In this document: positions 1 through 64,000 of the stretch, piece after piece | Layout of the letters: every line of letters starts with the position of its first letter | Numbering within the stretch: position 1 is the stretch's first letter | Source of the DNA: Frankiales bacterium | GTDB taxonomy: Bacteria; Actinomycetota; Actinomycetes; Mycobacteriales; Jatrophihabitantaceae | Length of the DNA: 64,000 nt | Direction: 5' to 3' | Assembly (NCBI GenBank): GCA_025966315.1 | Contig: JAOPUZ010000075.1 | Coordinates: 1-64,000, forward strand | The notes under the pieces: generated by a model | What the model was told of the DNA's origin: nothing | The model's input: only the letters and a program-made list of their open reading frames with translations | Database searches by the model: none | Translations under genes and position numbers: made by a program

Positions 1-191
1 GCGCAACGATCCTGGAGTACGTGAACGCCGGCCTGATCGACGAGTTCACGATCGCGCTCTCACCCGTGCTGTTCGGCTCCGGAATCCGCCTGTTCGAGGG
101 CGTGGACGCGGGCCGCGTGGCCCTGGAACCGGTCAGCGCGGAGCCGACGCAGCGGGTGACCCACCTGAGCTACGCAGTCCGGGCGCGGTAA
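1..191 (+). CDS. Dihydrofolate reductase / RibD C-terminal domain protein, 3' end only
   Basis: The reading frame starting at base 3 is open into the window edge and ends with TAA at 189-191, giving 62 C-terminal residues. The residues include LIDEFTIALSPVLFGSGIRL, the typical last strand-turn region of the RibD_C/DHFR-like fold used by NADPH-dependent pteridine or pyrimidine reductases. The start lies outside the window, so length and substrate are unknown. It converges on the broken abiE pair and its stop lies 11 bases from the end of the abiEii remnant. The family call is fairly secure; a specific reductase role is not. Confidence 0.75.
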   Translation, partial: ATILEYVNAGLIDEFTIALSPVLFGSGIRLFEGVDAGRVALEPVSAEPTQRVTHLSYAVRAR

Positions 192-202
192 CTGTCTCGA
201 CC

Positions 203-367
203 TCAGCGTTCCCCCGCCGAGGTCAACAGCGCGGTGAGATCCTCGACGCTCTGAGCGCTCGCTACCCAGAAGTCCTTTTCGACGAAGCCTGCATCTATGC
301 CCAAAGCGTCCGCTGTGGTCACGACGAGTGCCGCGAGGTCGTCGGGCTGATTGCTGAGAGTTCGCAT
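203..367 (-). pseudogene. abiEii toxin remnant (N-terminal stub of a nucleotidyltransferase toxin)
   Basis: The ATG at 367-365 shares its A with the TGA of the upstream antitoxin-like frame (TGATG), the usual coupled layout of AbiEi/AbiEii type IV toxin-antitoxin systems. Residues 10-36 (LAALVVTTADALG, then GFVEKDFWV) match the conserved start of AbiEii, where the VEKD(F/Y)W motif precedes the nucleotidyltransferase core. The frame ends after 54 residues, whereas the family is about 250-320 residues. The GSx10DxD catalytic region is absent. The tail after DFWV does not look like AbiEii, so a deletion apparently joined it to DNA beside the DHFR-like gene. No toxin activity is expected. Confidence 0.7.
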
Positions 368-982
368 CAGGCCAAGGCGACCGTGGAGCGGCCCCGTCGA
401 CGGGTCCGCAGATCGGTGGTTAGGCGCGCGAAGTTTGCCCGAGCCGCAGGGGAGTGCTCGGTCGCGAGTGCCTCGGCGACAGCGCTTGGGCGGACCTTGC
501 CGTCGCGGATGGCGCCCGCGGCTGCTGAGACTAGGACGGGCCAGCCGCCTTCGACGGTGGATTCCCAATCGGCACGCAAGAGTTCGAGAAGCGCGATCTC
601 AAGGTAATACAGTTCTCGGCGGCGCATGTTGTTGCGCTTGGACACCGTCACGCCAGGAACTGAAGTGGGAACCGGGCCAGCGACGGTGAGAGATGGCTTT
701 GCCGGGACCTGGGTAGTGATGCCCAGCGCTCGTGCTGCGCTGTGGCCGGTTGGCCCGACTCCGAGGGTGCCAAGAACCTCGACTGCGATCGCCTCCGATG
801 AGGGACGAGTCATGCCGTACCGGGTTTTGACGCCCTTGAAGTAGAGGCCCTTGCGGACTGCTACGAGATCACCTCGCCGCTTGCCCGCGATGCGGCTGTA
901 CGAGCTGCTGCTCGAGTGCCAGGAAGTCTGTCGACGTGCACGAACGTGCCGGCGGGAACTCCCGAATAACCTGTTTGAGCAT
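367..982 (-). pseudogene. abiEi-like antitoxin, N-terminus frameshifted
   Basis: The C-terminal two thirds is an intact AbiEi/DUF6088-type antitoxin: GDLVAVRKGLYFKG, then GPTGHSAARALGITTQ and a helical tail. The N-terminal winged-helix part is split across frames. MLKQVIREF (ATG at 982) lies in one frame, PAGTFVHVDRLPGTRAA in a second from about 956, and RIAGKRRGDLVAVRKG in a third from about 885. The first break is explained by one missing C at 954-956. A longer open frame starting at 1062 exists but its first 60 residues look non-coding and overlap the oxidoreductase gene. With the toxin also truncated, the pair is best read as a decayed type IV toxin-antitoxin module. Confidence 0.65.
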
Positions 983-1003
983 CTTCTACTTTGCGGCCCA
1001 GGG

Positions 1004-1870
1004 TCAGTTGAGTCGGGCTCGTTGATAGTCGATCGCCGCGAGGTCGTCATGACCGTGCCCATCGGCGATGGTTTGGTCCAGTCGCTGTTGGACGGCGCGT
1101 AGCAACGGGGTCGGCGGCAAGGCCTGATCAGCCAGAGCGAGGTCCTTGCGGGCGAGTTCTACCGCGAACCCGGCCGCATAAGCGTGTTCGTCCATCGCCA
1201 CTGCTTTCTGCAGCGCGTAGGGCATGGCCAGCGGCCCGCCCTCGAGGACTTTGGCGAAGAGCTTGTGGTCGATTCCCAGGGCGTCACATAGCGCTAGGAC
1301 GTCGCTCATAGCGACCGTCGCCGCGGTCATCCAGGCGTTGACCGCGACCTTGATTGCGCTGCCCTCGACGCCGGTGCCGAGGTGCTCCACGGCGGTGCCG
1401 AGTTGTTGCAGTGTCGGTTCGGCCAGGTCGAATGCGTCCTGGCTGCCCGCCACGAGCCAGACCAGCCTGCCGGCGCGAGCAGGCCCGGTGCTGCCCGATA
1501 CCGGGGCATCCAAATAAGCGACCCGGTGCGCACGGGCCAACTCGCCCAACGTTCGGGCACTCGTAGGTCCGATCGTGCTCGCCTGGACCCACACCGTGCC
1601 CGTATCAAGGGCATCGATCGCGGTGTTCATCACGTCCGCGACCGCGTCGCCGTCGCGCAGGAGCGTAAGAACTACGGTCGCGCCCTTGACCGCTTCGGTT
1701 ACCGCAGCGACGGCTGTGACCCCGGGCGAAGCGGCCGCGGCCGCGCGGGCCCGCTCGGGTGTGCGGTTCCACAGTTTCACCTGGTGTTCGGTGTCGCTCA
1801 GCCGAGCGGCGATCGCTGCTCCTAGGGCGCCGGCGCCCAGCACGGCAACCGTCGGCTTAGTCATGCTCAT
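1004..1870 (-). CDS. NAD(P)-dependent oxidoreductase, 3-hydroxyisobutyrate dehydrogenase / 6PGDH-like family
   Basis: 288 residues, the normal length for beta-hydroxyacid dehydrogenases. An N-terminal Rossmann fold begins at about residue 7 with VAVLGAGALGAAIAARL. It is followed by the substrate-loop region AYLDAPVSGSTGPARAG (about residues 138-154), close to the family signature DAPVSGG, and by the conserved Lys region GSAIKVAVNAW at about residue 192, which corresponds to the catalytic Lys of HIBADH. The C-terminal half is all-helical. Two starts are possible (ATG 1870 and ATG 1864); GGGCGGGG upstream favours 1870. It overlaps the preceding hypothetical gene by 14 bases and so probably belongs to the same transcript as the response regulator. 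The substrate cannot be deduced. Confidence 0.85.
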   Translation of the reverse strand: MSMTKPTVAVLGAGALGAAIAARLSDTEHQVKLWNRTPERARAAAAASPGVTAVAAVTEAVKGATVVLTLLRDGDAVADVMNTAIDALDTGTVWVQASTIGPTSARTLGELARAHRVAYLDAPVSGSTGPARAGRLVWLVAGSQDAFDLAEPTLQQLGTAVEHLGTGVEGSAIKVAVNAWMTAATVAMSDVLALCDALGIDHKLFAKVLEGGPLAMPYALQKAVAMDEHAYAAGFAVELARKDLALADQALPPTPLLRAVQQRLDQTIADGHGHDDLAAIDYQRARLN

Positions 1871-2534
1871 GACCCCGCCCGTGTCGCTTCGCGGCGCCCG
1901 GAAACACGGTGGTCCCGGTGCGGCTGGCGCGGGCCGAGCAGCGTGACACTAACTCGGCCGAACGAGTTGAGACGTGGACACGATGTCGATCGTGGCTGGA
2001 CAGGCGGATGGCGCAGTCGGCCGGGATCTGCAACAAAGCTTGGCCGAGATCGCGGTCGAACGCCCCGTTATCCGACGCGTCCTCGTCGCAGACCGCGGCC
2101 AGGATGACCAATTCTCCGTGCGGGACGAGCCGACCGAATGTGGCCAGGCCGTCGTCGGAGTCCGGCAAAGTCACGGGAGGGGTTTCTGGTGTTGAACCGG
2201 CCAGCACGCGCAGCGGCCCGGAAACCACGTCGAGGATAGCCAGTGCCAAAGCCAGCCATCGCGCGTCAGCTACCTCCTGGCCGACGCCGCCGACGATGCG
2301 GATCTCGCAATCGGGAAGACACCCGATGAGTGCAACGGATCGCACGCCTGATCGCTCGCGAGCGGCGGCGACGACCTGCGCAGCCCGGGCCGGCTCGCGG
2401 AAAGCGAAGATTACGACGTTCGTCGAGGTCGAACACATGGGATAAGCGTCGTCCCGAGCGTGGGCGACGTCTTCATAGCCACCGCCAATACCACCCCCCT
2501 GCCAGCTGGAAGGTCGAGATTGCGGTGGGCTCAC
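1857..2534 (-). CDS. Hypothetical protein between response regulator and oxidoreductase
   Basis: The frame starts at a GTG (2534-2532) overlapping the TGA of the upstream response regulator by four bases (GTGA) and runs for 225 residues. The first 32 residues are Gly-rich and unconvincing. An internal ATG at 2438 gives a 193-residue protein starting MCSTSTNVVIFAFREP, which looks more like a folded domain: alternating strands and helices, including VRSVALIGCLPDCEIRIVGG and GELVILAAVCDED. I see no membrane segment, known motif or catalytic signature. Its position between a NarL-type regulator and an oxidoreductase, with overlaps at both ends, argues for a real translated gene. Function unknown. 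Confidence 0.55.
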   Translation of the reverse strand: MSPPQSRPSSWQGGGIGGGYEDVAHARDDAYPMCSTSTNVVIFAFREPARAAQVVAAARERSGVRSVALIGCLPDCEIRIVGGVGQEVADARWLALALAILDVVSGPLRVLAGSTPETPPVTLPDSDDGLATFGRLVPHGELVILAAVCDEDASDNGAFDRDLGQALLQIPADCAIRLSSHDRHRVHVSTRSAELVSRCSARASRTGTTVFPGAAKRHGRGHEHD

Positions 2535-3181
2535 CGTGCTTCGAGGAACCGCAGTACCGCTAGAACCCGGCGATGGGCAGTGTCGCTCGCGGACAGATCG
2601 AGCTTGGTCAGGATGCTGCGGACGTGCTTTTCGACGGTGCCTTCGGTGACGAAGATCTGGCCGGCGATACCGGCGTTGGAGCGGCCCTCGGCCATCAAGG
2701 CCAGGACTTCGCGCTCGCGCTCAGACAGCGCGTCGAGTGGGTCACGTCGCCGTCGCGCTTTAAAGAGCTCCTGCACCAGCGACGGGTCGACTACCGAGGC
2801 ACCGGCAGCTATCCGCTCGACCGTCTCGATGAATTGCGCTACGTCTGTCACTCGACTTTTCAACAAGTAGCCCAGGCGCTCGCCGGCGGCGAGCAACTCC
2901 ATGGCGTGATCCACTTCGACGTGCGCGGACAGCACGATGATCGCCGTGTCTGGCAGTTCCTGGCGGATGATCCGCGCCGCGTCCAAGCCCTCGGTTGCGT
3001 GCGCGGGCGGCATCCGGATGTCGACAATCGCCACATCCGGCCCGGTCGCACGAACCAGCGCGAGCAGTGCGACGGCATCACCGGCCTGGCCAACTACCTC
3101 GAACCCTGAACGGTCGAGCAAGCTGGCCAGGCCCTCACGCAGCAGAACATCGTCGTCCGCGAGCACGATTCGAGTCGGCAT
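2531..3181 (-). CDS. NarL/FixJ-family response regulator (REC + LuxR HTH), copy 1
   Basis: 216 residues. The receiver domain (about 1-120) carries the acidic pocket ADDD at 8-11, phospho-acceptor Asp54 in IVDIRM, switch Ser85 and Lys108. A LuxR-type helix-turn-helix spans about 150-205 with LSEREREVLALMAEG and GTVEKHVRSILTKL. It is about 85% identical, with no length change, to the regulator at 4242-4892. A GATACT hexamer ends six bases before the ATG, suggesting a leaderless mRNA. Genes 2534 and 1870 follow with overlaps, so this regulator heads a three-gene transcript. No histidine kinase is adjacent; the double-GAF kinases at 20 and 23 kb are of the class that normally phosphorylates such regulators, but that pairing is inference. 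Confidence 0.93.
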   Translation of the reverse strand: MPTRIVLADDDVLLREGLASLLDRSGFEVVGQAGDAVALLALVRATGPDVAIVDIRMPPAHATEGLDAARIIRQELPDTAIIVLSAHVEVDHAMELLAAGERLGYLLKSRVTDVAQFIETVERIAAGASVVDPSLVQELFKARRRRDPLDALSEREREVLALMAEGRSNAGIAGQIFVTEGTVEKHVRSILTKLDLSASDTAHRRVLAVLRFLEAR

Positions 3182-3187
3182 CGTATG

Positions 3188-3193
3188 AGTATC
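3188..3193 (-). promoter_or_regulatory. Putative -10 hexamer for a leaderless response-regulator mRNA (copy 1)
   Basis: On the minus strand GATACT (3193-3188) lies six bases before the ATG at 3181. The paralogous regulator has the same GATACT with the same six-base gap before its ATG. A transcription start seven bases after the hexamer would fall on or next to the start codon. No -35 is obvious. Confidence 0.45.
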
Positions 3194-3500
3194 GCCTAGC
3201 TTGCAGTTTGGCCGCGTCGAGCACCGACCTGGGCCCGCAACAGTCGGTGGCGGCGGCCGTCACGTTCACGGCTAACTGGAATCCCGGGATTCCTGCTCAC
3301 CGGTAGTCGGGTTAGGGGCTGGCCGCGAGGATGTGGCCGGACCTGTCCGCGAGACTGGAAGCAGGGTTCGACGGCGCCGAGCAGTTGCCGGCTAACCCAC
3401 GGCTCGGCCGTTTCGAGTCGTCCTACACGCCCGAACTCCCGGATGTCTCGGATGGCGATTTGCCTTCGTTCGTCGAGAATTCCGATAGCGCTTCCGCTAT

Positions 3501-3516
3501 TTCCCACTAGCTGCAA
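3501..3516 (+). promoter_or_regulatory. Shared leader motif TTCCC(A/G)CTAGCTGCAA, copy 1
   Basis: TTCCCACTAGCTGCAA starts 51 bases before the GTG of receiver copy 1. TTCCCGCTAGCTGCAA starts 50 bases before the ATG of receiver copy 2 (4912-4927). The surrounding bases have diverged. It may be a promoter -10 region or a regulator site. Confidence 0.4.
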
Positions 3517-3551
3517 TGCGGGCGGTGCAGCATCCCTGCCATGGTGGTCCA

Positions 3552-3938
3552 GTGTCACTGCGTTACCTGCTAGTCGATGACAATGTCGCCTTCCTAGAGA
3601 CGGCGCGCCTCCTGCTGCGCCAGGAGGGCGTGACGGTGGTAGGCACAGCCACGAACAAGGCCGAAGCCCTCCAGCAAGCCCGTGCGCTCCAGCCGGACGT
3701 CGCCCTCGTCGACATCACCCTCGCCGACGAGAGCGGTTTCGACCTCGCGTGGATGCTGTCCCGAGACAAGCAGAGTTCAGACGTCGACGTCATCCTGATC
3801 TCGGTGCGCGCCGAGACCGACTACGCCGACCTGATCGCCGATAGCCCAGCGGTCGGATTCGTGGCGAAGTCGGACCTGTCGAAAAAAGTGATCGACCGGA
3901 TCCTCGGCCACCCCCCGAACCGATGTCGAAGCCGATGA
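3552..3938 (+). CDS. Stand-alone receiver-domain protein, copy 1
   Basis: 128 residues, a single REC domain with no output domain. It has DD at 9-10, phospho-acceptor Asp54 in LVDITL, and the switch region LISVRAETDY, with Lys in VAKSDL. The GTG at 3552 was chosen because the REC fold starts immediately (SLRYLLVDDN); an ATG 36 bases upstream adds only unstructured sequence. Such single-domain receivers (CheY/DivK-like) act as phosphate sinks or bind partners directly. It is paralogous to 4962-5330 and lies head-to-head with regulator copy 1. The switch Ser of LISV fits Ser/Thr use in REC domains. Confidence 0.9.
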   Translation: MSLRYLLVDDNVAFLETARLLLRQEGVTVVGTATNKAEALQQARALQPDVALVDITLADESGFDLAWMLSRDKQSSDVDVILISVRAETDYADLIADSPAVGFVAKSDLSKKVIDRILGHPPNRCRSR

Positions 3939-4049
3939 CCATGCACCGGCGGGCTGGCGTAGCCGAGGCGAGCGCGGTGCTCCCGATCGCCGAATGCCTG
4001 CGAAGGAACGCGGCTCCTGACTTGCAGCTAGCCGGTATCGGCAACGGTG

Positions 4050-4092
4050 GCTGGCGGGGGAGACCACCGACGATCTAGCTGCGATGTTGTAG
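4050..4092 (+). promoter_or_regulatory. Conserved promoter-like block, copy A
   Basis: GCTGGCGGGG, 17 variable bases, then AGCTGCGATGTTGTAG. The same two blocks with an 18-base gap occur at 25058-25101 upstream of the aldo/keto reductase gene. In both places an SD-bearing ATG follows 26-42 bases later. The spacing fits a promoter recognised by one sigma factor, but I cannot name it. Confidence 0.45.
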
Positions 4093-4229
4093 TTGTTGCG
4101 CTTGTTTCGGAGGTGGAGATGACTACTACCGTGGCGCCTTCGTCGCGCGCATCCCAGCGCCCGCAGCGCATTCGGCCGGCGACTGCGGACCCGGCCGGTG
4201 GCTTGGCCTCGACACTTGCCCAGACGTCC

Positions 4230-4235
4230 GATACT
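4230..4235 (+). promoter_or_regulatory. Putative -10 hexamer for a leaderless response-regulator mRNA (copy 2)
   Basis: GATACT followed by six bases and ATGCCGAC, exactly as upstream of the paralogous regulator on the other strand. Conservation of hexamer and spacing, while the six intervening bases differ, argues that the hexamer itself is functional. Confidence 0.45.
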
Positions 4236-4241
4236 TGTGAA

Positions 4242-4892
4242 ATGCCGACCCGTGTCGTGGTCGCCGATGACGATGTGCTGCTGCGTGCGGGCCTGGCTAG
4301 CTTGCTGGACCGTTCTGGGTTCGAGGTGGTAGGTCAGGCCGGGGACGGGGCGGAACTGCTCGAGCTGGTTCGTACTGCGAGACCCGAGGTTGCGATCGTC
4401 GATATCCGGATGCCACCCACGCATACGACCGAAGGGCTCGATGCGGCGCGGGTCATTCGTCGGGAACTGCCGGACACCGCGATCATCGTGCTGTCCGCGC
4501 ACGTCGAGGTGGACGAGGCGATGGAGCTGCTATCCGGCGGCGAGCGGATGGGCTACCTATTGAAGAGTCGAGTCACAGATGTAGTGCTGTTCCTCGACAC
4601 GGTAGAGCGAATTGCCGCCGGCGCCGCGGTCGTTGATCCGTCGTTGGTGCAGGAGTTGGTCAAGGCGCGACGCCGACGTGATCCGCTGGACGTGCTGTCC
4701 CCGCGGGAGCGTGAGGTACTGGCATTGATGGCCGAGGGTGGGTCGAATGCGGGTATCGCCGGTCAGATTTTTGTCTCCGAAGGCACCGTGGAAAAGCACG
4801 TCCGCAGCATCCTTACCAAGCTGGATCTGCCCGAAAGCGAAACCGGTCATCGACGGGTGCTGGCGGTCTTGCGGTTCCTCGAAGCCCGCTAA
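4242..4892 (+). CDS. NarL/FixJ-family response regulator (REC + LuxR HTH), copy 2
   Basis: 216 residues, co-linear with the regulator at 2531-3181 (about 85% identical by my count). Asp54 (VDIRM), Ser85, Lys108 and the LuxR HTH (LSPREREVLALMAEG, GTVEKHVRSILTKL) are all present. Differences cluster in the surface of the receiver (residues 36-49 and 115-119), which could alter partner choice. The start at 4242 was chosen from paralogy. An alternative ATG at 4119 has a better Shine-Dalgarno and would add 41 Ala/Ser/Pro-rich residues; two start sites from two promoters are possible. Receiver copy 2 follows 69 bases downstream on the same strand. Confidence 0.92.
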   Translation: MPTRVVVADDDVLLRAGLASLLDRSGFEVVGQAGDGAELLELVRTARPEVAIVDIRMPPTHTTEGLDAARVIRRELPDTAIIVLSAHVEVDEAMELLSGGERMGYLLKSRVTDVVLFLDTVERIAAGAAVVDPSLVQELVKARRRRDPLDVLSPREREVLALMAEGGSNAGIAGQIFVSEGTVEKHVRSILTKLDLPESETGHRRVLAVLRFLEAR

Positions 4893-4911
4893 TCGAATTC
4901 GTGCGACACAA

Positions 4912-4927
4912 TTCCCGCTAGCTGCAA
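4912..4927 (+). promoter_or_regulatory. Shared leader motif TTCCC(A/G)CTAGCTGCAA, copy 2
   Basis: Second instance of the motif described for 3501-3516, differing by one base and located just after the stop of regulator copy 2. Its presence suggests the receiver gene has its own promoter as well as possible read-through from the regulator. Confidence 0.4.
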
Positions 4928-4961
4928 GGCGGTGGGCGCCGATCGCTGTCACGATGATCGA

Positions 4962-5330
4962 ATGACATTGCGCTGCCTGCTGGTTGATGACAACGACGCC
5001 TTCCTGGAGGCGGCCAACACTCTTCTGCAGCGAGATGGCGTTGCGGTCGTGGGCGTGGCGTTGAATACCGCTGAAGCGCTGCAGCAGGCCCGCGCGCTCC
5101 GACCGGACGTCATCCTCGTTGACATCGGGCTCGGGGACGAGAGCGGCTTTGACCTGGCTCGAATCCTGGCCGATGATCGTGAACTCGGCGCGGCCAAGGT
5201 GATCATGATGTCGGCCGCCAACGAAACGGACTACACGGACCTGGTCGCCGAAAGCCCGGTCGCCGGATTCTTGGCCAAGTCGGATCTCTCGGCGGACAGC
5301 ATCGCCTGGATACTCAGTCCGACCGCGTGA
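4962..5330 (+). CDS. Stand-alone receiver-domain protein, copy 2
   Basis: 122 residues with the REC motifs DD near residue 8, phospho-acceptor Asp in LVDIGL, MMSAANETDY and a Lys in LAKSDL. It has no output domain. It is closely related to 3552-3938, including the shared segments TAEALQQARAL and DESGFDLA. The upstream element TTCCCGCTAGCTGCAA at 4912-4927 is at the same distance from the start (50 bases) as in copy 1, so the two receiver genes probably share a control signal. The ATG at 4962 gives the standard REC N-terminus MTLRCLLVDDN. It converges on the permease gene. Confidence 0.9.
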   Translation: MTLRCLLVDDNDAFLEAANTLLQRDGVAVVGVALNTAEALQQARALRPDVILVDIGLGDESGFDLARILADDRELGAAKVIMMSAANETDYTDLVAESPVAGFLAKSDLSADSIAWILSPTA

Positions 5331-5369
5331 ACGCCGGGCCACGAGCGCGGGCGGCTTGGCCATCGTCGA

Positions 5370-6659
5370 TCAGAGGTAGTTGATAGCGGTGATGGCCATG
5401 CCGCCGAGCGCGACGAGCCACACGTAGGGAAGCGTCCGGACCATGACCGCCTGCGGGCTCACGCCGGCGTACTGGGCACTCCACACCGTCTGGGTACTCG
5501 TCGGGTCCGCTACGCCGAATACCTGGTTGTAGGTCGCCGTCAGGCCGAGCACGGCCACGGCCGGGTAGATGGACGCCGCGATGAGGACACCGGCGATGCC
5601 GGCGCCGAGCCCGTAGATGTTGAGGGGTCCCCGGTACAGGCACAGCGGGGTCAGCACGGTGAAGATGACCACGAACAGCACAGGGTTTTGCGGGCTGACG
5701 TCCTTCACCAGCGGTTCGAGAGCGCTGATCGCCTTCGGCAGTTTGACCGAAGCCAGCAATATACCGATGGCGATGAACAGCGTGATTGGCGCCGCCGCCG
5801 TCTGGAACGAGCCGTAGAGCGTCCTGAGCAGCCTGGTGTTCATGTCCCGCGGATGCGTGGTCGTGACCAGTGCGTACAGCACGCCGGCGAGCAGCGAAGG
5901 GATGATCGCGAGGCTGAATCCGAGGGCGAGCACGATCGGCACGAGCGGTGAGAGCAGTGAATACCACGGTGCGTCGCCGAGGCGCCGCGATCGCAACGAC
6001 GAGCGCTTCGAAGCTTGCGAAGCCGGATGCAGCGACCAGGCGTGCACGGCTCCCTGACGGCGGGTCTCGATGATCACGAACAAGATCGCGAGCGCAAGGG
6101 CCAGCGGGAAGAGCTTGATCATGAAACCACGGACCGTCGGGATGGGCAGGGACAGCGCGGTGGAGAAGAATTGCCAACTGGGCAACTCGAACGGCAAACC
6201 GGCCGCGATACCCATCAGGATCGTTCCCGCGGCTGTGACCTTGGGGACGCCCACCGCGATCATGGCTGGGATGCCGATGATTCCGGCGAGTACGGCGGCC
6301 GGCGCGGAGCCGGTGACGGTTCCCACCAGGGTCGACACGGCCAGAACGCCGAGAGCGACTATCGTCGGCCGATCGCCACTGAATTCAACGATCTTGCGCA
6401 CCAAGGTGCCGGCGATTCCAGTCTCGTCGAGGATCCGGCCCAACCACGATCCGAGCAAGATTGCGATCATGGTCGAGGCCAGCGAGAAGGACCCCGCCTG
6501 CAACACCGTGTCGAAGACGCTGTTCGTGCCGCTGAGCGGCGATCCGACGACGACTGCAATAACCACCGCAACGATTACGAGCGCGAATGCGGTGGGCACT
6601 GTCTTGGTGAGGATCAGTGCGACCCCGACCAGCATGACGAGCAGGATGACAATTCCCAT
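5370..6659 (-). CDS. Multi-spanning permease (GntP/CitMHS-like ion-transporter superfamily)
   Basis: 429 residues and about 11-12 hydrophobic segments, starting MGIVILLVMLVGVALILT. A central hydrophilic loop (about 210-225) and the paired re-entrant-like stretches TGSAPAAVLAGIIGIPAM and LYRGPLNIYGLGAGIAG resemble carboxylate transporters of the IT superfamily (GntP, CitMHS, DctM types). I cannot choose between these families by eye. It is the last gene of a minus-strand operon; its ATG lies eight bases after the stop of the unknown protein 6667-7308. The context of hydantoinase A and an FAD oxidoreductase suggests uptake or export of an organic acid or cyclic amide handled by those enzymes. 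Confidence 0.75.
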   Translation of the reverse strand: MGIVILLVMLVGVALILTKTVPTAFALVIVAVVIAVVVGSPLSGTNSVFDTVLQAGSFSLASTMIAILLGSWLGRILDETGIAGTLVRKIVEFSGDRPTIVALGVLAVSTLVGTVTGSAPAAVLAGIIGIPAMIAVGVPKVTAAGTILMGIAAGLPFELPSWQFFSTALSLPIPTVRGFMIKLFPLALALAILFVIIETRRQGAVHAWSLHPASQASKRSSLRSRRLGDAPWYSLLSPLVPIVLALGFSLAIIPSLLAGVLYALVTTTHPRDMNTRLLRTLYGSFQTAAAPITLFIAIGILLASVKLPKAISALEPLVKDVSPQNPVLFVVIFTVLTPLCLYRGPLNIYGLGAGIAGVLIAASIYPAVAVLGLTATYNQVFGVADPTSTQTVWSAQYAGVSPQAVMVRTLPYVWLVALGGMAITAINYL

Positions 6660-6666
6660 GACGGCC

Positions 6667-7308
6667 TCAGTTCGATCGGATCAAGTCGGCCGCGAGTCCG
6701 AGCGCGGCGCTGAGTAGTAAGGGACTTCGGCCCAGCGGTACGACTCGCTGGGCGTAAGAATGGGCGACCAATTCGTCCGCTCCGACGATGTGCGCGAGCA
6801 GGCGTAGCCGTCCGATGCGGCCGGCGGTGGCGTCGAGGGCCCGCTTGAGTTCGCGTTTGGCCCGGGGGTGTTGCAGCTGACCGTGTGCTTGTTCATGGGC
6901 CTCCGCGGCCAGACGCACGGAGCCCGCCGGAAACCAGTCCCGCCAGCCGAGTTCGGCCGTCAACTCCTCGGCTAGGTCGAGCGTGTCGGTGTAGAGCTCC
7001 ACCGTCGGGACCGGCCGCGACGAGAATTGGGCCAGCCGCATCTGGTCGATGCCGTTGCCGCGCTCGAGTACCCGCAGGGGCTGGCGGGCGGTGGCTTCGA
7101 GTTCTAGCCTCGCGCCGAACTGCGTGGCCAGCTCCGCCCACCGGCGGACGAGATCGGCATCACGGGCGCCGTGCGTCGGCTGCTCGGCCAGGAACTCCGC
7201 GGCCAGCTCTGTGTCGGAACGGTGCTCGAGCGCGCGGCATTGCCGCAGCAGCCCGCGTCGAGTCGGACCGTCGAGGCGGTCTAGCAGCGTGATCGCGGCG
7301 GCGGTCAT
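6667..7308 (-). CDS. Protein of unknown function in hydantoinase operon
   Basis: 213 residues, ATG overlapping the hydantoinase stop by four bases (ATGA at 7305-7308), so translation is almost certainly coupled. No signal peptide or membrane segment. Arg/Glu-rich helical segments dominate. Segments worth a search are GNGIDQMRLAQFSSRPVPTV, ELGWRDWFPAGSVRLAAEAH and RLLAHIVGADELVAHSYAQR. I do not recognise the family. It occupies the place where hydantoinase operons normally carry the B subunit (about 520-580 residues), but it is far too short and unlike HyuB. It may be a small partner subunit or an assembly factor. Confidence 0.75.
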   Translation of the reverse strand: MTAAAITLLDRLDGPTRRGLLRQCRALEHRSDTELAAEFLAEQPTHGARDADLVRRWAELATQFGARLELEATARQPLRVLERGNGIDQMRLAQFSSRPVPTVELYTDTLDLAEELTAELGWRDWFPAGSVRLAAEAHEQAHGQLQHPRAKRELKRALDATAGRIGRLRLLAHIVGADELVAHSYAQRVVPLGRSPLLLSAALGLAADLIRSN

Positions 7309-9434
7309 GAGCGTGGCTCGACGATGGCGACGACGGTCTCATCGGGGGGAAGATTGCTCAACTCACCTTGCGCGAGCGCCAGCAGCGATTCGCTGTCGAG
7401 CACCCCGGTGAGATCGGCAATGCGTGCTCCGATCAGTAGATGCACGGCCGGGGCCCTAACGCCGCCGTCGCCGTACGTGGTCGTCGTGTGGAGCAGGCCA
7501 CGCAGCGTCTCGAGCGCACCGGAAACGTTGGTGATCTCGATCCGCGCGTCGGAGGACGCCAACCGGATCACGCCGTCGGAGTCCACGACCCGGATGAAGT
7601 GGCGCGGTCTGCGCAAGCGCCGCGGTCGCTCGACCCCGAACACCGTATGGGCAACTGTGTGGGCTAGCACCTCGATGCCGCCCGGATCGGCCCGCAAGCT
7701 AACCGCTGCGATGGCGCGGAGTTCGTCGTCGCCCAGATGGTGTGAGCGGTCCTGGGTGCGCAGCTCGGACGCACCGGTGGCAATGGCTCGAACCGTATTG
7801 GTCTGCGCATCGACCGTCACCTCGACTTCGATCGCACCCGGTGCCGCGCCCTCGGCCAGCACGGCCTGCGCCGCCTCGTTGCGCACGGCCAGGATCTGCT
7901 CTGGTCCGGCGCCGGGAATGATGCGCTCGATCTGTTCGCGAATGAGTGCGAGCGCGACGCCGATGGGGCTGATGACCTCGTTGTGATCGGCGATCACCCC
8001 GGGTTGGCCCACGGCCTGTGAGAGGTGCGGGAGGACCGAGGCCGCGCCACCGCCACCGCCGACCAGCCGAATCGCGTCGGGTTCGAGACGGTAGTCACGG
8101 ATCATGCGCTCTACGACGGCACGAACGGGCTGGATGCCGCTGTTGAGGACCGCTGTCGCCGCACCGGCGACGTCCGTGCCGAGCGATTGCGCCAGCGCCG
8201 CCAGCGCCAATTGCGCTGACGTCGGATTCGCGTAGGCGAAGTCGGTCTCGGGGACCAGTCCGAGGGCATTGGCCGCGCAGGTCATCGTTATCGCGAACCG
8301 TCCGCCGGATGCGTCGATCACCGCGTAGTCATCGGGATCATCAGCCATTGGGCTGATCGTCGCGACTTTGGCGTTCTGCAGATCCTGGGGATCGGCGAAA
8401 CACGCGTACGGCAGGCCGGCGATGTGGGCGCTACGCGGGCCGACGGAGGTCACCGCACCGTTGCCCAGCCGGATCATCGAACCGCCGCCGATACCTACGG
8501 TGCGTACGTCCAATGCCGAGAGGTAGCTTTGCTCGCCCAGGATCGTCGCGTATCGAATGGCCACCTTGCCACCGTGGATGACGCTGATGTCGGTCGATGT
8601 CCCACCGGTCTCGAGGAAGATGCCCTCGCTGACCCGCTCCTGCATCAGCGCGCCGGCGACACCGGCCGCGGGTCCGGACAGCACCGTCAACAGCGGCCGG
8701 CGACGCATCTCGTCGAGTGACATCACACCGCCGTCGCAACGCATGACCATCAGCGGGGCGGTCACGCCGGCCTTGGAGATGCTCGAGTCCACCAGGTCTG
8801 CGGTCGTGAGCATCTTGGGCAGGATCGCGGCGTTGACGATCGCGGTCCGGGTTCGCTTGCGTAATCCGTAGAGCGAGGTGATCTCGTGCGCTCCGGTGGC
8901 CAGGATCCCGTTCTCGCGCGCGATGGTCAGCACCTCGTCCTCACCGTCGGACAGGTCCACGCTGAATGGTTCCGTAGCGACAATGACCTGCGCGCCGGCC
9001 TGTTGCAGTTGCTGAACGGCGGCCTTGACCGCCGGACCGTCCGTCGGATCAGCGACGTGCACGTACGTCAAGGGCAACTGCTTGCCGGGCGTGGTCTGCA
9101 GCTTGCTGAGCGAGGCGAGATGCCGCGTAATCGTGGCGGCCGGTCCCGATCCGATACCGATCAGCCCGACGGCCGCGACATCGCCTTCCAGGAGCGCGTT
9201 CGTTGCCTGCGTAGTGCCGTGGGCGAGGAATGCAACATCGTCCGGGCGGGCCCCGACATTGTCGAGTAATCGCTCGAGGGCCTCGATGATGCCGTGGGCG
9301 ACGCCGTCGACATGGTGGTGGCTCGTCGGTACTTTCGCCTGTCCGATCAGCTGCATCGTCCGCGCGTCGATGGCGACCGCATCGGTGAATGTGCCGCCGA
9401 CATCAATGCCGACGCGGATACGAGGATTGCTCAT
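7305..9434 (-). CDS. Hydantoinase/oxoprolinase family protein, A-type subunit
   Basis: 709 residues, typical for HyuA. The N-terminal Hydant_A_N domain begins RVGIDVGGTFTDAV (residues 7-20), an actin-like ATP-binding loop. The core contains AHGTTQATNALLEG (about 72), ETGGTSTDISV (about 275) and VRTVGIGGGSM (about 311). Members open cyclic amides such as hydantoins or 5-oxoproline with ATP, usually together with a B subunit. No B gene is present. GAGGAG lies six bases before the ATG. It is preceded by the FAD oxidoreductase (36 bases) and followed by the unknown protein with an ATGA overlap. The substrate is unknown. Confidence 0.93.
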   Translation of the reverse strand: MSNPRIRVGIDVGGTFTDAVAIDARTMQLIGQAKVPTSHHHVDGVAHGIIEALERLLDNVGARPDDVAFLAHGTTQATNALLEGDVAAVGLIGIGSGPAATITRHLASLSKLQTTPGKQLPLTYVHVADPTDGPAVKAAVQQLQQAGAQVIVATEPFSVDLSDGEDEVLTIARENGILATGAHEITSLYGLRKRTRTAIVNAAILPKMLTTADLVDSSISKAGVTAPLMVMRCDGGVMSLDEMRRRPLLTVLSGPAAGVAGALMQERVSEGIFLETGGTSTDISVIHGGKVAIRYATILGEQSYLSALDVRTVGIGGGSMIRLGNGAVTSVGPRSAHIAGLPYACFADPQDLQNAKVATISPMADDPDDYAVIDASGGRFAITMTCAANALGLVPETDFAYANPTSAQLALAALAQSLGTDVAGAATAVLNSGIQPVRAVVERMIRDYRLEPDAIRLVGGGGGAASVLPHLSQAVGQPGVIADHNEVISPIGVALALIREQIERIIPGAGPEQILAVRNEAAQAVLAEGAAPGAIEVEVTVDAQTNTVRAIATGASELRTQDRSHHLGDDELRAIAAVSLRADPGGIEVLAHTVAHTVFGVERPRRLRRPRHFIRVVDSDGVIRLASSDARIEITNVSGALETLRGLLHTTTTYGDGGVRAPAVHLLIGARIADLTGVLDSESLLALAQGELSNLPPDETVVAIVEPRS

Positions 9435-9470
9435 GCTTGACTCCTCAAGAAGCTTGATGGCATCGGAGCG

Positions 9471-11099
9471 TCAGTAGCCGCGGACGTCCGGCCAGTGCCG
9501 TTGGATACCGGCGTGATCGAGTACTCGCGCGAACTCGTCGAAGTGCTTGTCGTCGGTCTGGACCTGCTGCGGTTCAACGCCGTTGTCGATGCAGTGCGCG
9601 GCCAGCGCGCCGGCCACCTCACCGACATTCCATTCCACGGGGTGCAGGCGGTAGCAGCCGTTGGTGATGTGCGTGGTGCCGATGTTCTTGCTTGCCGGCA
9701 GTAGGTTGCGTATTCGCTGGGGGACCAGTGCACCGAGCGGAATCTCGAACGGAACCGAGCCGATGTCGATGTAGTTGCTGCCGCCGGTCGAGGGATGCAG
9801 ATCGATCCGGTAACTACCCACACCCACCGAGTCTCGGTAGCGCGTACCGCCGTGGGGACCGACGAGCCCGATCGCGACGTCGTGCTCGGTGATCGTCGTG
9901 ACGGTCCTGGCGCGTCGCGATTCGCGCACATAGGGCGACTTCGCAAGGCCGTCGGCGGTTCCCGTGACATCCGGGCGAATACGCAGGCCTGGAAAGCCGA
10001 TGCCGCCGTCAGCCCGAGGCGCCTCGGTCTGCAACCAGTACAGCAGGGACAGTGACAGCTGGCGAGCCTCCGCGACGGCTTGGCGTGAGGTCTCCTCGTC
10101 CGGGCCGATCAGCGGCTTGAGCCAGTAGTCGTTGAGCGGCCAGTTCACCAGGGTGATGTCTGAGGAGAATGAACCAGGTCGATGCAATGCCCGGGCGAGC
10201 ACTCGCCGAAACGTCCATAGCTCCTTGTCGCCGGCATCGGCGCTCTGATCGGCCGACACCTCGAGTGGATCTTCGATCGGGTTGGGCCGGAAGCGGCGGG
10301 CAACCGGCTCGAGGCTGCGCGGATCCGGGGCGACGAAAGCGAGCAATGGGCCCGGCCAGAATTCGGGCTGATAGGACCGCCAGAAGTCATAGCCGGACGG
10401 TACGTCGATCGTGTGGTCCGCACCCTCGTGGTGCGAGAGCGCGAAGCATACGGTAATGCCCTGCTGATCAAAGGGATTTGCCACGTCCGGAGCGTGCGGC
10501 TCGTCGTATTCGGAGCGGGCGTCGGTGCCCAGTGAGAATTCCGCTCCCGTCAACGCCAGGAGCTCGCCGGTCTCGGTCGCGTCCAGTACATAGCTGGCGG
10601 CTGCGTCGAACGTCGCTCCGGAGCGCAGATCCAGCAACGTCACGGCGTTGACTTGATCTCCGTCAACGTGCGCGGCCAGCGCGCGGTGCTCGGTCAACAC
10701 CCGCAGCCGTCCGTCGGATTCATACGGGGCGAGCATCGCGCGCAGCACCGCCAACGCGACCCGCGGTTCGTGACACAGTTTGCTGACCCGTCCGGCCCCG
10801 GGGTTGAGTTCGTTCAGGGCCAAGGCTTGCGAGCGAAGCGGGTACCACTGCTTGTAGTAACTACGAATGCCCTGCCGCAGCGTGCGGTAGGAGGCCGTCA
10901 CGCCGAATTGTTCGACCCACGGATGCTCGTCCGGAGGCACGGCCTGGGCGGTCAGCTGACCGCCGATCCAGTCGGTCTCCTCCGTGAGGATTGCGCTGCG
11001 TCCGGCCCGGCAGGCGGCGAGTGCCGCGGCCACGCCGCCGACGCCGCCGCCCACGATCAGTACGTCGGGATCGGTGCTTGTGGTGGACCTGTTCGGCAT
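9471..11099 (-). CDS. FAD-dependent oxidoreductase (FAD_oxidored family)
   Basis: 542 residues. The dinucleotide-binding motif DVLIVGGGVGGVAAALAA lies at about residues 11-28. It is followed by EETDWIGGQLTAQAVPPDE, characteristic of the PF12831 group of FAD enzymes, and a second FAD contact YVLDATETGELLALTG (about 160). The C-terminal part contains ASKNIGTTHITNGCYRLHPVEW, a conserved block of this family. The start at 11099 was chosen because GGAGCG lies seven bases upstream and an ATG 33 bases further out has no such site. It is the first gene of the operon FAD oxidoreductase - HyuA - unknown - permease. A plausible role is oxidation of a substrate before or after HyuA ring opening; this is inference. 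Confidence 0.88.
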   Translation of the reverse strand: MPNRSTTSTDPDVLIVGGGVGGVAAALAACRAGRSAILTEETDWIGGQLTAQAVPPDEHPWVEQFGVTASYRTLRQGIRSYYKQWYPLRSQALALNELNPGAGRVSKLCHEPRVALAVLRAMLAPYESDGRLRVLTEHRALAAHVDGDQVNAVTLLDLRSGATFDAAASYVLDATETGELLALTGAEFSLGTDARSEYDEPHAPDVANPFDQQGITVCFALSHHEGADHTIDVPSGYDFWRSYQPEFWPGPLLAFVAPDPRSLEPVARRFRPNPIEDPLEVSADQSADAGDKELWTFRRVLARALHRPGSFSSDITLVNWPLNDYWLKPLIGPDEETSRQAVAEARQLSLSLLYWLQTEAPRADGGIGFPGLRIRPDVTGTADGLAKSPYVRESRRARTVTTITEHDVAIGLVGPHGGTRYRDSVGVGSYRIDLHPSTGGSNYIDIGSVPFEIPLGALVPQRIRNLLPASKNIGTTHITNGCYRLHPVEWNVGEVAGALAAHCIDNGVEPQQVQTDDKHFDEFARVLDHAGIQRHWPDVRGY

Positions 11100-11369
11100 G
11101 GTCGTTCGCTCCAAATATTCGGACGGGGCCAACGCCGACGTCGTCCTATCGGCGGGTGGTCGCTGACGGTCGTGCTCTTACGCGCCCGCTCGTTGAATGG
11201 TGTCCTGTCGACTCGAAGCCGACATTGCTGCTAGCCGGAATTCTGCAGACCTGGCTGGCCTCACGTGCGGACTGATGCTGGCAGCGAAGACACGGGCCGC
11301 CGTGATCGGGAACCGTGATGGCATTGATGCAGGCGTCGGTAGCATCCGTCCATCGGTTAGGAGTCAACA

Positions 11370-12029
11370 ATGGCCTCGACAGGGCTCATCGACCTTTCCC
11401 GTTGGCAGTTCGCCACGACCGCGGCGTTTCACATGACCTTTCCCGCGTTGTCGGTCGGCCTCGCCATCTTTCTCGTCATCTGTTATGCGAGTTACTGCAA
11501 GCAGCGTCTTCATTTACCACAACTTATCTGGAAGCACGCCGGTCCCTGGTCTGAAGTCCTTCCCGCCGTCATTGCAGCCCTCGGTGTGGGCCACCTTCTA
11601 TGGCTTCAAGATCATGATCCTTGCCGCTTGGGGGATGTTCAGCGTCGCGTTCATCGGGCTCATCATGCGCATGAGGCGCCGCTTCTACACCGAGCGATGG
11701 TTCTTGCGGCTCGTGCTCTGGACGCTTCCGGTTGGCGTTTTCGCAACGATCGCCGGCTGGGTGGTATCCGAGAGCGGTCGCCAACCATGGTTGGTCAACG
11801 GAAAGCTGCTGACCTCGAATTCGGCGTCGGCACTGAGCACCGGCGAGGTCATCGCGAGCCTGATCGCGTTCTGGGTCATCTACGTTGGCTTGTTCACCGC
11901 GTGGGTGCGTTATGTGATCCGTGAAGTTCGCACCGGTCCGGAGGAGCTGTCGTCGCCGGACGATTTGTCGCCGGCCGCGCCGGAGCAGCAATCGCCTCCC
12001 GCGGACCTCGTCCTTACCGGATCAGGTGA
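11370..12029 (+). pseudogene. cydA: cydA remnant: cytochrome bd oxidase subunit I with large internal deletion
   Basis: The first 47 residues (LSRWQFATTAAFHMTFPALS, helix I with the His that ligates a heme) match the N-terminus of actinobacterial CydA/CioA proteins. The start has AGGAG six bases upstream. From about 11520 another frame resumes with the C-terminal part: LKSFPPSLQPSVWATFYGFK, then AGWVVSESGRQPW and VIYVGLFTAWVRYVIREV. Roughly 250-270 residues are gone, including the quinol-binding Q-loop and the heme b558 ligands. The two ends are also in different frames (+1). The original stop probably was TGA 12027-12029, overlapping the cydB GTG. No functional oxidase subunit can be made. 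Confidence 0.88.
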
Positions 12030-12785
12030 ACTTCGACGATCTTCTTCTGGATGCTGGTCTTGTTGCTGGCGTTGCTTGTGTACGTCGTCCTTGATGGCTA
12101 TGACCTCGGGATCGGTGCCCTCACGCTGCTGGAACGCGACCCGGCTCGTAACCGTGGCCGGGTCGAGCTCGTCGGCAACGTCTGGGACGGAAACGAGTCC
12201 TGGCTCATCCTGGTGGCAATTGGGCTGATGGCCGGGTTTCCCGCTGCGTACGCGACGGCGCTGCCCGGTCTCTACTGCCTTTCTGCCTGATGCTTTTCGC
12301 ACTCATCTTCCGCGGCTTCGCGCTGGAGATGGCGTTGCACCGGCCTGGTTTCGACCGGCTCTCTGGGGCCGGCTCTTCGGCGTTGGTTCGCTGCTGGCCG
12401 CCTTTGCCCAAGGCGTTCTCTTCGGCGGGCTGCTCTGCGGGATCCGAGTGGTCGACGAGCGTTTCGTCGGCACGACCTGGGACTTTCTCGGTCATGGTTA
12501 CGCCCTGCTGACGGGCTGCGCCGCCGTGCTGCTCTTCGCCTGGGCCGGCGCGGCTCAGCTGCAGGCCAAGCTCGGCGGGGACGCCTGCGGGGTGACCAGC
12601 CGGGCGCTGCGTCGGTTGCGGTTGCGGTTGCGGTTGCTGCGCTGCTCTGCGCGGCGCTGCTGCCGGTAGCCAGCAGCGCGCGGTTGTCGCTCGCCGGTGT
12701 TGATCGGTGGTTGCCGTTCGGCTATGGGGTGCTGCTCGCGGCCGGCGGGTTCTGGACGGTCTATCGTCGCGCCGACCGCGCTCCG
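12026..12785 (+). pseudogene. cydB: cydB remnant: cytochrome bd oxidase subunit II, multiple frameshifts and lost C-terminus
   Basis: GTG 12026 (VNFDDLL) begins a CydB N-terminus that changes frame at about 12045 into FWMLVLLLALLVYVVLDGYD, the conserved helix I. Further frame changes fall at about 12275 (before MLFALIFRGFALEMALH), about 12360 (before LWGRLFGVGSLLAAFAQGV) and in the hexamer repeat at 12614-12637 (before AALLCAALLPVASSARLSLA). Similarity stops at about 12785 (FWTVYRRADRAP), leaving about 250 of the usual 330-340 residues. The sequence then runs directly into cydD, so the 3' end of cydB and 5' end of cydD were deleted together. Confidence 0.85.
12614..12637 (+). repeat. Hexanucleotide repeat (GGTTGC)x4
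   Basis: Four perfect GGTTGC units inside the cydB remnant, encoding alternating Val-Ala in the helix frame. The coding frame differs before and after the repeat. Loss or gain of whole units would keep frame, so an additional single-base event is needed nearby. Confidence 0.85.
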
Positions 12786-13783
12786 CGCCAGGTTGGAGCT
12801 GGCCCGACGGACGGCCGCGGTGCTGCGGGTGGCGTTCCTCGCCTCGGCGGCGCTGGAGTGGGTTTGCACCTTCGCCACCGGGGTGGTGGCGAAGGTGCAC
12901 CGGCGCGACTCTGCTCGGTTACGTGCACGCACCCCTGCTGCCAGCGCACATCGATGCCCGGCGGGCGGTCTTCGTCCTGCTGCTCGCCCCCGAATTCTTT
13001 CTGCCGCTACGCCGTTATGCCGCCGCGTATCACCAGGGCCAGGAGGCCATCGCCGCCGCAGAAGTGCTACAGCCGCTGACCGCAGGCTCGGGCGCGATCC
13101 GCGCCGCCGCGATAGCCCCGCGGTCGGCGTGGACGCGACCGGCGCCGTCGGTACAGCTCGAGGGAGTCACGGTACGGTTCGCCGGTCGAACGAGGCCGGC
13201 GTTGCGCGATGTCGAGCTGTACCTCCCGCCGCGCCGGGTGCTCGGCGTAGCCGGCGCGTCCGGCTCCGGCAAGTCCACGCTCCTCAGGGTCGCCGGCGGG
13301 TGGCTGGTGCCGACCGAGGGTGTGACCTGGCTCGACGGGAGAAGCACAGCCGATGGCCACCGGGCGCTGCTGATCGGGCAGCAGCCCTACCTGTTCGCCG
13401 GCACGGTGGCGCAGACCCTTGCGCTTGGGCAGCCGGACCTGTCGCCGCAACAGATGTGGGCGGCGATCGAATCAGCCCAGCTCGGTCCGGTGCTGCGGCG
13501 GCTGCCGGACGGGCTCGACACGATCCTCGGCGAACGCGGCTGGGGTTTGTCCGGCGGCGAGGCTCAGCGACTGGCAATCGCGCGGGCGTTCCTGAGCAGC
13601 GCGACGTTGCTCATCGTTGACGAGCCCACCGCCCATCTCGACCGCGACACCGAGCAATCGCTGCTCGAGCCGCTCGAACGGCTGCTCCGCGGTAGGACGG
13701 CGCTGATCGCGAGCCATTCCGCGCAGGTACTCGCGATAAGCGATCACGTCGTCGAACTCGAGGACGGCACCATCCATGGCTGA
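12786..13783 (+). pseudogene. cydD: cydD remnant: ABC exporter subunit lacking its N-terminal membrane domain
   Basis: Similarity begins inside the membrane domain with RTAAVLRVAFLASAALEW (12800-12860). It shifts frame at about 12900 and continues as FVLLLAPEFFLPLRRYAAAY and a full ATPase domain: Walker A GASGSGKST (about 13254-13280), signature LSGGEAQRLAIARAF (about 13548) and Walker B LLIVDEPTAHLD (about 13608). About 220 N-terminal residues with four or more membrane helices are missing compared with CydD (550-580 residues). It ends with TGA 13781-13783, overlapping the cydC ATG by eight bases, the ancestral operon overlap. CydDC exports glutathione/cysteine and is needed for cytochrome bd assembly. 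Confidence 0.85.
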
Positions 13784-15505
13784 GCTTGCGGTCGCGATGC
13801 CGACCGTGCGCCCAGGTCCGCGGCTGGCGCTGGGCTTGCTGTGTGCCGTCATTGCGGCCCTCGCCTCGGCCGCGTTGATGGGACTGGCCGGCTGGTTCAT
13901 CGTGCGGTGTGCGCAGACCGGGCTCTCGACCACGTCCAAGTTCTCCTGGCTCTATCCCAGCGCGGGCGTCGAGGCGCTGGCATTGGCTCGCACCGCTGCC
14001 CGCTATGGGGAGCGCCTCTCGACTCACCGCTCGACGCTCGATCTGCTGGCCTACGTCCGGGGACGGGTATTCGCCTCGGCGACGCGACTGCCGATCGGGC
14101 GGTTGCGGGCGCTGCGCAGCGGCGACCTGCTGGACCGGGTCCAGGCCGACGTGGACACCCTGGACCGCGCCGTCCTCGCGGTTGTCGTGCCTGGTGTCGT
14201 CTGCACCATGGTCGCTGGGTCTGGCCTGGCCGTACTGACGCTCGTGCGGCCGGCCTTCGGCATCGCCGCCGGACTCATGCTGCTGGTCGTCCTGGCGGTA
14301 GACCTGGTCGTGAGCCGTGGCAGCCGGCGCCTTGCCGAGCAGCTGACGCTAGACCGTTCCCGGGCGCGATCTCGACTGGTGGAGGCCCTCGATGGCCGTA
14401 CGGAGCTGGCCAGCTTCGGTGCGAGCCGGCTCGCAGCGCTCGACGTGAAGGAACACTTCGAAGCCCTCGATGCGCCCCGCGCGGGGTTATCAAGACGGGA
14501 GGCGGCCGGGGAAGCGATGATCGCCACCGGGGCGAGCGTGACCCTCGCCGTCATTCTCGCCAGCGGGTCCGGTTTCACGGGCCGGCGCTGGACCCCGCGA
14601 TCCTCGCCCTTGCCGTCCTCGTCGCCGCGGCGATCTTCGAAGCCGCGAAGGGTCTCGGCTCCGCGGGCCAGGCCCTGGCCCAGGCGCGTACTGCCTGGCG
14701 CCGCCTACGTGAATTGACCGGCTTCGGCCTGCGCGGCTGGACCGACGACGACCTGCCGCCGGACGGCGTGAACTCAGACTCGTCGCCGGCCGCGGACGTT
14801 GTGATGTCGGACATCTCGGCCGGCTACGGCGACCGGCTCGTGATCGACCGAGCGTGGCTGGAGATCCCCGCTGGGACGTTCGCGGTGCTCGCCGGCCCGT
14901 CCGGGGCGGGGAAGTCGACGCTGCTTGCGGTCATGGCCGGCGAATTCCCCGGCGTGACCGGCCAGGTGCGGATCGGCGGTCTGGATCCAGCCGCGATCAG
15001 CTACGCGGAACGGGTAGCCAACATCACCCTGATCGAGCAAGACAGCAGCATTCTCAGCGGCACGGTGGCGGACAACCTCCGCCTGGCCCGTCCGAGTGCG
15101 AGCGCGCGGGAACTCGCCGATGCGTTGCGGGTTGTCGACCTGGACAAGGCCATCGAGCTCTCGACCGCGGTCGGGCCCGGCGGCGCATATTTATCGGGGG
15201 GACAGCGCCGGCGACTGGCCCTGGCCCAGGGCTACCTGCGCCGGCCGCGGCTGCTGCTCCTGGACGAGCCAACCGAAGGCCTCGACACCGCAACGGCTCG
15301 ACGCGTGCTCACGAATCTGCGCTCGGCCCTATCGCAGACCACCATCGTCGCCGCGATCCACGATCGCAACCAGGCGAATCTGTCCTCGTCGCTCGGGCCG
15401 GTCATCCGACTTGACGGCGGCCGGGTGGCCTCGTCCGACGGCACGACTGCGGCTCAGCCAGCCGCTGCGGAATTCCTGCTAGCCGGGGGAGCAAAAGCCC
15501 GTTAG
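13776..15505 (+). pseudogene. cydC: cydC with one frameshift: ABC exporter subunit for cytochrome bd assembly
   Basis: The least decayed gene of the operon. ATG 13776 opens a membrane domain (ALMGLAGWFIVRCAQ, GVEALALARTAARYGERL). At about 14580 the frame must change by one base (a missing G in ACGGGCC) to continue as GPALDPAILALAVLVAAAIF and the ATPase domain: Walker A GPSGAGKST (about 14896), signature LSGGQRRRLALAQGYL (about 15187) and Walker B LLLLDEPTEGLD (about 15249), ending TAG 15503-15505. Joined length is about 576 residues, as expected for CydC. A single indel could be a sequencing error, but the partner genes carry large deletions, so loss of function is the simpler reading. Confidence 0.8.
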
Positions 15506-15567
15506 CAAGGATGCCCGGGCGCGGCCGGCGCGGAATTCTTGACGGATCGCAGGGCGAGGAGGCCACT

Positions 15568-17028
15568 ATGACCAGCACACAACCCAAGCCGACGACAACT
15601 GATGCCGGTATTGCGGTTCACAGCGATGAACACTCGCTCACCGTCGGCCCGGACGGCCCGATCCTGCTGCACGATCACTATGCCATCGAACAGATGGCGC
15701 AGTTCAACCGCGAGCGGGTTGCTGAGCGGCAGCCGCACGCAAAAGGTGGTGGCGCATTCGGCCGGTTCGAGGTCAGCAACGACGTCAGCGCCTTCACCAG
15801 GGCGGCAGTATTCCAGCCCGGTGTTACGACGGATCTGGTGATCAGGTTCTCGACCGTGGCCGGGGAACGCGGTAGCCCGGACACGTGGCGCGATCCTCGC
15901 GGCTTCGCGATCAAGTTCTACACAACCGAAGGCAACTACGACCTGGTCGGTAACAACACGCCGGTCTTCTTCATCCGTGACCCGATGAAGTTCCAGCACT
16001 TCATCCGATCGCAGAAGCGCCGCGCCGACAACAACCTGCGCGACCATGACATGCAATGGGACTTCTGGTCACTGTCGCCGGAGTCGGCCCACCAGGTGAC
16101 CTGGCTGATGGGTGACCGCGGCATCCCGCGGACCTGGCGGCACATGAACGGGTACAGCTCGCACACCTACATGTGGGTCAACGCTCAGGCCGAAAGGTTC
16201 TGGGTCAAATACCACTTCATCAGCGATCAGGGGGTGGAGTGCCTGACCCAGGGCGAGGCCGATCGGCTGGCCTCAGCGGACGGCGATTACCACACCCGCG
16301 ACCTCTTCGAAGCGATTGGGCGGGCTGAGTTCCCCAGCTGGACCCTCAAGATGCAGGTCATGCCGTTCGACGACGCCCTGAACTACCGGTTCAACCCGTT
16401 CGACATGACGAAGGTCTGGCCGCACGCCGACTACCCGCTGGTCGAGGTCGGCCGGATGACGCTCGACCGCAACCCAACCGACTACCACTCGCAGATCGAG
16501 CAACTGGCCGTCGAGCCGAGCAACCTCGTGCCCGGCATCGGCCCGAGCCCCGACAAAATGCTGCTCGGCCGGATGTTCGCCTACCCCGACGCCCACCGGG
16601 CTCGGATCGGCGCGAACTACAACCAGCTGCCCGTGAATGCGCCCGTCGCGCCGGTGCACAGCTACAGCAAGGACGGGCCGATGCGGTACAAGACGGTCTC
16701 GGATCCGGTTTATGCGCCGAACTCCAAGGGCGGACCACGGGCTGACAGCGGGGGAATCAACGAGCCGGCCGGCTGGTACGCCGACGGGAACATGGTCCGC
16801 GCCGCTCAGACGCTGCACTCCGCCGACGACGACTGGGGCCAGGCCGGCACCCTGGTCCGCGAAGTGCTCGACGACGCGGGGCGCAGGCGGCTCGTGGACA
16901 ACGTCGTCGGCCATCTCCTCGATGGTGTTTCCGAGCCGGTGTTGGAACGGGTCTTTGAGTACTGGAGCAACGTCGACAAGGACTTGGGCCAGTGGATTGA
17001 GGCTGGCGTTCGCGCCGGACGATCCTGA
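15568..17028 (+). CDS. katA: Monofunctional heme catalase (clade of small-subunit catalases)
   Basis: 486 residues, normal for small-subunit catalases. Catalytic His57 lies in [11 protein letters not shown], the catalytic Asn in [14 protein letters not shown] (about 127-140), and the proximal heme-ligand Tyr at about 339 in [10 protein letters not shown]. It converts hydrogen peroxide to water and oxygen in the cytoplasm. The start at 15568 has GAGGAGG eight bases upstream. An upstream in-frame ATG (15511) adds a sequence with no family counterpart. It is followed 21 bases later by hemA, which supplies 5-aminolevulinate for the heme this enzyme needs. Confidence 0.96.
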
Positions 17029-17049
17029 TCCACCCGACTCCGAGAGCGA

Positions 17050-18363
17050 ATGGTCAATGCGATGACGATTGTGAGCGTGAGCGTTTCCCACCGGTCCGCT
17101 CCGGTCGAGGTATTGCAAAGACTGGCTGTGTCATCGGCAGAGCTGCCAGACGTGTTGGCCCGGTTGCATGCTTTGCCAGCCATCCACGAGGTCGCCGTCC
17201 TGTCCACGTGCAACCGGGTCGAGATCTACGTGGCCGCGCCCGGCTCAGTCGCAGCTGCGGCCCGGGCCGCGGCGGGCGTGCTTGCCGCTCGCGGGAGGCT
17301 CGAGGTCGGCGAGGTCATGCGGATGGCGGGCATTCGCGTCGGCGATGCCGCCGCTGAGCACTTGTTCTCAGTCGCGTGCGGGCTTGAATCGATGGCCGTG
17401 GGTGAGGAACAGATTGTCGCCCAGATCAAGGCCGCGGTCCGTGCGGCCGCCGCAGCGGGAACCGCCGGACCGGCCATCCTCGGCTTGATCGACGCGGCGT
17501 TGCGGGTGAGCAAGCGCGTCCGGACGGAGACCACGATCAGCACCGCCGGCATCTCGCTCGCGCGAGCTGGTATCGATCTCGCCACCGCGCACTTCGGCAG
17601 CCTCGCCGGCCGCCATGCCGTTGTCTTCGGGACGGGCAGCATGGGCAAACTCGCGGCCCGACTGCTGGGTGAGGCCGGCGTCGGACAGTTGACCATCGCC
17701 GGCCGCAACCCGGAACACGTCTTCGAGGTGGGTGCGGCCGTGGGTGGCACGCCCGCGCGCGACGATGACGTACCCGCAGCGCTGGCCCGCGCCGACGTCC
17801 TGATTTGCGCCACTGGAGCGGCCGAACCCGTCGTCCGAGTCGAGCAGCTGCAGCTGGTCGGCGGGCGGGCGCTCTTCGTGCTCGATCTGGGCCTGCCGCC
17901 CAACGTCGACCCCGCCGTCGCGAGACTGGCCGGGGTGACGCTGGTCGACCTGGATGCGCTCGGGCGACACCTGGCAGGCCGAGCCGTACCGGACCAGGTT
18001 CCTCAAGTCCGCGCGATCGTCGCCGAGGCCAGGTTGGCGTACCTGAAGCAGCACGAACAGGCGGGCGCTGGGCCCGTGATAGCTGCTATGTATGCACAGA
18101 TAAGACAACTCGCCGACGCCGAGTTGGAGCGGCTGCACTACCGCCTCCCGGGCCTGAACGAAGAGCAACGGAGGGAGACAACCGCAACGGTCCATCGCAC
18201 CGTGCGCAAGGTCCTGCACGGGCTGACCGTCCTCGCGAAGGAACTGGCCACGGACCCGAATGCGGCTGTCCATCTCGAAGCGCTGCGCGAGCTCTTTGAC
18301 CTCAGCCCAGGCGCCGGGATCACCCAATCTGCACACCCGTACCAGGCCGAAGGAATCCGATGA
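17050..18363 (+). CDS. hemA: Glutamyl-tRNA reductase
   Basis: 437 residues. It reduces glutamyl-tRNA to glutamate-1-semialdehyde, the first step of C5 heme synthesis. The N-terminal catalytic domain has the nucleophile Cys54 in VLSTCNRVEIY, and GLESMAVGEEQI follows at about 112. The NADPH domain starts at about 190 (HAVVFGTGSMGKLAARLL) and a helical dimerisation domain completes the protein. Two starts are possible: ATG 17050 (GAGAG upstream) and ATG 17062, which gives the more usual N-terminus MTIVSVSVSHRSAP. Actinobacterial hemA usually precedes hemC/hemD; here it follows a catalase and overlaps an exporter gene by four bases (ATGA), so this is probably a dedicated or extra copy. Confidence 0.95.
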   Translation: MVNAMTIVSVSVSHRSAPVEVLQRLAVSSAELPDVLARLHALPAIHEVAVLSTCNRVEIYVAAPGSVAAAARAAAGVLAARGRLEVGEVMRMAGIRVGDAAAEHLFSVACGLESMAVGEEQIVAQIKAAVRAAAAAGTAGPAILGLIDAALRVSKRVRTETTISTAGISLARAGIDLATAHFGSLAGRHAVVFGTGSMGKLAARLLGEAGVGQLTIAGRNPEHVFEVGAAVGGTPARDDDVPAALARADVLICATGAAEPVVRVEQLQLVGGRALFVLDLGLPPNVDPAVARLAGVTLVDLDALGRHLAGRAVPDQVPQVRAIVAEARLAYLKQHEQAGAGPVIAAMYAQIRQLADAELERLHYRLPGLNEEQRRETTATVHRTVRKVLHGLTVLAKELATDPNAAVHLEALRELFDLSPGAGITQSAHPYQAEGIR

Positions 18364-19805
18364 CCGCGGCGTCGAGGCCCGAGTCGGTTACGGCCGAACC
18401 GACCATGCCCACAGCAACGCCGCAAAGACGTGGCGGCCCCAGTCCGGTGTTGCTGATCGTGCTGGCGATGGCTCAGTTCATGGTGGTACTCGACTTCACG
18501 ATTGTGAACGTCGCGCTGCCCTCGATCCAGAGTGGGCTGCACGTCGCGACGACCACGTTGCAGTGGTTGATCAGCGGCTACGCTGTCGCGTTCGGCGGGT
18601 TCCTGCTGCTCGGTGGTCGTCTCGCCGACCTGTTTGGCCGGGTGCGGCTGTTTCGTATCGGCTTGATCGTGTTCGTGCTGGCCAGCATTGCCGGCGGGCT
18701 GGCGGTCGAGCCGGTCCTGTTGATCTCGTCCCGGGTCGTGCAGGGTTTGGGGGCCGCAATCGTGGCGCCAGCCGGTTTGTCCCTGCTGGTGACCAGTTGG
18801 CCCGGGGAGCGAGAGCGAAGCCATGCACTCGGCATCTACGGTGCGGTCGTCTCGACCGGCTTCGCCTCGGGGGCGGTGCTGGGCGGCCTGCTGGTCGAGT
18901 TGGACTGGCGGCTGGTGTTCTTCGTCAATGTGCCGATCGGGGTCCTGCTGCTGATCGCCTCCTATCGATTGATGCCCGCTGATCAGCCGGTACGTTCGGG
19001 CCAGCTCGACCTTCCTGGCGCCGTCACCGTGACCGCCGGTGTCGCCCTGCTGGTGCTGGCCGTGACGCGAGCGGGCGACACGCTGAACATTGGTCAGCCG
19101 GCGGTGCTGGCGGTCGTCGCGCTTGTGCTGCTCGGCGGCTTTGTGATCAGGGAGCGCACCGCGGCGTCGCCCTTGCTGAATTTGGCGCTGCTGAGCGATC
19201 GCGGAATTCTCGGCGCGAACGTTTGCCTTATCGCGGTCGGTGCCTTCAACGCCGGCCAGGTCCTGCTGGTGACGCTCTACCTGCAGGATGGCCGCCACCT
19301 CTCGCCCGTGTTGACCGGTCTGTGCTTTGTGCCGCAGGCGGCTGGTGCATTCGCGCTGTCGGGACCGGCGTCGAACGTCGTGCCCAACCTCGGCCCGCGG
19401 CGAAGCTTGAGCATCGCGATGATCGTGGCGCTCGTTGCCCTGGTCGGAGGCGCTTATGCCGTCAGGTCAGAGTCGATCGTCGTGCTGCTCGCCAGCTTGC
19501 TGCTGATGGGTGCTGCCGCCCGGATCAGCATGGTCGCCTCCACCTTGGCCGGCACCCATGGGCCGGTGGCCCGTGAATCGGAGGGCACCGCCAGTGCCCT
19601 GCTCACCGCAACCCGGCAATGCGGCAGTGCGCTGGGCGTCGCGGTCCTGTCCGCCACCCTCGTGATAGCGCCTGGCAGCAGTGGGCACCGAACCGAGATC
19701 GCCATGATTGTCGCTGCCGGCTTCGCCCTCGCCGGCCTGCTCGCTACTCGAATCGTCCCGGCCGCGCCGCGTTCCTCGAGGCACGCTCGACGGACGTCTG
19801 GCTAG
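18360..19805 (+). CDS. MFS drug exporter, DHA2 (14-TMS, EmrB/QacA-like) family
   Basis: 481 residues. After a 30-residue polar N-terminus come 14 predicted membrane segments. MFS motif A is GGRLADLFGRVRLFRIG (about 82-98), motif C-like GAVVSTGFASGAVLGGLL follows at about 160, and the D1-type motif is LDFTIVNVALPSIQ at about 44. These identify a proton-driven multidrug exporter of the DHA2 group. The ATG overlaps the hemA TGA by four bases, implying co-expression with heme synthesis and perhaps catalase. The physiological substrate is unknown; export of a porphyrin or oxidant-related compound is only a context-based guess. Confidence 0.92.
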   Translation: MTAASRPESVTAEPTMPTATPQRRGGPSPVLLIVLAMAQFMVVLDFTIVNVALPSIQSGLHVATTTLQWLISGYAVAFGGFLLLGGRLADLFGRVRLFRIGLIVFVLASIAGGLAVEPVLLISSRVVQGLGAAIVAPAGLSLLVTSWPGERERSHALGIYGAVVSTGFASGAVLGGLLVELDWRLVFFVNVPIGVLLLIASYRLMPADQPVRSGQLDLPGAVTVTAGVALLVLAVTRAGDTLNIGQPAVLAVVALVLLGGFVIRERTAASPLLNLALLSDRGILGANVCLIAVGAFNAGQVLLVTLYLQDGRHLSPVLTGLCFVPQAAGAFALSGPASNVVPNLGPRRSLSIAMIVALVALVGGAYAVRSESIVVLLASLLLMGAAARISMVASTLAGTHGPVARESEGTASALLTATRQCGSALGVAVLSATLVIAPGSSGHRTEIAMIVAAGFALAGLLATRIVPAAPRSSRHARRTSG

Positions 19806-20137
19806 CTTCACACGGTTGCGCCCTTTGCCTACAACCGGAGCCCAGGACGTTGGTTGGAACGAACGATCCGGCTTGGTCGTCTCCGTGTACTACGTGAATC
19901 AACCGAGCGGCTTCACGTAGTACCAAGTCGCGGGTACGGTGATGTCAATACGAGAAACCGCTGTTGATCGACCGGTGTTCTCGCGTCGAGCTTGGACTCG
20001 TGCTCTCCTTGTGTCGTTGTGGGGGTGACGGTTGTGGCGCCCGGCCCACCAAATCCTGCCGTCGTCGGACTTTGCCGGCTTCAACGCGAGGCGCTGTTTC
20101 TGCGCGTGCTTGCCCTCTGGAAGAGGGCGAGCGGTCG
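19806..20137. other. Intergenic region between MFS exporter and histidine kinase
   Basis: 332 bases with a perfect 12-bp inverted repeat at 19887-19923 and no convincing coding frame. The open frame from an ATG at 19964 runs into the kinase, but its first 58 residues are Cys/Arg-rich and unlike the paralogous kinase. Confidence 0.4.
19887..19923. repeat. Perfect 12-bp inverted repeat with 13-base loop
   Basis: GTACTACGTGAA (19887-19898), 13 bases, TTCACGTAGTAC (19912-19923). It lies 82 bases after the MFS stop. There is no T-run after the stem, so it may be an operator or a factor-assisted terminator rather than a standard intrinsic one. Confidence 0.75.
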
Positions 20138-21823
20138 TTGAGCGGTGAGACGTTGCTCGGGCTGGCCGAGGAGCAGGCTGCGTTGCGCCGGATCGCAACC
20201 CTTGTCGGGCGCGGGACACCGCCCGAAGAGGTATTCGCCGCTGTCACCGAAACGATCGGGCGGCTGCTCAACGGGCACCTGGCCGGGATGGCGCGCTATG
20301 AAAGTGATGGCACGGTGCGTGTCGTGGCGACCTGGGCCAGCGCCGGACCTTACGGCGGCTCGCACCCATTGGTTCCAGGTCCGTGGCCACTCGAGGGCGG
20401 CGGCGTGTCGTCGATGGTGTGGAAGACAGGCCAATCCGTGCGGATAGACGACTATCGCGGAGTTCCCGGCAGCATCGCCAGATTCGTGCGAGACGAATTA
20501 GGCGTCAATTCATCGGTCGCCAGTCCGATCGTCGTCGAAGGCCGCCTATGGGGGCTGCTTTTCCTGCACTCCAAGAGTGCCGACGAACCCTTTCGCGAGG
20601 ACACCGAATCGCGGCTGACTGGTTTCACGGAGTTGGTGGGTACGGCGATTGCGGGAGCGGAGAGCCGCGCGGGTCTGGCCCGGCTGGTCGAGGAACAGGT
20701 GGCGTTGCGGCGGGTCGCGACGCTGGTGGCGCGGGGCGTTCCGCGCGAGGAGGTGTTCGCCGCGGTGGTCGAGGAGGTCGCGCGGCTGCTTCGCGTCGAG
20801 TTCGCGACGCTCGGTCGCTACGAGTCCGATGCCACCATGACCACGGTCGCGACGTCGAGCAAGCTGGATGAGCGCTTTCCGGTCGGCCGGCGGTGGAGCC
20901 TCGCGGGAATGAACGTAAGTCGATTGGTTTTCGAGACCGGCGCCCCTGCGCGGCTCGACAATTGTCCTGACGCTCCGGGTCTGCTTGGCACCGCGATGCA
21001 CGAATCGGGCGTCGGGTCGTCATTGGGGACGCCAGTCATCGTGGATGGTCACCTGTGGGGTGTGATCGCCACCAGCTCAAGGCCGGACCAGCTGCTTCCG
21101 GTGGATACGGCGGAGCGTCTTGCTTCGTTTACGGAGTTGGTGGCGGCGGCGATTGCGAATACGCACAGTCGGGCGGAGTTGATGGCGTCGCGGGCGCGGA
21201 TTGTGGCGGCTGCGGATGAGATGCGCCGGCGGATCGAGCGCGATCTGCATGATGGGATCCAGCAGCGACTGGTCTCGTTGGGGTTGGAGTTGCGGATGGC
21301 GAAGGCGACGGTGCCGTCGCAGTTGGGTGACCTCGAGGCTGCGTTGTCGCAGGTGGGTGAGGGCCTGTCGAGTGTGTTCGATGAGTTGCGTGAGATTGCA
21401 CATGGTATTCACCCGGCGATTTTGTCCGAGGGCGGTTTGGGACCGGCGTTGCGGGCGTTGTGTCGGCGGTCGGTATTGCCGGTGGAGTTGGAGTTGCAGA
21501 CCAAGCAGCGGTTGCCGGAGTCCGTTGAGGTTGCGGCCTACTACGTGGTGTCTGAGGCATTGACCAATGCGGCCAAGTACGCCCATGCCTCGGTGGTGAA
21601 CATAGCTCTGCACGCTCAGGACACCGGCTTGCGGTTGGCGATTCGTGATGACGGGATTGGGGGAGCCGACCGCAGCCGGGGTGCGGGGCTGGTTGGGCTC
21701 AGCGATCGCATCAATGCGCTCGGTGGCACGCTGCAACTCACCAGCCCCGCTGGTAACGGCACTACCCTCCTCATCGAGATCCCCGTCCAGGACCACAGCG
21801 CCGCGCTCTGGGCCCCGCTGTGA
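20138..21823 (+). CDS. Double-GAF sensor histidine kinase (HisKA_3/NarX type), copy 1
   Basis: 561 residues from TTG 20138. This start gives a length matching the paralog at 22982 and has GAAGAGGG ten bases upstream. Two GAF domains in tandem (about 10-170 and 185-350) each begin with a related LRR(I/V)ATLV.RG segment. The dimerisation/phospho-acceptor helix has His in RDLHDGIQQRL (about 366-376). The ATPase has the N box EALTNAAKYAHAS (about 469) and the G box IRDDGIGGADRSRGAGLVGL. There is no membrane segment, so it is cytoplasmic and senses a small ligand or redox state through GAF. Likely partners are NarL-type regulators such as those at 2.5 and 4.2 kb; no regulator is adjacent. Confidence 0.9.
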   Translation: MSGETLLGLAEEQAALRRIATLVGRGTPPEEVFAAVTETIGRLLNGHLAGMARYESDGTVRVVATWASAGPYGGSHPLVPGPWPLEGGGVSSMVWKTGQSVRIDDYRGVPGSIARFVRDELGVNSSVASPIVVEGRLWGLLFLHSKSADEPFREDTESRLTGFTELVGTAIAGAESRAGLARLVEEQVALRRVATLVARGVPREEVFAAVVEEVARLLRVEFATLGRYESDATMTTVATSSKLDERFPVGRRWSLAGMNVSRLVFETGAPARLDNCPDAPGLLGTAMHESGVGSSLGTPVIVDGHLWGVIATSSRPDQLLPVDTAERLASFTELVAAAIANTHSRAELMASRARIVAAADEMRRRIERDLHDGIQQRLVSLGLELRMAKATVPSQLGDLEAALSQVGEGLSSVFDELREIAHGIHPAILSEGGLGPALRALCRRSVLPVELELQTKQRLPESVEVAAYYVVSEALTNAAKYAHASVVNIALHAQDTGLRLAIRDDGIGGADRSRGAGLVGLSDRINALGGTLQLTSPAGNGTTLLIEIPVQDHSAALWAPL

Positions 21824-21931
21824 CGTCGGCATCTCATTCGTCCCTATATCCGGTTCTGATCGTCTCGGGTTGGCCGGACCTGGTGACGGTCTTGGGCCGT
21901 GGTCGAGTCGGGACCTAGGGCCAGGCGAGCG

Positions 21932-22789
21932 CTAGAACGCGCCGACGACCGCGAAGTCCTGGCTGACGAAGATGTGGTGCGGCCAGTTGACGCCGATGTA
22001 ATGGACCTCGTACTCGCCGTTGCTCAGCTGCACAACCCGGTCGACGACACCTCCGGGGTAGGCGGCCAGCGCAGCTTTCGTCGCGCTATCCGCTGCCGCG
22101 CCGCTGACGATCGTCCCCGATCCCTCGGTGTAGTTCGCCGGGATCTGACCGACCTGTTTTGCCGTGCTCGGGGCGCCTTGCTGGAACGGAATCACTCCTG
22201 CCGCGACGGAAGCCGCAGATCCCTCGCTGCCGGCGGGTTGCACAGTGACCTGAGTGGCCGTGATGGTAGTTCCGCTGGTTGTCCCCAGTACGAGAACAGC
22301 TTCGCCGGTGGTGATGCCACTCGCCGAGATCGCGCTCGTCCCGTTCTCGTACGTCGTGGCGGATGCCTCGTTAACGGTTACCTTCTGACCCGCTGATGTT
22401 GTCATTGCGAAGCTCGACGTGGACACCGAGCCGACCGTGCCGGATGCTCCGCCGGCGGCCGGTCCGGACCTAGCATTGGACCCCCCGCCGCCCGGCGCGG
22501 CACCGCCTGCGGCACCGCCGGGGGCACCGGCGGCGGCACCGCTGACCGGGCCGGACTGCGCTGATGTTGTCGGCGAGGATGACGACCTGGCGAGAACGAC
22601 CGAGAGCACGATCAAGGCACAGATCAGCACGGCGGTCACCGCCCAGGTGATTTTCTTCGACAGCAATCGCCGCACCCGGGGCCAGCGTCGCGGTTTGGGC
22701 ATAGTCACCGAGGCCGATGGCTCTGGCGTCATCCTCGACTCGGGGTAAGTGGTTAGGGTCTCGTGCGGGGTTGGTTCCTGGCCGTTCAT
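21932..22789 (-). CDS. Membrane-anchored secreted protein with DUF5666-like domain
   Basis: 285 residues. A basic cytoplasmic N-terminus (about 1-48) is followed by one membrane helix (KITWAVTAVLICALIVLSVV, about 46-65). A Gly/Ala/Ser-rich linker (70-115) and an outer beta-rich domain (about 117-190) follow, with GTVGSVSTSSFAMTTSAGQK and ATQVTVQPAG typical of DUF5666. The C-terminal part (AALAAYPGGVVDRVVQLSNG, then EVHYIGVNW) resembles PepSY-like domains. GGAGCG precedes the ATG by five bases. It lies between the two paralogous kinases on the opposite strand and might be their target or a cell-envelope sensor; this is not shown. Confidence 0.75.
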   Translation of the reverse strand: MNGQEPTPHETLTTYPESRMTPEPSASVTMPKPRRWPRVRRLLSKKITWAVTAVLICALIVLSVVLARSSSSPTTSAQSGPVSGAAAGAPGGAAGGAAPGGGGSNARSGPAAGGASGTVGSVSTSSFAMTTSAGQKVTVNEASATTYENGTSAISASGITTGEAVLVLGTTSGTTITATQVTVQPAGSEGSAASVAAGVIPFQQGAPSTAKQVGQIPANYTEGSGTIVSGAAADSATKAALAAYPGGVVDRVVQLSNGEYEVHYIGVNWPHHIFVSQDFAVVGAF

Positions 22790-22981
22790 AAGTGCGCTCC
22801 ATTCAATCGGTTAGCTACGAGAGTGCGCACGGTTGCTTTGAAGTGTCTGTATGGTGCCTTTGCAATAGCTGAACCCCTTGAACACCCAGGTCAATAGGCG
22901 CGAGGATGGGCACGCAAGCTTGCGTGAACGTCACGCCGACGCACTGCCGTCCCAAAGAGAGACCGGAGGCCACCCGGGATC

Positions 22982-24670
22982 ATGAGCGAATGGCCGGCGC
23001 CGGTAAACGATGCGGAGTTGCGGGTGCTGGCCGATGAGCAGGCCGCGTTGCGACGGGTCGCAACATTGGTGGCGCGGGGAGTCGCGCCGGAGCAGGTGTT
23101 CGCGGCAGTCATCGAAGAAGCCGGTCGGCTGCTGTCCGCCGAGTTCGCTGGCCTGGCTCGCTATGCCCCCGACAGAACGATTACCGTCGCTGCCGCATGG
23201 GGCAGGTCTGGCCAGCACCTGCTCGTTGGACACCGGTGGTCCCTCGGGGGGAGTGACCTGGCCACGCTCGTGTTCGAGACCGGCCGAGCTGCGCATATCG
23301 ATAGCTACACCGACACCTCCGGGCTGCTCACCGACGTCGGCCGCGAAACCGGACTCGGCGCCGGCGTCGGGACTCCCGTCATCGTCGAGGGCCGCGTCTG
23401 GGGGCTGATGGCTACCTACTCCCGTTTCGGCCAACCGCTGCCGGCCGACACCGAGACGCGCCTCGGTAACTTCACCGAGCTCGTAGCAATGGCGATCGCA
23501 AACGCAGAGAGCCGGACCGGGATAGCTCGGCTGGCCGAGGAGCAGGCGGCGCTCCGGCGGGTCGCTACGCTGGTGGCCCGTGGGGTACCTCCGGAGGAGG
23601 TCTTCGCGGCGGTGGTCGATGAGGTCGCGCGGCTGCTTCCCGTCACTTTCGCGAGCCTGGGCCGCTTCGAGTCGGACGGAACCGGGACGGTCATGGCGAC
23701 GTCGGGCCGGCTCGACGACCGCTTCCCGGTCGGCAGTCGCTGGCCCCTCACCGGAAACAACGTCGTCTCGAGCGTCTTCGAGTCCGGCCGCGCCGCCCGG
23801 ATCGACGGCTACGCAGCGGCTTCCGGACCACTCGGTGTCACCGCGCGCGAGATCGGGTTCGGCTCCGGCGTCGGGGCGCCGGTCATCGTCGAAGGGCGGC
23901 TATGGGGCGTCGTCGCCGGCTACTCGCCCCGGGACCAGCTCCTTCCAGCGGACACAGAGTCTCGGCTTTCCTCTTTTACGGAACTGGTGGCGACGGCGAT
24001 CGCGAACGCGCAGAGCCGCGCTGAGTTGATCGCTTCGCGAGCGCGGATCGTCGCCGCCGCCGATGAGACGCGCAGGCGGATCGAACGTGACCTGCACGAC
24101 GGAATCCAGCAGCGACTGGTGTCGCTCGGGTTGCAGCTGCGGATGGCGCAGGGGACTGTGCCCCCGCAGTTCGGTGAGCTCGAGGGCGCGTTGTCACAGG
24201 TCGCCCAGGGCCTGACGAGAGTGTTCGACGAGTTGCGGGAGATCTCCCACGGCATTCACCCGGCGATCCTGTCCGAGGGCGGCCTGGAGCGAGCGCTCAG
24301 GGCGCTCGGTCGCCGTTCAGCGATACCGGTTGAGCTGGACCTGCATGCTCCGCAGCGGCTGCCAGAATCGGTCGAGGTCGCGGCCTACTACGTGGTGTCC
24401 GAGGCATTGACCAACGCAGCCAAGCACGCACAGGCATCGGTCGTGAACGTCGACCTCGACATCCACGACGCGGTCTTGAAGTTGATGATCCATGATGACG
24501 GGGTCGGCGGCGCCGATCGCAACCACGGAGCCGGACTGGTCGGGCTCACTGACCGCATCGAAACACTGGGCGGCACGCTCCACGTCGCCAGTCCCCCCGG
24601 CAGTGGCACAACGTTGCTGATCGAGATCCCGCTCGCAGGCCAGAGCAGCGCAGTGTCGCCGGAGCGGTAG
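22982..24670 (+). CDS. Double-GAF sensor histidine kinase (HisKA_3/NarX type), copy 2
   Basis: 562 residues, co-linear with the kinase at 20138-21823 and nearly identical to it in the kinase core. GAF1 spans about 20-180 and GAF2 about 195-345. The phospho-acceptor His is in RDLHDGIQQRL (about 367-377), the N box is EALTNAAKHAQAS and the G box HDDGVGGADRNHGAGLVGL. The GAF domains differ more than the kinase core, suggesting different inputs feeding a common output. GGAGG lies 13 bases before the ATG. No membrane segments. GAF residues that could bind heme (as in DosS) cannot be confirmed by eye. Confidence 0.92.
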   Translation: MSEWPAPVNDAELRVLADEQAALRRVATLVARGVAPEQVFAAVIEEAGRLLSAEFAGLARYAPDRTITVAAAWGRSGQHLLVGHRWSLGGSDLATLVFETGRAAHIDSYTDTSGLLTDVGRETGLGAGVGTPVIVEGRVWGLMATYSRFGQPLPADTETRLGNFTELVAMAIANAESRTGIARLAEEQAALRRVATLVARGVPPEEVFAAVVDEVARLLPVTFASLGRFESDGTGTVMATSGRLDDRFPVGSRWPLTGNNVVSSVFESGRAARIDGYAAASGPLGVTAREIGFGSGVGAPVIVEGRLWGVVAGYSPRDQLLPADTESRLSSFTELVATAIANAQSRAELIASRARIVAAADETRRRIERDLHDGIQQRLVSLGLQLRMAQGTVPPQFGELEGALSQVAQGLTRVFDELREISHGIHPAILSEGGLERALRALGRRSAIPVELDLHAPQRLPESVEVAAYYVVSEALTNAAKHAQASVVNVDLDIHDAVLKLMIHDDGVGGADRNHGAGLVGLTDRIETLGGTLHVASPPGSGTTLLIEIPLAGQSSAVSPER

Positions 24671-24680
24671 TGCGATCTGG

Positions 24681-24869
24681 TCAATCTTGGCGAAGGCGCA
24701 ACTCCGGCACGCTGACGTCGCGGATCACGTCAAGAGCGCGCGTCAGATCGTTCAGGCCTACGAAGCCGTCGACTGAGGCCGCACGGGCCCAGTACTCCAC
24801 GTCGGCGGTCACGGCGGTAACGGCAAGCCGGCTGGCTTCTTCCGGGGTGAGCAGATCGTGATCTTGCAT
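24681..24869 (-). CDS. Small hypothetical protein
   Basis: 62 residues starting MQDHDLLTPEEASRLAVTAV, largely helical and acidic, with no membrane segment. AAGGAG lies nine bases before the ATG, and the frame ends 10 bases from the kinase stop on the other strand. The segment VDGFVGLNDLTRALDVIRDV looks like a folded amphipathic helix pair. Family not recognised. The good ribosome-binding site and sensible composition support it as a gene; its short length keeps confidence moderate. Confidence 0.5.
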   Translation of the reverse strand: MQDHDLLTPEEASRLAVTAVTADVEYWARAASVDGFVGLNDLTRALDVIRDVSVPELRLRQD

Positions 24870-25057
24870 GTGTCATGGCTCCTTGGCTGCGCCCGACCCG
24901 GCTCGGTTGTGGTCGAGAGCCTTGGGTGGCGGTGGGTGTGTCGATGAATCGGACAGGACCAGCGTCGCGTGACCACGGCGACGGTGCATCCCGGCAGGCA
25001 TTCGTTTGGCACGGTCGCTGACCGGAGTTCGCCTATTCCTGCTGGTGGGTAACGGCC

Positions 25058-25101
25058 ACGGCGGCTGGCGGGGAAGACCTGAAGCTGGCGCAGCTGCGAT
25101 G
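25058..25101 (+). promoter_or_regulatory. Conserved promoter-like block, copy B
   Basis: GCTGGCGGGG, 18 bases, AGCTGCGATGTTGTAG, matching the block at 4050-4092. It lies 42 bases upstream of the aldo/keto reductase start codon. The two loci thus probably share a promoter type or regulator. Confidence 0.45.
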
Positions 25102-25143
25102 TTGTAGCTGGCGTATTTGTGTCCCACCTGGAAGGAACAATTC

Positions 25144-26028
25144 ATGAAGACTCGCCACATCGCTACAACCGAGGTCAGCGCGATCGGGCTCGGCGGCATG
25201 CCGATGTCGATCGAGGGCCGACCGGACGAAAAGCGCTCGATCAGGACCATCCACGCTGCGCTTGAGGCCGGCATCACGCTCATTGATACCGCTGACGCTT
25301 ACCATCTGCACGCCGACGAAGTCGGCCACAACGAGCGGTTGATCGCAAAAGCGTTGGCTTCCTACGGCGGTGATACGTCGTCGGTCCTGGTCGCGACCAA
25401 GGGGGGCCACCTGCGTCCGGGTGACGGTTCCTGGACGGTCAATGGCTCACCCGACCACCTCAAGCGGGCCGCCGAGGCTTCGCTCAAGCGACTGGGCGTA
25501 GCTGCCATCGGCCTGTACCAGTTCCACCGCCCGGACCCGGCTGTGCCCTACGCCGAGTCCATCGGTGCGCTGCGGGATCTGCTCGACGCCGGGACGATCA
25601 GGATGGCCGGCATCTCGAACGCAAATCCCGGCCAGATCCGCGAAGCCAACGACGTCCTCGGCGGGCGACTTGCCTCGGTACAGAATCAATTCTCGCCGGC
25701 CTTCCGCAGCAGCGAACCCGAACTCGAACTCTGCGACCAGCTAGGCATCGCGTTCCTACCCTGGAGTCCGCTCGGCGGAATCACCACGGCGGCTCGCCTC
25801 GGACACGCTCACATCGCCTTCGGGCAGATCGCGGCCGAGCGCGATGTCACGCCCCAGCAGATCGACCTTGCCTGGCTGCTTGCCAAATCCCCGCACGTCA
25901 TCCCGATCCCGGGCTCCTCGCGCCCAGAAACCATCCAAGACTCCGCGCGCGCCGTCGACATCGAGCTGACGCGCGCCGAATTCGATCGACTCGACTCGCT
26001 CACCGACCCCACGACGACTCGGCAGTAG
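25144..26028 (+). CDS. Aldo/keto reductase
   Basis: 294 residues, TIM-barrel NADPH-dependent carbonyl reductase. The AKR tetrad is visible: Asp48 and Tyr53 in IDTADAY, Lys86 in VATKGG and His128 in LYQFHRPDP. The NADP site near the C-terminus is IPIPGSSRPETIQDS. The ATG at 25144 has AAGGAA seven bases upstream, preferred over an ATG 27 bases further out. The leader carries the conserved block described at 25058-25101. A 40-residue protein gene begins 21 bases after the stop, so the two are probably co-transcribed. The substrate is unknown. Confidence 0.95.
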   Translation: MKTRHIATTEVSAIGLGGMPMSIEGRPDEKRSIRTIHAALEAGITLIDTADAYHLHADEVGHNERLIAKALASYGGDTSSVLVATKGGHLRPGDGSWTVNGSPDHLKRAAEASLKRLGVAAIGLYQFHRPDPAVPYAESIGALRDLLDAGTIRMAGISNANPGQIREANDVLGGRLASVQNQFSPAFRSSEPELELCDQLGIAFLPWSPLGGITTAARLGHAHIAFGQIAAERDVTPQQIDLAWLLAKSPHVIPIPGSSRPETIQDSARAVDIELTRAEFDRLDSLTDPTTTRQ

Positions 26029-26049
26029 CCGGAAAGAAAGGAGGAACGC

Positions 26050-26172
26050 ATGCCTACTCAATCAAGGTCCGCCCGTGAGCGTCAGGCCCAGGCCCATTAC
26101 GTCGATCGCGTCAATGCCCTTATCGAGCAAGGAAACGCGCAATCAAATAGCGACGCCCCCGATCCGCGATGA
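26050..26172 (+). CDS. 40-residue protein of unknown function
   Basis: MPTQSRSARERQAQAHYVDR begins the protein, which continues VNALIEQGNAQSNSDAPDPR and ends TGA 26170-26172. AAGGAGG lies five bases before the ATG, the strongest Shine-Dalgarno in this part of the window. The first 30 residues form a basic/amphipathic helix; the tail is polar. It sits 21 bases after the aldo/keto reductase and 36 bases before the LLM oxidoreductase start, so it looks like a small cistron of the same transcript. No family is recognised. Confidence 0.6.
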   Translation: MPTQSRSARERQAQAHYVDRVNALIEQGNAQSNSDAPDPR

Positions 26173-26208
26173 CCGAGAGGTAGTAGGTCCAACTTCTGGG
26201 AGCATGTG

Positions 26209-27069
26209 ATGCCCGACTACGGCCGAGACCTCGAGTTCGGCTATTTCCTGACACCGGATGCCGATGACCCGGCGAGACTCCTCACCGCCGCGAAGGAGCT
26301 CGACGAACTCGGCTTCGAACTCCTCGGTGTGCAAGACCACCCATACATAGGCCGATTCCTCGACACGTGGACATTGCTCAGCGTGATCGTGGCTCGCACC
26401 TCGCGGCTACGCGTGTTCCCGGACGTGGCGAGTCTGCCGCTGCGACCGCCCGCCGTACTGGCCAAGTCCGCCGCGACACTCGACCTGCTCTCCGGCGGGC
26501 GGGTCGAACTCGGGCTGGGCGCGGGTGCGTTCTGGGACGCCATCGCCGCCATGGGCGGCCCGCTTCGTAGCCCCGGAGAATCCATCGAGGCCCTGCGTGA
26601 GGCCATCGACGTAATCCGCTTGGTGTGGAGCGACGAGCGCGCAGTGCGGTCCGATGGCAATACGTACTCCCTGCACGGTCTGCATCCCGGACCCAGACCC
26701 GCCCACGACATCGGCATCTGGCTCGGTGTCTACAAGCCGAAGGGGCTCGCACTCGTCGGCTCGACAGGCGACGGCTGGCTGCCGACGATGGGCTACCTCG
26801 ACCCCGGCCCGGCAATGTCCGAGGCGCACGCACGCATCGACGAGGCCGCTGAGGCCGCCGGACGTGACCCAGCCACGATCCGCCGCATCTACAACCTCGA
26901 CGGCCTGGCACCTGCCGCCGAACTTGTTCCGCTCATCACCGACCTCGCGATCGAGTACGGCATGGACGGATTCATGTTCGCAGGGCCCGCTACGCGCGAT
27001 GAACTCACCCGGTTAGCCGCCGAGGTCGTGCCCGCCGTCCGGAACGCAGTCCTGGCGGAGCGGGCCTGA
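26209..27069 (+). CDS. LLM-class (luciferase-like) flavin/F420-dependent oxidoreductase
   Basis: 286 residues, TIM-barrel of the bacterial luciferase superfamily. The start RDLEFGYFLTPDADDP, the segment LLGVQDHPY (about 44), ATLDLLSGGRVELGLGAGAF (about 92-111) and the C-terminal MFAGPATRDELTRLAAEVVP are family features. Many actinobacterial members use F420 rather than FMN, but the cofactor cannot be assigned by eye. ATG 26209 has GGGAG six bases upstream; a GTG immediately before is an alternative. Its TGA shares a base with the ATG of the hemerythrin gene (TGATG), so the two are translationally coupled. Confidence 0.92.
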   Translation: MPDYGRDLEFGYFLTPDADDPARLLTAAKELDELGFELLGVQDHPYIGRFLDTWTLLSVIVARTSRLRVFPDVASLPLRPPAVLAKSAATLDLLSGGRVELGLGAGAFWDAIAAMGGPLRSPGESIEALREAIDVIRLVWSDERAVRSDGNTYSLHGLHPGPRPAHDIGIWLGVYKPKGLALVGSTGDGWLPTMGYLDPGPAMSEAHARIDEAAEAAGRDPATIRRIYNLDGLAPAAELVPLITDLAIEYGMDGFMFAGPATRDELTRLAAEVVPAVRNAVLAERA

Positions 27070-27590
27070 TGACCGCACAGGAATCCAGTACCGAGGCTGG
27101 CCGCCGCATGATCGCGCAGTTGCGGCTGGCCCATGCGCCGCTGCGCACCGACCTCGTCCAACTGGGCCTCGCGATCGTCATGCTCGAAGAGGCGACGCTG
27201 GCCGCAGAACCCGTCCGCGAGATCATCGCCGGCCTGACCGTCGGCCAGTTCGCCTGGCAGATAAAGACCCGTTGCGAGTATTTCTGTGATCACCTGAGCC
27301 TGCACCACGCTATCGAGGACGAGGGGATGCTGCCCGTGATGCAACGCCAGTTTCCCGAACTGAACCCAGTGGTCGCCCGCCTCAAGAGCGAACACGAGCA
27401 GGTCTCGATGCTCATCCTCGAGATCAGCACGGCAGCCCGGGAGCTGCGCAGCGACGATGCTGCGAGCGTGACCCGATTGCGCGGCTACCTGGAGCGGCTC
27501 GCATCGATGCTCGCTGGGCACCTGGACTACGAAGAGAGGTCCCTCTTTCCGTACTTCGAACGTATGAACCGAGATTGGCACCAAGGATGA
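27069..27590 (+). CDS. Hemerythrin HHE-domain protein
   Basis: 173 residues, four-helix bundle. Putative iron ligands are spread as in HHE domains: His in CDHLSLHHAIEDE (about 76-86), His/Glu in LKSEHEQVSMLIL (about 105-117) and His/Glu in LAGHLDYEERSLFPYF (about 146-161). Such proteins bind a di-iron centre and react with oxygen or nitric oxide. It is coupled to the upstream LLM oxidoreductase (TGATG), which suggests it protects or senses redox conditions for that enzyme. Its own TGA overlaps the next ATG by four bases. Confidence 0.88.
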   Translation: MTAQESSTEAGRRMIAQLRLAHAPLRTDLVQLGLAIVMLEEATLAAEPVREIIAGLTVGQFAWQIKTRCEYFCDHLSLHHAIEDEGMLPVMQRQFPELNPVVARLKSEHEQVSMLILEISTAARELRSDDAASVTRLRGYLERLASMLAGHLDYEERSLFPYFERMNRDWHQG

Positions 27591-27862
27591 CTGTCATCGA
27601 GGCGACCGTTTCGCGTTCCGAGGCCCAGCAGCTCGCACGCCCCATGTTGATAAGCGGCGGCACGCCAGGTGTCCCGATCGTGCTCCTGGGCCATCTCTGG
27701 TTCGGGCTGAGCGGCATCATCTGGGCGCTGACCGTCACCGAAGGTCTGGTGTTCCTCGTCGGAGTCGTGATGTGGCTTGCGTCCCGCCCCGCGATCGACC
27801 GCGGCCTGGCCGGGGGTAGCCCGGCGCGCGCCGAGGAACTGCTCGAGCCAGCCGAGGCCTGA
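27587..27862 (+). pseudogene. Small membrane protein, probably the C-terminal stub of a MATE-type exporter
   Basis: 91 residues from an ATG overlapping the hemerythrin stop by four bases (ATGA). Two hydrophobic segments (GVPIVLLGHLWFGLSGIIWA and EGLVFLVGVVMWLA) followed by a polar tail resemble the last two helices and C-terminus of MATE-family exporters (about 450 residues). The rest is missing, so this is probably a deletion relic that happens to be in frame with a coupled start. It might still be translated as a small membrane protein. Confidence 0.45.
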
Positions 27863-27894
27863 TCGCGTTACGCGAGGTGGCTGCGACCCGGCGG

Positions 27895-28770
27895 TCAGGA
27901 AGCGTCATATGCGCCGGCGAGAATGTCCTCGACGAGCGTGGGGCCGGTGGGATCCCAGCCGTACGTCGTCCGGGTGAGCACGCTCGAAGAGGACATGTTC
28001 CTTCCGAAGAACTGCCCGATGAACCCGAAGTGATCGTCGGCCTCCTCGGGCGCGATCGATGTCACCGGCAGGCCGAGCCGGGTCCCAATCGCCTCGGCGA
28101 TCACCCGGGTCCTGACCGCGTCCTCCGCCACCGCGTGCAGGCGCGCGCCGGCCGGCGCTTTCTCAAGGCCGAGCCGTACCAGGCGGGCGGCGTCGCTGCG
28201 GTGGACGGCGGCCCAGGCGTTCGACCCGTCGCCGACATACGCCGAGACGCCGGTCCGCCTCGCCACGTCAGTGATGTAGGCGATGAATCCGTGGTCGCGC
28301 ATGCCGTGAACCGTCGGTGCGAACCGGGCGGCGATGGCACGCACACCCTGGTCGATGAAGTCGAAGGCGCGGTTCTCGCTGCCACCGCGCATGGAGTCGG
28401 GGCCGACGAAGGGCGAGGGCTCGGTCTCGGCCGCCAGCACGCCGGAGGCGACGACGAAGGACCGGTCGGTACCGACCAGGGCGCCGGCGATGGTCTCGAC
28501 CGCGACGCGCTCGGCGCGGTTGGACTCGGCCGGGTTGGACCAGTCGTGCTTATTGGCCAGGTGCACCGTCGCGTCGGCCTCGGCTGCCCCGCGGCGGAGC
28601 GCGTCGAGGTCGTCAAGGTCGCCGCGCAGCAACGTCGCCCCCTTCGCCTGGACGACCGTGGCCGACGAGTCCGACCGCACTAGTCCGATCACGTCGTGAC
28701 CGGCCGCCAACAACTCGTCGACGACGGCGGACCCGATCCACCCGCTGGCTCCGGTGACAAAGACGCGCAT
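27895..28770 (-). CDS. NAD-dependent epimerase/dehydratase family protein (extended SDR)
   Basis: 291 residues. Rossmann motif VTGASGWIGSAVVDELLAAG at residues 4-23, nucleotide-contact Asp in LLRGDLDDLDAL (about 48), and the region TVHLANK where a catalytic YxxxK would later be expected. A clear YxxxK is not visible, so it may be an atypical SDR of the NmrA-like kind. The start at 28770 has GGAGG eight bases upstream; an earlier ATG at 28809 lies inside the operator region. Divergent from the TetR gene, whose operators overlap both promoters, so it is very probably the TetR target. Confidence 0.88.
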   Translation of the reverse strand: MRVFVTGASGWIGSAVVDELLAAGHDVIGLVRSDSSATVVQAKGATLLRGDLDDLDALRRGAAEADATVHLANKHDWSNPAESNRAERVAVETIAGALVGTDRSFVVASGVLAAETEPSPFVGPDSMRGGSENRAFDFIDQGVRAIAARFAPTVHGMRDHGFIAYITDVARRTGVSAYVGDGSNAWAAVHRSDAARLVRLGLEKAPAGARLHAVAEDAVRTRVIAEAIGTRLGLPVTSIAPEEADDHFGFIGQFFGRNMSSSSVLTRTTYGWDPTGPTLVEDILAGAYDAS

Positions 28771-28793
28771 TGGTTTAACCTCCGTTGACGTGA

Positions 28794-28808
28794 TGACAGT
28801 GACTGACA
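28794..28808. promoter_or_regulatory. Putative TetR operator, imperfect site
   Basis: TGACAGTGACTGACA matches the perfect dyad at 28823-28837 with one mismatch in the right arm. Centre-to-centre distance between the sites is 29 bp, close to three helical turns. It lies in the short region between the divergent SDR and TetR genes. Confidence 0.6.
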
Positions 28809-28822
28809 TGACGTTACACGAC

Positions 28823-28837
28823 TGACAGTGGCTGTCA
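28823..28837. promoter_or_regulatory. Putative TetR operator, perfect 6-3-6 dyad
   Basis: TGACAG-TGG-CTGTCA. It sits just upstream of TATGAT (28842-28847), the likely -10 of the TetR gene, whose ATG at 28854 is six bases further on (leaderless). Binding here would block the tetR promoter; binding at 28794 would block the SDR promoter. Confidence 0.65.
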
Positions 28838-28853
28838 TCACTATGATTCGGCC

Positions 28854-29420
28854 ATGGCCCGTTGGCAGTCAGGATCGCGCGAGCGTCTCGCCGCCTCAGC
28901 GCTGCGCCTGTTCGCCTCTCAAGGTTTCGAGAGCACTACCGTTGCCGAGATCGCCGCCGACGCGGGGCTGACCGAGCGCACCTTCTTCCGCTACTACGCC
29001 GACAAGCCGGAAGTGCTATTCGCCGGACAGGACGAATTCGAGGGGCTTTTCCTGGATGGAGTCGAGGAATCGACCAGCACTCAACCGATGGAGCTCATGG
29101 CCTCGGCGCTGGACCACGCGGCCGCGTTCTTCGCCGACGAGCGGCGAGCGTGGTCGCGGAGCCGCCAGGTCGTCGTGACCGGAAACGTCGCTCTCCAGGA
29201 GCGCGAGCTCCACAAGATGTCGGGGCTCGCCTCGTCCCTCACCTCGGCCTTCGCCGAGCGAGACATCGACCCGAACATCGCCGCGCTGGCGGCCGAGGCA
29301 ACCGTCAGCGTCTTCCGTCGCTCGTTTGCCGCCTGGATCGCTGCGGGGGAGAGCCGACCGTTCGCCGACATCCAGCGCGGCGTTTTGAGCCAACTCCAGG
29401 CGTTGCTCGCGCCCAGCTAG
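28854..29420 (+). CDS. TetR-family transcriptional regulator
   Basis: 188 residues. N-terminal HTH: RERLAASALRLFASQGFEST, then TVAEIAADAGLTERTFFRYY (about 9-52), the canonical TetR helix 1-4 pattern. The ligand-binding C-terminal domain is all-helical with no recognisable specificity. There is no Shine-Dalgarno; TATGAT ends six bases before the ATG, so the mRNA is probably leaderless. Divergent from the SDR gene at 27895-28770 with two dyad operators in between, which indicates autoregulation and repression of the SDR. Confidence 0.95.
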   Translation: MARWQSGSRERLAASALRLFASQGFESTTVAEIAADAGLTERTFFRYYADKPEVLFAGQDEFEGLFLDGVEESTSTQPMELMASALDHAAAFFADERRAWSRSRQVVVTGNVALQERELHKMSGLASSLTSAFAERDIDPNIAALAAEATVSVFRRSFAAWIAAGESRPFADIQRGVLSQLQALLAPS

Positions 29421-29851
29421 CCCCGGCCTGTCGTGCGCTTGAAGATTCCGCAGCAATTCAGAATCAGGCCAGCGACCTGATTGAGGACGAGCGCCGCGTC
29501 CGCCTAGGACGAGCCGTGCAGTGCGACGGCGCGAGGACCTGCTGCACATAGTGGCGGGAGGAGCTGCTGCGCATAGTCGTTTACCGGCCCACCAGCTGGC
29601 GATGGAGGCGACGACGGCGTCTAGGGCACCGAGGCGGGTCGGACGTCCGTGCCGCGAGGCCCTCGGCGCCCGGACTACGGTCGCCATGAAGATGGCGACG
29701 TCGATCTCGCTGCGAAGTGCCGCGTCGACACGACATAAGCCACCCAGAGAAGCGCCGCCCTCGCCCGTGCTTCCGCTGGCGATCGCCAACGGCGACGTTT
29801 TCGGTTTGAGCGGAACGATCGCGGCGGATCCGGGCGAGCTGGTTGGTGCGG
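29421..29851. other. Non-coding stretch between tetR and lysR genes
   Basis: About 430 bases between two converging genes. Open frames here on both strands are Arg/Pro-rich and resemble no family. I see no terminator-like hairpin or repeat. It may contain decayed sequence but nothing I can identify. Confidence 0.4.
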
Positions 29852-30775
29852 TCAGCCCGAGGTCGACGGCGCCGGGTCGGCGTCGGCGTCGGCGGTTGGC
29901 ACGGTGACCGCGGCCCGCGCGATCTGCGTGAACTCCTGGATGTCGTCCCGGTTGCGGGCCTTGGCCCAGACGAGCACCACCCGGCTGGGTGCGACGTCCG
30001 GAACGGGCACGTAGACGACGTCCGGACGGGTGTAGAACTGCGCGGTCGAGCGCGGGATGATCGCTATGCCCTGCTCCGCCGCGACGTGTTCGAGCTTCTC
30101 CTCCATGCTTAGCATCGGTCGTCGTTGCCTCGGAGCGCCCGTGCCAAACTCGGTCGCGACGGCCCGCCATTCCGGTACGAGCTCGGGTGATTCCAACAGG
30201 TAAAGGTCGGCTAGCTCGGCGACGGGGAGTGACTGCCGGGCCGCCAGCGGATGCCTCGCGGGCAGGGCGACGACCCGGTCCTCGGTGAACAGCGGCAGTT
30301 GCGTGAGGTTGCGTTCGTCGAACGGTGCGCGCACGAAGCTCACGTCGACGCGGCCGTCGTGCACGACGTCGGTCTGATCAGCCCACGATGTACGCAGGAC
30401 GTCGATGTCCAGGCCGGGGTGCCGCTCGCGAAACCGCCTGGCCGCGGCGGTCACAACCAGCCCGGGCATGAAGCCGATGGTGAACCGGGATGAGCCGCGC
30501 TCGGCTGTCCGCACCCGCCGCTGCAGGGCCAGGGTCGACTGCAGAAGCGGGCGGGCGTCCTCGAGCAGTTGACGGCCGGCCGGGGTGAGGTCGGTGCCCC
30601 GGGCCGAACGCGTGAAGAGGGTGGCGTGCAGTTCGTTTTCCAGCGCCCGGATCTGCCGGGTGAGCACCGGCTGAGCGATGTGTAACTGCTCGGCGGCACG
30701 CGTGAGGTTGCCGGTCTCGGCGACCGCGGCGAAGTACCGCAGCTTGCGCAGGTCGAGGTCCGTCGGCATCAGCAC
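29852..30775 (-). CDS. LysR-family transcriptional regulator
   Basis: 307 residues. N-terminal winged HTH: LDLRKLRYFAAVAETGNLTR and AAEQLHIAQPVLTRQIRALE (about 6-46). An effector domain from about 95 (FTIGFMPGLVVTAAARRFRE) has the two-lobed periplasmic-binding fold of LysR co-inducer domains. The C-terminal 12 residues are an Asp/Ala/Pro tail. The start may be 30775 or 30769 (MPTDLDLRK). Divergent from the SDR gene at 30878; a T-N11-A dyad lies four bases upstream of its start codon. It probably regulates itself and the SDR. Confidence 0.94.
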   Translation of the reverse strand: MLMPTDLDLRKLRYFAAVAETGNLTRAAEQLHIAQPVLTRQIRALENELHATLFTRSARGTDLTPAGRQLLEDARPLLQSTLALQRRVRTAERGSSRFTIGFMPGLVVTAAARRFRERHPGLDIDVLRTSWADQTDVVHDGRVDVSFVRAPFDERNLTQLPLFTEDRVVALPARHPLAARQSLPVAELADLYLLESPELVPEWRAVATEFGTGAPRQRRPMLSMEEKLEHVAAEQGIAIIPRSTAQFYTRPDVVYVPVPDVAPSRVVLVWAKARNRDDIQEFTQIARAAVTVPTADADADPAPSTSG

Positions 30776-30778
30776 ACC

Positions 30779-30793
30779 ATACCTTCTGGGTAT
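30779..30793. promoter_or_regulatory. LysR-type T-N11-A dyad
   Basis: ATACC-TTCTG-GGTAT, a perfect 5-5-5 inverted repeat containing T30780-N11-A30792, the LysR-box form. It lies between the divergent lysR and SDR genes, directly before the lysR start. Confidence 0.55.
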
Positions 30794-30877
30794 CGGATCC
30801 GACGGTTCAGGTCTTGGACACGGTTCGCCCCGACACCGAGAGTGGTTTTGACAATCTCGAGTGAAAGGCCTTCATCC

Positions 30878-31597
30878 ATGACCCTCTCCGGATCCCGAGT
30901 CCTCATCATCGGTGGCACCTCTGGCATTGGACTCGCCGTCGCGTCGGCCGTCGCCGAGCGCGGTGCCACCCCGATCGTCGCATCGCGCCGCCGGACCAGC
31001 GTCGACTCCGCGCTCGCCGCGCTACCCGCTGGCGCCGAGGGTGCGACCGTTGACCTCACCGATGACGCGTCCATCGCGGCGCTGGTGCAGCAGCACGCCC
31101 CGTTCGATCACCTCGCGTACACCGCCGGCGAACCGCTCGAACTGGTTCCGCTCGCCGACCTGACCGCCGACACCGTGCGGACCTTCTTCGAAACCCGGTT
31201 CCTCGGGGCGATCGCCGTCCTGCGGGCGGTGGCACCGCAACTGCGCGCCGGCGGTTCGATCACCCTGACCAGCGGCACGGCCGCTGACCGTCCCGGCGCC
31301 GGCTGGGCTCTCGGCGCCAGCGTGTGCGGCGCGATGAACGCCCTCACGCGCGCCTTTGCCGTCGAACTGGCGCCGTTGCGGGTGAACGCGGTCGCACCTG
31401 GAGTGGTGCGCAGCCCGCTGTGGTCGAGCATGTCCGAACAAGACCGCAACGCGATGTACGAGTGGGTCGCTGGTGCCGTGCCGCTGGGACGCGTGGCCGA
31501 GGTCGAGGACGTCGCGCTTGCCTACGTCTACGCGATGGAGCAGGTCCACGGCACCGGTGTCGTGATCACCGTCGACGGCGGGACGGTACTGGCGTGA
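30878..31597 (+). CDS. Short-chain dehydrogenase/reductase
   Basis: 239 residues. Cofactor motif LIIGGTSGIGLAVASAVAER (about 8-27; TGxxxGxG form with Gly-Gly-Thr). Basic residues after strand 2 (ASRRRTS) suggest NADP preference. The usual catalytic YxxxK is replaced: after the Ser region SITLTSGTAADRPG comes GWALGASVCGAMNALTRAFA, with no Tyr in the expected place. This matches a known SDR subgroup with altered active site. The C-terminal GTGVVITVDGGTVLA is standard. ATG 30878 has AAAGG nine bases upstream. Likely controlled by the divergent LysR regulator. Confidence 0.9.
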   Translation: MTLSGSRVLIIGGTSGIGLAVASAVAERGATPIVASRRRTSVDSALAALPAGAEGATVDLTDDASIAALVQQHAPFDHLAYTAGEPLELVPLADLTADTVRTFFETRFLGAIAVLRAVAPQLRAGGSITLTSGTAADRPGAGWALGASVCGAMNALTRAFAVELAPLRVNAVAPGVVRSPLWSSMSEQDRNAMYEWVAGAVPLGRVAEVEDVALAYVYAMEQVHGTGVVITVDGGTVLA

Positions 31598-31703
31598 GCA
31601 GCGCGTAGCGGCCGTTGGCTCGGATCGCTGGTTCAACCTCGGATCGCGGGTTCAACACGGTGCCGACCCACGCCAACGGTCGGCTGCTGTGCCAGGGTGG
31701 AGT

Positions 31704-32054
31704 ATGGCTTCCTACTCGCTCAATCCAGCCGCGGTGAAGCACGCGCGGCAGTTGATTGACCAACGCCAATACGTCCTGGACAGCGACTGGGGCGACGTTC
31801 AGTCGAACGCGGCAGACCAGAATGCCTACCTGGACAAACACAGCTGGGACGAGTACGCAGCCTGGCATCTGGGACTCACTGAGGGCGCCGCCGACGAGAC
31901 GAAAGGCCGCTACGCGTTCGCGTACGGGGACTTTCGCCGAGTACACCGCACCGGTCTGATCGCCTGCGTCTACCGCGCGTCGGAGTGGCGGCACAAGGAC
32001 GTCGAACTTGCTGCCCACGACCTGCTCCAGCACCTGGACGCGGTCAGCGGCTGA
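31704..32054 (+). CDS. Conserved hypothetical protein
   Basis: 116 residues. MASYSLNPAAVKHARQLIDQ, then QRQYVLDSDWGDVQSNAADQ and HSWDEYAAWHLGLTEGAADE; the last part, GDFRRVHRTGLIACVYRASE, is rich in aromatic and charged residues. The pattern is one I associate with a small, well-conserved actinobacterial family of unknown function, but I cannot name a Pfam. It is soluble with no signal peptide. GGTGGAG precedes ATG 31704. It stands alone, 106 bases after the SDR stop. Confidence 0.8.
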   Translation: MASYSLNPAAVKHARQLIDQRQYVLDSDWGDVQSNAADQNAYLDKHSWDEYAAWHLGLTEGAADETKGRYAFAYGDFRRVHRTGLIACVYRASEWRHKDVELAAHDLLQHLDAVSG

Positions 32055-32081
32055 GATCAGGCCGGGCCGGCGAGGTGGATG

Positions 32082-32291
32082 TCAGGTTGGATGGTGGACG
32101 ATGTTGATTACGTTGCCCTCCGGTGCTCGGACGAAGAACCGGCGCACGCCCCACGGCTCCGTGGTGATCGGGTGCACGATTTCGTAGCCGAGTCGCTGAG
32201 CTTCTTCGTATGCTGCTTCGACGTCATCGGTGTGGATCGAGATGACCGGGTCTTCGGGTGCGGATGCGTTAGGCGCGCACTGGTTTCTCAT
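32082..32291 (-). pseudogene. VOC/glyoxalase-family protein, C-terminal half only
   Basis: 69 residues in frame. From about residue 12 they match the second beta-alpha-beta-beta-beta module of VOC proteins: DPVISIHTDDVEAAYEEAQR, then GVRRFFVRAPEGNVINIV. The first module (about 55-60 residues with a metal-ligand His or Glu) is absent and no upstream frame supplies it. The leading MRNQCAPNASA does not resemble a VOC start. Most likely a truncated gene. Confidence 0.55.
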
Positions 32292-32332
32292 TACCCGCGA
32301 TAGTTTCGGTGACGGCCGGACGCACGTGCGAG

Positions 32333-33091
32333 CTAGTCAGTGAAGGTGTTCAACGCCCGCAATGACAGCCAGGTGAGCACGGTGCCGGTAAGCGCGATCG
32401 TCAGCACGCAGGCTCCGAGTGATCCCCAGTGGATTGTCGGGTACAGGACGAGATCGCGTAGCCCCTGGATGACGTAGCTGACGGGGTTGATCCGGGCGAC
32501 CACGCGCAGAGGGGGAGCGAGCAGTTCGAGCGGAACGAAGTTCGGAGTCAGGAACAGCAGCGGGAAGAAGATCAAGAACGACGCGTTGGTGGTCTGCACG
32601 TTCTTTGACTTCAGTGCGATGGCGATGGCGATGCCGGCGTACGCGACGCCCCACAGGGCCGCGAGGACGATCAGCAGGACCACGCCGGGCACGCCGGACT
32701 TCACTCGGGCGCCGAAGGCGAAGCCCACGGCTAACACCAGGATGGCGACGACCACGCCGCGGACGAGGTCGGCGGCCAGCCGTCCCCAGACCAGCGCGGT
32801 GCGTTGGATCGGCGCGGCGAGCATCTTGTCGAGGTAGCCGATGTCGATGTCGGTGACCATGGCTAATCCGGAGGTCGCGGAGCTGACCGCGAATACCAGC
32901 GAGACGGGGATCTGAAAGGCCACGTAGTGCTGTCCGTGCAGGAAGGGCGTGCTGGACGGGAAGATCTTGTTGACCTGGCCGATGTTGACGACCAGGAAGA
33001 AGACCGGGATGAACAGGGCGGGCAGCGTTGCCGCCGGCAGCCGCCAGACTTCGCGTACCGCCCGCCGGGCGAGCAGGATCGTCTCGTTCAT
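32333..33091 (-). CDS. ABC-2 type exporter permease (DrrB-like)
   Basis: 252 residues with six membrane segments. The N-terminal cytoplasmic helix MNETILLARRAVREVWRLPA is followed by LPALFIPVFFLVVN. The ABC-2 signature region NPVSYVIQGLRDLVL lies near residue 210. It pairs with the ATPase 33088-34083, whose stop it overlaps by four bases (ATGA). The pair resembles daunorubicin-type DrrA/DrrB exporters that move hydrophobic drugs out of the cell. The divergent TetR gene at 34415 is the likely regulator. Confidence 0.92.
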   Translation of the reverse strand: MNETILLARRAVREVWRLPAATLPALFIPVFFLVVNIGQVNKIFPSSTPFLHGQHYVAFQIPVSLVFAVSSATSGLAMVTDIDIGYLDKMLAAPIQRTALVWGRLAADLVRGVVVAILVLAVGFAFGARVKSGVPGVVLLIVLAALWGVAYAGIAIAIALKSKNVQTTNASFLIFFPLLFLTPNFVPLELLAPPLRVVARINPVSYVIQGLRDLVLYPTIHWGSLGACVLTIALTGTVLTWLSLRALNTFTD

Positions 33092-34083
33092 TCGCCGACC
33101 TCCGCGTTGGTTTCGGTCGACTGACCTTCGATGCGCCGGCCGGTGGCGGCCAGGAACACGTCGTCGAGGGTCGGGCGAGCCAGCGAGATCATGTTCGGAT
33201 GGATCTGGGCCGCCGCGAGTAGCTGGACGATCGGGGCCACCACACTCGCCCCGTCATCGACGTACACCGCGAGGCCGTCTTCGCTCTCGGTGATGTGGTC
33301 CAGGCCGTTCAGTGAGCCGAGCGCGTGTCGGGCGTTGTCGCGATCCGAGGCATCCAGCCCGATGGTCACCGCATCGCTGCCCAGCTCAGCCTTGAGCGCG
33401 TCCGGCGTCCCGGACGAAACGATCTGCCCGCCATCGATGATCGCGAGGCGGTCGCAGAGCTGGTCGGCCTCTTCCAGGTACTGGGTGGTCAGGAACACTG
33501 TCGTTCCGGCGGCGTTGATCCGGCGCACCTCGTCCCAGATCGTGATCCGGCTGGCCGGATCCAGTCCGGTCGTCGGTTCGTCGAGGAAGAGCACGGATGG
33601 CTCGTGAACCAGCGCGGTGGCCAGATCCAGCCGGCGCTTCATCCCGCCGGAGTAACCCTTGATCGTGCGGTCGGCTGCCTCGGACAGCCCGACCAATCCG
33701 AGTAACTCCTCGGCCCGGAGCTTGGGGTTCGGTACCCGGTACAGGCCGCACTGCAGCTCCAGTAGCTCGCGTCCGGTCTGGGTTGGATCCAGGCCCACCT
33801 CTTGTAGTGCTACCCCGATCAGCCGCCGGACGTGGCCCGGGTGGGCCTGCACGTCCACACCGGCCACCGTGGCCGTCCCGGCCGTGATTGGCAGGAGGGT
33901 GCAGAGCATGCGAACGGTCGTGGTCTTACCGGCGCCGTTCGGACCAAGGAATCCGAAGACCTCACCGCGCTCGACGCTCAAATCGATGCCAGCCACTGCA
34001 GGCACGTCCGGCTGGCCGCGGCTGCCTTTGAAGGTCTTCACCAGCCCCCGCGCGTCGATGGCCAGCACCGTCTCATCGGTCAT
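33088..34083 (-). CDS. ABC exporter ATP-binding protein (DrrA-like)
   Basis: 331 residues. Walker A GPNGAGKTT (about 48-56), Q-loop GVALQEVGLDP, signature GYSGGMKRRLDLATALV (about 148) and Walker B VLFLDEPTTGLD (about 170), with switch His region replaced by TTQYLEEADQL, as is usual in DrrA proteins. The C-terminal extension (LARPTLDDVFLAATGRRIEG) is the DrrA-type regulatory domain. Head of a two-gene operon with the permease. Upstream region 34084-34414 carries inverted GCGTATC-type boxes and the divergent TetR gene. Confidence 0.95.
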   Translation of the reverse strand: MTDETVLAIDARGLVKTFKGSRGQPDVPAVAGIDLSVERGEVFGFLGPNGAGKTTTVRMLCTLLPITAGTATVAGVDVQAHPGHVRRLIGVALQEVGLDPTQTGRELLELQCGLYRVPNPKLRAEELLGLVGLSEAADRTIKGYSGGMKRRLDLATALVHEPSVLFLDEPTTGLDPASRITIWDEVRRINAAGTTVFLTTQYLEEADQLCDRLAIIDGGQIVSSGTPDALKAELGSDAVTIGLDASDRDNARHALGSLNGLDHITESEDGLAVYVDDGASVVAPIVQLLAAAQIHPNMISLARPTLDDVFLAATGRRIEGQSTETNAEVGE

Positions 34084-34216
34084 GACACCCCTTCTCGGTT
34101 CAGCTCCATGGAGCCAAACTCCACCGCCTGTTCTGAACTGATGCGGCGTGGAAGAAGAATACGCACTCCGTCCATCGAGTTACGGTGTATTAGAATCGCA
34201 CTCGGCTCAATTGGTG

Positions 34217-34229
34217 TACAGCGTATCGG
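34217..34229 (+). promoter_or_regulatory. Candidate TetR box on exporter side
   Basis: TACAGCGTATCGG; its exact reverse complement occurs at 34370-34382, 140 bases away. A 13-base exact match in inverted orientation in 331 bases is unlikely by chance. Confidence 0.5.
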
Positions 34230-34369
34230 TTTGGGAATATGGTGCTAGCAGAGCGGTGGAATGTGCATTTCACCTTACGCTACAAGCATCACGAGGCACG
34301 CTATGAAGATTGTCGTCATCAATCACCTAACCTTTGGAAGGCGTCCAGCGACGTCCGGGTGGTATGAGA

Positions 34370-34382
34370 CCGATACGCTGTA
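34370..34382 (-). promoter_or_regulatory. Candidate TetR box on regulator side
   Basis: CCGATACGCTGTA, reverse complement of the box at 34217-34229. It forms a GATACGC...GCGTATC dyad with 34399-34405, immediately before the tetR start at 34415. Confidence 0.5.
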
Positions 34383-34414
34383 GCCCGATCGAGGTAATGC
34401 GTATCCTTTTTTCC

Positions 34415-35173
34415 ATGCCTCGGTCTCAACAAGATGCCAGTCCGGCTCCCGTCTGGGCTCGCGCCGAGCCGGCCGCGAAACGCGAACCGCTGAACCGTGA
34501 CCGGGTCGTGGCCTGCGGTATCAGGATTGCCGATGCCGAGGGCCTGTCAGCGGTGTCGATGCGCCGGGTCGCGACCGAACTCGACGCGCGGACGATGAGC
34601 CTCTACCGGCACGTGCCGAGCAAGAATGATCTGCTGGATCTCATGTTCGACCAACTCGCCCGGGACGCCTCCGTCGGTGCGCAGCCATCCGATGACTGGC
34701 GTGACGGGCTGCGGGTAATCGCGCGTCGAACCCGCAAAGTCGGGCTGGCTCACCCGTGGAGCATCGACCTGCTCGGTCAGCGCGCCCAGCTTGGGCCAGG
34801 CACCATGCGCTTGCTGGACGAGTGGGTCGGCGCACTGATTGACCTACCGGTGCCCGTCACGGTGCGCTGGGCAATCGTCACCGCGGTGAACGACTACGTC
34901 GTCGGGTTCGTGGTCCGCGAGAACGCCCACCGCAAAGCCGTCCCCACCGACAAGGCGTCGGCCCGCCGGTGGCAGCGTGTGGTGGCGCGCTATCTGACCG
35001 GACTGGCGGACAGCGGCGAGTTCCCGCACATCGAAGAGCTACTGCGCAGCGGCTACGCCGGCGTGCCGGTTGACTTCGACGACGGCTTGGGCTGGCTCAT
35101 CGACAGCATCGCAACTCAGTACGGCAGTCCCGCCGGCAAACGCCGCGCTCGCCGATCGACTACCGGCCACTAA
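34415..35173 (+). CDS. TetR-family regulator with TetR_C-type effector domain
   Basis: 252 residues from ATG 34415; upstream in-frame ATGs (34397, 34334) lie in the operator region. The HTH is REPLNRDRVVACGIRIADAE with SMRRVATELDARTMSLYRHV (about 25-70), where MSLYRHVPSKNDLLDLM is typical of TetR/TetR_C class proteins that control drug exporters. The C-terminal domain (about 85-235) is helical with VRWAIVTAVNDYVVGFVVRE. Divergent from the DrrAB-like exporter, its presumed target. It ends in a basic tail. Confidence 0.93.
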   Translation: MPRSQQDASPAPVWARAEPAAKREPLNRDRVVACGIRIADAEGLSAVSMRRVATELDARTMSLYRHVPSKNDLLDLMFDQLARDASVGAQPSDDWRDGLRVIARRTRKVGLAHPWSIDLLGQRAQLGPGTMRLLDEWVGALIDLPVPVTVRWAIVTAVNDYVVGFVVRENAHRKAVPTDKASARRWQRVVARYLTGLADSGEFPHIEELLRSGYAGVPVDFDDGLGWLIDSIATQYGSPAGKRRARRSTTGH

Positions 35174-36084
35174 CCCGTAAGCCTGCCACCTCGACCTCGG
35201 CGATGTCTTTCGTGACTACAGCAATCGAGACAATCGATGATCGATCAGCTTTGCGTTCTAACTGGCGACCGCCTGGCTGGACGAGTGACGGCGGCGACGG
35301 GGGCACTGCGCTTCGTGTATGACGACGAATATCGCCAACGCGCGGGGCCGACGCCGCTGTCAGTATCAATGCCCCGGTATCTGATGCAAAAGTCGGGAAC
35401 AGACTTCGGGATTTGAAGCAGGATGACACTGCCTGATGACCTCGCGTTCGCCAGACAGGTGGCTCCGGGTCAGTACGGAACTTGGCTTCCCGGTAGACGT
35501 GGTCATTGAGCAAACATAGGCATTGATAGATCGACTCCCGGATGCTTTTGCCGACACCGCTCGGGACCGCTCTATGGCCCAGCTGAAATAGACGATGCGT
35601 GGCAGGCTCGTCGAGGCGGTCGCAGATCGCATTCGGAAGTCAACGGCCGAAACAATCGGACTTGTGTAGCCCGCTACAGCATCGCGTCCGGCGGGGTCCG
35701 GCGATGTTGCGGCTGATCTGGTAGCGCCATAGCCGGCGCCGCACCATGCCATGCTCTACGCCGCGCGTGGAGTGGATCTCGCCGTGCTGGGCTGACGCCG
35801 CCAGCGGAAGAGGACGCGACATTGACGGTGATCTTGCTCGACGATCGTGGCGCGCGGCCGATTCGCGAGGTTCGGTTGTGACCACGTTGGAGCCGCCGAT
35901 TCTTGATGCAGTGAACGAGAGCGTTCCATAGCGAGCGAGAGCACGCGAATGGAACGGGACTCGACTACCGGGGCTGCCGTCGCAGGGCGCTGCGCGCCGG
36001 CATTTTCGCACGACAACATGCCGGTGAACGACGGGCTGGCCGCTGGCCAGTTCGATGACGAGTTTGGCACCGTAACCTGGCGGC
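35174..36084. other. Long intergenic region containing hipA remnants
   Basis: About 910 bases between tetR and ftsH. Two fragments of a HipA-type toxin lie at 35237-35416 and 35529-35669. From 35670 to 36084 I see no convincing coding frame and no repeat; the last 150 bases presumably hold the ftsH promoter. Confidence 0.5.
35237..35669 (+). pseudogene. hipA toxin kinase remnant
   Basis: ATG 35237 opens a 59-residue frame (MIDQLCVLTGDRLAGRVTAA, then LRFVYDDEYRQRAGPTPLSV, then SMPRY) matching the HipA N-terminal subdomain, in which the PLSLSMP motif is characteristic. It stops at 35416. At 35529-35669 a second frame, DRLPDAFADTARDRSMAQLK, an in-frame TAG, then RGRLVEAVADRIRKS, resembles the C-terminal helices of HipA. 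The whole kinase core (about 300 residues) is missing. The C-terminal assignment is weaker than the N-terminal one. No intact hipB antitoxin is adjacent. Confidence 0.55.
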
Positions 36085-37986
36085 ATGACAGTCAATGCGC
36101 GTTCCGGGCCGCCGCGCGATCGTCCGACCAAGCCCGCTCCGAATCCGCCACCGTCCTGGCGGCGGTATCTGATTCCAATTGGCCTGGTGGCGACGCTGCT
36201 GCTGCTGTTCCTGCCTGGCATGGTGAGCAAATCGCCGACGGCGGTCGACTACGGCACCTTGACGCAGCAGGTAACCCAGAAAGACGTGGACACCCTGACG
36301 CTGGCCGCCGATGGTGCGATCACCGGCAAGTACCGTTCGACGTTTCAAAAGGGCGAGGCTTTCACGTCCCAATATCCGACCGGTGCGGGCGGTGTCGACC
36401 AGGCATTCCTGACTCAGGTGACCAATCCGGCCGTGGTGCCGAATTTCAAAGCGACCGGAGCCAGCAGTTCCTTCCTGGGCACGTTGCTGTCCTTGCTGCC
36501 CTTATTGCTGTTCATTGGGTATTTCGTCTATATCGGCCGGGCCTCGCGTCGCGGCATGGGTGCCCTTGGCGGCCTGGGTGGGATCACCGGCGTCGGCAAA
36601 TCCAAAGCTCAGCTCATCGACACCGATCGGCCCAAGACAACCTTCGCCGACGTTGCCGGGTACGAGGGGGTCAAGCGCGATATCAGCGAAGTCGTCGACT
36701 TCCTGCGTCATCCCGATAAGTACGCAGCCGCTGGTGCGGTCGGTCCCAAAGGCGTGCTGATGGCCGGGCCGCCCGGCACCGGTAAGACGCTGCTGGCCCG
36801 TGCGGTGGCGGGCGAGGCCAACGTGCCCTTCCTGTCGGTCACCGGGTCCTCATTCGTCGAGATGTTCGTCGGTGTCGGCGCTTCGCGGGTTCGTGATCTC
36901 TTTGTTCAGGCGCGCAAACTGGCGCCCTCGATCATCTTCATCGACGAGATCGATGCCATCGGCCAGCGCCGCGGAACCGGAATCGGCGGCAACGACGAAC
37001 GCGAGCAGACACTGAACCAGTTGCTGGCCGAGATGGACGGATTCGACCCGTCCACCGACGTGGTGATCATCGCGGCCACCAACCGTCCCGAAACGCTCGA
37101 CGCCGCCCTGCTGCGCCCCGGCCGTTTCGACCGTCAAGTCGCGGTGCCCTTGCCGACGCAGGGTGAACGTAGCGCCATCCTGGCCGTGCACGCACGGGAC
37201 AAACACATCGGGGCCGACGTGGACTTCGCGGTCACCGCGCGCTCGACGCCTGGATTTTCCGGCGCGGATCTTGCCAACCTGCTCAACGAGGCGGCGATCG
37301 TGGCCGTCCGCGATGGGCGCGCCGAACTGAAGTCGACGGACCTTTCGCAGGCGCGAGACCGGATCCTGCTCGGCCAGCGGCAAGGATCGAACTTCCTGCT
37401 GGACCGGGAGAAGCGCAACGTCGCTGTGCACGAGTCTGGTCACGCGCTGGTGGCAGCGCTGTCACCGGTGGCGGATCCGGTCGACAAGGTGACCATTCTG
37501 CCCAGCGGCATGGCCCTCGGGGTCACCGAGCAACTCCCGCTGGATGAGCGTCACCTCTACACGATGGAGGAGATGACGACGTCGCTGGCCGTACGGCTCG
37601 GTGGCCGGGCCGCGGAGCTGGTGGTGTTCGGTGAGGGGTCGACCGGCGCGTCCAGTGATCTGTCCAGCGCTACCGAACTGGCCACCCGGATGGTGCGCGA
37701 GTTCGGGCTGTCCGATGCGCTCGGACCGGTCGGTTATTCCAACGACTCGCCCCAATATCTGGGCGGCCAGCAGTTGTCCGAGCGTGTCTACAGCGAAGCC
37801 ACCCAGCGGGTGGTCGACACCGAGGTGTCGCGCCTGTTGCGCGAGGCCGAGACCAGTGCCGTCGACCTGCTGACCGTCTATCGCGACGCTCTCGACTCGC
37901 TCAGCCAGGAGTTGCTGGAGAAGGAGACGGTGGACGGGGACGTCGTTCGAGCTATCGCGCACCGTGCCATGGCCGCTAAGTCGTAG
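36085..37986 (+). CDS. ftsH: ATP-dependent zinc metalloprotease FtsH (probable second copy)
   Basis: 633 residues. TM1 at about 29-46 ([18 protein letters not shown]), a periplasmic domain to about 130, and TM2 at about 133-152. The AAA domain has Walker A GPPGTGKT (about 228), Walker [13 protein letters not shown] and [23 protein letters not shown]. Zinc motif HESGH at about 449 (canonical HEAGH with Ser for Ala) and a second-ligand region [13 protein letters not shown]. It degrades membrane and soluble proteins in the membrane as a hexamer. It lacks the long acidic C-terminal tail common in actinobacterial housekeeping FtsH and is isolated from folE/folP, so it is probably an accessory copy. 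Confidence 0.94.
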
Positions 37987-38036
37987 CTGCTGGCCGACCC
38001 GGGGCTGCGCACAGTGGCTTGGGTAAAGTCACATTG

Positions 38037-38789
38037 GTGACATCTGAGCAACCTCAGCCGATTTCTGCCGCCCTCGTATCGGCGTTCGCGCCCAGCGGCA
38101 CGTTGCGGGCCGCGATCAACGTCGGTAATCCGATTCTCGCCAACACCGACTCAGCCACCGGCGAACCGGTCGGCGTCTCGGTCGATCTCGCACGGGAGTT
38201 CGCGCGCCGGCTCGGAGTGCCGAGCGAGCTCATCGTCTTCGAGAAGGCGTCCCTTTCGGTCGACGCGTTGCGCAGCGAGCAAGCGGACATCGGCTTCTTC
38301 GCTATCGACCCCGCCCGCAGTGATGGGCTGCTGTTCACCGCGCCGTACGTACTGATCGAAGGCAGCTACCTCGTCCTCGAATCGTCGGCGTTGACCGACA
38401 ACGGGCAGGTCGATCGCCGCGGGCACCGTATTTCGGTCGGTTCGGGCAGCGCCTACGACCTGTTTCTCACCCGCGAGATCGAGCAGGCCGAGATCGTCCG
38501 GCTGCAAGGTGCCGAACCGGCGCTGGCCGCGCTCCGCGTCGGCGAGGTCGAGGTGGCGGCCGGCATTCGTCAGGTGCTCGAAGCGGAAGCGCAGCGCGAG
38601 CCGGGAGTTCGAGTGCTGCCCGGACGTTTCATGGTCATCCAGCAGGCGATGGGCACCCCGGCCAGCCGAGGGAGTCAGGCGCAACACCTGCTGGCCGAGT
38701 TCGTCGAAGAGATGAAGACCAGCGCATTCGTGGCCGACGCATTGAATCGTCACCACATCGATGGCGCCGTCGTGGCACCGCCCGGGTGA
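38037..38789 (+). CDS. Solute-binding-protein family 3 domain without signal peptide
   Basis: 250 residues from GTG 38037; TTG 38019 is an alternative. TAAAGT seven bases upstream of the GTG suggests a leaderless transcript. Bacterial amino-acid-binding fold: GTLRAAINVGNPILA, EPVGVSVDLAREFARRLGVP and QADIGFFAIDPARSDGLLFT correspond to the SBP_bac_3 lobe 1 pattern. There is no signal peptide, lipobox or membrane helix and no ABC genes nearby, so it should be cytoplasmic. It may act as a small-molecule sensor or an enzyme such as a cyclohexadienyl dehydratase-like protein rather than in transport. Confidence 0.85.
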   Translation: MTSEQPQPISAALVSAFAPSGTLRAAINVGNPILANTDSATGEPVGVSVDLAREFARRLGVPSELIVFEKASLSVDALRSEQADIGFFAIDPARSDGLLFTAPYVLIEGSYLVLESSALTDNGQVDRRGHRISVGSGSAYDLFLTREIEQAEIVRLQGAEPALAALRVGEVEVAAGIRQVLEAEAQREPGVRVLPGRFMVIQQAMGTPASRGSQAQHLLAEFVEEMKTSAFVADALNRHHIDGAVVAPPG

Positions 38790-38872
38790 CCAGCCAGGCT
38801 CGCGGGCCGCAACTGGTCACGCGGAGCAGCACCGATTCCTGGTTCGTCGACCAGCGCTGATGTGAGCCGCCG

Positions 38873-39290
38873 TCAGACGACCCGGATGCGCACCGTCAGC
38901 AGCTTGTGACCAATCATGACGCCGAGGTTCCAGAAGCGATGGCTCTGCAGCGACCGGGTCATCGTGGCCCCGAGGGTCCAGCGTTGTTTGCCGGCGGCGT
39001 GGAATGCCAGGTCCTTCACGGTTGGCTTCCCCGGGCAGACCGCGGTGTCGTAGTAGGTCGGCGCGGGTCAGCGGGCAAGACGCGAGCCCCGACAGGCTGT
39101 CGCGCCCGGCGCAGTGCGCGCCCGGCGCACTGCCGTTGTAGACGGCTGGGTTGCGGACGCCGGTGACCTTCACCGTCGGCCCCGTCCGGTCTATGTTGAT
39201 GCCGCGCAACGTCACGGTCGCGACGCCGCCGTTCGTGGCCGCGATGGTGCGGCTGACTGACTGCCCGGCGCCGTTACGACCGAGCTGCAC
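38873..39290 (-). pseudogene. Fragment of a secreted Ig-like-repeat protein
   Basis: The frame from 39290 carries an Ig-like repeat (GVATVTLRGINIDRTGPTVK, AVYNGSAPGAHCAGRDSLSG, LASCPLT), but no signal peptide or upstream repeats. After a one-frame change at about 39060 the sequence continues with YYDTAVCPGKPTVKDLAFHA and ends in LGVMIGHKLLTVRIRVV, TGA 38873-38875. Both truncation and frame change indicate a decayed 3' end of a larger wall or secreted protein. It lies directly downstream of the GAF-ANTAR gene on the same strand. Confidence 0.6.
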
Positions 39291-39349
39291 CGGGGATGTA
39301 TGCGTTTGGGATGGTGTGTCAGTAGGAACGGCAGCAGCGGCCGCTCGTG

Positions 39350-40054
39350 CTACGGACGTCCGACGTCTAGCTCACCGGTGTCGGCGACGGTCTGTGCGAT
39401 CGTCGCGAGCCGCTGGTGCGTATGTTGGCTGGCGATCCGCAGCAATCCGAAAGCGTCGTCCCGGGTGATCGTGTGTCGGATCATCAGGATGCCCAGTGCC
39501 ACGCCGATCGTCCGGTTGCTTTCCAACGCCTTGCGCAGGTTCTCGTTCTCGTCACGATGACGGGCATTCTCCAGCGCGACGGCGACATGGGCGGCCAGCA
39601 CGTCGAGGGTCGATTCGCTCAGCGCACTGAACGCGCCGGGCTTACGGCTGTACAGATTCAACGCGCCAAGAACGTTGTCCTCTTCCAGGAACAACCGATG
39701 CGACAACATGCTGGCCACACCGGTCTGCTCGGCAGCCAACCGACCGAAGATCGGCCACCGATCGTCGGTACCGACATGATCGGACCGGCGAACATGCGTG
39801 CCGTCAATGGAATCCACGCACGGCCCTTCCCCGATCCGGTACTGAATCTCATCAACCTGAATGGGAAATTCGTCGGTCGCGGCCACCGTCTCGTACTTGC
39901 CCTCGCCACGTTTGATCGTGATCCCGGCGGACTGCGCGCCCTCGACGGTCAGGACGGCACGACTGACGATGGTCGCCAAGGTCGCGTCGAGACTGGGTTG
40001 GACGGCCAGCGCACGTGCCAGCGCAGCAAAATCTTCGGCGAGGTCCTTCGGCAT
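39350..40054 (-). CDS. GAF and ANTAR domain protein (RNA-binding antiterminator)
   Basis: 234 residues. The GAF domain (about 20-165) includes YRIGEGPCVDSIDGTHVRRS and VLGALNLYSRKPGAFSALSE. The ANTAR domain (about 170-225) includes LESNRTIGVALGILMIRHTI and DDAFGLLRIASQHTHQRLAT, with the AxGilM core. ANTAR proteins bind twin hairpins in nascent RNA to prevent termination; GAF would sense a ligand. GGGGAG lies five bases before the ATG. A monocistronic gene with a short upstream region. The RNA targets are not visible here. Confidence 0.94.
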   Translation of the reverse strand: MPKDLAEDFAALARALAVQPSLDATLATIVSRAVLTVEGAQSAGITIKRGEGKYETVAATDEFPIQVDEIQYRIGEGPCVDSIDGTHVRRSDHVGTDDRWPIFGRLAAEQTGVASMLSHRLFLEEDNVLGALNLYSRKPGAFSALSESTLDVLAAHVAVALENARHRDENENLRKALESNRTIGVALGILMIRHTITRDDAFGLLRIASQHTHQRLATIAQTVADTGELDVGRP

Positions 40055-40178
40055 TCGTGCTCCCCAAAAAGGGGCTGTATTGGCCGTCAGACCGTAAGTC
40101 CAAAAGCGTTCACACAGCGTGTAGGCGCCGTGTTCTCGACGTTGCCGTCACGTTACATGATGATGCTGCCGGTGATCT

Positions 40179-40571
40179 CTAGTCGTGTTCCTTGCGCTGA
40201 AGCTGGCGGGCCAGTTCGGCCTTGTTCATTCGCGAATAGCCATGGATGCCCGCCTTCTTGGCGCGGGTGACCAGTTCGTCCCGGGTATTTCCGTTGACGT
40301 CGACGCCACCGTACGTCTCGCCCTTACCTTCGCGCTTTTGCTTTGCCGGCATGGACGAGCGTGGGTCTGACGGGCCGGTTTCGTCTTTCAGCTCCCAGTG
40401 ATCGCCTTTCTTCTCTGCGACATTCTTGACCGAGCTCCACGCGGTGCGATGGGCCCGCGCTTCGTCGTGATACTCGTTCTCCGCGCTTTCCAGCGTCTTT
40501 TCGTAGGTGTGCTCGATCTTGGGGGCGGATCGCTTCAAGGTGCTCGGGACGGTTGGGCGGTCCTCAGGCAT
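40179..40571 (-). CDS. ChaB-family protein with C-terminal Rho-N/SAP-like helix
   Basis: 130 residues from ATG 40571 (GAGGAG seven bases upstream). The ChaB domain at about 1-70 has STLKRSAPKIEHTYEKTLES, AHRTAWSSVKNVAEKKGDHW and WELKD. The C-terminal segment RDELVTRAKKAGIHGYSRMN followed by KAELARQLQ resembles the helix-extended-loop-helix of Rho_N/SAP nucleic-acid-binding modules. ChaB is named for the cation transport regulator of E. coli but is often a stress protein in actinobacteria. The upstream region contains a 26-bp tandem duplication. Confidence 0.88.
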   Translation of the reverse strand: MPEDRPTVPSTLKRSAPKIEHTYEKTLESAENEYHDEARAHRTAWSSVKNVAEKKGDHWELKDETGPSDPRSSMPAKQKREGKGETYGGVDVNGNTRDELVTRAKKAGIHGYSRMNKAELARQLQRKEHD

Positions 40572-40618
40572 GTCGCTGCTCCTCGCTTCCGGCGCCCGCG
40601 CGACCCGCAGGCCCTTTT

Positions 40619-40670
40619 GGTCGATGGCTGGTGACGCTACGTTGGGTCGATGGCTGGTGACGCTACGTTC
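40619..40670. repeat. 26-bp tandem duplication upstream of chaB gene
   Basis: GGTCGATGGCTGGTGACGCT plus ACGTTG (26 bp) occurs twice in direct succession, the second copy differing only at its last base. It begins 48 bases upstream of the chaB start on the opposite strand, so it may duplicate a promoter or operator. Confidence 0.85.
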
Positions 40671-40815
40671 GCGTCGCGAGCTACTGGCTGAGCCTTGTTC
40701 CACCATACGGTTTGCTACCGGCGCGAACGTGTCAGCTCACCAGCCTGATTCGCCCTATTCGTCCTATTCTCACATCGCTATGACGTCATGTAAGTAGGAC
40801 TTTCGGGCGAAGCGA

Positions 40816-40836
40816 CTCCTACATTGTTTGTAGGAG
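40816..40836. promoter_or_regulatory. 8-bp hairpin upstream of DUF6458 gene
   Basis: CTCCTACA, five bases, TGTAGGAG. The palindrome ATGACGTCAT at 40781-40790 lies 25 bases before it. Either could bind a regulator of the DUF6458 or chaB gene. Confidence 0.45.
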
Positions 40837-40953
40837 CCGTGTATGGTTTCGTAGCAGCGAGCGCCAGCAGTGCCGCGCGCGGGGGCGCTCTCGCTTGCTG
40901 AGGGTGAGGCGGACCGAAGCAGCCGGTCGGCTCGACGAGACTTGGAACCGATC

Positions 40954-41184
40954 ATGACGTTTGGAGCCAGTTTTCTGCTGATTGCGGTCGGCGCGATTCT
41001 CAAATTCGCGGTGACCGACAACGTGAACGGGATCGACTTGGGCATGGTCGGCGTGATCCTGATGATCGTCGGCGCCGCCGGACTACTGCTCTCCCTTATC
41101 CTCATGACGACGCGTAGGCGCACTGACGTCATCACCCGGCCGGGGCGCACGACGTACGTGGAACCCAACGATCCTCAGGTCTGA
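40954..41184 (+). CDS. DUF6458-type two-helix membrane protein
   Basis: 76 residues. The first membrane helix (FGASFLLIAVGAILKFAV) is followed by NVNGIDLGMVGVILMIVGAA with LLLSLILM as the second, and a short basic cytoplasmic tail RRRTDVI. This matches the small actinobacterial family DUF6458 of unknown function. ATG 40954 was chosen because the hydrophobic N-terminus starts there; the upstream frame is Arg/Ala-rich and unlike the family. It appears monocistronic. Confidence 0.8.
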   Translation: MTFGASFLLIAVGAILKFAVTDNVNGIDLGMVGVILMIVGAAGLLLSLILMTTRRRTDVITRPGRTTYVEPNDPQV

Positions 41185-41472
41185 CCGGCTATGGCGGTGC
41201 GCTGACCCGGTAACGTCGCGCGATCCACCCGCTGGGCGTTACCGTCTGAATGCCCGGATAGGACGCGGTTTCAGCGCCGATGTGTCCGGTGCTCACGACG
41301 AGGCCCTTACATCGCCGAGTCGTGGTCAGGGCTTTCCGCTTCGACACCGCGCTCGGTGCGGATCGGCAGCGCCGACGCCGAGCTCCGGCTAGGTAAGGGA
41401 CCCGAGGCCGGAAAGCTGATTTAATCGCTCAGGACCGAGCAGGGTAGGAGCAACACAAAGGAGTCGTCGAGC

Positions 41473-42282
41473 ATGGTCCGAGTCACGACATCGGCGCGAG
41501 AGGCCTCCGACAGCCCAGCCATGGCGGCAGCGGCTCGGTTCGGATTGGCCGCGCGTGCCTTCGTCTATCTGGTGATCGGATGGCTGGCCATTCAGATCGC
41601 GCTGGGTCACCGCACTCAGCAGGCGAACCAGAAGGGCGCGCTGGCCGAGGTCGCGGGCCATTCCTACGGCACGGTGCTGCTCTGGATCCTCGGATTGGGG
41701 TTTGCCTGCTATGCCCTGTGGAGGCTGTCCGAAGCCGCCTTCGGGGTAGCAGGCGAAGGCAGAAAGGCCGGCCCGAGGGTGCAGTCCCTGGTGCGCGGGA
41801 TCATCTACGCGGCGCTGTGCGTGACCACGTTCGTGTTCATTGCCGGTGGCGCTCGGCGAGGCCAGGCCCAGCAACAGCAAACCGCGACGGCGAAGGTGAT
41901 GAAACACGGCTACGGGCGCTGGCTCGTCGGTCTCGTCGGGATCATCGTGGTGGTCGTCGGCGTGATGATGATTGTCGAAGGCGTGACGAAGAAGTTCGAG
42001 AAGCAGCTGCGCATGAATGAGCTGCACGGGACGGTGCGCAAGGTTGTCGTCCGGCTCGGTGTTGTCGGCACGATTGCTCGGGGCATTGTCTTCGCAATTG
42101 CGGGAGCACTGGTGGTCGACGCGGCGGTAACGTACGACGCGACCAAATCGACCGGACTGGACGGCGCGCTGCGCACGCTGGCCAACCAGGCTTACGGGCC
42201 ATGGCTACTCGGACTTCTCGCCGTCGGCCTGATCGTCTTCGGGATATACGGCTTTGCCGCAGCCCGGTGGGCGAAGACCTGA
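41473..42282 (+). CDS. DUF1206 membrane protein
   Basis: 269 residues with six membrane helices arranged as three two-helix repeats. Each repeat contains a related pattern: GLAARAFVYLVIGWLAIQIA (about 24), VQSLVRGIIYAALCVTTFVF (about 103) and RLGVVGTIARGIVFAIAGAL (about 192), followed by GYGRWLVGLVG or AYGPWLLGLLAVGL. This threefold DUF1206 repeat is common in actinobacteria and of unknown function. AAAGGAG lies nine bases before the ATG. The phospholipase D-like gene starts one base after its stop, so the two are co-translated. Confidence 0.92.
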   Translation: MVRVTTSAREASDSPAMAAAARFGLAARAFVYLVIGWLAIQIALGHRTQQANQKGALAEVAGHSYGTVLLWILGLGFACYALWRLSEAAFGVAGEGRKAGPRVQSLVRGIIYAALCVTTFVFIAGGARRGQAQQQQTATAKVMKHGYGRWLVGLVGIIVVVVGVMMIVEGVTKKFEKQLRMNELHGTVRKVVVRLGVVGTIARGIVFAIAGALVVDAAVTYDATKSTGLDGALRTLANQAYGPWLLGLLAVGLIVFGIYGFAAARWAKT

Positions 42283-42283
42283 T

Positions 42284-43936
42284 ATGGACAGTGAGCCCGA
42301 GCCGCCGGCGAGCGCCCACGCTGAATGGTTTCTCACCGCGGTTGAGCGGGGTAATCCCTGGACGCGGCTGGACCGCGGGAATCCGGCCGGTGCGGCCTGG
42401 ACGGACGGCAACGACGTCACTCCATTGATCCATGGCGCGTCCTATCTGCCCGAACTGTTGCGTTGCATCGAGTCGATGCGGCAGGGAGACCTGCTGCTGT
42501 TCACCGATTGGCGTGGCGATCCCGATCAGCTGATGGACGGACCCGGCACCGAAGTGGGTCGGGTGCTGTGTCAGGCCGCCGGGCGCGGCGTGCTGGTGAA
42601 AGGACTGGTATGGCGTTCGCACCTGGATCGTTTCGCCTTCAGCGAGCAGCAGAATCGCCATCTGGGTGAAGAGATCAATCGGGCTGGCGGCGAAGTCGTT
42701 CGTGACATGCGGGTCCGCGCAGGCGGCTCGCATCACCAGAAATTCGTCGTTCTTCGACATCGCGGGCGGCCCGAGCTAGACGTGGCCTTCGTGGGCGGGA
42801 TCGATCTGTGCCACAGCCGAAGTGACGACGAGGCCCACGACGGCGACGTCCAACGCCAGCCGATGGCCAAGGTGTACGGCGAGCGTCCACCGTGGCATGA
42901 CATCCAGGTTGCGGTGCGTGGACCGGCCGTCAATGATGTCGAAAGCGTTTTCCGGGAGCGGTGGGAAGACCCCACGCGATTGAATCGGAATGTGCTCAGC
43001 AACCTGGCCGATCGGCTGCGCGGCGAGGACGTCGCCCCGAGTCCGCTGCCGGCGCAGCTGCCGGCGCCGGCGCATCGTGGGGTACAGCATGTCCAGCTGC
43101 TTCGGACCTACCCAACCAAGCGGACGCCCTTTCCCTTTGCACCGTACGGTGAACGCAGCGTCGCGCACGCCTATGAGAAGGTCGTCGGGCTGGCGTCGAG
43201 CCTGATCTACATCGAGGATCAGTACTTCTGGAATACCGACATCGTGGCCAGCTTCGCCCGCGCGCTGGAGGCGAAACCCGAACTGCGCCTGATCGTGGTG
43301 TTACCGCTATACCCCGATCAGGACGGACGATTCTCTGAGCCGCCCAATCTGGTGGGGCGGCAGCAGGCACTTGACCTCGTTCGCGAGGCGGGCGGCGAGC
43401 GGGTGGGCATCTACGGCATCGAGAATGCGGCCGGTGTCCCGGTCTACGTCCACGCGAAGGTTGGTGTAGTCGATGACGTGTGGGCCAGCGTGGGCTCCGA
43501 CAACATCAACCGGCGTTCGTGGACGCATGATTCGGAGCTGGCATGTGCCGTTATCGACGACCGGCGCGATGGCCGCAGGCCCGCGGCCATCGATCAATTG
43601 GGCAGTGGCGCGCGAGTCTTCGCCCGTGATCTTCGGCTTCGACTGGCTGCTGAACATCTCGATCGGGCTTCCGGCGACGTCGATGATCTGTGCGATCCGG
43701 TAACGGCATTCGAGGCGTTTGCCCGCACCGCCGATGCGGTCCAACGCTGGCACGACACCGGCAAGCGGGGGACACGTCCGGTGGGTCGGCTGCGGCCCTA
43801 CCGCACGCCACGGCTCTCGAAATCGACCTTGTGGTGGGCAACGCCGTTGTACCGGACCATCTATGACCCGGACGGCCGTGGCCGCCGTGCCGGCGCTCGC
43901 CACGGAGTCGCTGACGGAGGAGCTGCCGGAGGCTAA
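42284..43936 (+). CDS. Phospholipase D-like protein (two HKD motifs)
   Basis: 550 residues. HKD half-sites: HHQKFVVLRHRGRPELDVAF with GGIDLC (about 149-175) and YVHAKVGVVDDVWASVGSDN (about 387-406), the pattern HxKx4Dx6GSxN. The second site is complete. In the first the Asp spacing is stretched and GG replaces GS, as in PLD-like phospholipases. No signal peptide. It hydrolyses or exchanges phosphodiester head groups in related enzymes. Coupled to the DUF1206 membrane protein one base upstream. Its stop overlaps the convergent VanX-like gene by three bases. Confidence 0.92.
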   Translation: MDSEPEPPASAHAEWFLTAVERGNPWTRLDRGNPAGAAWTDGNDVTPLIHGASYLPELLRCIESMRQGDLLLFTDWRGDPDQLMDGPGTEVGRVLCQAAGRGVLVKGLVWRSHLDRFAFSEQQNRHLGEEINRAGGEVVRDMRVRAGGSHHQKFVVLRHRGRPELDVAFVGGIDLCHSRSDDEAHDGDVQRQPMAKVYGERPPWHDIQVAVRGPAVNDVESVFRERWEDPTRLNRNVLSNLADRLRGEDVAPSPLPAQLPAPAHRGVQHVQLLRTYPTKRTPFPFAPYGERSVAHAYEKVVGLASSLIYIEDQYFWNTDIVASFARALEAKPELRLIVVLPLYPDQDGRFSEPPNLVGRQQALDLVREAGGERVGIYGIENAAGVPVYVHAKVGVVDDVWASVGSDNINRRSWTHDSELACAVIDDRRDGRRPAAIDQLGSGARVFARDLRLRLAAEHLDRASGDVDDLCDPVTAFEAFARTADAVQRWHDTGKRGTRPVGRLRPYRTPRLSKSTLWWATPLYRTIYDPDGRGRRAGARHGVADGGAAGG

Positions 43937-44847
43937 TCGACCGGCGCGTCCAGGTAAGGGCGTTGAACGTCCGCGCCGGGCCCGTCGAAATGCCACCACT
44001 CTCCCGTGTACACCGTTAGTCCACCCGCGTTCATGGCCGTCCGCAGCTTCGTTCGGTTCGACTGCGCCGTCGCACTGACGCCGTAGCTGGCGAAGGCATG
44101 CGCGCGATCGGTGAAGTCGTCGAATCCGGTGCCCATGTCGAGCAGGCAATGGCCGTGCACCCGCTGGGACGCGGCGCACGCGGGATCGGCCACGGCGCGA
44201 GCGACGGTGACGTCGACGGAACGGGCGGCCTCGTGGCTGTCGGCGAACGGGCCGGGACGAGCGACCCAATTGGCGTCAGGTACAACCTGGAACATGTGTA
44301 CCTGGACCGCGTGCGGACGGTAGCAATCCCAGAAGACCAGGACGTAGCCCGCTCGCCTGAGCTGGCGCGCGGCGGTGGTGAGACCGGGCGCCATGGATTC
44401 GTGCACCAGGCAGCGGGCGTCGGTCGGGTAAAGCCGGACGCCCACGAAATTGTTCACCGTCGCGTAACGCAAGTCGATGATGGCGTCCGGGACGATCGTC
44501 CGGATGTCGATCAGGCCGTCCGCGCGCGCCTTGGCCGACACCGGCGGTACTCGTGGCGCGACCGGGGCAGCGCTTGTAGTAACCGCCGGCCGAGCGCGGG
44601 TGGGGGAGGACGGGTTCGACGCACTGGCCGAGGCGATCAGGGTGGCAGCGGCCGTCGGGGTGGCACCGGCTGTCGGTGTGGCCGGCGCGGTTGCGGTGCT
44701 CGGTGGGGTGGACGCCGCGGATGACGATGCCCCGATGGACGGGCTGGACCGGACTGGACGGTCCGCGTTTTGCGCCCGCGCGCAGCCGGCACTAGCGGCG
44801 ACAATGATCAAGACCAGCGGAAGCAGTCGCCTCCTGAGCGCGTTCAT
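43933..44847 (-). CDS. D-alanyl-D-alanine dipeptidase-like lipoprotein (M15D/VanX family)
   Basis: 304 residues. Lipoprotein signal with Cys22 (VAASAGC), then a Ser/Thr/Pro/Ala-rich linker (30-105) and a VanX-type catalytic domain. Zinc residues His205 and Asp212 lie in SHEAARSVD, with the EWWH motif at 283-286 supplying catalytic Glu283 and His286. RCLVHESMAPGL and WDCYRPHAVQVHM match family positions. It cleaves D-Ala-D-Ala or related dipeptides outside the membrane, a peptidoglycan-recycling role when no vanH/vanA is present, as here. A vancomycin resistance role is not supported. Confidence 0.9.
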   Translation of the reverse strand: MNALRRRLLPLVLIIVAASAGCARAQNADRPVRSSPSIGASSSAASTPPSTATAPATPTAGATPTAAATLIASASASNPSSPTRARPAVTTSAAPVAPRVPPVSAKARADGLIDIRTIVPDAIIDLRYATVNNFVGVRLYPTDARCLVHESMAPGLTTAARQLRRAGYVLVFWDCYRPHAVQVHMFQVVPDANWVARPGPFADSHEAARSVDVTVARAVADPACAASQRVHGHCLLDMGTGFDDFTDRAHAFASYGVSATAQSNRTKLRTAMNAGGLTVYTGEWWHFDGPGADVQRPYLDAPVD

Positions 44848-44851
44848 CGGC

Positions 44852-45484
44852 TCATCCTCGCAGGCGCCGCTCCGACGGGGCTTCCAGTGCCAGCAATGCG
44901 CGTTTCGCCTCTACGCCGCCGAGGTATCCGCCCAGGCTGCCGTCGGATCGCACGACCCGGTGGCAGGGCACGATCACCGGTAACGGGTTGGTGGCGCAGG
45001 CGGTTCCGACGGCCCGGACGGCTTTCGGGTTGCCGGCCAGTTGGGCCACGTCGGCATAGCTGGCCGTGTCGCCGTACCCGATATCGGTCAGGCGGTGCAG
45101 CACGGTACTCCGGAAGCCGGCCGACAAACGCCAGTCCAGAGGCACGTCGAAACGGTGCCGCCGGCCGTCGAAGTACTCATCAAGCTCGCGAGTCACGATG
45201 TCCAGGCGGGCTGGTGCGTTGAGGATCCGGGAACTCACCCGGTCGGCCAAGAGCTGCAGGACGTCCTGGTGGTTCTCGCGCGCGTAGGCGACCCGAAGCA
45301 GTCCAGCCGGGGTCGCGGCGAGGAGCAGCGAGCCCACCGGGCTGTCGATGGTTCGGTAGGCGATATCGAGGATCCCCTCGTCCGCGGCAGCGCCAGCCAG
45401 TCGGGCCTGCAGCGCATGCAGTTGTTCCGGGTCCGCGTCGTAGGCCTGCGTCAGGTCGCGGATCACATTGTTGTTTGTATTCAT
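44852..45484 (-). CDS. ogt: Methylated-DNA--protein-cysteine S-methyltransferase
   Basis: 210 residues. The alkyl-acceptor Cys174 is in VIVPCHRVVRSDGSLGGYLG, with the HTH region SYADVAQLAGNPKAVRAVGT (about 142-161) before it and the N-terminal ribonuclease-like domain from about 40. An extra 35-residue N-terminal segment (LTQAYDADPEQLHALQARLA) is not part of standard Ogt and may contact the sigma factor. ATG 45484 overlaps the sigma factor TGA by four bases, with GGGAGG upstream. It repairs O6-alkylguanine by irreversible self-alkylation. Confidence 0.93.
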   Translation of the reverse strand: MNTNNNVIRDLTQAYDADPEQLHALQARLAGAAADEGILDIAYRTIDSPVGSLLLAATPAGLLRVAYARENHQDVLQLLADRVSSRILNAPARLDIVTRELDEYFDGRRHRFDVPLDWRLSAGFRSTVLHRLTDIGYGDTASYADVAQLAGNPKAVRAVGTACATNPLPVIVPCHRVVRSDGSLGGYLGGVEAKRALLALEAPSERRLRG

Positions 45485-46050
45485 CGGGACACACCTCCCT
45501 TGGCGGTAAGGCTCGTGATGGCGTCACTCGTGCTGTTCGAGTACGTCCGGCGCAGGGCGGCAATGCCGTCAGCGGCCGAACGTCGTGCGGCGTCAGCGCT
45601 GCCGCCGAGGATGCCGGCCACTTGCGCGTAAGGCAGGCCGCCCAGATAGTGGTAAGTGACCGCTTGCTTCTGTTTGGGTGGCAGCCGGTCAAGGGCGGCG
45701 ACCAGGTCCGGATCCTGTTCTGTGGCCGGCCCCGCGGCGGTTTCGGGCAGGATGTCGGTCGGTATCGCGCGGCGAAGCTTGGCCCGGGTGGCGTCGATCG
45801 CCTTGCGGTGCGCAATCGTGACGAGCCACGCTTCGATGTTGGCGTCGGCCGGCAGCTCCGGGTAGGCCCTCATGGCCGAGAGAAACGTCTCCGACCAGGC
45901 GTCGTCGGCATCGACAGCCCCGAGTACCGCTCGGCAAACCCGGAGCACGGTTGCCCCGTGCACGGCAACCACAGTCTCGAACGGCTGTTTGCGTGTCACC
46001 TTTGTAGACGTCCTGGCCTTCGCGTTCGTGAGGTCCGATCGAGCCTCCAT
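45481..46050 (-). CDS. ECF-like RNA polymerase sigma factor
   Basis: 189 residues. Region 2: FETVVAVHGATVLRVCRAVL, DADDAWSETFLSAMRAYPEL and ANIEAWLVTIAHRKAIDATR (about 24-92). Region 4: LPPKQKQAVTYHYLGGLPYA followed by QVAGILGGSADAARRS (about 122-157). There is no anti-sigma gene next to it. It is translationally coupled to the DNA-repair methyltransferase, so the pair is likely an alkylation or genotoxic stress unit; this coupling is known from other actinobacteria only by my recollection. GGAG precedes the ATG. Confidence 0.9.
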   Translation of the reverse strand: MEARSDLTNAKARTSTKVTRKQPFETVVAVHGATVLRVCRAVLGAVDADDAWSETFLSAMRAYPELPADANIEAWLVTIAHRKAIDATRAKLRRAIPTDILPETAAGPATEQDPDLVAALDRLPPKQKQAVTYHYLGGLPYAQVAGILGGSADAARRSAADGIAALRRTYSNSTSDAITSLTAKGGVSR

Positions 46051-46237
46051 TCTCGCTCACTCCGCGACGTTGAAGACTTTGTAGTCTCGCCTTCCATGAT
46101 TGGGGTGATTCTGGATTTAGGGACTGCGGGCCGAATGTCGCTCCGCCGATTACGACGGGCCTGAAGCGGCCTGATGTGCTCCGCTCGGCCCAACGAATTT
46201 AGGAAGGTCACCAGCGATCGTGCTCGCCATCGCCGTT

Positions 46238-46588
46238 TCAACCGATGTCGAGCGTGCCAACCAGCAGCCGGCCCGCCCTCACTGTCGCGAACACCTCTGA
46301 GGCGGCCCGCTGAGCGATCCGCTGCGTGGTGAACTCCTGGCGCCATACGGTCATCGAGGCCTCATCAACGTCTAGCTCCCGCAGCCCCACCTGCCACGCA
46401 CCACCGAACTTGCTTCGCCGCCGCAAACCGGCCAAGAAGCCGATCGCTCCGAGTACGCCGTCATTCTCGCGAAAAATCCAGCTGCCGATCAGCCGTCCGA
46501 ATCGGTCATCTGCCGCGCTCATCCCGACTACAAACGCACGGCCGTCCGCCCACACAATCGGTGCTGACTCAGTCGCCACGCCCGGCAT
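46238..46588 (-). CDS. Hypothetical protein
   Basis: 116 residues: IVWADGRAFVVGMSAADDRF, GRLIGSWIFRENDGVLGAIG and GAWQVGLRELDVDEASMTVW look like a beta-rich folded domain with reasonable composition. No signal peptide or membrane helix. No obvious ribosome-binding site and no operon partner. Family not recognised; a decayed region lies immediately upstream on the same strand. Confidence 0.4.
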   Translation of the reverse strand: MPGVATESAPIVWADGRAFVVGMSAADDRFGRLIGSWIFRENDGVLGAIGFLAGLRRRSKFGGAWQVGLRELDVDEASMTVWRQEFTTQRIAQRAASEVFATVRAGRLLVGTLDIG

Positions 46589-47049
46589 CCTAGCTATCTA
46601 GAGGGCCATTCGTGAACGACACTGCACACCGCGAGTTGCGATCTAGATGCGGCGGACCTTCGACCCATGCGTTCAGTCCATCGGCTGTCGCCTGAAACCG
46701 GTCGAGCGTGGCGGTGATACTGCCGCTTCGAGTGTGGAAGATGAGAATTGGCGCTGGCGTGTGCGGCAGGTCCGGCGGATACGAAGTCGTCCGGTCGTGA
46801 CACTAATACATTGGCCAATCCGGCGAGGTTCTGTGCGTCTTGACCGCTGACCGTCGGCGGGTGCTCGGCTCCGGATCGCCCGTTGGAAGCTCTGCGGTGT
46901 AGGTGATATCGACGTTGCCGACGGGGAGCGGTATGTGTTCCTCGGAAGAGCGCACGCTGACCGGAACGGCGTAGGCGTCGGCCAGGACCGCAGACCCCGT
47001 CCCGTTGGGGACAATCGCGAGGTCGTACCCGGCATGCTGTGCCGCTCGC
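46589..47049. other. Stretch without an intact gene; possible decayed minus-strand gene
   Basis: On the minus strand, a frame from about 47035 reads GYDLAIVPNGTGSAVLADAY, VPVSVRSSEEHIPLPVGNVD and ITYTAELPTGDPE before stopping near 46803. Another frame from there reads PAPILIFHTRSGSITATLDR and FQATADGLNAWVEGPPHLDR, ending TAG 46590-46592. Both read like real protein, but there is no common frame or start, so this may be a broken gene of unknown kind. No repeats or RNA genes seen. Confidence 0.3.
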
Positions 47050-47496
47050 TCAGGCCGCGGTGATGAGGCCCAACTGTCGGAGCACCGTCACGCCGTCGTC
47101 CAACCCGATTTCTTCGGTGATCAAGCCGTTTTCGACCTTCAGAATGCTGGTTCCAGCAAAGCGCATGGCCTTGCCGCTGCCGGCTGGAAGCGACCCGATC
47201 GGCATGTCGTCGAAGGCTTCACCGGTCTGGGTGCCGCCGCCGACCCACTGTCCGACGACGTAGTCGCCTTCGGCGATCAAGGCTGCCGTGCCACCGAAGG
47301 CAAGATCAGGGAAGGCGGCGCGGAACTTGGTAGCGAAAGCGCGGACCTCGTCGCGGCCTCTGCACGGCGCGTGCAGCGAGTACTCGAAACGGATGTCCGG
47401 CGCCGCAAGCTCATCGATGATCGCCGGGTTGAAATGGGCTCCCCAGAATTCGGTGAACCAGCGTCCGACGATGGCCTTGTTTTCCTCGATCGACAT
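47050..47496 (-). CDS. SnoaL-like / ester cyclase family protein
   Basis: 148 residues. MSIEENKAIVGRWFTEFWGA, IIDELAAPDIRFEYSLHAPC and GGTAALIAEGDYVVGQWVGG match the cone-shaped NTF2/SnoaL fold used by small polyketide cyclases and many uncharacterised hydrolases. The C-terminal FAGTSILKVENGLITEEIGL is standard. AAAGGACG precedes the ATG. It lies 112 bases downstream of the beta-lactamase-like gene on the same strand and may end that group. The substrate is unknown. Confidence 0.9.
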   Translation of the reverse strand: MSIEENKAIVGRWFTEFWGAHFNPAIIDELAAPDIRFEYSLHAPCRGRDEVRAFATKFRAAFPDLAFGGTAALIAEGDYVVGQWVGGGTQTGEAFDDMPIGSLPAGSGKAMRFAGTSILKVENGLITEEIGLDDGVTVLRQLGLITAA

Positions 47497-47608
47497 TTTC
47501 GTCCTTTCCCGCTGCAGAATCTCGATTGCCCCCGGTTGGAGCGCTCAGCAGGAAGACGAGCGCCGCCGGCGGTTCGTGAGGTCGCGGGGGAAAGTGTTGC
47601 GGGCCTAC

Positions 47609-48772
47609 TCAGGCCCGGGCGGCATAGGCGGCGGCTTGGATGTCGGTGTGCACCTTCGGTGTCTGGGGCGAATCGAACATCCGCTGGGTGAGCACGATCA
47701 CCGTCATGTCGTAGTTCGGATCGACGAGCCAGGACGTACCCAGGCCGCCGTCCCAACCGAACGTGCCACCGGCGTACACGGCCTGACCGAACCCCCATGA
47801 TCGATCGGTGAAAAAGTCCGGTCCCAGCCCGCCGGACGCCTTCTGTGACTCGGTCAGCTGGTCACTCGTCATTGCGCGGACGGCGTCGCGGGACAGCACC
47901 GGCTCACCGTTGCGAAGCAACATCCGGGCGAAGGACAGCAGGTCGTCCGCGGTCGAGACCAGCCCGCCCGCGCCGTCACTGAAGTTCGGCGCCGCACTCC
48001 ACTTGCCGTCAGGCTCGTCCCAGCAGACCAATCCGTCCGCCGTCGGCCGATACGCTGTGGCGAGTCGTTCGGTATGTGTGGTGAAGAAGCCGGTGTCGAT
48101 CATGGCGAGTGGTTCGAAGATCCGGGTTCGCAACACATCGGCCAGCGATGCGCCGGCGGCGCGGGCCAGCAGCACGCCCAGTACCGAAGAACCTGTGTTG
48201 TACAGCCAGCGTTCACCGGGCTGAGCCAACAGCGGAAGGGTGCCGAGGCTGGCGATCCAGGTGTCGGGATCCAGGGGCTCACCCGGGTCGGGCGGTCCGA
48301 AGGTGGACAGGCGCAAAGCCTGTGCGGCCTCGACGATCGGCCAAGGTGTGGGGGCGGAGAACATCTCCATGGACATGCCGAACCCGAACGTGAAGGTGAG
48401 CAGGTCGCGCACGGTGATCGGACGCGCCGCCGGCACCGTATCCCGCAAGGCACCGTCCATTCGCCGCAGGACCTGCCGGTCGGCGAGTTCCGGAAGCAGC
48501 CGATCGACCGGTTCGTTCAAGCTGATGAGCCCTTCGGACACCAGGGCGAGGGTTGCTGCCGCCGTCATCGGCTTGGTTGTCGATGCGATGCGGAAAAGGG
48601 AATCCCGGCCGACCGGGGTACCGCCGATGGACAAGTGTCCCAACGACTCGACGTGAACCTGATCGCCGACGGCGACGAGTGCGACCAGTCCCGGGACGCC
48701 TGTGCTGGATACGTGACTCGCGGCGGCCCGGTGTATCCGTTCGATCCCCGCCGCACTTAGGCGGTCAGCCAT
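47609..48772 (-). CDS. Serine hydrolase of the beta-lactamase / class C esterase family
   Basis: 387 residues from ATG 48772 (overlapping the SRPBCC gene by eight bases; an ATG at 48796 is possible). Active-site SxxK: Ser64-Thr-Thr-Lys67 in FRIASTTKPMT. The YxN motif is in WLYNTGSSVLGVLLA and the C-terminal (H/K)xG-equivalent in GWDGGLGTSWLVDP. There is no signal peptide, so it is a cytoplasmic esterase or peptidase rather than a secreted beta-lactamase. Its place behind arsR and SRPBCC genes suggests a small induced operon. Confidence 0.92.
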   Translation of the reverse strand: MADRLSAAGIERIHRAAASHVSSTGVPGLVALVAVGDQVHVESLGHLSIGGTPVGRDSLFRIASTTKPMTAAATLALVSEGLISLNEPVDRLLPELADRQVLRRMDGALRDTVPAARPITVRDLLTFTFGFGMSMEMFSAPTPWPIVEAAQALRLSTFGPPDPGEPLDPDTWIASLGTLPLLAQPGERWLYNTGSSVLGVLLARAAGASLADVLRTRIFEPLAMIDTGFFTTHTERLATAYRPTADGLVCWDEPDGKWSAAPNFSDGAGGLVSTADDLLSFARMLLRNGEPVLSRDAVRAMTSDQLTESQKASGGLGPDFFTDRSWGFGQAVYAGGTFGWDGGLGTSWLVDPNYDMTVIVLTQRMFDSPQTPKVHTDIQAAAYAARA

Positions 48773-49223
48773 GCAACGACCCGTCCAACGCGGCAAGCTG
48801 CTCGCCGATGCCGTGCTCGCGGTAGGCCGGCTTGTCGAGCCCGTCCAGATAGACGCCCTGTTCGGTGACTACGACGGTCGTCGCGTCGCCGTCGGCCAGC
48901 AGCTCGACGGTGGCAACCGAGACCGAGATTCGTTCACCGTTGCAGTGCATGTCGTAGGTGTACACGAACCTGACCCCGTCGACCACGTCGACGTAGACGG
49001 CGTCAAAGTCGTACACGGTGCCGTCAGCCAGCTCGGTGCGGGCGTGCTCGTCCACGCCGAAATTCAAGGTGTAGTCGGTCCGAACATCAGGGTTGGGTGG
49101 TGCGAACCAGGCCCGTTTGGCGGCTGCGTCAGACCAGGCAGCCCACACCCGTGCCGGTTCGGCGTCGATGTGACGTTCAACGGCAAAGGTCGCATGCTCG
49201 GTAGATCGGGTGGCGCTGGTCAT
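48765..49223 (-). CDS. SRPBCC/AHSA1-family protein
   Basis: 152 residues. FAVERHIDAEPARVWAAWSD, KRAWFAPPNPDVRTDYTLNF and the C-terminal GVYLDGLDKPAYREHGIGEQ match the START-like helix-grip fold of AHSA1-type proteins. AAGGAG stands before the ATG. The ATG overlaps the TGA of the upstream arsR remnant by four bases, the usual ArsR-SRPBCC coupling in actinobacteria. With the regulator truncated, control of this gene is probably altered. Confidence 0.92.
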   Translation of the reverse strand: MTSATRSTEHATFAVERHIDAEPARVWAAWSDAAAKRAWFAPPNPDVRTDYTLNFGVDEHARTELADGTVYDFDAVYVDVVDGVRFVYTYDMHCNGERISVSVATVELLADGDATTVVVTEQGVYLDGLDKPAYREHGIGEQLAALDGSLHG

Positions 49224-49254
49224 CGCTTTCTCCTTTTGCTAGCAGGGAGTTTGC

Positions 49255-49294
49255 TTGCGGGGACTGCGCTTGCGGGGACTGCGCTTGCGGGGAC
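49255..49294. repeat. 15-bp tandem repeat, 2.7 copies
   Basis: TTGCGGGGACTGCGC repeats at 49255-49269 and 49270-49284, with ten further bases matching. Read on the minus strand it encodes Ala-Val-Pro-Ala-Ser repeats at the C-terminus of the arsR remnant. Confidence 0.85.
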
Positions 49295-49544
49295 TTCTCG
49301 ATCGGCAATCGGCTCGGTGTCCTGCAAGTACGCCTCGAGCCGGTCGAGCCGGTTCTCCCAGGCGTTCTTTCGGTCGGCTGTCCAGTCGATTGTCAGTTGC
49401 AGGGCGGCCGGGTCCAGATGGCAGGTGCGGACGCGTCCGACCTTTTCCGATCGCACGACGCCGCAATCCTCGAGCGTGCGAAGGTGCTGCATCACGGCCG
49501 GCAACGACATCGGCAACGGCGCGGCCAGCGCGGTCACCGACAGC

Positions 49545-49556
49545 CCGCCAGCGGGC
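49545..49556 (-). terminator. Short GC hairpin after the S53 peptidase stop
   Basis: CCCGC-CA-GCGGG immediately downstream of the TAA at 49566-49564 when read on the minus strand. No T-run follows, and the stem is inside the arsR remnant, so termination strength is uncertain. Confidence 0.3.
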
Positions 49557-49563
49557 GGCTGAA

Positions 49564-51405
49564 TTACTTGATGAGGACCGAACGTGCCGTCTGGTAGCTG
49601 TAGCTGGTGTCGTACTTGATCGAGGCGACAATCCGGAACGAGATCCGGTGTCCCCGGTAATTCGAGGGAATCTTGAACGCCGAGTGCACGGCGCCCCTGA
49701 TGATCCGGCCATCCACGTACCACCGGACGGCCACGGTCGGACGTAGCGCGGCACCATGAACTGAGTCGGAGCGGAACGCGATCGGAGCGACGCGGACGGT
49801 CGCCCCGCGCTTGAGCGTCCCGACTATGTGTGGCTTCGAGGTTGCGACGATCTTGTGGTTGGTGACCACCCAGGAGAACTTCATGGTCGCCGCGCCGGCC
49901 GTCGCATCGGTGGCCCGCACGGTGATCACGTAGGTCCGTGGCGCGGTCGGGTTACCTATGATCGTGCCGTTGGCGTACATCCGCGTTCCCGGCGGAAGCC
50001 CTGTCGCGGTATAGGTGATCTTCGTGCCGAGCACCGAATCGGTGGCGATCGTGTTGACGGTGAGCCGGGCGCCGGTGAAGCTGCGCGCCGTGCCGGGATT
50101 GTGAATCGAAATCCGGTTCGGCGTTGGGATAGCGCCGAATCCACGCACCCCGTTCGGAGTGCCCAGACCGGTCGGGCCATCCCAACCCTTGGCCGCCACG
50201 CACAGCACGGACGGACAGTCGCCGTTGGCATTGAACAGGATGTCGTTGAAGGACGAGGCACGGGCGTACAGGCTCGAAACCGGAGCCAGTCGCGGATCCG
50301 GGACGCCGGCCGACGCGTACATCGCCGCAACCAGCGGAGCCGCCTCGGACGTCCCGCCAATCTGTTCCCAACCACCCTGAGCGGATTCATAAACCGATAT
50401 CCCGCCAAAGTTCGGGTCGGCGGCCGCGGAGATGTCGGATACTGCGCGCTTCGCGCAGACGGTCTTGGAGACGACTGATTGGAAGGCGGGCTTGGCGGTC
50501 ACCGTCGAGCAACCTGATCCGCCACCTTCGGTCAGGTCCGCGCTGCCCCAGGCCTGTTCGTACCAACCGCGGACCTCTGACCGGTCCGGTTCGATCGAAG
50601 TGCCGCCGACCGCAATCACCTTCGGCGAGGAGGCCGGATAGGACGTGCCGCCGTTGTAGCCGGAGTCGCCGGTGGCCGCGAAGTAAGCAACCCCGGGAAC
50701 GTTGAAGTAGGCGGCGTCGTAGCTGGCCTGCGTCGTCATCTCGATGCCGCCCCAGGACATCGTCACGAACTTCGCCCCGAGGTTCGTGGCGGTCTTGACC
50801 GCGGCGAACAGGCTGTCACCGTTGCTGTTGGCCTCGACGAGCAGGATGTGACACGTCGGGCAGGCCGCCGAAACCGAAGCCAGATCGAGCGCTGTTTCCG
50901 AGGCCCAGCCCTCGTCGACCTCAGTGGGTAGCACGCTCGGGCTGCCGCGCTGACCGACTTTGCGGAAGCATCCGTTCGCGGTCGTGCAGGCGGGCAGGCG
51001 GTAGTGTGCGCGGTAAACGGCCAGGTCCGATTCCGCGTTCGCGGTTTCGAACGCATCAATGATCGCCACGGTATTCGTCAGGGTCGAGGCCGGCAGGTTG
51101 TAGGCGGCGCCGATGTTCGCCGGCGTGAGCGTGAAGTTCAGTGCATTGGTCACGAACGGCGTTCGGGTGGTCTTGCGTTCGGCAAAACAGCTGAATTTGC
51201 CCGCGGTCGAACAAACCTTGGACGTGGGCGCCGGTGAGCTGCTCATCGGCCGGAAGGCGTGAATCGTGCTCGCGTTGGCCGGAGCCACCATGGTGACCAC
51301 GATTGCGACCGCGGCCGACAGGACCGCCAATGTCGCCGCTGGCCGACACGAGCGTCTGAGCCGGTGGATTCGTGCGAACGCGGCATTTTGCCGACTGTCG
51401 ACCAT
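49564..51405 (-). CDS. Secreted S53 (sedolisin) peptidase with C-terminal Ig-like domain
   Basis: 613 residues. Signal peptide with hydrophobic core LAVLSAAVAIVVTMV and cleavage near ANA-ST (about 46). The catalytic domain at about 90-415 has Glu170 and Asp174 in EGWASETALDLASV, oxyanion Asp247 in ATGDSG and Ser353 in GGTSEAAPLVA. The usual 150-200-residue S53 propeptide is absent or very short (about 45-90). The C-terminal 190 residues form Ig-like beta domains. Sedolisins are acid endopeptidases. A GC hairpin CCCGC-CA-GCGGG lies just after the stop (49545-49556). Divergent from the MFS gene. Confidence 0.93.
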   Translation of the reverse strand: MVDSRQNAAFARIHRLRRSCRPAATLAVLSAAVAIVVTMVAPANASTIHAFRPMSSSPAPTSKVCSTAGKFSCFAERKTTRTPFVTNALNFTLTPANIGAAYNLPASTLTNTVAIIDAFETANAESDLAVYRAHYRLPACTTANGCFRKVGQRGSPSVLPTEVDEGWASETALDLASVSAACPTCHILLVEANSNGDSLFAAVKTATNLGAKFVTMSWGGIEMTTQASYDAAYFNVPGVAYFAATGDSGYNGGTSYPASSPKVIAVGGTSIEPDRSEVRGWYEQAWGSADLTEGGGSGCSTVTAKPAFQSVVSKTVCAKRAVSDISAAADPNFGGISVYESAQGGWEQIGGTSEAAPLVAAMYASAGVPDPRLAPVSSLYARASSFNDILFNANGDCPSVLCVAAKGWDGPTGLGTPNGVRGFGAIPTPNRISIHNPGTARSFTGARLTVNTIATDSVLGTKITYTATGLPPGTRMYANGTIIGNPTAPRTYVITVRATDATAGAATMKFSWVVTNHKIVATSKPHIVGTLKRGATVRVAPIAFRSDSVHGAALRPTVAVRWYVDGRIIRGAVHSAFKIPSNYRGHRISFRIVASIKYDTSYSYQTARSVLIK

Positions 51406-51683
51406 TTACTACGACACCCCCGTGAAGTAGTCGAACACCGAGTCCGACAGCGGTTAACGATAACTTAACATAAACAAACGAATAAGACGCGGGGTATGCC
51501 GCCGCCTCCGGCACCAGTACCGCAGACCAGTCGCTCCAACGCCGGCGTCGGACGAAGCAGAAAGGGCGTTTTTTCCGATTTACAGGTCGGATGCAGGATT
51601 CACAGGATGCCGTATTCTGCAGTCGGCGTGGTTGGGGCGGGTTCCGGTTCTGGGGGTGCGGGTTGGCGTCGGCGACGAGACGC

Positions 51684-53153
51684 ATGTCCGGCATTCGGGA
51701 ACGCGTAGCGGGCAACCCGAAATATCCACGGTGGCTACTTCTGACCACTTTGATCGGGATGTTCTCGACGACCTTCCCGGTCACCGTGCTGAGCATCTCT
51801 ATCAAGCCGATCGCCGAGGATCTGCACTCCGTCCCGAGCACGATCACCTGGGTGACGACCGCACCGATGCTGGCCGCGGCCGTCTGCACACCGGTGCTCG
51901 GCCGACTCGGTGATCTGCGCGGTCATCGACGGATGTACCTGGCCGGCCTGCTGACGGCCAGCTTCTTCGCCCTCATGACGGCGCTGGCCTGGAGCGCATT
52001 CAGCCTGATCGCGTTCCGGACGCTGTCCCAGCTCGGTGCCGCGGCCACCGTCCCGTCGACTTTCGCGATGCTGTTTCGGTCGTTCCCGCCGAACGAGCGG
52101 GTACGGGCGTCCTCGCTCGCCTCCGGAACGCTGGCCGCGGCCTCGGTGGTCGGCGTGATCATCGGCGGCCCGCTGATCGATCTGATCGGCTGGCGCCCAA
52201 TCTTCTTCATGCAGACGGCAATCTCGTTCATTGCGTTGGTGCCCGCGCTCATCGTGCTGCGCCCCGACAAACCGTCGCAGGAGCGCGACCCGATCGACTA
52301 CCTGGGCGCGGTCGTGCTTGGGGTGGCCACCTTCGCGTTGACCTTCGGCATCAACCGGATCGGCGTCTGGGGTCCGACCCCGGTGACTGTCGGCGCGCTG
52401 GTCGTCGCCCCGCTGGCCGCCTGGCTGCTGATCTGGGTCGAGCGCCGGGCCGCGGCGCCGTTGCTGCCGCTGCGCGTGCTGTCGGCCCGCAACACCCGGG
52501 TCGTCATCGCTACGACGTTCCTGCTGGGCCTGGGCTGGATGGGCAACTTCATCGTGACACCGTTGCTGTTGCAGTCGGTGATGGGACTGACCGCGGCGAT
52601 CACCTCGCTGGTCACCGTGCCACGCGCCGGCTCGATCGTGCTGGTGTCACCGTTCGCCGGCCGGCTGGGGATCCGGTTCGGCGAACGCAAACTCGTGGTC
52701 GGCTCCTGCATCGCCCTGAGCCTGGTGATGTGCCTGCTCTCCTTCGCCGCCTACACGACCACCCTGATCGTCGTGATCGTCGCGCTGTCGCTGAGCGGGC
52801 TGGCCTTCGGCAATGCGCAGCCGGGGTTGCTGTCGGCCATGGGTCATGCCGTCAGCGAGAAGGATTTCGGATTGGCGACCTCGCTGCAGCAGACCTCGAA
52901 CCAGATTGGCGGGGTCGTCGGCATCGGCCTGTTCACGGCGATCGCCGCCGACTCGACCACGCCCGGCCCGTTTGCCTTCGTCTACCTGATCACCGCCGGC
53001 ATTGCCGCGCTGGCCGCCGTCATCTCGCTGCGGATGCGGGACAGCCACGCCGGGCCAGTGCACAGCCAGGCGGTGGTGGACGACGGCTTTGACCCCGCTC
53101 CTATCGAATCGATCGCGGCCGCAGAGCAAGCGGTCCGGACGCCGACGACCTGA
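51684..53153 (+). CDS. MFS exporter, DHA2-like family
   Basis: 489 residues from ATG 51684; an earlier in-frame ATG at 51591 adds an atypical 31 residues. Fourteen hydrophobic segments. Motif A is LGRLGDLRGHRRMYLAGLL (about 70-88), and GTLAAASVVGVIIGGPLIDL and WRPIFFMQTAISFIALVPAL follow. The late segments around LSLSGLAFGNAQPGLLSAMG and TSLQQTSNQIGGVVGIGLFT are typical for DHA2 drug exporters. The polar C-terminal tail is about 35 residues. The region 51440-51490 upstream is AT-rich and probably contains promoters for this gene and the divergent peptidase. Substrate unknown. Confidence 0.92.
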   Translation: MSGIRERVAGNPKYPRWLLLTTLIGMFSTTFPVTVLSISIKPIAEDLHSVPSTITWVTTAPMLAAAVCTPVLGRLGDLRGHRRMYLAGLLTASFFALMTALAWSAFSLIAFRTLSQLGAAATVPSTFAMLFRSFPPNERVRASSLASGTLAAASVVGVIIGGPLIDLIGWRPIFFMQTAISFIALVPALIVLRPDKPSQERDPIDYLGAVVLGVATFALTFGINRIGVWGPTPVTVGALVVAPLAAWLLIWVERRAAAPLLPLRVLSARNTRVVIATTFLLGLGWMGNFIVTPLLLQSVMGLTAAITSLVTVPRAGSIVLVSPFAGRLGIRFGERKLVVGSCIALSLVMCLLSFAAYTTTLIVVIVALSLSGLAFGNAQPGLLSAMGHAVSEKDFGLATSLQQTSNQIGGVVGIGLFTAIAADSTTPGPFAFVYLITAGIAALAAVISLRMRDSHAGPVHSQAVVDDGFDPAPIESIAAAEQAVRTPTT

Positions 53154-53290
53154 TCTGACCTACTGCGGAGTCGTTTGTCGGGGGATGGGATTGGGCCGTC
53201 GCATGCTCAGCGTTCAGCGTTCACAGCCATGCCCATTGGATCTGCTCCAATTTCGACGCCGTAGCCGCATGCGGGGCACCGCGCACGCTT

Positions 53291-53338
53291 GGGCGCAGTG
53301 TCGAGCCGCCGTCGCTCGCACGGCTCGACACTGCGCCC
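53291..53338. terminator. Perfect 18-bp stem-loop between convergent genes
   Basis: GGGCGCAGTGTCGAGCCG (53291-53308), a 12-base loop, and CGGCTCGACACTGCGCCC (53321-53338). It lies between the MFS stop (53153) and the TauD stop (53354) and is well placed as a bidirectional terminator. No U-tract follows on either strand, as is common in high-GC genomes. Confidence 0.75.
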
Positions 53339-53353
53339 GTGGTGGCGTGTGCC

Positions 53354-54286
53354 TCAGGCGGCTGTTGTGAGATCGGCGATCGGGCTGTAGTGCGAGGCGT
53401 CACCGACGATGGAGTAGCTGAACTCACCGGTGACGCCGACCGGGATGTCACCCGCGACGGTGACCCGGTTCAGTCGGCGAGGCAGGTCGTCGTAGTTGTC
53501 GATGGCGTAGTGCTGGGTGATGCGGTTGTCGAACAGAACCAGCTGGTTGGGTTGCCAGGACACCCGCAGCACGTTCTCGGGCCGGGTGACGTAGGCCTGC
53601 AGCAGGCGGAGGATGTCGCGGGACTCGGTGCCTGACAGCCCAACGATGCGTTGGGCGAACCCGCCGATGAAAAGGCCGCGCTCGCCGGTGAGCGGGTGCA
53701 CGCGCACCACGGGGTGGACCGTCTCGTACTTGATAGAGGTGAACACCTCGCGGCGTTCGGTTGCTCCATCCTGCTCAAGGTTGGCCGGGACGGCGTAGTC
53801 GTAGTCGTTGGTGTGGACTGCGGTGAGGGTGTCAGCGAAGGCGCGCAGCGCGGGCGGCAGATCACGGTAGGCCGCTGCGGTGTTCGCTATCTGGGTCTCC
53901 CCGCCGTATGGCGGGACGGTAATGCTACGCAGCGTGGACACCTGCGGCGGGTTGAGGACGAAGGTGACGTCGGTGTGCCAGCTGTTGGCGCGGCCCTGCT
54001 CGGAGTCGACAGGCAGCACGTTCGGTGCCCCGTCGATCGACGCGACGGTGGGGTGAGCCTTGGTCAGCGGTCCGAAGTGGCTGGCGAAGCGTTGCTGGCC
54101 AGTGTCATCGAGGGTGGCGTCGTGAAACACCAGAGCCTTGTGCTCGTTCAGCGCCTGGCGGATCTCACGCACCGTCTCCCGGTCCAGGTCGCCGGTGACG
54201 TCGGCGCCGCTGACGACTGCACCGATCCGGCCGCTGATCTTGCGTACTTCTAGCTGTGTGCTGCTCGTGCTGATGGTCGAGGTCAT
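53354..54286 (-). CDS. TauD/TfdA-family alpha-ketoglutarate-dependent dioxygenase
   Basis: 310 residues. Iron ligands His104 and Asp106 (WHTD) and His259 (RITQHYAIDNYD); the ketoglutarate-binding Arg is probably Arg274 in RRLNRVTV. The family oxidises taurine, alkyl sulfates or alkanesulfonates to release sulfite or sulfate. The ATG overlaps the TGA of the flavin monooxygenase by four bases (ATGA 54283-54286), and ABC genes for a sulfonate-type substrate lie upstream. It is the last gene of the organosulfur operon. Whether the substrate is taurine, a sulfate ester (AtsK-like) or another organosulfur compound is open. Confidence 0.94.
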   Translation of the reverse strand: MTSTISTSSTQLEVRKISGRIGAVVSGADVTGDLDRETVREIRQALNEHKALVFHDATLDDTGQQRFASHFGPLTKAHPTVASIDGAPNVLPVDSEQGRANSWHTDVTFVLNPPQVSTLRSITVPPYGGETQIANTAAAYRDLPPALRAFADTLTAVHTNDYDYAVPANLEQDGATERREVFTSIKYETVHPVVRVHPLTGERGLFIGGFAQRIVGLSGTESRDILRLLQAYVTRPENVLRVSWQPNQLVLFDNRITQHYAIDNYDDLPRRLNRVTVAGDIPVGVTGEFSYSIVGDASHYSPIADLTTAA

Positions 54287-55656
54287 GCTGCGTTCTCCTT
54301 GGTCTGTGGGGTGAATTGGGTCTGCGTCGGTGGGGTCAATTGGGTCTGCGCGCTGAACTGGTTGAGGGGTCGGGTGAGCCCGTAGTGCTCGCGCAGCGTG
54401 GTGCCGGTGTATTCGGTGCGGAACAGTCCGCGGCGGCGCAGTTCGGGCACGACCTGGTACACGAAGTCGGTGAGCCCGCCAGGCAGGGTGGCGGGCATGA
54501 TGTTGAAGCCGTCGGCCGCGCCGTCGAGGAACCAATGCTCGATCTCGTCGGCGACCTGCACTGGGGTCCCGGCGAAGACCCGATGGCCGCGGCCGCCGGC
54601 CAGCCGCTCGAGAAGCTGCCTGATGGTGAGGCTCTCGCGTTTGGCGAGATTTGTGACTAGGTCGAAGCGGCTCTGGTTGCCTTCGGTGTGCGAGCCGACG
54701 TCCGGGAGCGGCCCGTCGAGGTTGTAGCTGAACAGGTCGTGATCGAGCAGGGTCGACAGTTGCCGCAGGCCGTAGTCGGGGTTGATCAGCCCGTTGAGGT
54801 CTGCCTCACGCTGGCGGGCCTGGGACTCTGTCGCGCCGAGGATGGCGCTGATCCCGGGCAGGATTTTGACCTGCTCCGGGCTGCGGCCGTACCGCGCCAG
54901 ACGTGACTTGACGTCGTCGTAGAACGCCTTTCCGTCCGCGAAGGTCTGCTGGGCGGTGAACACTGCCTCGGCGAATCGGGCCGCGTACTCCTTGCCGGTC
55001 TCTGATGATCCGGCCTGCACGAGCAACGGGTGGCCCTGCACCGGCCGTGGCGTGTTGAGCGGGCCCTGCACCTGGAAGTGCTGCCCGGCGTGATCCACCG
55101 TGTGGATCTTGTCAGCGTCGGCGAAGATCCCGGACGCCTTGTCGATGACCAGCGCGTCGTCCTCCCAACTGTCCCAGAGCTTGGTGACCACATCGAGGAA
55201 CTCCGTGGCCCGCTCGTAGCGCAGTTCGTGGTCGGGGCGGGCGTCGAGGTTGAAGTTGCGGGCCTCGTCCGCCCCGGCAGAGGTCACGATGTTCCAACCA
55301 GCGCGTCCGTGGCTGAGGTGATCCAGCGAGGCGAATTTCCGGGCCAGGTGGTAGGGCTCGTTGTAGGTGGTGGACGCGGTGGCGATCAGCCCGATCCGGT
55401 CCGTCACCGCCGCCAACGCCGACAGCAGGGTCAGGGGTTCGAACTGGCTGTGGGAGTTGTAGCGGACATTGCCCCACAATGCGACGCCGTCGGCGAGGAA
55501 GAGAGAGTCGAGCTTGCCGGCCTCAGCGACGCGGGCGATATCGGCGTAATGCTTCAGGGTCAGGGCGTTGGCGGGATCGGTGTCGGGATGGCGCCAGGCG
55601 GCCTCGTGGTGGCCATTGGCCGAAATGAACACGTTCAGATGCAACTGCTTGCTCAC
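54283..55656 (-). CDS. LLM-class flavin monooxygenase, NtaA/SnaA/DszA family
   Basis: 457 residues from GTG 55656 (AAGGAG nine bases upstream). Family blocks: MSKQLHLNVFISANGHHEAA, RVAEAGKLDSLFLADGVALW and LDHLSHGRAGWNIVTSAGAD, then KASGIFADADKIHTVDHAGQ. These FMNH2-dependent monooxygenases (nitrilotriacetate, pristinamycin, dibenzothiophene sulfone) need a separate flavin reductase, not present here. Context points to desulfurisation of an organic sulfur compound. The C-terminal 20 residues are a Gln/Thr/Pro repeat (TQTQFTPQT type) encoded by near-repeats at 54300-54350. Confidence 0.93.
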   Translation of the reverse strand: MSKQLHLNVFISANGHHEAAWRHPDTDPANALTLKHYADIARVAEAGKLDSLFLADGVALWGNVRYNSHSQFEPLTLLSALAAVTDRIGLIATASTTYNEPYHLARKFASLDHLSHGRAGWNIVTSAGADEARNFNLDARPDHELRYERATEFLDVVTKLWDSWEDDALVIDKASGIFADADKIHTVDHAGQHFQVQGPLNTPRPVQGHPLLVQAGSSETGKEYAARFAEAVFTAQQTFADGKAFYDDVKSRLARYGRSPEQVKILPGISAILGATESQARQREADLNGLINPDYGLRQLSTLLDHDLFSYNLDGPLPDVGSHTEGNQSRFDLVTNLAKRESLTIRQLLERLAGGRGHRVFAGTPVQVADEIEHWFLDGAADGFNIMPATLPGGLTDFVYQVVPELRRRGLFRTEYTGTTLREHYGLTRPLNQFSAQTQLTPPTQTQFTPQTKENAA

Positions 55657-55694
55657 GGGGTGGAGCTCCTTGGTCTTGAGCGGGCACGAGTTTT

Positions 55695-56573
55695 TTAGCG
55701 GGCGAGGGCGGCGCCGGTGCGCCACCGTGAGAAGTACCGTTCGAGTCGGAGGAATCCGTAGTTGACCGCCACCCCGAGAATGGAGGTGGCGAGGATCGCG
55801 GCGTACATGTCCGGGATCTGGAAGCTCGATTGGGCGTTGACGATCTCGAAGCCCAGACCCGCCTTCGCGCCGACCATTTCAGCGGCGATCAGCACCAGGA
55901 TCGAGGAGGTGGCGGCCATTCTGATGCCGGTGAAGATGGTCGGCACCGCCGAAGGCAGAATCACCTTGACAAATAGGCTCGGACTGGACAGTCCGAGGGT
56001 GCGGGCCGCGCGGACCAGCAACGGGTCGACGGTTTTCACCCCTAACACTGTGTTGAGCAGGATCGGGAAGAAGCTGGCGTAGCTGACGAGGGCGATCTTC
56101 GAGGTCTCCCCGATGCCCAGCAGCAGCGTGAACACCGGCAACAGCGCCAGCGCGGCGGTGTTGCGGAACACCTCCAGCAATGGGTTGAGGAAGCTCTCCA
56201 CCGGCTGGTACCAGCCGGTCAGCAGCCCCAGCGGTATCGCGGTCAAGACCGCGATACCGAAGCCGATGACCGAACGGGTCAGGCTCGCCTTCACATCAGA
56301 AGTCAGCTGCCCGTTCTCGATCAGCCGCCAGGCCGCCTGCAGGTCCTCGTGCAGCGGAGGCAGGAAGACGCGGGTCTGCCCGTCTAGCAGATGATTCGGA
56401 CCGAACTCCCACAGCAGTAGGAACAGTCCGATTGCCGCTGACTTCCACACCCCCCGGCTGATGAGGGCGGCGCCCCGCCGAACGGCGCTTCGGCGGGACG
56501 GCGGCGGAACCACCGCGGCGGAAGGCCCAGTAGTGAGCTGTGTTGTCGAGACCGCGGTGTCCAGCGTGGTCAT
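55695..56573 (-). CDS. ABC transporter permease for sulfonate/nitrate/taurine-type substrate
   Basis: 292 residues, six membrane segments. The N-terminal 35 residues are cytoplasmic. The EAA loop is LVRAARTLGLSSPSLFVKVI LPSAVP (about 190-212, spaced here for legibility), and the segment ILVLIAAEMVGAKAGLGFEI is typical of SsuC/TauC/NrtB proteins. ATG overlaps the ATPase TGA by four bases (56570-56573). The flavin monooxygenase follows after 38 bases. Part of the organosulfur uptake system. Confidence 0.93.
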   Translation of the reverse strand: MTTLDTAVSTTQLTTGPSAAVVPPPSRRSAVRRGAALISRGVWKSAAIGLFLLLWEFGPNHLLDGQTRVFLPPLHEDLQAAWRLIENGQLTSDVKASLTRSVIGFGIAVLTAIPLGLLTGWYQPVESFLNPLLEVFRNTAALALLPVFTLLLGIGETSKIALVSYASFFPILLNTVLGVKTVDPLLVRAARTLGLSSPSLFVKVILPSAVPTIFTGIRMAATSSILVLIAAEMVGAKAGLGFEIVNAQSSFQIPDMYAAILATSILGVAVNYGFLRLERYFSRWRTGAALAR

Positions 56574-57376
56574 CGGGCTGTCCTGTCTTCGGTGTGCAGC
56601 AGCGACCAGATGTGGTGGCGATGGTGCACGAATCTCGGATCCGAACGCAGGTCGCTGCCGACTTGCAGGGCGCCCCGGTCGGCGAGGTTGATGTCGAGGG
56701 TCTCGATGACCCGGCCGGGATGAGCTGAGAGGACAACGACCCGTTGGCCGAGGTAGACCGCCTCGTCGATGGCGTGGGTGATGAACACGATCGTCTTTCC
56801 GGTCTGGTTCCAGATCCGCAGCAGCTCATCCTGCAGTTGTTCGCGGGTTTGCGCGTCCAGGGCGGCGAAGGGCTCGTCCATCAAGAGGATCCCGGGCTCG
56901 TAGGCCAGGCTGCGGGCGATAGCGACCCGCTGTTTCATTCCTCCGGACAGCTCATGCGGGTATCGGGCGGCGAACCCAGCCAGACCGACCAGGTCTAGAT
57001 AATGCCGCGCCACCGTCTGGCGTTGCCGGTGTCGCAGGCCTTTGGCCTCCAGCCCGAACTCGACGTTGGACAAGGCAGTACGCCACGGGAACAGCGCGTA
57101 TTGCTGAAACACCACCGCGCGGTCCAAGCCCGGCCCGGTCACCGGCTGGCCGTCGATTTCAATCCTGCCCGACGTCGGCTTGCTCAACCCACCGAGCAGG
57201 TCGAGCAGCGTCGTCTTGCCGGATCCACTCGGTCCGACCAACGCCACGAACTCCCCAGCCGCGATGTCGAGGGTAATTCCGTCGACGGCGGTCACGACCT
57301 GGCCCGCGGGCTGATCGCGTGTCGGGCGGACGGTGTACTGCTTGCTCACGTTGTGCAGGCTGATCGTTGAGGTCAT
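56570..57376 (-). CDS. ABC transporter ATP-binding protein for sulfonate/nitrate/taurine-type substrate
   Basis: 268 residues. Walker A GPSGSGKTTLLDLLGG (about 53-68), Q-loop VVFQQYALFPW, signature ELSGGMKQRVAIARSLAYEP (about 142-161), Walker B ILLMDEPFAALDAQTREQLQ and the switch His in IVFITHAIDEAVYLGQRVVV. These are SsuB/TauB features. ATG 57376 lies five bases after the binding-protein stop. An earlier non-ATG start at 57385 is possible but overlaps that stop. Confidence 0.95.
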   Translation of the reverse strand: MTSTISLHNVSKQYTVRPTRDQPAGQVVTAVDGITLDIAAGEFVALVGPSGSGKTTLLDLLGGLSKPTSGRIEIDGQPVTGPGLDRAVVFQQYALFPWRTALSNVEFGLEAKGLRHRQRQTVARHYLDLVGLAGFAARYPHELSGGMKQRVAIARSLAYEPGILLMDEPFAALDAQTREQLQDELLRIWNQTGKTIVFITHAIDEAVYLGQRVVVLSAHPGRVIETLDINLADRGALQVGSDLRSDPRFVHHRHHIWSLLHTEDRTAR

Positions 57377-57381
57377 TGCGA

Positions 57382-58419
57382 TCACTCGGCGCCCGACGCA
57401 ATTAGGCCGTTGTAGGCATTGGTGTAGTACTTGGACGGGTCAAGTGCGTCGCCCTTGATGATGCCCGCCGACTGCAACCAGTCGGACCACTCGGTGAAGT
57501 CCTGGTCGCTGATCGCCCCGCCCTTGGACGCGATTCCGATGCTCTTCCAGTACTGAAGGTTCGAGGTGCTCTCGTTCCGGCCTCGACCCTTGATGATCTT
57601 CGTGAACTCAGCGATCACCTGCTCACGCGGGGTCCTTCGTTCCCACTCGATGGCCTTGGCCACTGCTGTGACAAAGGTCTTGACGGTGTCGGGGTTCTTT
57701 TTGATGAAGTCGTCACGGAAGACATATTGGCCGCCGTTGTACGCGCTGAAGATCGCGTAGTCGCTGAAGACCGAGCGTAGGCCGCCCGCGGCGATCGCAT
57801 GGTCCTGCAGCACGCCACTCAGTCCGCCGACGTCGATCTGGCCTTTGCGGATCGCCTCCTCGGTGTTGTTCGGCGGAACGACGACCAGCTGGACCTGCTT
57901 GATCTCACTCGCCGACAATCCGTTCTGCGACAGATATGTGTCGATCACTGCTTCGGCGTTGGCCCCGATGGTGTTCACGCCGATCTTCTTACCGATCAGA
58001 TCCCGGGCGGAATGAATCGGCGAATTGCCTAGCGCGTAATAGCCCTGAAAGGTCTTGGCGTCCGTGCCGTAGTAGTTGATCACCGCCTTCACCGGTGCGC
58101 CGGCCTCGATCAGCTTGACCACCGCACCGGTGAAAGCGCCACCGAAGTCGGTCTGATCAGTAGCCGCGGACTGAATATCCTGCGGCCCGGAAATGGTGTT
58201 GCCCACCCACTTCAGCTTGGTGTTGCCCAGGTAGCCAAGATCGGCGGCAAGCTCCGGAAGCGACACCGCGTTCGCCGAGCCTTGATATCGCAGTGTCGTC
58301 ACCTCAGTCCTACCGCTGGAACTGGCTTTGGTCGCAGAGTTTGCGCTCGAGCAGGCTGTGAGGCCAACCGCAACGGCCACAGCAGCCGCGACAACGATGA
58401 GCGGGTAATTCTTGTTCAC
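57382..58419 (-). CDS. ABC transporter substrate-binding lipoprotein, SsuA/NrtA-like
   Basis: 345 residues from GTG 58419 (AAGGAAG seven bases upstream). Lipoprotein signal: VNKNYPLIVVAAAVAVAVGL followed by TAC-SS (Cys about 23). The binding domain begins TEVTTLRYQGSANAVSLPEL. SPIHSARDLIGKKIGVNTIG (about 132) is the conserved hinge region of SsuA/TauA proteins. First gene of the operon binding protein - ATPase - permease - flavin monooxygenase - TauD dioxygenase. The ligand should be an aliphatic or aromatic sulfonate or sulfate ester, inferred from the two oxygenases. Confidence 0.94.
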   Translation of the reverse strand: MNKNYPLIVVAAAVAVAVGLTACSSANSATKASSSGRTEVTTLRYQGSANAVSLPELAADLGYLGNTKLKWVGNTISGPQDIQSAATDQTDFGGAFTGAVVKLIEAGAPVKAVINYYGTDAKTFQGYYALGNSPIHSARDLIGKKIGVNTIGANAEAVIDTYLSQNGLSASEIKQVQLVVVPPNNTEEAIRKGQIDVGGLSGVLQDHAIAAGGLRSVFSDYAIFSAYNGGQYVFRDDFIKKNPDTVKTFVTAVAKAIEWERRTPREQVIAEFTKIIKGRGRNESTSNLQYWKSIGIASKGGAISDQDFTEWSDWLQSAGIIKGDALDPSKYYTNAYNGLIASGAE

Positions 58420-58457
58420 AGAGTTCTTCCTTGACGAATCGATGACATGGACATGGA

Positions 58458-58481
58458 CATGCCTGTATTTCGATAGGCATG
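58458..58481. promoter_or_regulatory. Inverted repeat upstream of the organosulfur operon
   Basis: CATGCCT, ten bases, AGGCATG. It lies 39-62 bases before the GTG of the binding-protein gene, in the position of a promoter-proximal operator. Confidence 0.5.
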
Positions 58482-58500
58482 GTAGAGATTGCACTTAAAA

Positions 58501-58646
58501 TCCGCGCATCAGCGCGGGAAATGATTAGAAAGGTCTTACGACGTGAGATATCCGCGCGTCAGCGCGGGAAATGATTGGAAAGGTCTTACGACGTGAGGCA
58601 TCCGCGCGTCAGCGCGGGAAATGATTGGAAAGGTCTTACGAGGTGA
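58501..58646. repeat. Three tandem 50-bp repeats, each with a CCGCGC-GTCA-GCGCGG hairpin
   Basis: Units at 58501-58550, 58551-58600 and 58601-58646. Units 1 and 2 differ at about five positions; units 2 and 3 at one or two over 41-46 bases. Each unit holds CCGCGC(A/G)TCAGCGCGG followed by GAAATGATT(A/G)GAAAGG and TCTTACGA. There are no variable spacers. The array sits 82 bases upstream of the binding-protein start. Confidence 0.95.
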
Positions 58647-58938
58647 CAGGCAGAGCGGCGATCAGCGACAGACTGCACTGCAAGTCTTCTTGAAGTCCAC
58701 GTAGCGACGCGCCACGAAAGGGACTGGAGGGGTCACGTCGATGAACATACGGGACCTGCGGCTCAGCGGTCAACTCGTCCCATTTGACCATCAAACCTCC
58801 GCGTAGGTCGATGCAGGTGCCTCATCCAAAAACGTCCGCTTAGCGGCGTGTCGGTGCGGGGTTCGCAGCAACGCTCGGTGTCGAGGCGATTGAGCACGTC
58901 ATTGCATCAATTCCCTTTCCCGGTAGGGGGAATCGACT

Positions 58939-59106
58939 CTGGCCCGCGAGCTGGTGGGTTGCTACCGCTACGACACCTGCTACCGCGACGACACCCAGGC
59001 CGAGCTGGTGAAGCTCACCGAACTCTGGGAACTGGACGCCGTGTTCACGAACTACTACCGTCCGCGGCCCGTGATCAAGAATGCCGGAAACGCCCGCTTG
59101 ACATAG
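58939..59106 (+). mobile_element. C-terminal relic of an integrase-type (DDE) transposase
   Basis: A 55-residue open frame without start: LARELVGCYRYDTCYRDDTQ, then ELVKLTELWELDAVFTNYYR. It resembles the region after the catalytic core of integrase-type transposases, where YDT...LxxLWxLxxxxxNxF is conserved. Stop TAG 59104-59106. No inverted repeats or upstream part remain. The family is only suggested, not proven. Confidence 0.4.
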
Positions 59107-59210
59107 CCGGCCTGCTGAAGTCTGACGCGGTTAGCTGAGCATGCTGAGAACGAGTGGTGGTCCGATGAAACGCACCCACAAATCCCGAAGGCCGGAAACT
59201 CGCGGCTTGA

Positions 59211-59260
59211 TGCCACCTAGTGCCACCTAGTGCCACCTAGTGCCACCTACTGCGACCTAA
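59211..59260. repeat. Five 10-bp tandem repeats, TGCCACCTAG
   Basis: TGCCACCTAG three times (59211-59240), then TGCCACCTAC and TGCGACCTAA. The last unit includes the stop codon of the minus-strand sulfatase gene (TAG, 59259-59257). Period 10 bp, about one helical turn. Confidence 0.9.
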
Positions 59261-60945
59261 TGCGGCGGCCGGGACGGCACCGGCACGGCCGGCTGCGGTC
59301 CGTAGGCGCTGAGGAACCGGTCGCGGAAGGCGTCCATCGGCCAGACCGGGGCTTGCGGATCGGGCAACAAGCCGTCCTGCCAGCCCCACGACGAGATCTG
59401 ATCCAGGACCTTCGGGTCGTGGGCGATGATCGAGATCGGTACGTCGTGACCGGACCCGGTACCGCTGACGATCGTGGCCGGCTGGTGATCGCCGAGCACG
59501 ACGAGCACCAGGTTGTCGTCGTGGGCGTTCTTAACGAACGACACCAGACTGCCCAGCGAGTACTGGATCGACTGGCCGTAGGCGGCCTTGACCTGGTCCG
59601 GGTGTCGCCAAACCACACTGGGGGACTGACCCTGGGCCGGCATACCGTCGAAAATCGAACCGTCGCCGACCTGGTTCCAATCGACCAGCCGGGGCAGCGG
59701 TGCCCATGGAGTGTGGGAGGACACCAGATCGATCTCGGCCATCACCGGGGCGTGCGGGGAGGCCAACTCCATCCGCTGGAAGGCGGACAGGATGTACTGG
59801 TCGGGCATGGAGGCATAGCTGAAGGCCGGCCCGGCGTAGCCGACGTTCCGGGCGTCGTAGACCTGGTCGTAGTGGTAGAAGGACGTTCCCTGGGGCCAGT
59901 CCTGGGTGTTGGACGGGACGTCACCGACCGTGCGCCAACCTGCGCGTTTGAACGCGTCGCTGAGGGTGAAGCGGCTGCTCGCGACGAGCTGGTTATAGCG
60001 CTGCTGGTTGTCTATCCACAGCCCTGACTGCAGCGTCGAATGGGCGAGCCAGCTGATCCCGCCGAACGTCGGGGACGTCAGGAACGCACTGCGTGAATCG
60101 AAGCCGGCGGCGCGCAGGCTGGCCGTGCCGGCGTTGAGGACGGCGTCGACCTGTGGCGCGAAGGCTGTGCCCTGAACCGCGACCCGGCCGTAGCTCTCGA
60201 CGAACGCGACGATTACGTCCTTACCGCGCAGCCCGGTGAGCAGATTCGCTCCGGCGGTGGTGCGGTACGGATCGTTGGACACCGCTGAAGCGAACATTCG
60301 CTGATCGCGCAGGCCGTCGCGCACCTGCTGGGCTTGGTCGTACGCCAGGGTGGCCGCACTTCGGGAGGCGATCGGCGTGCCGCTGATGGCCTGGATGCCG
60401 AGCCCGGCGCACAGCACCCAGACCACCGCGAGCGCGGTCACCGTCCGGGCGGACGCCGCGCGATGCCGGGCGGTGAGCCGGGTGAGGCGGATGACCGAGA
60501 ACGTGACCAGCACGAGGATGGCCACGACGAGCAATAGCACGCCGACCACCGCCACGTCGGCCCATCCGTATCCGATCGAGTCGCTCACCACGCCGACTGC
60601 GGGCCCGAAATTGCCCCAGTCGGTCACCGGGTTGAACGGCCGGTCCAGCTCGTCGAAGAAGCCCATATTCAGGATCTTCACGACGGTGATCAAGCCCAGC
60701 ACACCGCCGGCCGCCGCCGCCAGGATCCTTCTGGGACGCCCCGGCAGCACCAGGCCGACCGCGACGACGACGATCCCTTCCAGCGGGATCCGGACGAACG
60801 CGCCGGGCGTGAGCAGGCTGAGCCGATCCGGTGCGGTCAGCGCGAACCAGACCAGCAGGAACGCCAGCACCGTCACCGCCCGGCTCAGCCGAACCTGCTG
60901 GCTCAGCCGCCGGAAGGACGACTTGCGTAGCGGCGGCTTGCTCAT
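59257..60945 (-). CDS. Membrane sulfatase / LTA-synthase-like phosphotransferase
   Basis: 562 residues from ATG 60945. Four to five N-terminal membrane segments (about 22-205, e.g. RAVTVLAFLLVWFALTAPD), then an extracytoplasmic sulfatase-fold domain. KDVIVAFVESYGRVAVQGTA (about 240) contains the metal-binding Glu of LtaS-type enzymes (VxxxxES). TSPTFGGISWLAHSTLQSGL is at the position of the nucleophile region, where Thr or Ser is used. VLVVLGDHQPATIVSG supplies the late Asp-His. The ATG overlaps the CDP-alcohol phosphotransferase TGA by four bases, linking it to membrane lipid or head-group chemistry. Confidence 0.9.
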   Translation of the reverse strand: MSKPPLRKSSFRRLSQQVRLSRAVTVLAFLLVWFALTAPDRLSLLTPGAFVRIPLEGIVVVAVGLVLPGRPRRILAAAAGGVLGLITVVKILNMGFFDELDRPFNPVTDWGNFGPAVGVVSDSIGYGWADVAVVGVLLLVVAILVLVTFSVIRLTRLTARHRAASARTVTALAVVWVLCAGLGIQAISGTPIASRSAATLAYDQAQQVRDGLRDQRMFASAVSNDPYRTTAGANLLTGLRGKDVIVAFVESYGRVAVQGTAFAPQVDAVLNAGTASLRAAGFDSRSAFLTSPTFGGISWLAHSTLQSGLWIDNQQRYNQLVASSRFTLSDAFKRAGWRTVGDVPSNTQDWPQGTSFYHYDQVYDARNVGYAGPAFSYASMPDQYILSAFQRMELASPHAPVMAEIDLVSSHTPWAPLPRLVDWNQVGDGSIFDGMPAQGQSPSVVWRHPDQVKAAYGQSIQYSLGSLVSFVKNAHDDNLVLVVLGDHQPATIVSGTGSGHDVPISIIAHDPKVLDQISSWGWQDGLLPDPQAPVWPMDAFRDRFLSAYGPQPAVPVPSRPPH

Positions 60946-61739
60946 CCAGATCGATCGACACGTGCGGACAGCCCGGCAAGCGCTCGTTCGTGCGTGGGTG
61001 CAAGCAGTGCCACTGGCCGTTGGTTTGCACGCTTCGTAACGCTGACCCGGCGGCGCCCGAGCCACCAGACGTCGCGCCCGAACGATTCCGTGAGCAGGCC
61101 CAGTGCGATAGCCAGCGCGACGTCCATGATCGGCACCGGCAGCACGTCCGCGACGGCGATCGTGAGCACGATGCCTTGAATCGCCGTGACGGGTTTGCGC
61201 CAGTAGCGGGCCGGCAGCGATCGGCGCAGCCACGGCAACAGCCAGCCCGCGGCCACGAAGGCATAGCGTGCGGCCCCGATCACCAGCACCCACGGGCCGA
61301 GCGAGCGTGCGACGTACACACTGAGCGCGAAGATCAGGAACGCGTCGGTCTCCATGTCGAAGCGGGCGCCAAGCTCGGATGCCGTCCCGGTGCGTCGCGC
61401 GACCGAGCCGTCCACCGCGTCGAGTGCCAGCGCGATGGTCGCGAGTAAGACCATGGTTGTCACCGACACCGTGTGGACCGGACCCGGCCGGCTGACCCTG
61501 TCCGCGATCAGCGCCGCGGTGCCACCAGCCAGCGTGGCCCGGGTGAGCGTGACCCGATTGGCCGGTCCAAGGGCGCGCGCGGCGCTGCGGATCAGGCCGC
61601 GGTTGAGCAGCAGGTTCGTGATCAGTCCGCAGGCCGCGCCAACCAGCCAACCGGTCAGGCTCAGGCCGATCGAGCCGGCCAGCGCGCTGAGCAACAGCAG
61701 TTGGGCCGCCAGTCCGATGACTGGACCGCTTCGAACCAT
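60942..61739 (-). CDS. CDP-alcohol phosphatidyltransferase family protein
   Basis: 265 residues. The complete catalytic motif D107-x2-D110-G111-x2-A-R115-x8-G124-x3-D128-x3-D132 lies in DAVDGSVARRTGTASELGAR and following residues. Six or seven membrane helices. Enzymes of this family displace CMP from a CDP-alcohol to form phosphodiester lipids such as PI, PG or archaetidyl lipids. The N-terminal 50 residues add two extra helices. Coupled to the sulfatase-like gene and divergent from the dehydrogenase-pterin-glycosyltransferase genes. The acceptor is unknown. Confidence 0.93.
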   Translation of the reverse strand: MVRSGPVIGLAAQLLLLSALAGSIGLSLTGWLVGAACGLITNLLLNRGLIRSAARALGPANRVTLTRATLAGGTAALIADRVSRPGPVHTVSVTTMVLLATIALALDAVDGSVARRTGTASELGARFDMETDAFLIFALSVYVARSLGPWVLVIGAARYAFVAAGWLLPWLRRSLPARYWRKPVTAIQGIVLTIAVADVLPVPIMDVALAIALGLLTESFGRDVWWLGRRRVSVTKRANQRPVALLAPTHERALAGLSARVDRSG

Positions 61740-61763
61740 TGGAGGCCTACTTCCGTGTTTATG

Positions 61764-61780
61764 GTGTACAGCTGTTACAC
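61764..61780. promoter_or_regulatory. Operator-like dyad between divergent operons
   Basis: GTGTA-CAGCTGT-TACAC, 5-bp arms with a CAGCTG palindrome in the middle. It lies 25 bases from the phosphotransferase start and 62 from the dehydrogenase start, so one regulator could control both operons. Confidence 0.5.
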
Positions 61781-61841
61781 GAGAAATTCAGGAATGCGGT
61801 TCAAGACGCCGCTCAACTCGGGTCCGAGGAGGATGAGGCGG

Positions 61842-62822
61842 GTGCGGCGTGAGGCGCTTGCGTACTGGCTGCGCGAACCTGGCGTCGGTGAGATCCGGCC
61901 GGCGTCGCTGGCCGAGCCCGGTCCGGGTGACGTCCGGGTCCGCACCTGGTACAGCGGGATCAGCCGTGGGACCGAGACGCTCGTGCATCGCGGCGGGGTT
62001 CCGGCGAGCCAGTACGCGGTAATGCGCGCGCCGTTTCAGGACGGCGACTTTCCCGGGCCGGTCAAGTACGGCTACCTCAACGTCGGCGTGGTCGAGCAAG
62101 GACCGCCGGGACTACAAGGACGCACGGTGTTCTGCCTGTACCCGCACCAGACCGAGTACGTCGTACCGGCGACAGCGGTCCTGCTCGTACCGGCCGACGT
62201 GCCGCCGTCGCGGGCCGTGCTGGCCGGCACGGTGGAGACCGCGGTCAACGCGCTCTGGGACGCCGCGCCGCTGGTCGGTGATCGGATCGCGGTCGTCGGG
62301 GCCGGCATGGTCGGCTGCTGCGTTGCCCGATTGCTGGCGCGGTTCCCGGGCATCGAGGTCACGCTCGTCGATATCGATGGCGATCGAGCGGCGATTGCGT
62401 CGGCGCTCGGTGTGGACTTCGAATCGCCGGATGCGGCGGCCGGCGGTCGTGATCTCGTGGTGCATACGAGCGCAACCTCGGCCGGCTTGCAGCGGGCGCT
62501 GGATCTGCTCGGCCCCGAGGGCACCGTCGTCGATCTCAGCTGGTACGGCGATACCGACGTCACGCTCTCACTCGGCGGCGCTTTCCACTCCCAGCGCCTG
62601 GGGATCCGCGCGAGTCAGGTCGGTGCGGTCGCCCCCGCGCGTCGGGCCACCCGGACCATGACCGATCGGCTGGCGCTGGCGCTGGACCTGCTGCGCGATC
62701 CCGCGTTCGACGCGCTGCTGACCACCACCTCACCCTTCGCCGAACTGCCTGAGGTCATGGCCAGGATCGCGGCTGGCACGCTACCGACCCTCTGCCACAT
62801 AATCACCTACGGCGAAAGGTAA
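61842..62822 (+). CDS. Zinc-type alcohol dehydrogenase-like protein, BchC-like
   Basis: 326 residues from GTG 61842; GAGGAGG lies nine bases upstream. An ATG at 61833 sits too close to that site but is possible. N-terminal GroES-like fold: [20 protein letters not shown] (about 33-52), where most MDR enzymes have the catalytic Cys; no Cys is present there. NAD-binding motif [20 protein letters not shown] at about 148. The pattern is closest to BchC-like and ToxD-like proteins that act on tetrapyrrole or other ring side chains. Followed five bases later by the pterin-synthase-like gene. Confidence 0.88.
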
Positions 62823-62827
62823 CTCTC

Positions 62828-63226
62828 GTGTTCAGTGTCACCGTCCGTGACCACATGATGGTCGCTCACAGCTTCCGCGGCGACGTGTTCGGTCCCGCCC
62901 AGCGCCTGCACGGCGCGACGTTCATCGTCGATGCCACCTTCAAGGGCGAGGCTCTCGACGAGGACGGCATCGTGGTCGACATCGGCCGAGCGTCCGAGGA
63001 ATTGCACGCCCTGGTCGGCGAGTTGACCTATCGCAACCTCGACGACGATCCCGCCTTCGCCGGCGTCAATACGTCCACCGAGGTACTGGCCAAGGCCATT
63101 GCCGACCGGCTGGCCGACCGGGTTCACGCCGGTGGTCTCGGGGAAGCGGCACGCAGGTTGGCTGGAATCGCGGTCACGCTGCACGAGTCGCACATCGCCT
63201 GGGCCAGCTACGAGCGGCCGCTATGA
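62828..63226 (+). CDS. 6-pyruvoyl-tetrahydropterin synthase / QueD-like protein with altered zinc site
   Basis: 132 residues from GTG 62828 (AAAGG eight bases upstream). The T-fold pattern is clear: [13 protein letters not shown] (His14), [20 protein letters not shown] (His28), [39 protein letters not shown] and [13 protein letters not shown]. QueD and PTPS use three zinc His in HxxxxxH...HGH and a catalytic Cys; here the second His of HGH is Ala and no Cys is present. The reaction may therefore differ from 6-carboxy- or 6-pyruvoyl-pterin synthesis. The TGA overlaps the glycosyltransferase ATG by four bases. Confidence 0.9.
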
Positions 63227-64000
63227 ACCCAGACCGAGCCGCGCCACCACAGCTACGACCTCGAGCGAAAACGGTCCATGTTGTCGTTCCCGATGGCATC
63301 GACGACCCGGCGCGGCCAAGTGGCGGCAACACCTACGACCGCCGGATCTGCCGGGAACTGCCCGCGACGGGTTGGCAGGTGTCCGAACACGCCGTGGCTG
63401 GCTCGTGGCCCTGGCCAGATCGGGCATCGGAACGGGCGCTCGGCCGGCACCTCGAGGGCATTCCGGACGGCGCGGTGGTGCTGATCGATGGCCTGATTGC
63501 CTCGACCGTTCCGGCGATCCTGGTGCCCGAGGCGCGCCGGCTGCCATTGGTCGTGCTGGTTCACATGCCCCTTGGCGCGGTCGCGAACGAACAGCTCCCG
63601 CCTGATCGGGTCACTGAATTTCGCAGCCGGGAATGCTCGGTCTTCGCCGCCGCCCGAGCCATCGTCACCACGAGTGGGTGGACGCGCGAACGGCTGCTGG
63701 AGCTGTACCCGTTGCGGCCGGCGACCGTGCACGTGGCTGAGCCCGGCACGGATGTCGCCGGCCTGGCGACGGGGACCACGGCCGGCGGCGATTTCCTTTG
63801 TGTGGCCGCGGTCATCCCGCAGAAAGGGCACCACGAGCTGCTGGCCGCGCTGGCGACGCTGGCGGACGTCCCGTGGCGTTGTGCGTTCGTCGGCACCCTC
63901 GACCGCGACCCGGAATTCGTCGAGCGGTTGCGCCGCCAAGCCGAGGCGGTGGGTATCAGCGACCGACTCAGCTTCGCCGGCCCGCTCATCGGGGACGCCC
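63223..64000 (+). CDS. GT4-family glycosyltransferase, 5' part
   Basis: 259 codons to the window edge; the start ATG 63223 overlaps the pterin-synthase-like stop (ATGA). N-terminal donor-independent domain: [20 protein letters not shown] followed by [16 protein letters not shown], where SGGNxY is the early Gly-rich loop of GT-B enzymes. [20 protein letters not shown] and [12 protein letters not shown] mark the linker. [20 protein letters not shown] starts the GT4 C-terminal domain (usual: VGRLxxxKG). The rest of the nucleotide-sugar site lies outside the window. Product could be a glycosylated pterin or related small molecule, inferred from context. Confidence 0.93.

Follow-up and report, generated by a model that had tools for sequence, protein, structure and literature searches.

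A conserved actinobacterial gene cluster that may join pterin-type chemistry to membrane lipids

The closest described relatives of the locus studied here are two proteins of Streptomyces coelicolor. SCO6650 is a T-fold protein of solved structure (3D7J) that has reportedly lost both its zinc and its PTPS activity, and SCO6655 is a GTP cyclohydrolase II (GCHII) homologue that is said to make only the formamide; the published work on them reportedly treats the single proteins, not the pathway. In archaea, a reductase acts on the diamino compound. Phosphatidylinositol/PIM and lysyl-PG systems use a CDP-alcohol phosphotransferase, a GT4 glycosyltransferase and a flippase, and the headgroup is joined to CDP-diacylglycerol. 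Creatininase-family formamidases have been demonstrated to turn AFRPP into DARoPP, and BrbF was initially annotated as a creatininase (PMC9478397). The genes described below form a cluster that is conserved across many soil actinobacteria, Streptomyces and Micromonospora being among its named carriers.

The window, the whole stretch of 64,000 nucleotides that was analysed, ends in two divergent operons. On the reverse strand lie the genes for an LtaS/EptA-like (sulfatase-like) protein (59257-60945) and a CDP-alcohol phosphotransferase (60942-61739). On the forward strand lie those for an MDR-superfamily dehydrogenase (61833-62822), a T-fold protein of the PTPS/QueD superfamily (62828-63226) and a GT4 glycosyltransferase (63223-64344), which the window's end cuts at 64000. 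On the full contig (C10) the forward operon extends to 66881, through a SAM methyltransferase (64341-65195), an LPG_synthase_TM flippase (65192-66196) and a RibD_C reductase (66189-66881), all on the same strand. Overlaps among the eight genes are 4, 4, 4, 4 and 8 bases, with a gap of 5 bases between the MDR and T-fold genes and 93 bases between the operons. The preliminary description had read two tightly overlapping operons from the five genes within the window, all of which are real, and had predicted more genes past 64000, where these three now stand. Of the four kinds it had suggested looking for, methyltransferase and reductase genes lie directly downstream, and GCHII and creatininase genes are found in relatives' clusters. 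Its shared operator-like dyad fared less well. An imperfect dyad, GTGTACAGCTGTTACAC, does exist between the operons at 61764-61780 (no strand assigned) and is a possible operator, but one that is lineage-specific at best: of 134 upstream regions taken from relatives, only that of L004 carries a TGTA-type dyad, so the dyad is not conserved. It is the sole match in the genome to GTGTAN{5,8}TACAC, but the reversed control pattern matches just twice forward and twice in reverse, and this rarity is therefore no better than chance.

By sequence, the T-fold protein is a member of the PTPS family (Pfam PF01242, 84.5 bits against a cut-off of 22.4) and an orthologue of SCO6650, matching 3D7J over 132 residues with an E-value of 7e-66. 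It stays below the curated cut-offs for QueD (TIGR03367, 38.5 against 89.25 bits) and for TIGR00039 (31.4 against 125.5 bits). We compared 137 stretches (134 distinct), 136 of which cover the Cys and zinc-His site. In all 136, Ala stands at the position of the catalytic Cys. The last zinc His is replaced by Ala in 135 and by Val in one, while the other two zinc His are kept. The losses of the HGH zinc His and the catalytic Cys, first seen in the window's own protein, are therefore lineage-wide. The catalytic Asp-His pair is intact in none of 135 readable loci, with Asp alone in two and His alone in two. The pterin-type ring-binding Glu near the C-terminus is retained: it reads HES in 126 of the 137 stretches, and of the other 11, ten have the Glu after a different residue and one ends before the site.

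Of the 394 genomes sampled from the class, 57 have the T-fold gene. The MDR is present in 58, namely the same 57 and one with a 37%-identity paralogue. The 57 fetched T-fold neighbourhoods contain the GT4 gene in 57, the MDR in 56, the flippase in 50, the phosphotransferase in 49, the methyltransferase in 47, GCHII in 45 and a creatininase-family amidase in 31; a separate count of 80 loci gave GCHII in 69 and creatininase in 44. One T-fold gene (L078) has no partner within 10 kb. The preliminary description would have been refuted had its five genes been unlinked in other genomes; they prove very strongly linked, and form one conserved pathway. Its word "undescribed" is only half true. It suits the set, whose gene families are individually known and for which we know of no product, but the structure of SCO6650 exists and SCO6655 has reportedly been studied biochemically.

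The early genes occur in distinct versions, told apart by the GCHII site equivalent to E. coli Tyr105. Among 114 loci with a readable GCHII, this residue is not Tyr in any of the 74 that have a creatininase and is Tyr in 39 of the 40 that do not (72 of 72 and 38 of 39 with duplicates removed); in the one exception (L149) a creatininase lies some 3.5 kb beyond the stretch that was fetched. On the GCHII tree, however, this association corresponds to just one split, so loss of Tyr together with creatininase counts as one evolutionary event; later the site changed between Met, His, Leu and Gln. In Streptomyces clusters, GCHII carries a residue other than Tyr at this site. The window genome has no GCHII or creatininase in the cluster and no creatininase elsewhere in the genome, with RibD_C and LtaS-like genes instead, and it is therefore not of the formamide-stopping SCO6655 version. 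Separate RibBA and RibD_C genes lie on its contig C29.

Of the NCBIfam models, TIGR01508, for the archaeal diaminopyrimidine reductase, fits the RibD_C reductase best (122.6 bits, under the cut-off of 186.45), and three loci (L082, L160 and L161) encode GCHII and RibD_C in one open frame. Of the 57 T-fold genomes, 52 have a RibD_C of type A or B and the other five (G018, G205, G297, G368 and G378) have neither; all six genomes with an in-cluster type B are without type A. At 64 creatininase loci (62 distinct), no RibD_C lies within the fetched stretch. Type A is present in 46 of the 57 T-fold genomes against 51 of the 337 others. These 51, which have no T-fold protein, count against the pathway, as do the five genomes with neither type and the 64 loci just named; four of eight unlinked type A genes that were fetched adjoin another GCHII, and such genes may serve another pathway.

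The label "BchC-like" for the dehydrogenase is weak, since it scores 47 bits against the 291.25 demanded by the NCBIfam BchC equivalog; ADH_zinc_N is also under its cut-off (22.8 against 31.8 bits). Zinc MDRs have the textbook motif GICGTD. Here Ser44, within GISRGTE, occupies the place of the usual catalytic zinc Cys and is invariant in 28 of 28 aligned sequences, in line with the original remark that this Cys is missing. The predicted structure resembles threonine/polyol MDRs. The glycosyltransferase belongs to PF00534 (Glycos_transf_1, 104.7 bits) and keeps the EX7E motif as ETYGMVVTE.

On the membrane side, the phosphotransferase belongs to PF01066 (CDP-OH_P_transf, 49.1 bits), and its motif DxxDGxxARx8GxxxDxxxD is intact at residue 107 and kept in 117 of 119 hit stretches. 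The sulfatase-like protein does not reach the Pfam Sulfatase cut-off (21.9 against 25 bits). Its structure model (pLDDT 85.9) best matches LtaP/LtaS (4uop and 4uor, E 8.4e-10), with MCR-1/EptA among the further matches, and it consists of an alkaline-phosphatase-superfamily domain and a helical N-terminal half that, by analogy, would be the membrane part. The gene is real and LtaS-like, but it is an optional member, not a constant one (17 of 80 and 18 of 57 loci). It was found without the phosphotransferase in none of 35 loci, and in 16 of the 35 with both (15 of 34 distinct) the two are fused in one open frame, which implies a lipid-borne substrate.

Starting from the gene set we observed, its linkage and co-occurrence, the fusions and the Tyr/creatininase pattern, we propose, with about as much confidence as doubt, that actinobacteria have a pathway dedicated to making a pterin-like headgroup from GTP and attaching it to a membrane phospholipid. 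In the creatininase version, GCHII would open GTP and stop at the formamide (FAPy/AFRPP), from which the amidase would remove formate. In the Tyr version it would give 2,5-diamino-6-ribosylaminopyrimidinone phosphate directly, and in the window genome the housekeeping RibBA would be the supplier, because there is no cluster copy of GCHII and no creatininase. The RibD_C reductase would then form the ribityl compound without prior deamination, so that the 2-amino-4-oxo (pterin-type) ring would be kept. Family knowledge makes these two steps, the opening of GTP and the reduction, well supported.

The later steps, from the T-fold/MDR chemistry through the GT4 and methyl decoration to the lipid product, we infer. 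The zinc-free T-fold protein may grip the ring via its conserved Glu and, together with the MDR, reshape the side chain. In the chemically simplest case, the MDR would oxidise the hydroxyl at C2', and the T-fold protein would help the side chain close onto the 5-amino group to give a dihydroneopterin-type pterin; the oxidation must be assumed, because a ribityl compound made by the reductase blocks an Amadori-type T-fold reaction of the kind used by GTP cyclohydrolase I. GT4 would then glycosylate and the methyltransferase methylate the molecule, the phosphotransferase would join it to CDP-diacylglycerol, and the LPG_synthase_TM protein would flip the product outward, where the LtaS-like protein, if present, may transfer or cleave the phospho-headgroup. 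A glycosylated pterin or lipid-linked small molecule had been suggested before; we still infer it, though on much stronger grounds. In favour of the proposal, SCO6652, which lies between SCO6650 and SCO6655 in S. coelicolor, has log2 values of 0.8 in the substrate, 4.3 in the aerial and 4.1 in the spore stage, so that the gene is induced 17- to 20-fold in the latter two. Tentatively, and with more doubt than conviction, we suggest a new phospholipid class with a pterin (or 2,5-diaminopyrimidine) as headgroup, glycosylated and methylated. Actinomycetes would make this headgroup from GTP independently of folate, the zinc-free T-fold protein and zinc-free MDR closing its pterin ring from a ribityl precursor, and the lipid would arise in aerial hyphae and spores and be displayed on the membrane's outer face.

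We consider it unlikely, but worth serious attention, that the product is instead a soluble glycosylated pterin or pyrimidine cofactor, with the membrane genes providing only export or a neighbouring envelope function, a general plan comparable to cyanopterin and mycofactocin glycosides. The MDR, T-fold and GT4 genes are the most constant core, and in three distant loci (L158, L159 and L162; there is little upstream sequence for L159 and L162) only these three are close together, which leaves room for a lipid part that is optional or encoded elsewhere in those genomes. The nearest NCBIfam model for GT4, MshA (82 bits against a cut-off of 462.5), is also an enzyme of a soluble product. However, the phosphotransferase and flippase are nearly as constant as the core (49 and 50 of 57 loci), and the phosphotransferase-LtaS fusion argues for a substrate on lipid. 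An envelope glycopolymer, in which the ribityl part of the GTP-derived intermediate goes into a polyol-phosphate polymer (ribityl-phosphate, for example) made by the phosphotransferase, flippase and LtaS-like protein, is improbable. The predicted LtaS/LtaP fold, the ribityl phosphate that the reductase would give and the aerial and spore-stage induction of SCO6652 fit it, but just 18 of 57 loci have the LtaS-like protein, genes for CDP-ribitol synthesis and polymer export are absent among the annotated recurrent genes, and a polyol polymer needs no pterin-fold protein.

There is little to recommend a flavin, deazaflavin or roseoflavin-like product, with GCHII and RibD_C as duplicates of the riboflavin branch and the T-fold protein as a helper. 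Both enzymes do belong to riboflavin-pathway families, but deaminase, DHBP synthase, lumazine synthase and riboflavin synthase are absent among the annotated recurrent cluster genes, the window genome has its separate RibBA and RibD_C, and in S. coelicolor the expression of SCO6655 shows a negative correlation with the predicted flux (-0.61; PMC2853524). Finally, an ordinary QueD/PTPS with an alternative metal site in a chance neighbourhood is very improbable: Pfam membership and two kept zinc His suit it, but the lineage-wide loss of Cys, one zinc His and the Asp-His pair, the low QueD score, the reported lack of zinc and PTPS activity in SCO6650 and the MDR linked in 56 of 57 loci all speak against it.

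The proposed lipid-headgroup pathway offers a role, testable step by step, for SCO6650, whose crystal structure was solved while its function was unknown, and for the reportedly formamide-stopping cyclohydrolase beside it; both would belong to a single pathway that 57 of the 394 sampled genomes carry. If the lipid reading is true, pterin chemistry and membrane lipids are joined, and we know of no described system that joins them this way. The SCO6650/SCO6655 locus shares the orthologous T-fold protein, with the same residue losses in aligned sequence, but the window genome's cluster has RibD_C and LtaS-like genes and not GCHII and creatininase. QueD/PTPS proteins (COG0720) belong to the same Pfam family and have in common with the T-fold protein the ring-binding Glu and two of the zinc His; the Cys, third His and Asp-His pair are absent here, and the cluster cyclohydrolase is GCHII rather than GTP cyclohydrolase I. 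The archaeal and bacterial FAPy formamidase route (ArfA/ArfB, BrbF) likewise has a formamide-retaining cyclohydrolase followed by an amidase, but leads to riboflavin, whereas here the intermediate would pass to the T-fold protein, MDR and membrane genes, and none of the later flavin enzymes is seen among the annotated cluster genes. LtaS/EptA/MCR phospho-headgroup transferases are the best structural matches of the sulfatase-like protein, but at only 11-16% identity, and in 16 loci here that protein shares one open frame with a CDP-alcohol phosphotransferase. Phosphatidylinositol/PIM and lysyl-PG systems employ the same kinds of enzyme, including GT4 glycosylation and an MprF-type flippase domain, but the headgroup here would come from GTP rather than from inositol or glycerol.

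The preliminary description expected more genes beyond position 64,000, and they are present: over the window and the same contig past its end, two divergent operons comprise eight genes. On the minus strand lie the genes for an LtaS-like sulfatase-fold protein (59257–60945) and a CDP-alcohol phosphotransferase (60942–61739). The plus-strand operon encodes an MDR dehydrogenase (61833–62822), a T-fold protein of the PTPS/QueD superfamily (62828–63226) and a GT4 enzyme (63223–64344, running past the window end); farther along the contig, outside the window, it continues with genes for a SAM methyltransferase (64341–65195), an LPG_synthase_TM flippase-like protein (65192–66196) and a RibD_C reductase (66189–66881). 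Overlaps between adjacent genes are 4 or 8 bases long; the exceptions are the MDR and T-fold genes, separated by 5 bases, and the operons themselves, which lie 93 bases apart. A short tandem repeat at 59210–59259 (unit ntgccaccta, four copies plus a variant) extends into the sulfatase-like gene's stop codon. Outside the cluster, 56570–58494 (minus strand) looks by eye like an ABC transporter ATPase and a nitrate/sulfonate/taurine-type solute-binding lipoprotein.

We compared this arrangement with two sets of loci. A scan of named genomes gave the best 80 of 261 loci by match to the window protein, a biased set in which some loci are interrupted by contig ends. The second set contained all T-fold places, the window's own excluded, in 394 genomes drawn evenly from the window's class; the T-fold protein was found in 57 of these genomes (E 1e-20), giving 57 loci. 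Among the best 80 of 261 loci, the GT4 gene was present in 79, MDR in 78, the flippase in 74, the methyltransferase in 71, the phosphotransferase in 70, GTP cyclohydrolase II (GCHII) in 69, a creatininase-family amidase in 44 and the LtaS-like protein in 17. Absence of linkage between the five genes first described would have spoken against them as a set; at the 57 evenly drawn loci GT4 was found at every one and MDR at 56, followed by the flippase (50), methyltransferase (47), GCHII (45) and creatininase (31). The phosphotransferase, at 49 of the 57, also belongs to the linked set, but the LtaS-like protein, at only 18, does so far less often. Where MDR was absent from the locus in L157, it was found on a different contig of the same genome. 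Across the 394 genomes MDR was detected in 58 (E 1e-30), namely the 57 T-fold genomes and one other, whose match is a paralogue with 37% identity; T-fold and MDR thus travel together. One Streptomyces locus from the named-genome set (L078) counts against linkage, as no partner genes were found within 10 kb of its T-fold gene, which is 73% identical. The gene cluster is real, and linkage in both locus sets together with T-fold/MDR co-occurrence leads us to reject a chance neighbourhood.

Clustering of ORFs for further conserved genes returned recurrent extra groups that are partly annotated and resemble Streptomyces neighbours or antisense ORFs. At L061 (SCSG01000020.1) the contig that carries the cluster was assigned to Burkholderiaceae in binning, and third-position GC is ~0.7 there versus 0.8–0.97 in most other loci shown; either horizontal transfer or a binning error would account for this placement. 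The operator-like dyad that the operons were said to share, an imperfect inverted repeat at 61764–61780, did not hold up as a shared conserved operator: it is unique in the genome, yet no rarer than a reversed control predicts, and it is not conserved among relatives. In many of the Streptomyces loci shown, the best inverted repeat is another dyad, with the form CCGCGTACTGTGCGCGG.

The T-fold gene is the sole PTPS-family match in the window genome. Its product has one strong PDB match, 3D7J, 'Uncharacterized protein SCO6650' (7e-66), and only one other, the putative PTPS 2G64 (E 0.00093); by sequence it is the SCO6650 orthologue. Active-site residues were read against the 2G64 alignment, with roles known from PTPS work, in 137 loci (the best 80 of 261 plus the 57; 134 distinct, the pairs L005/L108, L047/L114 and L063/L117 being duplicates between the sets), 136 of which cover the active-site stretch. 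Zinc histidines 1 and 2 are retained. The losses of the catalytic Cys and one zinc His, as originally described, recur in all 136 covered loci: the Cys is Ala throughout and the third zinc His is Ala in 135 and Val in 1. The Asp-His pair is intact in 0 of 135 readable loci. In 126 of 137 loci the ring-binding Glu belongs to an HES motif; in 10 of the 11 others it is preceded by another residue, and the remaining stretch stops too early. On these site losses we reject an ordinary QueD/PTPS identity. The structure paper on SCO6650 reportedly found neither zinc nor PTPS activity, and described a pocket that fits a pterin-like substrate.

At the lipid end, the CDP-alcohol phosphotransferase motif is retained in 117 of 119 hit stretches. 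Thirty-five loci hold both the phosphotransferase and the LtaS-like protein, which share one open frame in 16 (15 of 34 distinct), are adjacent in 7 and lie apart in 12; no LtaS-like protein without a phosphotransferase occurred among the loci compared. The fusions include L005:14740-16995, L061:14254-16623, L111:10089-12470 and 13 other loci, while the window version consists of two overlapping separate genes instead. Ten fused ORFs were scanned: CDP-OH_P_transf was present in 10/10 and Pfam Sulfatase, at E<0.001, in two, under its cut-off; the relationship of the fused half to LtaS draws on alignment and on a model of the window protein. Searching PDB by sequence gave no match for the sulfatase-like protein at E up to 0.01 or for GT4 at E up to 1e-15. 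The flippase domain matches Pfam LPG_synthase_TM at 108 bits, the family of the MprF flippase. The simplest reading is that a headgroup lipid is built inside, flipped and processed outside.

Two RibD_C subfamilies occur in the clusters: type A, to which the window's own belongs (26 of the best 80 of 261 loci and 15 of the 57), and type B (8 and 6), so that either type is in-cluster in 34 and 21 loci, respectively. Anywhere in the genome, type A (E 1e-35) was found in 46/57 T-fold genomes versus 51/337 others (Fisher p 1e-22, uncorrected for kinship). It is absent from all six genomes with in-cluster type B; 52 of the 57 T-fold genomes carry type A or type B, which leaves 5 with neither. Fourteen of 16 named-locus genomes have a type A match of at least 50% identity, 2 of them as an in-cluster gene; the remaining two genomes belong to L017, a type B locus, and L076, whose cluster has no reductase. 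Creatininase stands alongside type B in 11 loci and never alongside type A. GCHII and RibD_C share one open frame in three loci (L160:11117-12472, minus; L161:12996-14930, minus; L082, ~13360–14532, plus), which ties their steps together. No deaminase was found among the annotated recurrent cluster genes, so the ring's 2-amino group should remain. Type A also adjoins another GCHII in three unlinked Streptomyces loci (L098, L102, L105) and in L103, with a small gene, MarR-like by eye, also adjacent in three of the four; these pairs appear to form a separate small locus, perhaps SCO2687.

In its predicted structure (pLDDT 93.0) the MDR is similar to dehydrogenases of threonine, sorbitol, xylitol and idonate (TM ~0.75), as well as to many other MDRs. 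For the middle steps we infer chemistry on paper: the ribityl chain would be oxidised at its C2' hydroxyl and then condensed with the 5-amino group to give a 7,8-dihydropterin, and the zinc-free T-fold pocket with its ring-binding Glu would be a fair place for ring closure.

In S. coelicolor, SCO6652 falls within the cluster by tag order, between SCO6650 (T-fold) and SCO6655 (GCHII), and by analogy with gene order in other Streptomyces should be the methyltransferase. A list of conserved genes of unknown function includes this gene, the one member of the cluster found in that text, with log2 ratios relative to first mycelium of 0.8 in the substrate stage (24 h), 4.3 in the aerial stage (48 h) and 4.1 in the spore stage (72 h) (PMC3610822). 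SCO6655 expression is reported as anticorrelated with predicted flux (-0.61; PMC2853524). SCO6650 was not found by name in the open-access papers searched; SCO6655 is named there. No description of the pathway, whole gene set or product was found in these papers, which is no proof, since subscription papers mostly lie outside them.

Of the gene families sought as partners, GCHII and creatininase-family proteins are present in relatives' clusters (Pfam), and the methyltransferase and reductase lie downstream in the contig. The window genome has no creatininase and likewise no cluster GCHII; its RibBA, on contig C29, has Tyr at the site equivalent to Tyr105 of E. coli GCHII. A second RibBA-like gene (L085, around 43079–43564 of contig C53) has a cyclohydrolase half that lacks the GRGIG stretch yet retains all three zinc-site Cys, and may be either a degenerate or a neofunctionalised paralogue. 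Phosphatase genes beside single clusters, of the inositol-monophosphatase family (L066:14670-15467, plus) and the HAD family (L023:7323-7997, minus), could possibly supply a dephosphorylation step. In relatives, the association of creatininase with a non-Tyr residue at this site falls on a single branch of the GCHII tree (111 rows) and is thus one event, so that the locus counts are no statistics of independent events: the residue is Met in 63, His in 5, Leu in 5 and Gln in 1 of 74 creatininase-bearing loci; where creatininase is absent it is Tyr in 39 of 40 loci (with duplicates removed, 72 non-Tyr and 38 of 39 Tyr). The exception, L149 (Leu), has a creatininase ~3.5 kb outside the fetched stretch. 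Whole-genome searches of all 13 Tyr-type evenly drawn genomes gave no creatininase match in 12 (E 1e-25) and a distant, 40% identical one in the other (G052).

SCO6655 reportedly stops at the formamide, with its Met120 accounting for the stop. A non-Tyr GCHII accompanied by a creatininase fits an enzyme that stops there. The SCO6655 work is referred to in a citing sentence of PMC3509567, and a formamidase originally annotated as a creatininase acts on this very formamide (PMC9478397).
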